A stretch of 32,269 nt of DNA, from assembly GCA_035529395.1 (NCBI GenBank), contig DATKWT010000105.1:1-32269 (forward strand). The letters run 5' to 3'. This DNA comes from Dehalococcoidales bacterium (GTDB lineage Bacteria; Chloroflexota; Dehalococcoidia; Dehalococcoidales; Fen-1064). Positions 1 to 32,269 of this stretch are shown here, piece after piece (within the stretch, counting starts at the first letter, position 1; every line of letters begins with the position of its first letter). The position numbers and the translations under genes are program-made. The notes beneath the pieces are model-generated. The model did no database searches, had not been told where the DNA came from, and saw only the letters and a program-made list of their open reading frames with translations.

Positions 1-63
1 CCCTTCTGAGGGGGTGCCCCTCAGAAGGGGCCTGTCCTCTGGACTCCCCTTTTTAAGCATCCT
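1..63. repeat. GC-rich palindromic dispersed repeat, copy 1
   Basis: A perfect inverted repeat (arms 1-13 and 17-29, loop GTG) is followed by GGGG...CTGGACTCCCC, a T-run and AAGCATCCTG. The same block recurs at 3275-3328 and 9264-9313. The GGGG/CCCC stem followed by TTTTT resembles an intrinsic terminator reading rightward. The left edge of the window may cut the element. Confidence 0.7.
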
Positions 64-122
64 GCTATACTCTTTAGCCAGATAGCTATGGTGGAAACCA
101 TTCTTTTATAAGGTTCGGCGAG

Positions 123-151
123 TTAACGAAGTGTTAGAGACACTACACTAG
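123..151. repeat. Solo terminus of an inverted-repeat element
   Basis: This stretch ends in CACTACACTAG (141-151). It matches the right end of the element at 3831-3859 with about five differences over 29 bases. It lies two bases from the stop codon of the P-loop kinase gene. No convincing partner end is visible between position 1 and here. Confidence 0.5.
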
Positions 152-153
152 TA

Positions 154-723
154 CTACCTGTCCGCAGCACAAACCTCAGCCAGAAAGACCTCTACTTCCC
201 GCGGGGAGTGCAGCTCATAGACACGCGCGTGGTGTGGTAACCTTTCGAGGTCGGCGCTGAGGCGCGTGTGGTGACGGTGCCATGCAGTTGCCTGGTAGAG
301 GAGAAGCGAGTCCCGACTCAAGAACGACAACCGCCATGATTCGTAGTTGGTACCCCACAGCATCTCCTTGTGCCAGGCACGGGTTACAATCCGCTTCAGG
401 ACACGCCAGAAGGCCACCCGGTAGGACAGGCGCAACCAGACGACGGTATCCGCCTGCGGCAGGGTGAGGTCACGCACCTCGCTATAGTTGCCATCACACA
501 CCCAGCCTTCGTTGTGCTCGTTCAGGACCTTTGAAATATCAGCACGATATTCGTCAAGGGGTTTCATCACCCAGCCCGGCAGCCAGGCAATCGCGTCAAG
601 TTCAATATGGTGAACGCCAAGGCAAACAGCAATACGAGCGGCAACCGTAGTCTTTCCCGAGCCGGTTGGCCCATAGACGACGATGCGGCGTCCGATATCC
701 ACCATGCCGAAAGCATACCCCAT
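154..723 (-). CDS. P-loop kinase-like protein (adenylate kinase / topology-modulation-protein type)
   Basis: A 189-residue protein with a Walker A motif GPTGSGKT at residues 18-25. It is followed by the layout of small adenylate-kinase-like P-loop proteins annotated as topology modulation or FlaR-like: an acidic patch IELDAIAW, then GNYSEVRD and a WLRLSYRVAFWRVLKR segment. Proteins of this group bind ATP, but their substrates are mostly unknown, so no function is assigned. The start is uncertain: the ATG at 705 (M7) gives a start closer to the P-loop, and neither ATG has a strong Shine-Dalgarno sequence. It is convergent with nothing on its left; a repeat end abuts its stop codon. It is divergent from the APH-like gene at 898, with about 175 bases between them. 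Confidence 0.75.
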   Translation of the reverse strand: MGYAFGMVDIGRRIVVYGPTGSGKTTVAARIAVCLGVHHIELDAIAWLPGWVMKPLDEYRADISKVLNEHNEGWVCDGNYSEVRDLTLPQADTVVWLRLSYRVAFWRVLKRIVTRAWHKEMLWGTNYESWRLSFLSRDSLLLYQATAWHRHHTRLSADLERLPHHARVYELHSPREVEVFLAEVCAADR

Positions 724-839
724 CGCCGAGGTGCTATCAAGCTGCCGGAGTATTGTCCCCGGTTCCTGCCTCTGCTATGCTTGACAAGAATGAGGAAGTT
801 CGGGATGCCTCATCGTGAGTTGAAACAGGAAATCCCAAG

Positions 840-845
840 TATAAT
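840..845 (+). promoter_or_regulatory. Candidate -10 box for the APH-like kinase
   Basis: A consensus TATAAT lies about 50 bases before the chosen start at 898. The upstream TTGAAA (820-825) is only 14 bases away, so the -35 is weak or badly spaced. A TTGACA at 781-786 has no matching -10 at normal spacing. Confidence 0.35.
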
Positions 846-897
846 GCTGCTGGCATTCATTCACGGTCCGGGTTAAATGACCGGAGGGGAAGAGGCG

Positions 898-1692
898 ATG
901 GACAAGGGAGAGATGTTGGCCCGCGGGCGTACGGCCGAGGTATTTGCCTGGAAGGATAACCAGGTGCTGAAACTGTTTTTAGAGGACTGGCCTGTCGACT
1001 CGGTGGAACATGAAGCACAGGTGACCGGTGCAGTCCACAAAGCGGGACTACCTGCGCCCGCGGTGGAGGGGACAGTGGAGGTAGAAGGGAGGTTGGGAAT
1101 CGTACTTGAACGGGTGGATGGACCCTCGATGCTGCAGGTGCTAACATCCAAACCGTGGAGAATCGGTAAATTAGCCCGTACATTAGCCGAACTACATGCG
1201 GCGATACATTCGTGCGAGATGCCAGAGCTTCCTTCACTAAGAGAGGAATTGGGAAGAGGTATCCGGGAGGTGGAGCTACCAGAGGAAACGAAGGAGGCAG
1301 TGCTAAGGCATCTCGAGCAACTGCCTGACGGCAACATAATATGCCACTTTGACTTTCACCCGGATAACATCCTGATGTCGTCACGCGGACCAGTGGTGAT
1401 AGACTGGTCCAACCCAAGACGAGGCGACCCACTGGCGGATGTTGCCTCGTGCTCACTGCTCCTGCGTTTGGCCCCTTTACCGCAATTCATGGCCGGACAA
1501 TGGCTGATAAACTTGCTCCGTGCCCGGCTTCACTCAATCTACTTGAAGAGGTATCTGCAGTTGCGACCAGCTTCTCGTGAGCAAATAGCGGCATGGGAAC
1601 TACCACTGGTTACGTCGCGGTTACTCGACAACATTCCAGAAGAGAAAGCCCTGCTGCTGGCGTTTATAGAAAAGACCCTCTCGTCCCAATGA
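898..1692 (+). CDS. Aminoglycoside phosphotransferase-family (APH/choline kinase-like) protein
   Basis: A 264-residue protein-kinase-like phosphotransferase. The diagnostic elements are an ATP-site lysine region (QVLKLF, about residue 25), the catalytic loop HFDFHPDNIL (residues 150-159, catalytic Asp152, Asn157) and the metal-binding IDW with Asp169, followed by RRGDPLADVA. This is the APH Pfam family, whose members phosphorylate small hydroxyl or amino substrates. The substrate cannot be read from sequence, and a resistance role should not be assumed. I prefer the ATG at 898 over the in-frame ATG at 877 because GGAGGGG at 883-889 sits eight bases ahead of it. The gene appears monocistronic; the MFS gene starts 137 bases downstream. 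Confidence 0.85.
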   Translation: MDKGEMLARGRTAEVFAWKDNQVLKLFLEDWPVDSVEHEAQVTGAVHKAGLPAPAVEGTVEVEGRLGIVLERVDGPSMLQVLTSKPWRIGKLARTLAELHAAIHSCEMPELPSLREELGRGIREVELPEETKEAVLRHLEQLPDGNIICHFDFHPDNILMSSRGPVVIDWSNPRRGDPLADVASCSLLLRLAPLPQFMAGQWLINLLRARLHSIYLKRYLQLRPASREQIAAWELPLVTSRLLDNIPEEKALLLAFIEKTLSSQ

Positions 1693-1829
1693 TCAGGAAA
1701 TTGCCCGTTACTTGTCAATATGGGATGATTACCTTGCATCTTGAGGCTGGTGGAGTGTAATTTGTGACTAAGATAAAAGGATGAAAGTACTACCGCAATG
1801 TACATTGGTGCATTGCTTGACCCGATAGT

Positions 1830-3116
1830 ATGGAAAACCGGAAAGAAGAACCTTTCGATACCACCACGGGTCCGGGGGCGTTTGCGGGGATCGACTATGT
1901 CAAAATCACCGTCTTCGGCTTTGCCCTGACCGCCCTCTGGTCGAGCCTGCACACCATCGTCCTGCCGCTGCGGCTCCTGGACTTCGTCCCCGAGGCGTCG
2001 AAGAACACCTACCTGGGGTACCTCACCTTCGCCGGCCTGGTGCTGGCGATGCTGGTACAGCCGATAATCGGTGCACGCAGTGACCGCTCCGGCTTCAGAT
2101 GGGGCCGCCGCAAGCCATACATCCTGGTCGGCGCGGTGGCGACACTGCTCCTGCTCCCTGGAATCGGCCTCTGGTCGAGCTACGCCCTCATCTTCGTCTT
2201 CTATTGCCTCTTACAGGTGGCTACCAATACCGCCCAGGGCCCGTACCAGGGCTTCATCCCCGACCTCGTCCCGACAAATAAGCGGGGGCGGGCGTCCGGG
2301 GTGAAGAGCCTGCTCGAGGTACTGGGTGGTGCAGCCCTGGTGCTCCTGTCCGGCAGTTTCATGGACCGCTACTCACCGGGAGACCAGGCCTACTGGCTCT
2401 GGCTGACATTGGGCGTGCTCGGCGCCGTGCTCCTGGTGGCAACCCTGGTCACACTGCTGGCCGTCCGGGAACGCCCGGGAACCAGCGCACCCCGAACACC
2501 ACTGCTGCCAGGCCTGGTCAGGAGCTTCCGGATTAACGTTAAACAGGAGCCGGACTTCGCCTGGTTTCTGGTATCTCGCGGGGTGATGACTATACCGGGC
2601 GTAATCCTGCAGACCTTCGCCCTGTACTACCTCGCCGACGTCATTGGTGTGGACAACCCGGCCGCTGCTGCCGCCAACCTCCTGATTGCCGTAGGAGTCG
2701 GCCTCGTGGTCACTGTTTACCTTACCGGACGACTTTCGGACAGGGTAGGACGCAGACCAATAGTGGTCGCCAGTGGGCTTCTCGGTGCCGTGGGGGTAAT
2801 TCTGCTGTACTTCTCCCACGACCTCACGACAGTCCTTGCCTCCGGCGCCGTCATCGGGCTGGCCAACGGTGCTCTTCTGAGTGCCGCCTGGGCCCTGGCT
2901 GCCGACCTCGCCCCCAGAGATGCCGGGGCAAGATACCTGGGTCTGACCAACCTCGCACTGGCCGCCGGCTCCGCCCTGGCCCGTCTTATCGGCCCGGTTA
3001 TCGACTTCTTCAACAGATACGGGGAGAACCTGGGTTATTCCGTGATGCTGCTGGTGTGCCTGGTGTGCTTTATTGCCGGCTCACTCTTGGTGCTGAAGGT
3101 GAAACGAGTTCGGTAG
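1830..3116 (+). CDS. Major facilitator superfamily transporter
   Basis: A 428-residue polytopic membrane protein with about twelve hydrophobic segments. The MFS motif A appears twice, as GARSDRSGFRWGRRKPYI (residues 81-98) and GRLSDRVGRRP (300-310). This is the two-fold repeat expected of a 12-TM symporter or exporter. The long loop after the first copy resembles the GPH/SLC45 sugar-transporter branch, but the substrate is unknown. No Shine-Dalgarno precedes the ATG at 1830. A 15-codon reading frame at 1781-1828 (AAAAGG directly before its ATG, TAG one base before this ATG) could couple translation, but this is weak. A GC-rich tandem repeat begins one base after the stop codon. Confidence 0.9.
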   Translation: MENRKEEPFDTTTGPGAFAGIDYVKITVFGFALTALWSSLHTIVLPLRLLDFVPEASKNTYLGYLTFAGLVLAMLVQPIIGARSDRSGFRWGRRKPYILVGAVATLLLLPGIGLWSSYALIFVFYCLLQVATNTAQGPYQGFIPDLVPTNKRGRASGVKSLLEVLGGAALVLLSGSFMDRYSPGDQAYWLWLTLGVLGAVLLVATLVTLLAVRERPGTSAPRTPLLPGLVRSFRINVKQEPDFAWFLVSRGVMTIPGVILQTFALYYLADVIGVDNPAAAAANLLIAVGVGLVVTVYLTGRLSDRVGRRPIVVASGLLGAVGVILLYFSHDLTTVLASGAVIGLANGALLSAAWALAADLAPRDAGARYLGLTNLALAAGSALARLIGPVIDFFNRYGENLGYSVMLLVCLVCFIAGSLLVLKVKRVR

Positions 3117-3214
3117 GAGCGCCTCTCAGAAGAGGCGAGCGCCTCTCAGAAGGGGCGGGGCCTCTAAGAAGAGGCGAGCGCCTCTCAGAAGGGGCGGGGC
3201 CTCTAAGAAGAGGC
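3117..3214. repeat. Tandem GC-rich repeat, 39-bp units
   Basis: There is one short unit (3117-3136) and two identical 39-bp units (3137-3175, 3176-3214). Each contains palindromes such as CGCCTCT-CAGA-AGAGGCG (3120-3137), so the transcript would fold into serial hairpins directly after the MFS stop codon. No T-run follows. There are no spacers of CRISPR type. A partial unit recurs at 3275-3303. Confidence 0.85.
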
Positions 3215-3274
3215 GGTGCCCCCCTAGCAGGGTGATGAAAAACCCTTTCGACCATCCCCCGTGCGGCTCAGATG

Positions 3275-3328
3275 GAGCGCCTCTCAGAAGGGGCGGGGCC
3301 TCTCTGGACTCCCTTTTTCAGCAGACTG
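3275..3328. repeat. GC-rich palindromic dispersed repeat, copy 2
   Basis: 29 bases identical to the tandem unit (3275-3303) run into CTGGACTCCC, a T-run and CAGCAGACTG. This is the same 3' block as in copies 1 and 3. It ends exactly where the inverted-repeat terminus CTAGTGTAGTGTCT begins (3329). Confidence 0.7.
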
Positions 3329-3727
3329 CTAGTGTAGTGTCTTACAAATGCCTTTACAGTCTCTGTCATTCTAGACTCGACCCGGAATACGTGTTTGCCC
3401 CCTGGATTCCAGCCTGCGCTGGAATGACATCAAGCACAACCTTGTCATTCTGAGGAGCGCCAGCCTTTCATGTCATTGCGAGCCGGAACTCTGAGCAGAG
3501 CGAGGAGACACCGAAGCAATCTATAAACGGTAGTAAGTATCAGGTTACCCCATCCCCCTGTATCCCCCTTCCCCAAATGGGGAAGGGGGAATATTTACTT
3601 AAACGGGGCAAAGCCCCTATTCAATCCCTTTGTACTCAACGGCAACTGTCATTCTGAGTGAGGCTCCGGGTAGAACGAGGAACCCCCTAAGAATCTCGCG
3701 GCACAAAGCCCGGATTCTGTGCCGCCA
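3329..3727. repeat. Gene-free mosaic of short intergenic repeats
   Basis: I see no gene here. The region starts with an element end, CTAGTGTAGTGTCT (3329-3342). It then holds a hairpin ATTCCAGC-CTGC-GCTGGAAT (3406-3425) framed by GTCATTC (3365) and GAATGAC (3422-3428). GTCATTCTGAGGAGCG follows at 3444, then GTCATTGCGAG (3472) paired with GAAGCAATCT (3513-3522). A 12-bp-arm palindrome CCCCCTTCCCCA/TGGGGAAGGGGG lies at 3564-3589 and GGGGC-AAA-GCCCC at 3605-3617. A further GTCATTCTGAGTGAG unit lies at 3648. These are REP-like non-coding repeats common in Dehalococcoidia-type intergenic DNA. Confidence 0.7.
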
Positions 3728-3859
3728 CTAGCGTAGTATTTCGTAAATATCGTTATTTGTATGACGATGCTGATTCCAAACCCTTAAAAAGGACGGCTTG
3801 ACTGAAACCTACTTTCGCAGTCTCAGCAAACTAACGAACTGTTGGAAGCACTACACTAG
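3728..3859. mobile_element. MITE-like 132-bp element with terminal inverted repeats
   Basis: The 28-base ends (3728-3755 and the reverse complement of 3832-3859) match at 20 of 28 positions. Both start with CTAG and the GTAGT core and finish with TCGTTA. There is no coding capacity. The right end overlaps the stop codon of the VTT gene (TAG, complement of 3856-3858). The terminus family also occurs at 141-151 and 3329-3342. No target-site duplication is obvious. It may be part of a larger 3329-3859 element. Confidence 0.5.
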
Positions 3860-4557
3860 CGGCCACGCTTCCAGGTCCATCTCTCAAGTGCCAGCGCCAC
3901 AAGGAGCAGCACCAGCGCGACGGCGCCGCCTGCTGCCCCGATACACATTGCCCTTATGTCCCACTGCTGGCTGACAAGGGCATCCCATCCCCAGAACCCG
4001 ATGTATGCCATGGCAAGATATTGCACGGTTTTCCCCAGCCAGCAGGCAATAAAGAACTTCCAGAACGGGAACCGGAGGTTCCCGGCGACGATGCCGACCA
4101 GGTCGATGGGCAGGGGGGAGGCGGCAAAGACAAAGACCAGCGCTGACCCCCACCTCTGAAGCCAGGCGCCGGCATTTTTATAGGTCCTGTTGTTCTGCCA
4201 GATGCCCCGCCCGCTGTACCCGGCCAGATAGGAGGTCATCTCGCCGATACCGCCGCCCACACCGGCCGCCAGACCGACCAGCAGCGGGTTGAAGGTGGCC
4301 CCCAGCGAGAATAGCGCCACGGCCCCGGGGGAGGGAAGAATGACGGTGGCAGTGGTGACCATGCTGATAAGGAAAGCACCGACGTAACCGAGGCTTTCGA
4401 ACTTCTCGACCTTCTCCGGATTACACTGGAAGAAGACGAAGAGGCCAACCGCAATGGCAAGAACGAAAAGGAGTATCAGCAGGGAAAGGTAGTTCCTTCT
4501 CAGCCAGTTGCCTTGCTGGTCAGGAGTGGACCCATCCCGGGAAGTGGCACCGCTCAT
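3856..4557 (-). CDS. VTT/SNARE-associated (DedA/YqaA-like) membrane protein
   Basis: A 233-residue integral membrane protein with a hydrophobic segment near residues 24-44 and a VTT-type core. The core shows PSPGAVALFSLGATFNP (about 75-91), the glycine-rich GGGIGEMTSYLAGYSGR (101-117) and the re-entrant-like segment ASPLPIDLVGIVAGNLRFPFWKF (about 146-168). Further helices lie at about 170-190 and 203-224. Family members act as lipid scramblases or in membrane homeostasis; the specific role here is unknown. The stop codon lies within the end of an inverted-repeat element, so insertion may have reset the C-terminus (WTWKRGR). Upstream lies the divergent tRNA-Glu. Confidence 0.8.
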   Translation of the reverse strand: MSGATSRDGSTPDQQGNWLRRNYLSLLILLFVLAIAVGLFVFFQCNPEKVEKFESLGYVGAFLISMVTTATVILPSPGAVALFSLGATFNPLLVGLAAGVGGGIGEMTSYLAGYSGRGIWQNNRTYKNAGAWLQRWGSALVFVFAASPLPIDLVGIVAGNLRFPFWKFFIACWLGKTVQYLAMAYIGFWGWDALVSQQWDIRAMCIGAAGGAVALVLLLVALALERWTWKRGR

Positions 4558-4583
4558 ATCAGTCTGCCCCGCACATGCTATCG

Positions 4584-4612
4584 TTGCTGCCTGGCACCGA
4601 TTTTGCTATACT
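4584..4612 (+). promoter_or_regulatory. Promoter of tRNA-Glu
   Basis: TTGCTG (4584-4589) and TATACT (4607-4612) are separated by 17 bases. TG at -15/-14 (TGC-TATACT) makes it an extended -10 promoter. Transcription would begin near 4619, four bases before the tRNA. Confidence 0.65.
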
Positions 4613-4622
4613 TGACTGGTAC

Positions 4623-4698
4623 GCCCCCATCGTCTAGAGGCCTAGGACGACAGCCTTTCAAGCTGTAAACATGGATTCGAATTCCATTGGGGGCACCA
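4623..4698 (+). tRNA. tRNA-Glu (anticodon TTC)
   Basis: The cloverleaf is complete. The acceptor pairs GCCCCCA (4623-4629) with TGGGGGC (4688-4694), followed by discriminator A and an encoded CCA. The anticodon stem ACAGC/GCTGT holds loop CTTTCAA with anticodon TTC at 4657-4659. The T arm is ATGGA-TTCGAAT-TCCAT. Confidence 0.97.
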
Positions 4699-4842
4699 AT
4701 TTCTCTGGTCAATTCTAGCACCTTTCATGGTCTGGTTGACAGTCCTCGCGTCGCTTCGCGCAATCCTTCATTCTCTCTCTTGCGCTGCTCTTAGCTTAAA
4801 CACCCCGCACTTCCTGCCTGCTCGATTCGTGATGAAAGTCGC

Positions 4843-4870
4843 TTACATGTTCTCCTCTTCTGTGTAGAAT
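4843..4870 (+). promoter_or_regulatory. Candidate promoter of the two-helix membrane protein gene
   Basis: TTACAT (4843-4848) and TAGAAT (4865-4870) are separated by 16 bases. They lie just upstream of the strong GGAGGAGG ribosome-binding site. Confidence 0.45.
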
Positions 4871-4898
4871 CAGGTTAAAACAGGCGGGAGGAGGCGAC

Positions 4899-5348
4899 AT
4901 GAACACCAGAATTCGTAACCTGGGCATCATAGCAATGCTGTTTGCGGTGGTATCGCTGGCTATGGGTATCGTATTTGTACAGCAGGGGTTTGCCAAGGAA
5001 GCATTCCTGGTAGATGCCATGGAACAAGAGCAGATTACTGCGACAGGTGTAGAGGGTATTGTCGATAACATGGCAAAAGCCCAGCTAGCCGGAGATACAG
5101 TCCGGGAACACCGGCATGGCATATCCCCTACATATGGAGAGCTTCTTGGAGATGGTGGCCGTTATGACCCGACGAATACCACGCAGCTCAGCTATGCCCA
5201 GGCCCTTAACCTTGAAAACTACCTGTACCTTGCCGTAGCATCCTTTGGTATCTTCACGGTGGTCAAGGTAATTGGCGTCTTTATGATAGTCATGGGCCTT
5301 GCGCTTGGTACTACAGGATACGGCCTGGTTAGCACACCCAGAAAGTAG
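4899..5348 (+). CDS. Unknown membrane protein with N- and C-terminal helices
   Basis: I do not recognise a family. The 149-residue product has a hydrophobic helix at about residues 8-28 (IIAMLFAVVSLAMGIVFV), a hydrophilic middle of about 70 residues (GFAKEAFLVDAMEQEQITA, then HRHGISPTYGELLGDGGRYDP) and a second hydrophobic stretch at about 105-140. The topology suggests a two- to three-pass protein with one extracytoplasmic soluble loop. That loop could bind a ligand or partner, but no cysteine, heme or catalytic motif is visible. GGAGGAGG six bases before the ATG supports the start strongly. It is monocistronic, between tRNA-Glu and a convergent zinc-finger gene. Confidence 0.8.
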   Translation: MNTRIRNLGIIAMLFAVVSLAMGIVFVQQGFAKEAFLVDAMEQEQITATGVEGIVDNMAKAQLAGDTVREHRHGISPTYGELLGDGGRYDPTNTTQLSYAQALNLENYLYLAVASFGIFTVVKVIGVFMIVMGLALGTTGYGLVSTPRK

Positions 5349-5388
5349 CGCCGGGGCAACACCTCAGACCGCCTACTTGAAGAGAACG

Positions 5389-5425
5389 GGGTGACGCCAG
5401 CGTAATGGTCTGTCCGACGTCACCC
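5389..5425. terminator. Inverted repeat between convergent genes
   Basis: GGGTGACG (5389-5396) pairs with CGTCACCC (5418-5425) around a 21-base loop. It lies between the convergent genes ending at 5348 and 5493. It lacks a T-run on either strand, so a terminator role is tentative. Confidence 0.3.
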
Positions 5426-5492
5426 TCCCGGCGTACCTCGAGAAGGTGCAGCAGCGCCTGGTGCCTCATCGCGACCAGTCCACCACACACGC

Positions 5493-5645
5493 CTACTTAC
5501 GCAGGTTCCTGCCACGCTCCGGTATTTCCCTGTCCAACCGGACCATTTCCGGACACCTGCGCTGATGCTCGCGGAGCTCGCTGATGGGAAAGAGCCGCTC
5601 ACAGGCCGGACACCGTATCTTCTTCTCAGGCTTTGTCTCCGCCAT
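5493..5645 (-). CDS. Small C2HC zinc-finger protein coupled to the HIT gene
   Basis: A 50-residue product. It starts MAETKPEKKIRCPAC and carries the spacing C12-x2-C15-x11-H27-x3-C31, with ERLFPISELREHQRR between and after the first pair. The spacing resembles the C2HC finger of the ZC2HC1/zf-C2HC_2 type. Such a domain could bind one zinc and mediate RNA, DNA or protein contact. A basic tail (GRNLRK) follows. Its ATG overlaps the TGA of the HIT gene by one base (TGATG), so it is probably made by translational coupling and in step with that enzyme. It is too short for most ORF thresholds and may be missed by automatic annotation. The function is unknown; the metal site is inferred from residues only. 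Confidence 0.7.
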   Translation of the reverse strand: MAETKPEKKIRCPACERLFPISELREHQRRCPEMVRLDREIPERGRNLRK

Positions 5646-6118
5646 CAGAACCTGTCCTTCAACTGCCGGTAGGTATCCGCCAGTGCCTCGGGTATGACCC
5701 TGGTATCCGCCACCACCGGCATGAAGTTGACATCCCCCTGCCAGCGGGGAACGATATGGGTATGGATATGGTCGGCTATACCGGCACCGGCTACTTTACC
5801 GGTATTGGTCCCTATATTGAAACCGCCGGGACTAAGTGCCTCCCGAAGCACCCGGATACACTGTGTGACAAGCTCGAAGTGCTCGTGGAGCTCTTCGGTC
5901 GTCATCTCCTCCAGACCGGCCACGTGGCGGTAGGGGGCCACCAGGAGGTGCCCCGGATTATACGGATAGGCGTTTAAGATGATGAAGTTCCTTTCCGCCC
6001 GGTGTACGATATAATTAGGCGCATCGGTACTTTCGGCGGGTTTTTCACAAAGAATGCACCCGGCCGGTTTCTCCATCCGAATATACTCCATCCGCCAGGG
6101 GGCCCAGATATGCTCCAT
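5645..6118 (-). CDS. HIT family hydrolase / Ap4A phosphorylase-like protein
   Basis: A 157-residue histidine-triad protein. The triad HIHTHIVPRW lies at residues 117-126 (His117, 119 and 121, the last being the catalytic-type central region). The N-terminus MEHIWAPWRMEYI and the CILC pair (Cys21, Cys24) are typical of the bacterial Ap4A-hydrolase/phosphorylase-like HIT branch, in which the cysteines join histidines in binding zinc. The fold is completed by AYPYNPGHLLVAPYRHV. It probably acts on dinucleoside polyphosphates or nucleoside phosphoramidates in the cytoplasm. GAGGAG precedes the ATG. The downstream small zinc-finger gene overlaps its stop codon by one base. It is divergent from the metallo-hydrolase gene. 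Confidence 0.92.
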   Translation of the reverse strand: MEHIWAPWRMEYIRMEKPAGCILCEKPAESTDAPNYIVHRAERNFIILNAYPYNPGHLLVAPYRHVAGLEEMTTEELHEHFELVTQCIRVLREALSPGGFNIGTNTGKVAGAGIADHIHTHIVPRWQGDVNFMPVVADTRVIPEALADTYRQLKDRF

Positions 6119-6233
6119 AACAATCTCCTCACCGGGTGATTGACCACACCTATTCTAATCGTCCGCCTCCGGCAGGTCAAAGCCATTGTAGCAGAAACCG
6201 TTATGGCAACGCCCGTGTTGCAGCAATGCCCGT

Positions 6234-6261
6234 TGCAGCAACGGGCAGCATCCGCTATAGT
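6234..6261 (+). promoter_or_regulatory. Promoter of the metallo-beta-lactamase-fold gene
   Basis: TTGCAG (6234-6239) and TATAGT (6256-6261) are separated by 16 bases. The predicted start point, about 6268, is only three bases before the ATG at 6271, implying a leaderless or nearly leaderless mRNA. The promoter overlaps a repeated GCCCGTGTTGCAGCAA/GCCCGTTGCAGCAA motif. Confidence 0.5.
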
Positions 6262-6270
6262 GAGACTGGT

Positions 6271-7101
6271 ATGAAGAGCAAGGACCTGTCCGGCGAGACG
6301 ATTACGTTTCTGGGCACCGGTGGCGCCAGGTTCATGATAATCAGCCAGATGCTTGCTTCAGGCGGTCTCTGGCTGAACATGAGCGGCACCGAGATACTTA
6401 TCGACCCCGGCCCCGGCTGTATCGTCCAAGCCACCAGGAGGAAGCTCAAGGCGGAGAATCTGAGCGCCATCATTCTGTCGCACCGCCACCTTGACCACTC
6501 GGCCGACATCAATATAATGGTCGAGGCGATGACCCAGGGCGGTTTCAAGAATCAGGGCCGCCTGTTTGCCCCGGCCGATGCCCTGGAGGGTGAGCCGGTA
6601 ATCTTCTCCTACCTCAAGGAACGCCTGGACGGCATCGAGTTGCTTGAAGCCGGGAAGTCCTACACCGTGGGCAATGTCTCCTTCACCACGCCGGTACGCC
6701 ACATACATCCGGTTGAAACCTACGGCATGGTCTTCAAGACTGCCCGTCATACCTTCTCCTGCATTACGGATACCCGCTACTTCGACGGCCTGACCGATTA
6801 CTACAAGAATGAATTGCTGGTTATCAACGTGGTTTTCATGGAACCCCGCACCCCGCAAAGCCACCCCGATACACCCATCGACCACCTGTCTGTTCCTGAT
6901 GTCGAACGTATTGTCAGCGAAATAAGGCCGAAGGCGGCCATACTGACGCATTTCGGGATGGGTGTCTGGCGGAACAATCCCCGGGAGATTGCCGAGAAGC
7001 TGTCCGAGAAGACCGGCGTGAAGGTTATCGCCGCCCGCGACGGCATGAAATTCGACCTCGCCGAACTGGATGCGGACCAGGCCCAGCCGTCCTCAACTTA
7101 G
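6271..7101 (+). CDS. Metallo-beta-lactamase-fold hydrolase
   Basis: A 276-residue protein with the binuclear metal motif H71-R-H73-L-D75-H76. It also has a later His in VRHIHPVETYG, an Asp in CITDTRY and a His in ILTHFG, so all ligands of an MBL-fold hydrolase are present. The N-terminal ITFLGTGGARF resembles the RNase Z/phosphodiesterase-like branch rather than antibiotic-degrading lactamases. The reading frame extends upstream to 6136, but that part is low-complexity and unlike the family, so the ATG at 6271 is chosen. There is no Shine-Dalgarno and a promoter lies directly upstream. The substrate is unknown. The radical SAM gene follows 33 bases downstream with its own -10 box. Confidence 0.85.
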   Translation: MKSKDLSGETITFLGTGGARFMIISQMLASGGLWLNMSGTEILIDPGPGCIVQATRRKLKAENLSAIILSHRHLDHSADINIMVEAMTQGGFKNQGRLFAPADALEGEPVIFSYLKERLDGIELLEAGKSYTVGNVSFTTPVRHIHPVETYGMVFKTARHTFSCITDTRYFDGLTDYYKNELLVINVVFMEPRTPQSHPDTPIDHLSVPDVERIVSEIRPKAAILTHFGMGVWRNNPREIAEKLSEKTGVKVIAARDGMKFDLAELDADQAQPSST

Positions 7102-7121
7102 CCTATCCGGGCAACTTCCAG

Positions 7122-7127
7122 TATAAT
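7122..7127 (+). promoter_or_regulatory. -10 box directly ahead of the radical SAM gene
   Basis: A perfect TATAAT ends seven bases before the GTG start at 7135, so transcription should start at or next to the start codon. The -35 is weak: TTAGCC at 7098-7103 with an 18-base spacer, overlapping the upstream stop codon. Confidence 0.5.
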
Positions 7128-7134
7128 AGTATCC

Positions 7135-8970
7135 GTGACCATCAATAAGGCCAACCTCGATAAAATACTGCACCGCGTAACCCGGCCCGCCCGTTATACC
7201 GGCGGCGAGTGGAACAGCATCGTCAAGGACTGGGCAGCTACTCCCATTCGTGTCGCCCTCTCTTACCCGGACACCTACGAGGTGGGTATGTCCAATATGG
7301 CCCTGCCCATCCTCTATGGCCTGCTCAACGGCCAGCCTGACGTCCTCGCGGAGAGGGTGTTTGCCCCCTGGGTGGACATGGCGGCCGCGATGAGGGAATC
7401 CGACATTCCCCTGTTCAGCCTGGAATCGAAACGCCCACTGGCTGAGTTCGACATAATTGGTTTCTCCCTGGGCTACGAGCTGACCTATACCAACGTACTG
7501 AACATGCTGGACCTGGCGGGAATCCCGGTCCGTGCCGCCGAGAGGGACGATTCCCACCCGCTGGTGATTGCCGGCGGTAGCTGCGCCCTTAACCCGGAGC
7601 CGATGGCGGACTTCATTGACGTCTTCGTTATTGGTGATGGTGAGGAAGCAGTACTGGAACTGCTGGATACCTTCCGGCACTGGAAGGAGGAGACCGGCAC
7701 CACCAAGGAGCAATTACTCCGCCGTCTGGCCGGCATTTCCGGCGTTTACGTACCGGGTCTGTACCAGGTTGAGTATCAGACCGATGGTACCCTGAAGAGC
7801 ATCACCCCAACGGCACCGGAGGCCAGCCCGACCGTCCGGCGGCGCATCGTAGCCAAGCTTCCGGCCCCGCCCACCGCGCCGGTGGTACCCTACATCGAGG
7901 TAATACACGACCGTGGCGCAATCGAGATACAGCGCGGCTGCACTCGCGGCTGCCGTTTTTGCCAGGCCGGCATCATATACCGTCCGGTAAGGGTGAGACC
8001 TCCGTCAGAGGTGCTGGACGCGGCCGAGGAACTGGTAACCGGCTGCGGCTACAATGAGGTCTCCCTGGTCTCGCTGAGCACCAGTGACTACCCCGGGATC
8101 GACCGGCTTGTCACCGACCTCTCCCGGAACCTCGATGACGTCACCCTGTCATTGCCCAGCCTCTATATCAACAGCTTCACCGTGGAGCTGATGGACTCGC
8201 TCGTGTCGCGCAAGAAGATAGGTCTTACCTTCGCTCCGGAAGCAGGTAGCGAGAGGCTGCGGCGGGTCATCAACAAGAACATCTCAGACGACGAACTATT
8301 CGCGGCCTTAGAGGCCGTCTTTGCCAGGGGCTGGAAGAGTCTCAAACTTTACTTCATGCTCGGACTTCCCGAAGAGACCAGGGAGGATGTCGAGGACATT
8401 GTCCGACTGGTGGACAGAATCCGGGCCCTGGGCAGGAGCACGGCGGGCCGGACTCCCCAGATAAGGATTAACATCTCCACATTTGTACCCAAGCCGCACA
8501 CGCCGTTCCAGTGGGTGGCCCAGACAGGCGAAGAAGAACTGACCACCCGGCAGGAAGTGCTCAAAGAGGGTCTTCGGCGGAAGGGTACGCGGCTTTCCTG
8601 GCATGACCCCGGGACCAGCGTGCTCGAAGCCGCGATGTCGCGAGGGGACAGGCGGCTGGGAGGGGTTATTTACCGTGCCTGGCAGCTCGGCTCCGTCTTT
8701 GACGCCTGGAACGAGCACTTCAGCTATGAGAACTGGAATACTGCTTTTACCGAAGCCGGACTTGACATTGATTTCTACGCCCGAAGGCAGCGTCCCCCGG
8801 ACGAGGTGTTCCCCTGGTCACATATCGACATCGGCGTGACCGGCGAATTCCTGAAGAGAGAATACGAACGTGCCCTGGCAGGCAAGCAGACTCCGGACTG
8901 CCGTGAGGGCGCTTGCAACGCCTGTGGGCTGGAGGAATCAGAGCCGGCCTGTCAAACGAAAAGGCGATAG
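7135..8970 (+). CDS. B12-binding-type radical SAM protein (TIGR03960-like)
   Basis: A 611-residue radical SAM enzyme. The cluster motif is CTRGCRFCQAG with Cys269, Cys273 and Cys276 binding the 4Fe-4S cluster that activates S-adenosylmethionine. The N-terminal approximately 200 residues have the B12-binding-like layout found in the TIGR03960 family, including YPDTYEVGMSN (about 44-54), GFSLGYELTYTN and VIAGGSCALNPEP. The C-terminus holds a cysteine-rich tail, CREGACNACGLEESEPAC. The reaction of this family is not established. In other genomes it often pairs with a TIGR03936-type partner and ribosome or RNase E/G genes, which are absent here. The start is GTG with no ribosome-binding site and a -10 box immediately upstream, suggesting a leaderless mRNA. 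Confidence 0.88.
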   Translation: MTINKANLDKILHRVTRPARYTGGEWNSIVKDWAATPIRVALSYPDTYEVGMSNMALPILYGLLNGQPDVLAERVFAPWVDMAAAMRESDIPLFSLESKRPLAEFDIIGFSLGYELTYTNVLNMLDLAGIPVRAAERDDSHPLVIAGGSCALNPEPMADFIDVFVIGDGEEAVLELLDTFRHWKEETGTTKEQLLRRLAGISGVYVPGLYQVEYQTDGTLKSITPTAPEASPTVRRRIVAKLPAPPTAPVVPYIEVIHDRGAIEIQRGCTRGCRFCQAGIIYRPVRVRPPSEVLDAAEELVTGCGYNEVSLVSLSTSDYPGIDRLVTDLSRNLDDVTLSLPSLYINSFTVELMDSLVSRKKIGLTFAPEAGSERLRRVINKNISDDELFAALEAVFARGWKSLKLYFMLGLPEETREDVEDIVRLVDRIRALGRSTAGRTPQIRINISTFVPKPHTPFQWVAQTGEEELTTRQEVLKEGLRRKGTRLSWHDPGTSVLEAAMSRGDRRLGGVIYRAWQLGSVFDAWNEHFSYENWNTAFTEAGLDIDFYARRQRPPDEVFPWSHIDIGVTGEFLKREYERALAGKQTPDCREGACNACGLEESEPACQTKRR

Positions 8971-9045
8971 ATTAACCGGGGCTACCGGCGGTCTCTTCGG
9001 AAACACGGGTACTCCTTGCGTCGAAGCACTGGGGAAGAGGGCTCA

Positions 9046-9160
9046 AAGGGGGGCACCCCCTTAGACCCCTGCCAAAAGGGGCTCCTCTCAGAAGGGGGAC
9101 ACCCCCTTAGACCCCCGTTCCATAGGGGTTACACCCCTCTGGACACCCCAAAACGGTGTG
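9046..9160. repeat. G-run/C-run palindromic cluster
   Basis: In the 340-base gene-free stretch 8971-9310 I see no gene. This part repeats units such as AAGGGGGACACCCCCTTAGACCCC (two close copies, near 9047-9077 and 9091-9115) plus CTCCTCTCAGAAGGGG and CCCCTCTGGACACCCC. These are degenerate members of the palindromic family at 1, 3275 and 9264. Confidence 0.65.
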
Positions 9161-9263
9161 GAGGACAGTTTCCGGCAGGGTTCATTCGCACCTAAGAGAG
9201 TGTTGTATTATTCTGGTAAGAGCCTGGGGGAATGATCCGAAGCGGAGAGTCCAGGGGTTCCGT

Positions 9264-9313
9264 CCCTTCTGAGGGGCACCCCCTCCGGACTTCCCTTTTT
9301 AAGCAGCCTGTTA
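9264..9313. repeat. GC-rich palindromic dispersed repeat, copy 3
   Basis: CCCTTCTGAGGGG (9264-9276) is identical to positions 1-13. It is followed by CACCCCCTCCGGACTTCCC, a T-run and AAGCAGCCTGTTAG. The stem GAGGG/CCCTC plus the T-run resembles a terminator reading rightward. Its end overlaps the stop codon of the SDR gene (complement of 9311-9313). Confidence 0.7.
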
Positions 9314-10159
9314 GGCCAGCAGACCGCCGTCGACGAGCAGGGTGTGTCCGGTGACATAGCTGGCAGCCCCGGAGACCAGGAACAGAGCGGCGCTGGCGAT
9401 TTCCTCCGGCTCGGCCATCCTGGCCATCGGTATCCTCCGGGCAAGTAACTGGTCCAGCATTCCGGCGGCGTCTTCCTGAGTAGCCGGGGCTGCATTAGCC
9501 CCGGATAGTTGCTCCAGGTTCGTCTTGAAGTCCGGGCCATCGAAGTCCCACATACCGCTTGTCATCTGAGTCCTGATGAGGCCGGGGGCAATTGCGTTCA
9601 CCCGTACCCCGTGGGGCCCCAGCTCCCAGGCCAGTCCCCTGGTGAGCATCATAATGCCCGCCTTAGCACCGGGGTAGGGATTGGCACTTTCCCTGACACA
9701 CCGTATCCCTTCCACGGAAGCCAGGCTGACGATGCTTCCCTTCTTCCGCTCTATCATCCCGGGGGCAAAAGCTTTACAGCAGAGGTAACAGCCCTTGAGA
9801 TGGATGTCAATGACGCGGTCCCACTCCTCCTCTTCGATAGAGAGCAGGGGTGTACCGCTGCTGATGCCGGCGTTATTAACAAGAATATCAACCGGGCCAA
9901 GCTTTTCTGCCGCCTCTCGTGCCAGGTTATCGATATCTTGCTTCACGGACACATCTGCCCGTACCGCCAGGGCACGCCGGCCCAGCCCACGGATTTCCTC
10001 GGCCACTTCATCCAGCTTGCCATCCTCGATAACGAAGTCACAAACGGCAACGTCCGCGCCCGCCTCGGCAAAGGTCAGGGCTATTGCCCGGCCTATTCCC
10101 TGCCTGCCTCCGGTAACTGCGGCAACCTGACCTTCAAGTGAGAAACAGGGTAACGTCAC
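9311..10159 (-). CDS. SDR-family oxidoreductase (FabG-like)
   Basis: A 282-residue short-chain dehydrogenase/reductase with the nucleotide-binding TGGRQGIG (residues 16-23), NNAG (95-98), catalytic Ser148 in SLAS, and Tyr162/Lys166 in YPGAKAG. VRVNAIAPGLI and a VTGHTLLVDGG C-terminus follow. This is the classical SDR layout using NAD(P)H on a carbonyl or hydroxyl substrate; 3-oxoacyl-ACP reductase or a sugar/alcohol dehydrogenase are both possible. The C-terminal region has an insertion of about 25 residues (SGMWDFDGPDFKTNLEQ) before RIPMARMAEPEEIA. The start is GTG with GGGAG nine bases upstream. It lies 47 bases downstream of the gyrA 3' end and may be cotranscribed. Confidence 0.88.
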   Translation of the reverse strand: MTLPCFSLEGQVAAVTGGRQGIGRAIALTFAEAGADVAVCDFVIEDGKLDEVAEEIRGLGRRALAVRADVSVKQDIDNLAREAAEKLGPVDILVNNAGISSGTPLLSIEEEEWDRVIDIHLKGCYLCCKAFAPGMIERKKGSIVSLASVEGIRCVRESANPYPGAKAGIMMLTRGLAWELGPHGVRVNAIAPGLIRTQMTSGMWDFDGPDFKTNLEQLSGANAAPATQEDAAGMLDQLLARRIPMARMAEPEEIASAALFLVSGAASYVTGHTLLVDGGLLA

Positions 10160-10206
10160 TTCTTTCTGCTCCCTTTGCCATCCGGCGCTGAAATCTGTCC
10201 CTCTGA

Positions 10207-10800
10207 TCAGGCGATATCCATGTGGGCCAGAGCCACTACTTTATCGCCTTCGCTCATTCGCATCAGTATCACTCCCTGAGTGCTCCTGCCCTGGACCGTG
10301 ATATCCTTGACCGGTGTGCGAACGACAATACCGTTGGCGGAGATAAACATCACTTCCTGCGACCGGGTGACCAGCCTGGCATCAGCGATACCGCCGGTCT
10401 TTTCAACTATCTTAAATGTCCGGACGCCACCACCGCCACGGTGCTGTTTGGGGTAATCATCGATAGGCGTAAGCTTTCCGTGGCCCTGTTTGGTGATAAC
10501 CAGGAAGTATGTCTTGGGTCGGGCAATACCGGCGCCGACGACCCGGTCACCTGCGGCCAGACGGATACCCCGAACACCACCACTTGTCCGGGAGCTGGCC
10601 CGGATGCCGGATACGGCAAACCTTATCGACTGCCCGGTTTCGGTCACCAGGACGATTTCTTCCTGGTCAGTAGCCACACGGCTGGCCACGAGTTCGTCCC
10701 CATCCTCCACGTCCATGGCAATGAGACCACTGCTGCGTACAGCGGCGAACTTATCCAGAGCCGTTTTCTTTACCTCTCCAAGGCGGGTAACCAGCACCAT
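10207..10800 (-). CDS. gyrA: GyrA C-terminal pinwheel fragment beyond an in-frame stop
   Basis: A 197-residue stretch homologous to the later blades of the GyrA C-terminal beta-pinwheel, which wraps DNA. It shows the recurring pattern TRLGEVKKTALDKF, TETGQSIRFAVSGI, TKQGHGKLTPIDDY and SANGIVVRTPVKDI. It is in the same reading frame as the upstream part, separated only by TAA (complement of 10819-10821) and six further sense codons. The ATG given here is the first available restart. No clear Shine-Dalgarno precedes it, so independent translation is doubtful. The fragment has no further stops and well-kept repeat motifs, suggesting recent or tolerated interruption, or a sequence error. Confidence 0.8.
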   Translation of the reverse strand: MVLVTRLGEVKKTALDKFAAVRSSGLIAMDVEDGDELVASRVATDQEEIVLVTETGQSIRFAVSGIRASSRTSGGVRGIRLAAGDRVVGAGIARPKTYFLVITKQGHGKLTPIDDYPKQHRGGGGVRTFKIVEKTGGIADARLVTRSQEVMFISANGIVVRTPVKDITVQGRSTQGVILMRMSEGDKVVALAHMDIA

Positions 10801-10818
10801 AAACGCATCCGGAGTGAA

Positions 10819-12633
10819 TTACGGCACGACCGCCCTATCAGTAACCTTCTCATTATCTAATATGGAAAAGAGGTTAATAACCGCCGTTCCTTTGCTCACC
10901 CGGGAGCTTTCCGGTGGCAATTCGTAACATTTAAGGCTGAAACACCTGCCCTTGTTGGTGAGCAGGAGCAGGTTGTCATGGGTATCCGCCACCGCCAGCA
11001 GCCTGACGGCGTCCTCCTCCCGGGTAGTTATGCCAATAATGCCCTTGGCACCACGGTGCGTGGACCGGTAGGCACGGGTCGGTACACGTTTGATGAAGCC
11101 CCGGTTACTGAGAATCACGGCCATATGCTGGTGAGGGATGAGGTCTTCTTCCCGGAACTCGGCAACACCCTCGGTGCTTATCTCGGTCCTGCGCTCGTCG
11201 CTGAACTCGGTCTTGAGCTTTTCAAGCTCCTCCTTCACCACTCTCAGTACCCTTCCGGGATTAGCCAGCAGGCCCTCCAGGTAGGAAATGTTCTTCAGCA
11301 CCTCGGTGTACTCTTCGAGCACCTTGTTCCGTTCCATAGTGGCCAGGCGGCGCAACGGCATCTCAAGGATGGCATCCGCCTGTACCTGTGACAGGCTGAA
11401 TTCGCTCATCAGGTTCTGTCTGGCATTCTCAGTGGTACGCGACTTCCTGATGGTGGCAATCACCTTGTCGATATTATCAAGGGCTATCTTCAGGCCCTCC
11501 AGAATATGGGCCCGGCTCCTGGCCTTCTTCAACTCGAACCGCGAGCGGCGGGTAACAACCTCGCGGCGGAAGTCTATGAAGTACTGGAGCGCCTCTTTGA
11601 GACTGAGCACCCGGGGCTGGCCGTCCACCAGCGCCAGTATATTGGCAGCGAAGGTAGTCTGGAGCTGGGTGTACTTATAAAGGTTGTTGAGCAATTTCTG
11701 CGGTTGTGCTTCCCGCTTCAACTGGATAACGACGCGCATTCCCTGCCGGTCAGACTCATCACGCAACTCACTGATACCGGTAATTTTCTTGCTGGATACC
11801 AGGGAAGCAATTTTTTCAACCAGCGCAGCCTTGTTCACCTGGTAGGGTAACTCGGTAATAATTATCTGACGCTGACCGGTCTCGGAGGCGTCCCCCAGAT
11901 ACGCTTTGGCCCGTACCACTATCCTGCCCCGCCCGGTAGCGTAGGCACTCTTAATACCTTCTTCACCGAGGATAACACCACCGGTAGGGAAGTCAGGACC
12001 CTTGACAAACTCGGTCAGCTCGTCAATCGTTGCCCTGGGGTTGTCAATCAGGCAAGCAACGGCGTCACACACCTCGCTCAGGTTGTGCGGGGGGATGTTG
12101 GTGGCCATGCCCACGGCAATACCGGAGCTGCCGTTAACCAGCAGATTGGGAACACGTGCCGGCAGGACAACAGGCTCCTTGAGACTTTCATCGAAGTTGG
12201 GACTGAAGTCGACGGTCTCTTTGTCGATGTCGGCCATCATCTCCTCGGCAATCGCGGTCAGGCGAGCCTCGGTGTAGCGCATTGCCGCGGGAGGGTCATT
12301 GTCCACGCTGCCGTAATTACCCTGCCCGTCAACGAGCATCGCCCGCATGGAGAAGTCCTGTGCCATGCGCACCATGGCATCGTAGATAGATTGATCACCA
12401 TGGGGGTGGTACTTACCCAGCACCTCACCGACAATACGCGCGCTCTTCTTGTAGGGTGTGTTGGAGTTCATACCCATCTCGTTCATGGCGTAGAGGATAC
12501 GACGGTGTACCGGCTTCAACCCATCCCGCACGTCCGGCAGAGCGCGGGAAACGATTACGCTCATCGCATAATCGAGGTACGAACTCCTCATTTCATCTTC
12601 GATGCTTACCGGCCTGATTTTCCCCAGAACCAT
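10819..12633 (-). CDS. gyrA: DNA gyrase subunit A, N-terminal part, ended by in-frame TAA
   Basis: A 604-residue DNA breakage-reunion subunit. The winged-helix site has KYHPHGD and RYTEARL with the DNA-linking Tyr120. The tower and coiled coil follow to about residue 490. The C-terminal domain begins near 495, with a degenerate GyrA box THRGAKG (525-531; consensus QRRGGKG). Translation stops after about two pinwheel blades at ...DRAVVP, whereas gyrase A is normally 800 residues or more. The remaining part continues in frame at 10207-10818. Residue 81, equivalent to the quinolone-contact Ser83 of E. coli, is Gln. AGGAG overlaps the end of the TPR gene 14 bases upstream, so the two are cotranscribed. 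The GyrB partner is encoded at 22395. Confidence 0.93.
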
Positions 12634-12647
12634 TTCTCTAATCGCTC

Positions 12648-13463
12648 CTATAGTTCTTCGTCGACATCGTCATCATCGGGAGACTCTTCAACCAGCAGTT
12701 CGGTCTCCTCGCCACCTCCGACCACCGTATACCCCGGGTCGTCGGTGACACTTTCCTCCTGTTCCATCTCACGCCGGAGTGCGCGGTCGCCGATACCAGT
12801 ACGCCCGCCAGAGAGCCCTTGAGCAGGAAAGGAAAGGCGTCCCACCTGGCTGGGGTGCTGGTATACCTCCCGGATGATTATACTTATTGCATCCTCGGTG
12901 GATCTGACTATGGCGGCGGAGTACCTGTTGCCGCCCTGCGCTAATCGGGCGAGTCGCTGCCCGTAACCGGGCTCGACCTTCCCGAGATACTCCCCGGCGT
13001 TGTTCTCTGCTACCAGTGTAGAACCGTCTATGCGCAGTTGCACCTGGTCGCCGGCCGCAATCCTGACCACTACCTCCGGTGGGGCCGGGTCAACCAGCCG
13101 GACCACCCCCGCTTTACCTGTTTCCTCAATAAAGGATTGCGGTTTCATCCTGTCGGCTACCGCCGTGGCACCGATGGCAGTCTCTTTGAGGCGTGACAGG
13201 CGCTGCAGGTTCTTCCGGGAAATAACGTTGTGAGGGTCTATTTCCCCGGTACGCCGGTAGGCCTCCTCGGAGAGAGAGTACTCTCCCAGTTCCAGATGCG
13301 CCCGGCCGAGACGATTAAGCGCCTCGACGTCATCGGGAAACGTCTCGATAATGCTTTGGTTGACGGCTACCGCCTCCCTCCACTTACCTTCCATGGCCAG
13401 GGTAATAGCCTGTTTACTCATCTGCCGCCTGAGTCGCGACCCGTCCTCTTCCTGGTACAACAT
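12648..13463 (-). CDS. TPR-repeat protein with acidic tail
   Basis: A 271-residue protein of unknown function. The N-terminal about 90 residues form two to three tetratricopeptide repeats ([20 protein letters not shown], then [20 protein letters not shown]). A middle domain ([19 protein letters not shown], then [21 protein letters not shown]) looks like a small beta-barrel. The C-terminus is very acidic ([13 protein letters not shown]). TPRs bind protein partners. The start at 13463 is preferred over ATGs at 13499 and 13496 because GGAAGAGGACAGAGG lies right before it. Its stop codon overlaps the gyrA ribosome-binding region, so it is likely the first gene of a TPR-gyrA operon. Confidence 0.8.
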
Positions 13464-13685
13464 CCTCTGTCCTCTTCCATAAGCCACAAATTTCATCATA
13501 CATTAGCTAATACCGCCGGACAAGTCAATACCTTTTTGACCGGAATTTTCATATTCACATCGCACCGAAAGCCAGCCGCACAAACACAGCGGGGGATTCC
13601 CCGGAACGGTAAGAAGTGACGCCTCTTGCCAGTGCCGGACTGCCGGGATTTCACTTCGAGAGTAGCTTTATCCTTCGTGAGAGGC

Positions 13686-14906
13686 CTACTCCTTCGCGTC
13701 CAGCCGAAACGCCCGGTGCAGGGCACGTACGGCATCTTCGACTCTGTCCTCTTCGATGATGCAGGTTATACGTATCTCGGACGTGGTTATCAACTGGATA
13801 TTTATCCCCTGCTCACTGAGAGTACTGAACATTCGGGAGGCAAACCCGGGAGTATTCTGCATGCCGGTGCCAACAACACTGACCTGCCCCAGCCTGGAAT
13901 CACTGACGCATTCCCTGGCTCCGATTTCCCTGGCGATGGGCTCAACCACCTTCAGGGCCTCTTCCTCCTGCCCACTGGCCACGGTGAAGGTGAGGTCGGT
14001 GATGTTATCAACGCTGGCGTTCTGTACGATGGTATCAACACTGATGCCCGCCCCGGCCAGCGGTTCAAAAATAGCGGCGGCGATTCCCGGTCGGTCCGGG
14101 ACACCGATAACGGTTATCTTGGCGACATCGAGGTCGTGGGCAATACTCCTCACCTTGTTACGTACTTCCATTGACACTCCTCCGTGAATCAACGTGCCCG
14201 GCTTTCCGGTGAAGCTTGAGGACACCTGAATAGGGACTTCATACAATTCCCCCAGCTCGACGGCCCGACCGTGCATGACCCTGGCCCCGTGGGAGGCCAG
14301 TTCCAGCATCTCTTCATAGCCAATCTCTTCCAGAGGCTGCGCTTCGGGGACGACGCGCGGGTCTGCCGTGTAGACACCCTCAACATCAGTGTATATCTGG
14401 CAGACTTCAGCCTTCAAGCTGGCCGCCAGAGCAACTGCGGTAGTATCCGAAGCACCCCTCCCCAGGGTGGTTACGTCCATTTCTTCGGTGATACCCTGAA
14501 AACCGGCAACAATGACGATATTGCCCTTCTCAAGCTCCCTGAAGATACGCCTGGGCTCTATGTTCAGGATACGTGCTCGCCGATGAGAAGCGGTTGTCCT
14601 GATTCCTGCCTGGGCACCGCTGAGGCTAATCGCCTGATAACCCATGGCCGCCAGCGTCATTGCCAGCAGGGTGCTGGAAACCAGCTCTCCGGTGGACAAC
14701 AGGGCGTCAAGCTCACGGTCATCCGGGTGTTCATTAACCTGGTAGGCGAGGCTAACCAGGTTGTCCGTGGTCTTGCCCATGGCGGACACGACCACGACCA
14801 CCTCGTTGCCCTCGTCCCTGGTCGCGGCAATGCGCCGGGCGGCGTTCTTTATCTTCCCGGCGTCCGCCACCGACGAACCGCCATACTTCTGGACAATCAG
14901 TGCCAT
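13686..14906 (-). CDS. lysC: Aspartate kinase
   Basis: A 406-residue aspartokinase, which makes aspartyl-phosphate at the entry to the lysine, threonine, methionine and diaminopimelate routes. The kinase domain starts VQKYGGSSVADAGKI (KYGGSSV at 7-13) and includes GFQGITEEMDVTTLGRGASDTTA (about 155-177). Two C-terminal ACT domains (ITVIGVPDRPGIAAAIFEPLAGAG; VSVVGTGMQNTPGFASRMFSTL) form the feedback-inhibition site. Length and domain order match the lysine/threonine-regulated monofunctional enzyme. GGGGGAG precedes the ATG. apgM lies 94 bases upstream on the same strand. Confidence 0.95.
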   Translation of the reverse strand: MALIVQKYGGSSVADAGKIKNAARRIAATRDEGNEVVVVVSAMGKTTDNLVSLAYQVNEHPDDRELDALLSTGELVSSTLLAMTLAAMGYQAISLSGAQAGIRTTASHRRARILNIEPRRIFRELEKGNIVIVAGFQGITEEMDVTTLGRGASDTTAVALAASLKAEVCQIYTDVEGVYTADPRVVPEAQPLEEIGYEEMLELASHGARVMHGRAVELGELYEVPIQVSSSFTGKPGTLIHGGVSMEVRNKVRSIAHDLDVAKITVIGVPDRPGIAAAIFEPLAGAGISVDTIVQNASVDNITDLTFTVASGQEEEALKVVEPIAREIGARECVSDSRLGQVSVVGTGMQNTPGFASRMFSTLSEQGINIQLITTSEIRITCIIEEDRVEDAVRALHRAFRLDAKE

Positions 14907-15000
14907 TTCGCTCCCCCAAGAAGCAGAGGTATCTCATACTGGGACTGGCGTTGCCTGGTAGTGGCGCGGCAATTCATGCTCCCACCAGCATCCGTCTGAT

Positions 15001-16185
15001 TCAGTGAATCAACATACTCATGATATTATAGCCAGGGTTAATAGACAACCCGGTGCTGCCGGCCTCGGCCTCGGTGAACGCTGTCGCCCCGTTGCCGTCG
15101 AACCCTTTTCCCCAGAGTATAAACGGCACAGGCTCGGCAGTGTGTGTCCGGAGCGTCACCGGAGTGGGGTGGTCAGGTAGAATTAACATGCGCAACGGCC
15201 CCCCGTTCCAGGCCAGGAGCCGGCTGACGACCTCCCGGTCTATCCGCTGGATGGCTTCAACCTTATCCTTTACCGAGCCGACATGGGCGGCCTCATCCGG
15301 GGCTTCAATATGAACGACGACAAGGTCATGGTCATCAAGTGCCCCCAGTGCACCTTCCGCCTGGGCGGTACAGTCGTTATCCAGGCTGTCGGTAACGCCC
15401 GGTATGCTCAGCACATCAATCTGCGCCATTCGTGCCAGGCCGTTAAGCAGGTCGACCGCTGAGGTCATGGCCGCACTGAGACCGTGATGCAGTCTGAAGG
15501 CTGGCATCGCCAGTGCAGTACCGCTTCCCCAGAACAGCCAGATGGTCGTGGCCGGTATTTCACCACGGGCCGCGCGGGCCGCATTCACCGGGTGCTCCCG
15601 GAGTACTTCCTGTGAGGCCGTCATCAGTTCCCTGAGGTAGCGGCTACCACGGCCACGGGGCAGGTGAACGTCTATCGGCTGGTCAGGGATGTCATGCGGC
15701 GGAGTGCAGACAGCTCTGAGGGTGTCTCTCCTGCCCTTCAGCTTGCAGATGTGGCGGTAGCTGACCCCGGGGTAGAAGTGTACATCTTCGCTGCCCAGGC
15801 TCCGGTTGAGGGCATCCACGAGTTGCTCCGCTTCCCCGGTGCTTATGTGACCGGAACCATAGCTCCACATGCGGCCATCACGGACCGCCACCAGATTGCA
15901 CCGGAAGACAACCTCACCCCTGCCAACCGGGATGCCCATGCTCCTGGCCTCGATTACCGCACGGCCTCGGTAGTATTGCCCGGGGTCATAGCCAAGTACG
16001 GACATGCAGGCGCAGGCACTGGAAGGCTCCATTCCCTCCGGCACGGTACGCACCAGCCCCACCACGCCGTCTCCGGCCATGGAGTCCAGGTTCGGGGTAT
16101 CCGCCAGCTCCAGAGAGGTACGACCGCCGTGCTCCGGCAACGGCAGGCCGGCGGCACCATCCATTATTAAAACACAGTATTTCAT
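15001..16185 (-). CDS. apgM: Cofactor-independent phosphoglycerate mutase, archaeal type
   Basis: A 394-residue alkaline-phosphatase-superfamily mutase interconverting 3- and 2-phosphoglycerate in glycolysis and gluconeogenesis. Visible features are the N-terminal metal-site MDGAAGLPLPEHGGRT (Asp9), the nucleophile region PSSACACMSVLGYDP (about 54-68) and RGRAVIEARSMGI. The C-terminal metal ligands lie in HIEAPDEAAHVG and LILPDHPTP. This is the ApgM group rather than GpmI, by length and the A-type nucleophile loop. The start at 16185 is chosen over 16200 because AAGGTAG lies just upstream and the family begins with MKYCVLI-like residues. It is divergent from tRNA-Pro. Confidence 0.93.
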   Translation of the reverse strand: MKYCVLIMDGAAGLPLPEHGGRTSLELADTPNLDSMAGDGVVGLVRTVPEGMEPSSACACMSVLGYDPGQYYRGRAVIEARSMGIPVGRGEVVFRCNLVAVRDGRMWSYGSGHISTGEAEQLVDALNRSLGSEDVHFYPGVSYRHICKLKGRRDTLRAVCTPPHDIPDQPIDVHLPRGRGSRYLRELMTASQEVLREHPVNAARAARGEIPATTIWLFWGSGTALAMPAFRLHHGLSAAMTSAVDLLNGLARMAQIDVLSIPGVTDSLDNDCTAQAEGALGALDDHDLVVVHIEAPDEAAHVGSVKDKVEAIQRIDREVVSRLLAWNGGPLRMLILPDHPTPVTLRTHTAEPVPFILWGKGFDGNGATAFTEAEAGSTGLSINPGYNIMSMLIH

Positions 16186-16194
16186 GAAGCTACC

Positions 16195-16223
16195 TTGCAT
16201 ATAACGTCGATTCAGCCTATAAT
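16195..16223 (+). promoter_or_regulatory. Promoter of tRNA-Pro
   Basis: TTGCAT (16195-16200) and a perfect TATAAT (16218-16223) are separated by 17 bases. Transcription would begin near 16230, one base before the tRNA. The promoter overlaps the region upstream of the divergent apgM. Confidence 0.75.
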
Positions 16224-16230
16224 ATCGTGT

Positions 16231-16308
16231 CGGGGCGTAGCTCAGCCAGGTTAGAGCGCAGTGTTCGGGTCGCTGAGGCCGGAGGTTCGAATCCTCTCGC
16301 CCCGACCA
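16231..16308 (+). tRNA. tRNA-Pro (anticodon CGG)
   Basis: The acceptor pairs CGGGGCG (16231-16237) with CGCCCCG (16298-16304), followed by discriminator A and encoded CCA. The anticodon stem CAGTG/CGCTG (one G-U pair) holds loop TTCGGGT with anticodon CGG at 16266-16268. The T arm is GGAGG-TTCGAAT-CCTCT. Confidence 0.95.
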
Positions 16309-16498
16309 TCAATTCCTGTAACAATAATAGCACATCTGTGCCATCTCGTGCATGTATTTAAGGCTGCGGCCCTCCTTGCCCTTGCCGGAATAGCCCGGCT
16401 CTCCCTAAGGTGCGAATGACTCTTGCCCAGCCCTACTGGAGTATCGGTCAGACTACCCGGGACCTTTCACTGGTGGAGGCCCTATCCCCTGTGCAACT

Positions 16499-16549
16499 GG
16501 GACATAGGTAACACTTTAGTACAGGCACATAGGTTAAACTTTTAGTATG
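16499..16549. repeat. Two tandem imperfect 25-bp direct repeats, possible IS end remnant
   Basis: GGGACATAGGTAACACTTT (from 16499) and GGCACATAGGTTAAACTTTT (from 16524) are spaced 25 bases apart. Iterated motifs of this kind occur at the ends of some insertion sequences. No transposase is nearby. The rest of 16309-16568 holds no gene I can support. Confidence 0.5.
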
Positions 16550-16568
16550 CTGATAAGGTTCTCCAGGA

Positions 16569-17357
16569 TTACTCCTGCTCCCCCACCACCTTCTTGGCCT
16601 CTTCCCAGAGGGTGTTCTGCTCGTCAAAGGACAGATCCCCGAAGCTGATCCCTCGCTGGCGGCAGACCTCTTCCATGCGGGCAAAGCGGCGGTAGAACTT
16701 CCGGTTGGCCTCCCGCAGGGCTGTTTCCAGGTCCATATCCTGGCGGCGGGCAATGTTCGCCAGGGTGAACAGCAGGTCGCCAAACTCCTGTGTGCGGCGT
16801 TCCAGACCTTCAGCCTCCCGGAACTCCCGTATCTCTTCGGCCAGTTTATCGATAACGCCTTCGTCATCCTCCCAGTCGAACCCCACCTGCGCCACCCGGT
16901 GCTGGACCTCCTGGCTGTAGCTCAGCGCGGGCATCTCTCCCGAGACGCTGTCCAGAATCGAGTAAGCCGTTCCCTTCTCCGCCTTTTTCAGACTCTCCCA
17001 GTTACGCGCCACTTCCTCGGCATCCCTGGCATCTCCATCACCAAAAACGTGGGGATGCCGGTACACCAACTTCTTACTGATGCCCTCTATTACGTCCCCG
17101 ATATCAAACTCACCGGCCTCGGCCGCAATCTGCGCCTGGAGGACAATGTGGAGTAGCAGGTCACCAAGCTCCTCACGCAGAGCCGCCACATCCCCGGAAT
17201 CCAGAGCAGCCAGCACCTCATAGCATTCCTGCAGGAACGTCGCCCGCAGCGAGCGGTGCGTCTGCTGCCTGTCCCAGGGACAACCGTCCGGACCGCGCAG
17301 CATGGCGATAATATCCACCAGGGCACTGAACTCGTTCATATTCTCCGGTAGCGACAA
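16569..17357 (-). CDS. mazG: Nucleoside triphosphate pyrophosphohydrolase MazG
   Basis: A 262-residue two-domain MazG. The N-terminal domain has GCPWDRQQTHRSLR and the Mg-binding helices LQECYEV (about 42-48) and LREELGDLLLH (about 60-70). The C-terminal domain has KLAEEIREFREAE and RTQEFGDLLFTLANIARR. MazG hydrolyses NTPs to NMP and pyrophosphate, and helps clear non-canonical nucleotides and modulate alarmone pools. The first domain has Gln-Glu instead of the usual Glu-Glu at the start of its EExxE motif, so the C-terminal site may be the main catalytic one, as known for E. coli MazG. It lies 24 bases downstream of fmt on the same strand. Confidence 0.93.
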   Translation of the reverse strand: MSLPENMNEFSALVDIIAMLRGPDGCPWDRQQTHRSLRATFLQECYEVLAALDSGDVAALREELGDLLLHIVLQAQIAAEAGEFDIGDVIEGISKKLVYRHPHVFGDGDARDAEEVARNWESLKKAEKGTAYSILDSVSGEMPALSYSQEVQHRVAQVGFDWEDDEGVIDKLAEEIREFREAEGLERRTQEFGDLLFTLANIARRQDMDLETALREANRKFYRRFARMEEVCRQRGISFGDLSFDEQNTLWEEAKKVVGEQE

Positions 17358-17381
17358 TGTACCCTCCTCACTGGCCCCGTG

Positions 17382-18344
17382 TCAGGCAGATGGCAGCACG
17401 GCGCCGATAAAGTCCCTCTGCCCACGCATGAACTCGGCAGCGGACATGACACGTTTCCCCTCCATTTGCACGCGGACCACACCGAGGATACCATCCCCGG
17501 TGATAACACCAAAGGCGGTCGCCCTGCCCTTGAGAGCCACAACCCGCCCTGCTTCCCGGGAGTCTTCTTCCCGAGGAGAGACGGCGTCCATCGCCGGATG
17601 TACCGCCTCAAGCACCTTGAGCTGTCGCCCCTGCCAGGTGGTATAGCACACCGGCCACGGCTGAAAGGCGCGTACCCGCCGCGCAATATCTATCGCCGGT
17701 AGTTTCCAGTCGATTCCCCCGGCATCTTTGCTGATGAGGCTGGTATAGGTCGCCTGGTCTTCATCCTGCGGCTGCGGGACAATCTCGCCCCGGGCAAGCC
17801 GCGGCAGGACGTCGAGCAGCGTTTGAGCGCCAATCAGGGACAGCCTGGACATCAGTGAGCCGGTGGTATCCGCGGGTGCGATGGGAATCTGCGCCCGACT
17901 CAGTACGGGACCGGTGTCCATGCCCGGGTCCATCAGCATAATACTCACACCGGTAAACGTGTCCCCATTCAGGATAGCCCCCGGCACCGGTGCCGTCCCA
18001 CGGTACCTGGGAAGCAGCGATGGGTGGATATTGACACAACCGAGAGGCGGTATATTGAGAACAGGCCGGGGCAGTATCTGACCGAAGGCAGCGACCACGA
18101 TAACATCGGGCTGCAAACCGGCCATCTCCTCCGCCACCGGACCGCGCTTCATACTGGCCGGCTGCATCACCGGCAGTCCCCGCGCCAGGGCGGCCTTCTT
18201 CAGCGGCGGTGCGACCAGGGAACGCCCTCTCCCCGCGGCCCTATCCGGCTGTGTGTAAACCGCAACCACCTGATAGCCATTATCTACCAGTTGCTCCAGC
18301 GGAGTAACGGCGAACCCGGGAGTACCCATAAAGACAATCCTCAC
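17382..18344 (-). CDS. fmt: Methionyl-tRNA formyltransferase
   Basis: A 320-residue enzyme that formylates initiator Met-tRNA using 10-formyl-THF. It starts VRIVFMGTPGFAVTPL. It carries the formyltransferase active-site signature GCVNIHPSLLPRYRG (catalytic Asn and His) and MDPGMDTGPVL with the catalytic Asp. A C-terminal OB-like domain follows (RVRAFQPWPVCYT). The start is a GTG at 18344, with GGAGG six bases upstream; an in-frame ATG at 18374 lacks such a site. It heads a fmt-mazG pair transcribed leftward away from the origin. No def gene is adjacent. Confidence 0.94.
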   Translation of the reverse strand: MRIVFMGTPGFAVTPLEQLVDNGYQVVAVYTQPDRAAGRGRSLVAPPLKKAALARGLPVMQPASMKRGPVAEEMAGLQPDVIVVAAFGQILPRPVLNIPPLGCVNIHPSLLPRYRGTAPVPGAILNGDTFTGVSIMLMDPGMDTGPVLSRAQIPIAPADTTGSLMSRLSLIGAQTLLDVLPRLARGEIVPQPQDEDQATYTSLISKDAGGIDWKLPAIDIARRVRAFQPWPVCYTTWQGRQLKVLEAVHPAMDAVSPREEDSREAGRVVALKGRATAFGVITGDGILGVVRVQMEGKRVMSAAEFMRGQRDFIGAVLPSA

Positions 18345-18516
18345 TGTGGACCTCCAACCACCCGATTTTAGCACCTTAAGGACTTGCCAACAACTGGCCC
18401 ACTGGCATTTGCCGTACTGAGAATCCCCCGGTAAAACGCAAGCCAGGAGCTACTCATAAGTCACAGAGGACGTCTTAATAATGGACGCCCGGCTTGGTGC
18501 CTCCTGCCAGAGGGAG

Positions 18517-18525
18517 TTATCCACA
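18517..18525 (+). promoter_or_regulatory. DnaA box, perfect consensus
   Basis: TTATCCACA, the 9-mer recognised by DnaA. It lies in the fmt-dnaA intergenic region. Confidence 0.75.
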
Positions 18526-18574
18526 CGTGAACAGGGGGCACTTATGAGCATGAACTGGCACATCGGGACAATGG

Positions 18575-18583
18575 TGGGGATAA
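18575..18583 (-). promoter_or_regulatory. DnaA box-like 9-mer
   Basis: The minus strand reads TTATCCCCA, one mismatch from TTATCCACA. Confidence 0.5.
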
Positions 18584-18723
18584 AATAGACTGCTGGCAAT
18601 TCGTATCTATGGACGAGATATTGCGACTAAAAGAGAGGACGGCAGACCTTCCAAGGGAGGAGGACGGTGAAAACAGATTTCCAGAACCACCGGCAACGGC
18701 TGTCAGAACCTTTGCCATCCGTG

Positions 18724-18732
18724 TTATCAACA
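18724..18732 (+). promoter_or_regulatory. DnaA box-like 9-mer
   Basis: TTATCAACA, one mismatch from TTATCCACA. It is 116 bases before the dnaA start. Confidence 0.5.
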
Positions 18733-18847
18733 ACTATTCTGGAGTAGTTGTTTTGCTTCTCCATCCAGAACCTCAAGACTAAATCACTTCTATCATATCT
18801 GTGGCGTCTATGCGTGTATATTGGAGACTGTTGAGATTGTATGACCA

Positions 18848-20239
18848 ATGGATTGCGGCTCGATGACAACTAGGTCGGCGCAGCAGATATGGGAGACCGC
18901 TCTCGGTGAGCTGGAAATCGATGTCAACGGGCCCAACTTCCGGACCTGGTTGGAAGGAACGGTTGGCCTGAGCTTCCAGGATAGTGAGTTCGCAGTCGGG
19001 GTACCGAACACTTTCGTTGCCGAGTTTCTCGAGAGGAACCTGCGCTCCCTGGTGGAGAAGGTGCTCACCGGACTGACCAGGAGCGAGATCAAGGTTCATT
19101 TCCAGGTAGCTGCCGGTTTTACCGACAAAACCGGTTATGCCGGCGAGGCCGGTAGAGCCGGTAAAGCTGGAGAAGCCGGTGTCCCAGGCCAGAGCAGGCC
19201 TCTTCCTCTATTCAATCCGAAGTACACTTTTGAAACCTTTGTTGTCGGTAGTTCCAACCAGCTTGCCTACTCCGCCGCGCAGAAGGTAGTTGAGAACCCC
19301 GGGAAAGCCTACAATCCCCTGTTTATCCACGGACCGGCCGGGATGGGCAAGACCCACCTCCTGCACGCTATCGGACATGCTGCCACGGCCGAGGGGCTTG
19401 ACGCTCTTTACGTCAGCGCGGAACAGTTCACCAACGAACTCGTCAGCGCCATACGCGGCGGTGAAACCGAGGAATTCCGCAGGAAGTACCGCAGCGTTGA
19501 CGTACTCATGGTAGATGATGTCCAGTTCTTCGGCGGCAAGGAACGCACCAGAGAGAACTTCTTCCATACTTTCAACGCACTACATGCTGCCAACCGTCAG
19601 GTTGCCGTCACCTGCGACTGCCCGCCGCGGTCGATACCACAAATCCAGGAACAAATGCGCTCCCGCTTCGAATGGGGTCTGGTTACCGACCTCCAGCCGC
19701 CCGACTTCGATACACGCCTGTCCATCCTGCAGGCGAAAGCGAAGCGGGATGGTGTGGAGATTATGCCGGACGTTCTCGAACTCATCGCACTCCAGGTCAA
19801 GGAGAACATCAGACGACTCGAGGGTTCCCTGAACCGTATCGTTGCCTACGCCAGGCTTATGAAAACCCTGATTACCCCTGAGATGGCCACCCGAGCTCTG
19901 GACGACATCGCCAGCAAGGAGCCTCCACCGGCGCGACTCACTCCACCGCAGATTGTCGAGGCCGTGGCCTCAAGCTTCCAGATGCCCCTTGCTGAAATCA
20001 GGGGACGGAAAAGGGACGAGGCTACCGTCCTGGCTCGACAGGTAACCATGTACATTATCAGGCAGGAAACCGAATGCTCCCTGGCGGATATCGGCAGGGA
20101 GTTGGGTGGCCGGAGTCCGTCGACTATCAGCTACGCCTATGAAAAGATTGCCAACAATATCGGTAATGACCCCCACCTGAGACGGCAGGTATTCAATATC
20201 CAGCAGAAGCTTCACTCGCCCTCACGTACGGCAAATTAA
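18848..20239 (+). CDS. dnaA: Chromosomal replication initiator DnaA
   Basis: A 463-residue initiator (458 if translation begins at the in-frame ATG 18863, which fits the family N-terminus MTTRSAQQIW better; neither start has a ribosome-binding site). Domain I (about 6-90) is followed by a short, collagen-like linker rich in Gly, Ala, Glu and Lys (about 98-114). The AAA+ domain has Walker A GPAGMGKT (162-169) and DVLMVDDVQFF. The domain IV helix-turn-helix recognises DnaA boxes, but the signature here reads GRSPSTIS (about 421-428) instead of the usual GRDHTTV. The position beside a probable origin and obg/nadD supports the assignment. Confidence 0.97.
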   Translation: MDCGSMTTRSAQQIWETALGELEIDVNGPNFRTWLEGTVGLSFQDSEFAVGVPNTFVAEFLERNLRSLVEKVLTGLTRSEIKVHFQVAAGFTDKTGYAGEAGRAGKAGEAGVPGQSRPLPLFNPKYTFETFVVGSSNQLAYSAAQKVVENPGKAYNPLFIHGPAGMGKTHLLHAIGHAATAEGLDALYVSAEQFTNELVSAIRGGETEEFRRKYRSVDVLMVDDVQFFGGKERTRENFFHTFNALHAANRQVAVTCDCPPRSIPQIQEQMRSRFEWGLVTDLQPPDFDTRLSILQAKAKRDGVEIMPDVLELIALQVKENIRRLEGSLNRIVAYARLMKTLITPEMATRALDDIASKEPPPARLTPPQIVEAVASSFQMPLAEIRGRKRDEATVLARQVTMYIIRQETECSLADIGRELGGRSPSTISYAYEKIANNIGNDPHLRRQVFNIQQKLHSPSRTAN

Positions 20240-20380
20240 CAGACCCCCCGCAGGATTTGGATGGTCGGACACAGTTTTTCAATAACTTGCTCCCCCTTTC
20301 GATAACGCCGTCGGGGTCACACCCATATTCTTGTCGCAATCTTACCTTGCCAGCAAATTCAAAGTTACACAGATACGTGC

Positions 20381-20450
20381 TAGTATTAGTAATAAGAATA
20401 GTCCCACCATACAACAAATTTAGAATAGTAGTTTTTTATTTATTACTTGT
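20381..20450. other. AT-rich tract with TAG/TAA trinucleotide runs downstream of dnaA
   Basis: The stretch starts TAG-TAT-TAG-TAA-TAA-GAA-TAG (20381-20401), followed by a second TAGAATAGTAG and a T-rich segment. It resembles DnaA-trio elements (TA[G/A] repeats) and would melt easily. No DnaA box is adjacent, so a role in unwinding is speculative. It may instead hold the obgE promoter. Confidence 0.3.
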
Positions 20451-20476
20451 AACGGATGTTTGGTTAGTGCGGGAGT

Positions 20477-21733
20477 ATGTTCGATACTGCTGAGATTAAG
20501 GTCAGGGCCGGCATCGGGGGTAGCGGTGCGATAAGCTTTCGCAGGGAGAAGTATGTCCCCTACGGGGGGCCTGATGGTGGCGATGGTGGCGACGGGGGTA
20601 ACGTGGTCATTGTGGCTGACGCCAGTGTTACCAACCTGCTTACATTTCGCCGTAAGGCGTCCTATAAAGCGGGGCGTGGTGGAAACGGACAGGGGAGGAA
20701 GAAGCATGGGCCACGAGGAGAAGACCTGTTTCTAATGGTACCTCTGGGAACAATGATACTGGACAAGGACCGGCCGGGAGACGATGCCCTTCTGGCTGAC
20801 CTGGAGCAGCCCGGGCAGCGAGTGGTAGTCGCCAGGGGAGGCAAAGCAGGGCTGGGCAACACCCACTTTGCTTCGTCGACGAATCAAGCGCCCCAGATTG
20901 CCCAGAAGGGAGACCCCGGTGAGGAAAGGACCCTGCTCCTGGAACTGCGTCTGATTGCTGATGTTGGCATTATCGGGTATCCCAACGTGGGTAAATCAAC
21001 TCTCCTGGCTGCGGCATCGGCAGCCAAACCCAGAATCGCCGGCTATCCGTTCACGACGAAGGAGCCGGTGGTCGGAGTTGTTGAGGTGAGTCTGGAGGTC
21101 TTTGTGCTCGCTGAAATCCCCGGTCTGATAGAGGGTGCTCATGCAGGACGCGGCCTCGGTCATGATTTCCTGCGCCACGCAACGCGTACCCGAATGTTCA
21201 TTCACGTGGTCGACGGTAGCTCCGAGTCGCCGGTTGAGGATATGGTCCGGGTTAACACTGAGCTTGGTCTGTTCGACGCTGCTCTGGGACGGAAGCCCCA
21301 GCTGGTGGTGGTAAACAAGATTGACCTGCCCGAGGCTCAGGCAAGATTGCCGGAGATAAGGCGTGTATTTGGCGATGCCGGTATCGTACCGGTGCCGGTG
21401 TCGGCAGCGACCGGAGAGGGTGTTGCCGGGTTAATGGAACGGGCGATGCAGATGCTCAAGGATGTGGGCGACAGCGGCAGGGAGATTCCCGGGAAGGTAT
21501 TCCGCCCACGGCCCAGGGGAGATAGTGTTTCCGTGGATAAGGAAGGAGATACCTACATACTCAACGCACCGGTACTGGAGCGAATCATTACGAGGGGTGA
21601 CGTGACCAGCTCCGCGATGCGTGCCCAGCTCAACCGCCAGCTAACCCGTCTGGGACTGAACCGTGCGTTGAAGAAGGCCGGTGCCAGGCCGGGAGATAAG
21701 GTCCGCTGCGGAGAGCTGGAATGGGAATGGTGA
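20477..21733 (+). CDS. obgE: Obg-family GTPase
   Basis: A 418-residue ribosome-assembly and stress GTPase. The glycine-rich Obg fold is residues 1-158 (GGSGAISFRREKYVP, GGPDGGDGGDGGN). The G domain contains G1 GYPNVGKS (167-174), the switch-region TTKEPVVGVV, G4 NKID and a G5-like SAA, with a C-terminal OCT domain (about 335-418). The G3 motif reads AEIPG (Glu213) where DIPG is usual. The region before it, 20240-20476, is AT-rich. nadD starts four bases after its stop codon, so they form an operon. Confidence 0.95.
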   Translation: MFDTAEIKVRAGIGGSGAISFRREKYVPYGGPDGGDGGDGGNVVIVADASVTNLLTFRRKASYKAGRGGNGQGRKKHGPRGEDLFLMVPLGTMILDKDRPGDDALLADLEQPGQRVVVARGGKAGLGNTHFASSTNQAPQIAQKGDPGEERTLLLELRLIADVGIIGYPNVGKSTLLAAASAAKPRIAGYPFTTKEPVVGVVEVSLEVFVLAEIPGLIEGAHAGRGLGHDFLRHATRTRMFIHVVDGSSESPVEDMVRVNTELGLFDAALGRKPQLVVVNKIDLPEAQARLPEIRRVFGDAGIVPVPVSAATGEGVAGLMERAMQMLKDVGDSGREIPGKVFRPRPRGDSVSVDKEGDTYILNAPVLERIITRGDVTSSAMRAQLNRQLTRLGLNRALKKAGARPGDKVRCGELEWEW

Positions 21734-21737
21734 CGGG

Positions 21738-22346
21738 ATGAAGCTGGGCTTGCTCGGTGGTACCTTCGACCCTATCCACAACGGGCACCTGGCTGTGGCC
21801 GAGGAGGTCAAAGACAGGCTGGACTTGAACGAGGTCCTGTTTGTGCCTGCCGGCCAGCCGTGGCTGAAGGCGGACACTCCGGTCTCTCCGGCCGAGCACC
21901 GCGTGGCCATGGTACGCCTGGCCACTGCCGGTATTGCCTACTACAGCACTTCCACTATGGAGGTAGAGCGTGAAGGGCCCTCTTATACTCTCGATACCCT
22001 GGCCGAGATATGGCACAGGCTTGGTACCGGAGATGACGTCTACTTTATCCTGGGGTGGGACGGCCTGTCCCAGCTTCCCCGGTGGCATGCTCCGGAGCGC
22101 ATCATCAGGCTGTGCCGCCTGGTGGCCGTGCCCAGGCCGGGCGCTACCAGACCTGACCTTGCCGCCCTGGAAGGCAGTATTCCGGGGCTGTCAGAAAGAG
22201 TGATAATGCTCGACAAGCCGCAGGTGGACATCAGCGCCTCCGACATCAGGGAGCGTGTCACCCGTGGCGTTTCTGTCACCGGTCTGGTCCCTCAGGTGGT
22301 GGAGGACTATATCAGGGAGCACGGGCTGTATCTGACGGGGCGGTAG
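21738..22346 (+). CDS. nadD: Nicotinate-nucleotide adenylyltransferase
   Basis: A 202-residue adenylyltransferase making nicotinate adenine dinucleotide from NaMN and ATP in NAD synthesis. It begins MKLGLLGGTFDPIHNGHL with the nucleotidyltransferase HxGH-type motif (His15, Gly17, His18), and ends with the ISASDIRERV motif that replaces ISSTxIR. The ATG at 21738 is chosen; a longer frame starts inside obgE. The gene is four bases after obgE and convergent with gyrB. Confidence 0.95.
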   Translation: MKLGLLGGTFDPIHNGHLAVAEEVKDRLDLNEVLFVPAGQPWLKADTPVSPAEHRVAMVRLATAGIAYYSTSTMEVEREGPSYTLDTLAEIWHRLGTGDDVYFILGWDGLSQLPRWHAPERIIRLCRLVAVPRPGATRPDLAALEGSIPGLSERVIMLDKPQVDISASDIRERVTRGVSVTGLVPQVVEDYIREHGLYLTGR

Positions 22347-22394
22347 GCTTAGCGGCGTGGGCAGTCGACGGGATACAGTCGGCAGTACGGATTT

Positions 22395-24449
<2,055 letters not shown>

Positions 24450-24465
24450 TCAATCATCATGCTGT

Positions 24466-24471
24466 ATTATA
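24466..24471 (-). promoter_or_regulatory. Extended -10 promoter candidate for gyrB
   Basis: The minus strand reads TGC-TATAAT, an extended -10. A good -35 is not evident. It lies about 130 bases upstream of the gyrB start. Confidence 0.45.
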
Positions 24472-24509
24472 GCACATTCTTGCTAGAAATGGAAGTGGTT
24501 GAGGGCAGT

Positions 24510-25757
24510 TTATGCCACCAATTCCAGGAGCTTCTCCACGGGCACGCTTTCCTGTCTGGAGGTGGTCATATCGCGCAGCATTACCGTGCCTGTCCTGACC
24601 TCATCCTCGCCGATGATGGCCACCCTGGGGATGCCCAGGTTGTTTGCCTGCCTTAGCTGGGCCTTGAGGCTGCGACCGCCGGTTGATATCAGTACCGCCG
24701 CCCCTTTGCGTCGCAGGGTAGTCGCCAGTTTCATCGCGGCGTCCCTGGCTTCGTTGCCGAGGTGAGCGATGAAGATCTCCGGACCGGGTATCGGGGGTAC
24801 GGGGATATTCTCCCTGGTCAGGCCGAGCACCATGCGCTCGATGCCGGTGGCGAAACCGACCCCTGGAGTCGGTTTTCCGCCCAGCTCTTCGAGCAGGCCG
24901 TCATACCTCCCGCCACCGCCCAGAGAGCTCTGGGACCCCCCTGCCTCGGGCTGCACCTCGAATACCGTGCGAGTATAGTAATCGAATCCGCGGACCAGGC
25001 GGCGGTCTTCCTTAAAGGGGATTTCAAGGACGCCAAGGTGTCTTTTCATCTCGTCGTAGTGCCCGGTGCACTCGGAGCAGAGGTAGTCGGCGCTCTTCGG
25101 TGCACCGTCCGCTATCGGCTGGCACAGGGGGTTCTTGCAGTCCAGCAGCCGCAGCGGGTTTTTCTGGAAACGGACATGGCAGTCGGGGCAGACTTCATCG
25201 ATGTGCGGGTGGTAGTGTTCTTTAAGTGCCGATAGATACTCCGTGCGGCACTTCCTGCAGCCGATGCTGTTTATCACCACCGTGAAGCGGCCCAGACCCA
25301 GGCTGAAGAAGAACTGCCAGGCCATGTCGATAACCTCGGCGTCAAGGGCGGGGTCGGCATCACCGATAGCCTCGCAGCCGAACTGGTTGTGCTGCCGGTA
25401 TCTTCCTGCTTGAGGTCGCTCGTAGCGGAAAGCAGGGCCGATATAGAACAGCTTAACCGGCTGGGGGCGGTTGTGGAGGCCATGCTCCAGGTAGGCCCGG
25501 CATACGGAGGCGGTGCCCTCCGGTCTCAGGGCCAGGCTGTTGCCCCCCCGGTCTTCAAAGACGTACATCTCTTTCTCGACGATATCGGTGCCCTCTCCCA
25601 CGCCGCGTGTGAATAGCCCGGTGTCCTCAAACATGGGCAAGTCGATGCGCTCGTAGCCGTAGAGCCGGCAAATCCGGGCGGCCTTCTGCTCAACGTAGCG
25701 CCAGTATGCCTGCTGCTCGGGCAGGATGTCTGTGGTACCGCGTGGTGCTCGGTACAA
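24510..25757 (-). CDS. hisS: Histidyl-tRNA synthetase
   Basis: A 415-residue class II aminoacyl-tRNA synthetase that charges tRNA-His. The motif 2 region reads FRYERPQAGRYRQHNQFG. The histidine-specific motif is LVRGFDYYTRTVFE. Motif 3 is GVGFATGIERM, followed by an anticodon-binding domain (about 325-415). Cysteines in KCRTEY, CPDCHVRF and CSECTGHY form a zinc-like cluster seen in several bacterial HisRS. The start is a TTG (MYRAPRGTTDILP), with GGAGG seven bases upstream. It precedes gyrB on the same strand, 132 bases away. Confidence 0.95.
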   Translation of the reverse strand: MYRAPRGTTDILPEQQAYWRYVEQKAARICRLYGYERIDLPMFEDTGLFTRGVGEGTDIVEKEMYVFEDRGGNSLALRPEGTASVCRAYLEHGLHNRPQPVKLFYIGPAFRYERPQAGRYRQHNQFGCEAIGDADPALDAEVIDMAWQFFFSLGLGRFTVVINSIGCRKCRTEYLSALKEHYHPHIDEVCPDCHVRFQKNPLRLLDCKNPLCQPIADGAPKSADYLCSECTGHYDEMKRHLGVLEIPFKEDRRLVRGFDYYTRTVFEVQPEAGGSQSSLGGGGRYDGLLEELGGKPTPGVGFATGIERMVLGLTRENIPVPPIPGPEIFIAHLGNEARDAAMKLATTLRRKGAAVLISTGGRSLKAQLRQANNLGIPRVAIIGEDEVRTGTVMLRDMTTSRQESVPVEKLLELVA

Positions 25758-25819
25758 TACTCCCCCTCCGTATCGTCTCTAAGCTAGATTACCCTATCGG
25801 TGTCAGGCTTGTAAAGCAG

Positions 25820-25850
25820 GCCCCTTCACAGGGGGCCCCTGTGAAGGGGC
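25820..25850. repeat. Perfect 15-bp-arm palindrome
   Basis: GCCCCTTCACAGGGG (25820-25834), one base, then its exact complement (25836-25850), sits between divergent hisS and relA. No T-run follows. It could be a hairpin in the relA leader only if transcription began further upstream than the predicted promoter. It resembles the GC-rich palindromes elsewhere in the window. Confidence 0.7.
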
Positions 25851-25867
25851 GCTGGTTCCTGTTATTT

Positions 25868-25896
25868 TTGTATAAGCACTACCCTTACGTTATACT
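25868..25896 (+). promoter_or_regulatory. Candidate promoter of relA
   Basis: TTGTAT (25868-25873) and TATACT (25891-25896) are separated by 17 bases, about 30 bases before the GTG start. Confidence 0.55.
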
Positions 25897-25928
25897 TAGT
25901 GTGAGGAAATGGCGTAACGGGGTGACCG

Positions 25929-28115
25929 GTGGTTGTCAGTCAGTTGATAGACAGGGCTCGGGAGTATCTGCCGCCGTCCAAGATTGCCATCGTCGAGCGG
26001 GCCTACGAATTCGCCAGCCGTGCTCACGAAGGGCAGATGCGGAAGTCGGGCGACCCTTATATCGAGCATCCCTTACAGACGGCCCTGATTCTGGCAGAGC
26101 TGGAGCTGGATGCCAACTCGCTGGCGGCCGCCCTTCTGCACGACGTTACCGAGAACTGCGACATACCCACGTCTGAGATTGAAGCCCAGTTCGGCTCGGA
26201 AGTTGCCAAGCTCGTCAATGCTGCCACCAAGCTTGGGAAAATCTCCTGGCAGGAACCGGAGGAGACGGCCCGCCGGGGCAGCACCACCACCGGGTCGGTG
26301 CAGGCGGAAAACCTTCGGAGGATGCTCGTGGCCATGGCCGAGGACCTGCGCGTGGTCTTCATCAAACTGGCCGACCGTCTCCACAACATGCGTACTCTCT
26401 ACGCCCTCGACGCGGAGAAACAGCAGAGAATCGCGCGCGAGACCCTGGAGATATACGCTCCCCTGGCACACCGGTTAGGGATATGGGAAATGAAGTGGCA
26501 GCTTGAGGACCTGTGTTTCCGTTATCTGGAGACAGAGAGGTACCACCAGACGGCCAGCCTGCTTGCCGAGAAACGTGCCGACCGGGAGCAGTTCATCACC
26601 GAGGTGACGGAACAACTGAACACGGAGTTAGAGCAAGCGGGCCTGAAGGCTGAGGTGTTTGGTAGACCCAAGCACCTCTATAGCATACACCGCAAAATAG
26701 AGCGGTACGCTGCGCTCGGTAAGGACTTCGACGATATTCATGACCTGCTGGCACTTCGGGTGCTGGTGGACACGGTGAAAGACTGCTACACTGTCCTGGG
26801 TATTGTCCATGCCCTGTGGCACCCACTGCCCGAGCAGTTTAACGACTACATAGCTACTCCCAAAACGAATGGATACCAGTCCCTGCACACCACGGTGATA
26901 TGTCACGGCACCACCTCTCTGGAGGTACAGATACGCACCCATGAAATGCACCACGTTTCCGAATATGGGGTGGCGGTTCACTGGCATTACAAGGAGGGCG
27001 GCAAGCCGGATGGTGGTGTCGAGGATGGCGTCGGCTGGCTGCGCCAGTTGATTGAGTGGCACCGCGAGCTGCATGGCGCAGAGGAGTTCCTGGAGTCGGT
27101 CAGGACAGACGTATTCAGTGACCAGGTCTTTGTCTATACGCCCAAGGGGGAAATCAAGGATCTGCCCAGGGGTTCTACCCCTCTTGATTTCGCCTACCGT
27201 ATTCACACGGACCTCGGACACCGCTGCATTGGCGCCAAGGTGAACGGGCGGATGGTGCCGCTGAACTACGAACTCAACAATAGTGATATCGTCCAGGTCC
27301 TCTCAGCCAAGTCGGACCGCGGACCGAGCCGGGACTGGCTGAACTCTCACCTGGGCTTCATTAAGACTTCTCACGCCCGTGAGAAGATACGGCAGTGGTT
27401 CAAGAAGCGGGAGCGGACGGAAAATGTAGAGCGGGGCCGGGAGCTTCTGGAGAAGCTGATGAGGCAGCTGGGTATGAAGTTCAGCGAACGCGAGAACCTG
27501 GCGGCGCTATTCAAACACGATACCCTGGACGAGTTCTACAATTCCATCGGCTATGGGGGGATTACCCTTCACCAGATTACCGCCAGGCTGGCCGCGGAGG
27601 AAGAGGAGCCAAAGGTTATCGAGACGGCACGGCCAAAGAGCACGGACTCTGAGGTCAATGTCCTGGGCGCGGGCGATATGCTCACCAATCTGGCGCAGTG
27701 CTGTCATCCCCTGCCCGGCGACGCAATTATCGGTTATATCACGCGGAGTCGGGGCGTGACGGTTCACCGCAAGGACTGCAGCAACATCATCAATGAAGAG
27801 GAAAAAGAGCGAATGGTCCCGGTGGAATGGGGCAAGGCCAGTGTGCTGCACCCGGTCAAGGTCAGGGTGGACGCCTGGGATAGAGTAGGGATGATGCGCG
27901 ATATCAGTACCCTGGTCGCCGAGGAGAAGGTCAACATCGTTGCCGTGAACCTGGTCTACAACGACGACCAGACGATTTCAATATTCCTTACCGTGGAGAT
28001 AGGAGACCTGCCGCAGTTGAGCAAGCTCCTGTCCAGGGCTGAGAGAATTCGGGGCGTTTTGAATATCACCCGGGTAGGTGAAGGTAGCGCTGTTGAGACC
28101 AGCCCACCGACCTGA
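25929..28115 (+). CDS. relA: Rel/Spo-homologue (p)ppGpp synthetase/hydrolase
   Basis: A 728-residue long RSH protein controlling the stringent response. The N-terminal HD hydrolase domain has ALLHDVTENC (His71, Asp72, Glu75, Asn76) and later KLADRLHNMRTL. The synthetase domain includes GRPKHLYSIHRKIERY, YIATPKTNGYQSLHTTV and VQIRTHEMHHVSEYGVAVHW. The TGS domain (VFVYTPKGEIKDLP) follows, then a conserved-cysteine CCHPLPGDAIIGYITRSRGVTVHRKDC segment and a C-terminal ACT domain. Asn76 replaces the Asp of the usual HDxxED hydrolase motif. The start is GTG; the ribosome-binding site is weak. Length and domain order are complete. Confidence 0.95.
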   Translation: MVVSQLIDRAREYLPPSKIAIVERAYEFASRAHEGQMRKSGDPYIEHPLQTALILAELELDANSLAAALLHDVTENCDIPTSEIEAQFGSEVAKLVNAATKLGKISWQEPEETARRGSTTTGSVQAENLRRMLVAMAEDLRVVFIKLADRLHNMRTLYALDAEKQQRIARETLEIYAPLAHRLGIWEMKWQLEDLCFRYLETERYHQTASLLAEKRADREQFITEVTEQLNTELEQAGLKAEVFGRPKHLYSIHRKIERYAALGKDFDDIHDLLALRVLVDTVKDCYTVLGIVHALWHPLPEQFNDYIATPKTNGYQSLHTTVICHGTTSLEVQIRTHEMHHVSEYGVAVHWHYKEGGKPDGGVEDGVGWLRQLIEWHRELHGAEEFLESVRTDVFSDQVFVYTPKGEIKDLPRGSTPLDFAYRIHTDLGHRCIGAKVNGRMVPLNYELNNSDIVQVLSAKSDRGPSRDWLNSHLGFIKTSHAREKIRQWFKKRERTENVERGRELLEKLMRQLGMKFSERENLAALFKHDTLDEFYNSIGYGGITLHQITARLAAEEEEPKVIETARPKSTDSEVNVLGAGDMLTNLAQCCHPLPGDAIIGYITRSRGVTVHRKDCSNIINEEEKERMVPVEWGKASVLHPVKVRVDAWDRVGMMRDISTLVAEEKVNIVAVNLVYNDDQTISIFLTVEIGDLPQLSKLLSRAERIRGVLNITRVGEGSAVETSPPT

Positions 28116-28169
28116 AACGTTGCCACAACCAGAGAGTACCACCGGAAAATACCCCTGATGCCAGGTCAG

Positions 28170-28208
28170 GTCTGATATCAGATTAGGCCTGATATCAGAT
28201 TAGGTCTG
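28170..28208. repeat. Tandem palindromic repeats upstream of rpsT
   Basis: Two 17-bp units, GTCTGATATCAGATTAG (28170-28186) and GCCTGATATCAGATTAG (28187-28203), differ at one base, followed by a partial GTCTG. Each contains the palindrome TGATATCA; the first extends to a perfect 12-mer TCTGATATCAGA. The arrangement resembles a repressor operator or serial hairpins in the rpsT leader. Confidence 0.75.
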
Positions 28209-28251
28209 CGTAATCGGAAGGTGTTGAACCAAAGGAGCGAGGAGGTAGAGA

Positions 28252-28539
28252 TTGCCCATCACCAAGTCAGCCAAGAGACACGTGCGCGTGAGTGAAGAGC
28301 GGCGCCAGCGCAACAGGTCGGTCCGCACCCAATGCCGGAGCAATGTTGTCCGGGCGGGACGGCTTATCGTCACCGGAGAGCTTGAGGCCGCCCGGGAAGC
28401 TGTGGCTGTTGCCATCAACTCCCTGGACAAAGCTGTGACCAAGGGTGTCATCCATTCTAACAATGCCGCCCGGCGGAAAGCGCGCCTCGTGAAAAAACTG
28501 AACCAGGCTCTGGCCGGCGGGCAGGAAACCGGTGCATAG
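28252..28539 (+). CDS. rpsT: 30S ribosomal protein S20
   Basis: A 95-residue basic protein. It reads MPITKSAKRHVRVSEERRQRNR and continues with a long arginine-rich helix bundle typical of S20, ending KGVIHSNNAARRKARLVKKLN. S20 binds the 16S rRNA 5' domain and helix 44. The start is a TTG, with GGAGG at 28241-28245 giving a six-base spacing. Tandem palindromes lie about 45-80 bases upstream and may act on its expression. relA ends 136 bases upstream. Confidence 0.94.
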   Translation: MPITKSAKRHVRVSEERRQRNRSVRTQCRSNVVRAGRLIVTGELEAAREAVAVAINSLDKAVTKGVIHSNNAARRKARLVKKLNQALAGGQETGA

Positions 28540-28574
28540 CCGGTAGCAGGTCCCGCGGTGCACAGATATACCAG

Positions 28575-28645
28575 GTCATTCTGAACAGAACGAAGCGGAA
28601 CTTTCTGCCGCAACAAGAGAGATTCTTCACTTCGTTCAGAATGAC
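28575..28645. repeat. REP-like GTCATTCTGAAC inverted repeat
   Basis: GTCATTCTGAACAGAACGAAG (28575-28595) and CTTCGTTCAGAATGAC (28630-28645) face each other, and the family occurs at 3444 and 3648. The rest of 28540-28834 shows no gene I can support. Confidence 0.65.
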
Positions 28646-28834
28646 ATCTGTGGCCTTAGCGCTTATTACTTGGCATTGTCCCGCAGGCTGCTTCAGTTCG
28701 GTGCTTTCTTTCGGTTTGACATTACTTCGTTGACGGGTGTACATTACGCATGGTGAGCCTCGTCAGGCGTAGTTCCTGCTACCCGTAGTCTGATTGGGCG
28801 TTGCGGGAATCGGCGTTAATTCAGGAAGTTAGAG

Positions 28835-29413
28835 ATGCTGACTCAGTTCCAGAGAGTAGGACGCGACCTGTTTATCAGGGGGCTTGTCGCCTCTCATACT
28901 GGTAACCTTAGTATCAGGTTGAGGAATCGCATCCTTATCACCCGTCGTGGTGCCATGCTCGGTTGTCTCCAGGAACACGACCTGATTGAGACCGGGGTCA
29001 GTAAGAATGACCGTTCGACACCACTGGCTTCGTCCGAACTGGCCGTTCACCGTGCCATCTATCAGTTAACCCCGGCACAGGCGATTATCCATGCCCACCC
29101 GCCCCATGCCGTCGCCCTATCGCTTACGGTCACTGAGATTGTCCCTAATTGTGCCGAGGGCCTTGAAGTGGTGGGCCGGGTTCCTGTACTGGGCTGTAAC
29201 ACGATGGTTAAATCCGGGGAGCTTGCCGAGACAATTGCCGATGCCCTTAATGAACATCTGGTGGCGGTGGTGCACGGCCATGGTAGTTTTGCCGTCGGAC
29301 AGCTACTCGAAGATGCCTACAACTGTACTACCATGCTTGAAGAGAGCAGTCAGGTTATATGCCTGTTGAGGTCGTTGCAGGGGAACCTCGTCGGCCAGCA
29401 ACCGTCAAGCTAG
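28835..29413 (+). CDS. Class II aldolase/adducin family protein (FucA-like)
   Basis: A 192-residue zinc-dependent aldolase-fold protein. SHTGNLSIRL (about 20-29) matches the substrate-binding GNxS loop. SSELAVHRAIY contains the catalytic-type Glu68. The zinc ligands are IIHAHPPHAV (His86, His88) and VVHGHGSFAVG (His147 or 149). Family members include L-fuculose-phosphate aldolase and methylthioribulose-phosphate dehydratase. The substrate is not determined, though the all-purpose zinc site and small size fit a sugar-phosphate aldolase. AGGAAG precedes the ATG. It is convergent with plsY, with nine bases between the two stop codons. Confidence 0.88.
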   Translation: MLTQFQRVGRDLFIRGLVASHTGNLSIRLRNRILITRRGAMLGCLQEHDLIETGVSKNDRSTPLASSELAVHRAIYQLTPAQAIIHAHPPHAVALSLTVTEIVPNCAEGLEVVGRVPVLGCNTMVKSGELAETIADALNEHLVAVVHGHGSFAVGQLLEDAYNCTTMLEESSQVICLLRSLQGNLVGQQPSS

Positions 29414-29422
29414 CCCGTCGGC

Positions 29423-30055
29423 CTATTGTCCGCGGATGAAATCCCTGACCCCCGTACTCTGAGCTATAACCCTCAGTGCCGTGGGCGCAAACTTTGCCGC
29501 AATAATCAGCCCCACAATCACCGACCAGATGACAAACAGGCCCGAATGTGTCCCCAACCACGCAATGAAGGGCAGGACTACCAGACCGATTCCCATGGAC
29601 AGGGCGACATTGCGGGTGATTGCAAACGGCACAGCGATTATGCCGAGCAGAACCCACAGCCCTGTCAGGTAGCCGTAGACCGGCATCAGGACTACCAGGG
29701 CACCTACTGTGGTCCCCATGCCCTTGCCGCCGCTGAATCTCAGCCAGACCATCCAGTTGTGACCCACCACTGCCGCCCCCGCCGCCAGGAAGACGTAGAC
29801 CGGGTCCACCTTTAGCAACCAGTGGGCAATTGCCACCACTGCTGCCCCCTTGCCGAAGTCTATGATACCGACGGCTATGGCCGGCAGAGCGCCCACTTCG
29901 CGGAAGGTGTTCAGCCCGCCGACGTTTCCCCCGCCCAGCTTCCGGATATCCTTGCCGCTGGACATCCGGGTGAAGATGTACGCCGAGGGCATTGAGCCCA
30001 GCAGGTAACCGATGAGGAATACCACCACGCCGGTTACAAACTCATTTACTATCAT
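29423..30055 (-). CDS. plsY: PlsY-type glycerol-3-phosphate acyltransferase-like membrane protein
   Basis: A 210-residue polytopic membrane protein with about six to seven hydrophobic segments. PlsY motifs are recognisable: LLGSMPSAYIFTRMSSGKDIRKLGGGNVGGLNTFREVG covers motif 1, although the canonical GSGNxGATN is GGGNVGGLN here; GHNWMVWLRFSGGKGMGTTVG covers motif 2. PlsY transfers acyl groups from acyl-phosphate to glycerol-3-phosphate. The altered motif 1 lowers confidence that the substrate is the same. The ATG at 30055 with GGAGG five bases upstream is chosen; the longer frame runs into ilvE. It starts 20 bases after ilvE on the same strand. Confidence 0.78.
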   Translation of the reverse strand: MIVNEFVTGVVVFLIGYLLGSMPSAYIFTRMSSGKDIRKLGGGNVGGLNTFREVGALPAIAVGIIDFGKGAAVVAIAHWLLKVDPVYVFLAAGAAVVGHNWMVWLRFSGGKGMGTTVGALVVLMPVYGYLTGLWVLLGIIAVPFAITRNVALSMGIGLVVLPFIAWLGTHSGLFVIWSVIVGLIIAAKFAPTALRVIAQSTGVRDFIRGQ

Positions 30056-30075
30056 CAGGTCCTCCGGGATAGTAT

Positions 30076-30996
30076 CTACTTCTTGTATACCGGCGTGCAC
30101 CAGCCGGCGTACTTCGGGTTGTTGCTCAGGATAACGTCGTGGTAGAACTCCTGCAGCTTTGCCGTCACCTTGCCGATTTCGCCGTCGGCAACCTTGCGGT
30201 GGTCTATTTCGGCGACGGGGGTGATGTGGGCGGCGGTGCCGGTCAGGAAGCACTCATCGGCAGTGTAGAGCTCATTGCGAGCGATATGCCTCTCTATTGT
30301 CTCGATGCCCAGTTCCTCCCTGGCCAGGGTGATGGCGGCGTCCCGTGTGATGCCAATCAGTATGCCATCCGAGCCGGGCGGTGTCACCAGCTTGCCATCA
30401 ATTACCAGGAAGAGGTTCTCTCCGCTACCCTCGGCGACGTGTCCATTCGGCGTCAACATGATGGCCTCGTCGAAACCGTTCTCAATGGCCTCGGTCTTGG
30501 CGGCGGCGTTGGTCACGTAGAGGCCGGTAAGCTTGGCACGGGGCACCTCACCGGGGAACCGCCACGAAGAGACGCAGCACCTGGCACGGTCGGTGTCCAG
30601 GTAGCGTCCCCAGGGGAAGGCAAACATCAGGAAATCACTGTCCAGATTATGGAGGCGCACGCCCATGGCCTGGGTGGTTCCCTCGCCACTTTTGTAGGCA
30701 AGGGGGCGCACGTAGACATCCTCCTCGAAGCCGCATTTCTCTACCACCTCCACGGTCAGCCGGCAGAGGTCCTCCAGGGTGTGGGGCAGTTCGATATTCA
30801 ATAGATGGCAGCCATTCAGCATCCGCTGGTAATGCTCCTCGAGGCGGAACAGATATAGCTGCTTATGGTCGCTGTTCCAGTTGCCCCGGATGCCCTCGAA
30901 GACGCCCGTGCCGTAGTGCATGAAGTTGGTCATGACACTGAGCTTGGCTTCTTCCAGGGGTACAATCTGGTTGTGGAAATAGGCATATGATGGCAT
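30076..30996 (-). CDS. ilvE: Branched-chain amino acid aminotransferase
   Basis: A 306-residue class IV PLP-dependent aminotransferase that interconverts branched-chain 2-oxoacids and amino acids. It shows HYGTGVFEGIRG (about 27-38), YVRPLAYKSGEG, the PLP lysine in PRAKLTGLY (Lys155) and EAIMLTPNGHVAEGSGENLFLV, then LIGITRDAAI and LTGTAAHITPVAEID. Length and motifs match IlvE. GAGGAGG lies upstream of the ATG. It is the middle gene of a Lin0512-ilvE-plsY operon, with a 34-base gap to the upstream gene. Confidence 0.95.
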   Translation of the reverse strand: MPSYAYFHNQIVPLEEAKLSVMTNFMHYGTGVFEGIRGNWNSDHKQLYLFRLEEHYQRMLNGCHLLNIELPHTLEDLCRLTVEVVEKCGFEEDVYVRPLAYKSGEGTTQAMGVRLHNLDSDFLMFAFPWGRYLDTDRARCCVSSWRFPGEVPRAKLTGLYVTNAAAKTEAIENGFDEAIMLTPNGHVAEGSGENLFLVIDGKLVTPPGSDGILIGITRDAAITLAREELGIETIERHIARNELYTADECFLTGTAAHITPVAEIDHRKVADGEIGKVTAKLQEFYHDVILSNNPKYAGWCTPVYKK

Positions 30997-31030
30997 CTTT
31001 ACCGGCCTCCTCTTCTGTGGCTGGGCTGAA

Positions 31031-31414
31031 CTAGCTCCTTATGACGGCCCTGTCAGCATCAACGCATACCGTGACGGCTGCGTTGGCCACGATGATTTCG
31101 TCTGATTTATCTCCCATACTTGCGGCCTGGTGGCCGTGCACAATCATGCCGCCCTCGACCACCTTTATTTCCTTCCGGCCGAAGGGCAGGGTCTTGAGGA
31201 CTTCGTCGGTATCCACATCTGCAGGGCGGGGACAGGCAACGAGTACCTCAACGAGCATGCCGTTTAGGCCTTTCAACTCCACCAGCTCCAACAGGCCGAT
31301 GAGGCAGACACGAGCGACGGCGTCCTTGACCGCCTTGGTGGCCGCCTCGGTCACGTCCTGGCCGTGCTGGTCGACCCCGGTGCCCATCTCGATGATGAAA
31401 CGCTTCTTGTTCAT
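31031..31414 (-). CDS. Lin0512-family protein
   Basis: A 127-residue protein starting MNKKRFIIEMGTGVDQHGQDVTEA and continuing with DEVLKTLPFGRKEIKVVEGGM and IVANAAVTVCVD. This matches the Lin0512 family (no biochemical role known to me). The structure looks like a small alpha/beta subunit, and the conserved GVDxHGQD is likely an active-site or ligand segment. AGGAGG lies six bases before the ATG at 31414; the longer frame reaches into dinB and is not used. It heads the operon with ilvE and plsY. Confidence 0.82.
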   Translation of the reverse strand: MNKKRFIIEMGTGVDQHGQDVTEAATKAVKDAVARVCLIGLLELVELKGLNGMLVEVLVACPRPADVDTDEVLKTLPFGRKEIKVVEGGMIVHGHQAASMGDKSDEIIVANAAVTVCVDADRAVIRS

Positions 31415-31441
31415 GACATCCTCCTGAGTCAGATGGAGTCT

Positions 31442-31471
31442 ATTATAAGGGAGGGTGGATAGAGATGGCAA
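31442..31471 (-). promoter_or_regulatory. Promoter of the Lin0512-ilvE-plsY operon
   Basis: The minus strand reads TTGCCA (31466-31471) and TATAAT (31442-31447), separated by 18 bases and about 25 bases ahead of the start codon of the Lin0512 gene. Confidence 0.6.
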
Positions 31472-31487
31472 GTCTACTGTGTTCCCC

Positions 31488-32269
31488 CTACCTCGAAAGC
31501 CCCGGCGTCTGCAGGGTATAGTCACCGCCGTCGTCCGGGGGGAAGATGTCCCTCAGGCGCAGGGTACGGCCGGTCTGGATGGCGCTGAAACCGTACCTGT
31601 CCCGGATGCGGTCGATGGCCCGGTTCAACTGCTCCTGCCTCTTCCCGGAAGGTTCCAGCATCGCCAGTTGACGACTCGGTTCCGCCAGGCTTGACACCCC
31701 GATGCCGATGAGGCGTACCGGTTGCTTCTCCGCAGCGAGGGCCTTCCGCATCAGCTGGACGCCAGTATCGAATATCGACTGGTCGGCGTCGGTAGCCTGT
31801 GACAGGGTGTAACTGCGTGTAATCGTGGTGAAATCAGCATAGCGCAGCTTCAGAGTGACGCACTTCGCCTGCTTGCCACGATGACGCAGGTCGCTGCCGA
31901 CCCTTTCGCTGAGATAACGCAGGGTTGCTTCCAGCATCGGCTGTCCCGAGAGGTCTTTGTCGAAGGTGGTCTCCCGGCTGATGGACTTCGCCTCGCCCGG
32001 TGGCGACACTTTGCGGCTGTCGATTCCGTTCGAATGGCGGTGTAGCACCTCACCAGACGCACCAAAATGGCTTTTCAGGGCTTTCAGGGGTACAAGTGAT
32101 AGCTCACCTATGGTCTTCACCCCGAGGCCCCTCAATCTCTGTTCTGTTTTCTTACCGATTCCGGGCAGCTTATCGATAGCCAGAGGTGCCAGGAAAGCTC
32201 TCTCATCTCCCGTCGGCACCTCGATGAGACCGTCCGGCTTGGAGAGGTCGGAGGCGACCTTGGCGACCA
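31488..32269 (-). CDS. dinB: DNA polymerase IV (Y-family), 3' part
   Basis: The C-terminal 259 residues of a DinB translesion polymerase; the 5' end lies beyond the window. The first visible residues, VAKVASDLSKPDGLIEV, are the palm-domain KxASDxxKPDG motif. They are followed by the thumb helix-hairpin-helix IDKLPGIGKKTEQRLRGLGVKTIGEL, and then the little-finger domain (residues from about SISRETTFDKDL). DinB copies damaged templates with low fidelity. The C-terminus (YTLQTPGLSR) shows no obvious beta-clamp motif of the QLSLF type. It ends 73 bases before the Lin0512 start on the same strand. Confidence 0.92.
   Translation of the reverse strand, partial: VAKVASDLSKPDGLIEVPTGDERAFLAPLAIDKLPGIGKKTEQRLRGLGVKTIGELSLVPLKALKSHFGASGEVLHRHSNGIDSRKVSPPGEAKSISRETTFDKDLSGQPMLEATLRYLSERVGSDLRHRGKQAKCVTLKLRYADFTTITRSYTLSQATDADQSIFDTGVQLMRKALAAEKQPVRLIGIGVSSLAEPSRQLAMLEPSGKRQEQLNRAIDRIRDRYGFSAIQTGRTLRLRDIFPPDDGGDYTLQTPGLSR

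Follow-up and report, generated by a model that had tools for sequence, protein, structure and literature searches.

A short C2HC zinc-finger gene overlapping a HIT-family gene in a few Dehalococcoidales genomes

We analyzed a stretch of 32,269 nucleotides (the window) from a Dehalococcoidales bacterium. On its minus strand, a gene of the HIT family runs directly into a short gene for a predicted zinc finger, here called the finger. The features of the locus are as follows:

5493..5645, minus strand: mini C2HC zinc-finger gene, 50 aa, basic, pI 9.7
5553..5612, minus strand: finger core C12..C31, C-x2-C-x11-H-x3-C, predicted beta-beta-alpha
5643..5647, minus strand: TGATG junction, with base 5645 common to the HIT stop and the finger start
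5645..6118, minus strand: HIT-family gene, 157 aa, with the HIHTHIV triad at residues 117-123
5651..5659, minus strand: Shine-Dalgarno-like AAGGACAGG within the HIT 3' end, upstream of the finger start, read from the sequence
6125..6130, minus strand: GAGGAG-like ribosome-binding site of HIT, read from the sequence
6152..6180, minus strand: promoter-like TTGACC-17-TAGAAT upstream of HIT, ending 33 bases before it
6271..7101, plus strand: MBL-fold hydrolase, divergent from HIT (Pfam Lactamase_B_2, E 2.4e-23)

The translation of the finger ORF (50 aa) is MAETKPEKKIRCPACERLFPISELREHQRRCPEMVRLDREIPERGRNLRK. Its candidate ligands are C12, C15, H27, and C31, and the spacing C-x2-C-x11-H-x3-C is exact, which confirms the 50-residue protein described in the first-pass annotation. 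Translated in all six frames, the 32-kb window has a single match to the motif, against a mean of 0.04 matches per window in 100 first-order Markov resamples.

The HIT and finger ORFs are in different frames and encode two separate proteins. The TGA stop of HIT occupies positions 5647-5645, and the ATG of the finger occupies 5645-5643. The one-base overlap that had been reported for this window was found as TGATG in five of the six finger-bearing genomes; it did not extend to the sixth, G010, which has a four-base ATGA overlap. There, the HIT stop is mutated to CGA and the next codon is TGA, so that HIT is one codon longer; the overlap thus outlasted a change of the stop codon. An A/G-rich string related to AAGGACAGG is present at all six HIT-finger junctions. 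The promoter-like site agrees with the consensus at 10 of 12 positions (one site found, shuffle mean 0.5). Upstream of HIT, TTGACC and TAnAAT hexamers were recognizable in all six finger-bearing loci, each of which also keeps the AGGAG. No terminator-like site was found within 5350-6300.

The MBL-fold gene adjoins HIT in both of the genera that carry the finger. Its mechanically called ORF starts at a GTG (6136) inside the gap to HIT; translation probably begins at the ATG at 6271, which matches the ORF start in L081. In NCBIfam, the product shows a distant likeness to RNase Z and PhnP, with all scores below the cut-offs. Positions 7135-8970 on the plus strand match TIGR03960 (780.7 bits against a cut-off of 462.3), a family of B12-binding radical SAM proteins whose function is unknown. 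The five larger finger loci all have an ORF of this kind close to the MBL-fold and HIT genes; in two of them, a small ORF intervenes. A tRNA-Glu gene (anticodon ttc) at 4623-4698 accounts for a "PRPLDDGG" peptide in the mechanical ORFs, and similar peptides near HIT in several other loci are probably tRNAs too.

Strong matches to the finger were present in 6 of 200 related genomes (E at most 3.4e-21). A profile search of 156 genomes of the order recovered the same six (E at most 1.7e-31) plus four weak ones. The six genomes belong to one family and are divided between two genera (g1 and g3, three genomes each); within that family, 6 of the 14 genomes in the set carry the finger. A search of genome contigs returned five finger loci, all from Dehalococcoidales or Dehalococcoidia MAGs (e.g., CP070842.1), which by their coordinates are apparently G001, G002, G004, G008, and G010. 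The order, phylum, class, and contig search sets overlap, and their counts are not additive.

The four ligands are invariant in all six genomes. Altogether 27 of the 50 columns are invariant, including the ligands and most of a conserved basic tail (GRNLxK). Pairwise dN/dS of the finger was 0.096-0.293 (15 pairs) versus 0.041-0.254 for HIT, and between the two genera DNA similarity collapses directly past the finger stop codon. The finger ORF is a genuine gene, narrowly distributed in a few Dehalococcoidales. The check in relatives that the first-pass annotation proposed gave a divided outcome: the Cys and His residues are kept wherever the ORF is present, but the ORF itself is absent from most HIT-bearing relatives.

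Further members were sought more widely. In the 200 relatives, weak matches occurred at 22 places in 21 genomes (E 0.005-0.09), and none held on inspection by eye. The four weak genomes of the order set, one of them shared with this weak set, were translated and dropped by eye as well. Draws of 400 genomes from the phylum and 393 from the class gave no convincing member of a wider family: on inspection by eye we dropped three frames from the phylum, two of them threonine-synthase-like and the third a chance frame, and a ferredoxin-like frame from the class. The threonine-synthase-like and ferredoxin-like labels are presumptive, given from motifs read in the sequence. The finger was not found in viral contigs, and the Pfam models zf-C2HC_2 and XAF1_C, used as probes in 161 genomes, gave no match over the cut-off. 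The parts of the literature covered by our search contained no description of a HIT-plus-mini-finger operon.

Two other small proteins were encountered. A four-Cys ribbon protein (KCxxC...CExCL) is encoded 28 and 56 nt downstream of HIT in L059 (G003) and L061 (G006), which represent sister genera lacking the finger. Matches to its family occur in 22 of the 200 genomes, some of them finger-bearing, where the ribbon lies at a different locus. Against the finger profile it scored 11.8 bits, below the 17.8 bits of an unrelated threonine-synthase-like ribbon, and we set it aside as a separate family and not a finger orthologue. In genome G050 (L021:1498-1635), a 45-aa ORF beginning MPEMVRCPTCGVLFTNRGFQNHVNKCKG... 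has the same C-x2-C-x11-H-x3-C spacing as the finger; from its sequence, this ORF may encode a further mini finger that stands alone and has no link to HIT. Its neighbors are presumably RadC-like and DnaE-like ORFs, names that we assigned by reading.

The AlphaFold2 model of the finger (mean pLDDT 75, pTM 0.46) has a beta-beta-alpha unit followed by a second helix, with a break at the last Cys. The predicted elements are strands at 9-11 and 18-20 and a helix at 21-30 (block pLDDT 87-88). The top Foldseek match was the WRNIP1 UBZ (E 0.21, probability 0.96), with the RNF125 finger and then the RAD18 UBZ below it; no match reached E 0.001. VIA-align gave Z values of at most 4.0, and aprataxin was absent from its rows. 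In a profile search of the PDB, the WRNIP1 UBZ (3vhs, E 0.0078) was followed by XAF1 (E 0.077). The best Pfam family for all six members was XAF1_C (PF18608; best E 7.5e-6), with the finger matching just 22 of its 54 model positions. The finger fell under every Pfam cut-off, scoring 23.8 for XAF1_C (cut-off 25.8) and 14.8 for zf_UBZ (cut-off 25.6).

These comparisons suggest that the finger resembles the UBZ4 and RNF125 types of beta-beta-alpha finger. UBZ domains of type 4 have CCHC ligands (PMC4370504), and WRNIP1 and RAD18 share the exact C-x2-C-x11-H-x3-C spacing with the finger; unlike them, the latter is bacterial, stand-alone, and below the Pfam cut-off. In WRNIP1, the helix residue Asp37, two residues after the His, contacts Arg42 of ubiquitin (PMC4370504). 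The corresponding position 29 of the six fingers is R, R, H, Q, R, and R, and we rejected a ubiquitin-binding role, since the contact Asp is missing in all six. The C2HC finger of RNF125 consists of a beta-beta-alpha unit whose helix is kinked at the last Cys and then continues; this finger is described as serving mainly to stabilize the adjacent RING domain (PMC4944129). The finger studied here is predicted to have the same kinked arrangement (Foldseek TMq 0.57); that of RNF125 sits in the chain of a eukaryotic ubiquitin ligase, unlike ours. We consider the finger to be a new family of narrow distribution whose fold, as predicted by the model, is a known one; this is a modest finding.

The HIT protein belongs to Pfam PF01230 (E 1.1e-15, 58.5 bits, cut-off 21.5), and its HIHTHIV fits the HxHxHxx triad. 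Its best PDB matches were 6af2, 3ano, and 3wo5 (E 1e-37 to 4e-36), with residues 2-153 aligned to 3ano at E 2.1e-36. By sequence, it is nearest to the mycobacterial Ap4A phosphorylase and to a HIT-domain protein of the same type. It shares the HxHxH triad and the NPGHL and VPRW blocks with the Rv2613c-type phosphorylase (PDB 3ano), and it scored 156 bits for the NCBIfam ATP adenylyltransferase model NF052622, below the cut-off of 290. According to a review (PMC7705103), the Mycobacterium tuberculosis enzyme has a true HIT motif and is an Ap4A phosphorylase. The available text of that review mentions no finger partner for the mycobacterial enzyme, whereas the HIT of the window has a finger as its neighbor.

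Finger-bearing HIT proteins were compared with others in 96 loci, some of them partial rows: the six with the finger and 90 drawn from the 181 genomes that have a HIT match and no finger. All six finger-bearing proteins have Ala in column 41, and 88 of the 90 others have Gly (one of the remaining two has Glu, the other Lys); identified post hoc by a scan of 157 columns, this column is the only one that separates the two groups. Its placement in a hairpin turn is tentative, because the HIT structure prediction was poor (pLDDT 48). The net charge of finger-bearing HITs was -4 to -9 (mean -6.2) against a mean of -1.2 in the 90 others, only three of which were at -6 or lower; the six fingers have a pI of 8.6-10.1. 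The two finger genera do not group in either of the free HIT trees (27 rows, careful; 96 rows, quick), both of which are weakly resolved. Constraining them together was not rejected (AU p 0.82) and gave a higher likelihood than the free tree, so the six finger-bearing HITs may be one clade with a single origin. As the genomes are few, related, and possibly of one origin, the column 41 and charge differences may be plain shared ancestry.

The finger lies directly 3' of HIT in all six genomes that carry it, and the pair stays together between the two genera while the genes downstream of the finger differ. Among the 156 genomes searched in the order, no copy located apart from HIT exceeded the chance level. 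A HIT match was present in 187 of the 200 relatives versus 6 with the finger; the finger is therefore an optional partner at best, and any help it gives is dispensable. The proposal that the pairing reflects joint action stands as far as a real finger gene, adjacent to and overlapping HIT in six of six genomes, is concerned; it does not carry over to most HIT-bearing relatives, which lack the finger. The accompanying idea of a "substrate adaptor" for HIT is a guess.

Our preferred explanation, which we put forward tentatively and at somewhat under even chances, is that the finger acts as a lineage-specific accessory subunit, which binds the HIT encoded beside it and stabilizes or tunes that enzyme. 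HIT and the finger would form one transcription unit with the finger as second cistron, made by overlapping and probably coupled translation. The product would be one zinc finger with the beta-beta-alpha fold of the UBZ4/RNF125 type, extended by a second helix and the basic GRNLxK tail. The basic finger and tail might dock on the more acidic HIT, and the docked finger would stabilize or tune the enzyme, by analogy with the RNF125 finger and its neighboring domain. We infer the zinc binding, the contact with HIT, and an effect on Ap4A-type chemistry, and likewise the partnership as a whole. The proposed shared transcription is not in itself proof of contact between HIT and the finger.

Alternatively, the finger could be a stand-alone small protein that binds nucleic acids or has a regulatory role, placed in the HIT operon for dosage and making no contact with HIT. 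The finger is small, basic, and predicted to be a single beta-beta-alpha unit, and HIT exists elsewhere without it. DNA binding is described for a comparable protein of an archaeal virus, which likewise has one beta-beta-alpha finger (PMC3541406). We nevertheless regard this explanation as rather unlikely: in the 200 relatives and in the order, phylum, and class sets, the finger was never seen away from HIT above chance level, and the HITs of finger-bearing genomes have a substitution of their own at residue 41 and a shifted charge.

Much less probable is a split device like aprataxin, in which the detached finger would bring HIT to nucleic-acid ends, as the C-terminal finger does in aprataxin. 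The aprataxin of S. pombe has a HIT domain and a C-terminal zinc finger in one chain (PMC4499129), and the order of parts, HIT and then finger, is the same in both systems. Aprataxin also has an RC..C..L.P spacing similar to that of the finger, and the alignment of the finger with human aprataxin outscored 1000 of 1000 shuffles that held Cys and His fixed. However, an unrelated ribbon gave a higher shuffle Z than aprataxin (4.95 and 4.54); the pairwise shuffle test thus does not discriminate, and we did not use it for kinship. The ligand spacing also differs, being C-x2-C-x13-H-x3-E in S. pombe aprataxin (Cys200, Cys203, His217, and Glu221; PMC4499129), with x11 and a Cys here. The HIT of aprataxin is of another branch and shares its chain with the finger, whereas here there are two overlapping ORFs. 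Aprataxin was absent from the 22 PDB matches of HIT at E 0.001, of which Ap4A phosphorylase was nearest, and Pfam listed no aprataxin finger model at E 1. It is just as improbable that a detached finger of UBZ4 fold complexes with a HIT of the Ap4A-phosphorylase type and redirects it from free dinucleotides to adenylated DNA or Np4A-capped RNA ends. We rejected a chance frame or decaying remnant, which we give almost no credence: the ORF has just 50 codons and occurs in 6 of 200 relatives, but its ligands are conserved, its dN/dS is 0.10-0.29, 27 of 50 columns are invariant with conservation stopping at the stop codon, and the motif null is 0.04 per window.

If the pairing is real, a HIT nucleotide enzyme has gained an add-on subunit whose fold is best known from eukaryotic ubiquitin signaling, here without the main ubiquitin-contact residue. 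This would be a simple case of one bacterial lineage acquiring a protein-protein module. If HIT and the finger do not interact, the finger would be one more lineage-specific small zinc protein, and a family model would still be worthwhile, to keep it from being dropped in gene calling and annotation.
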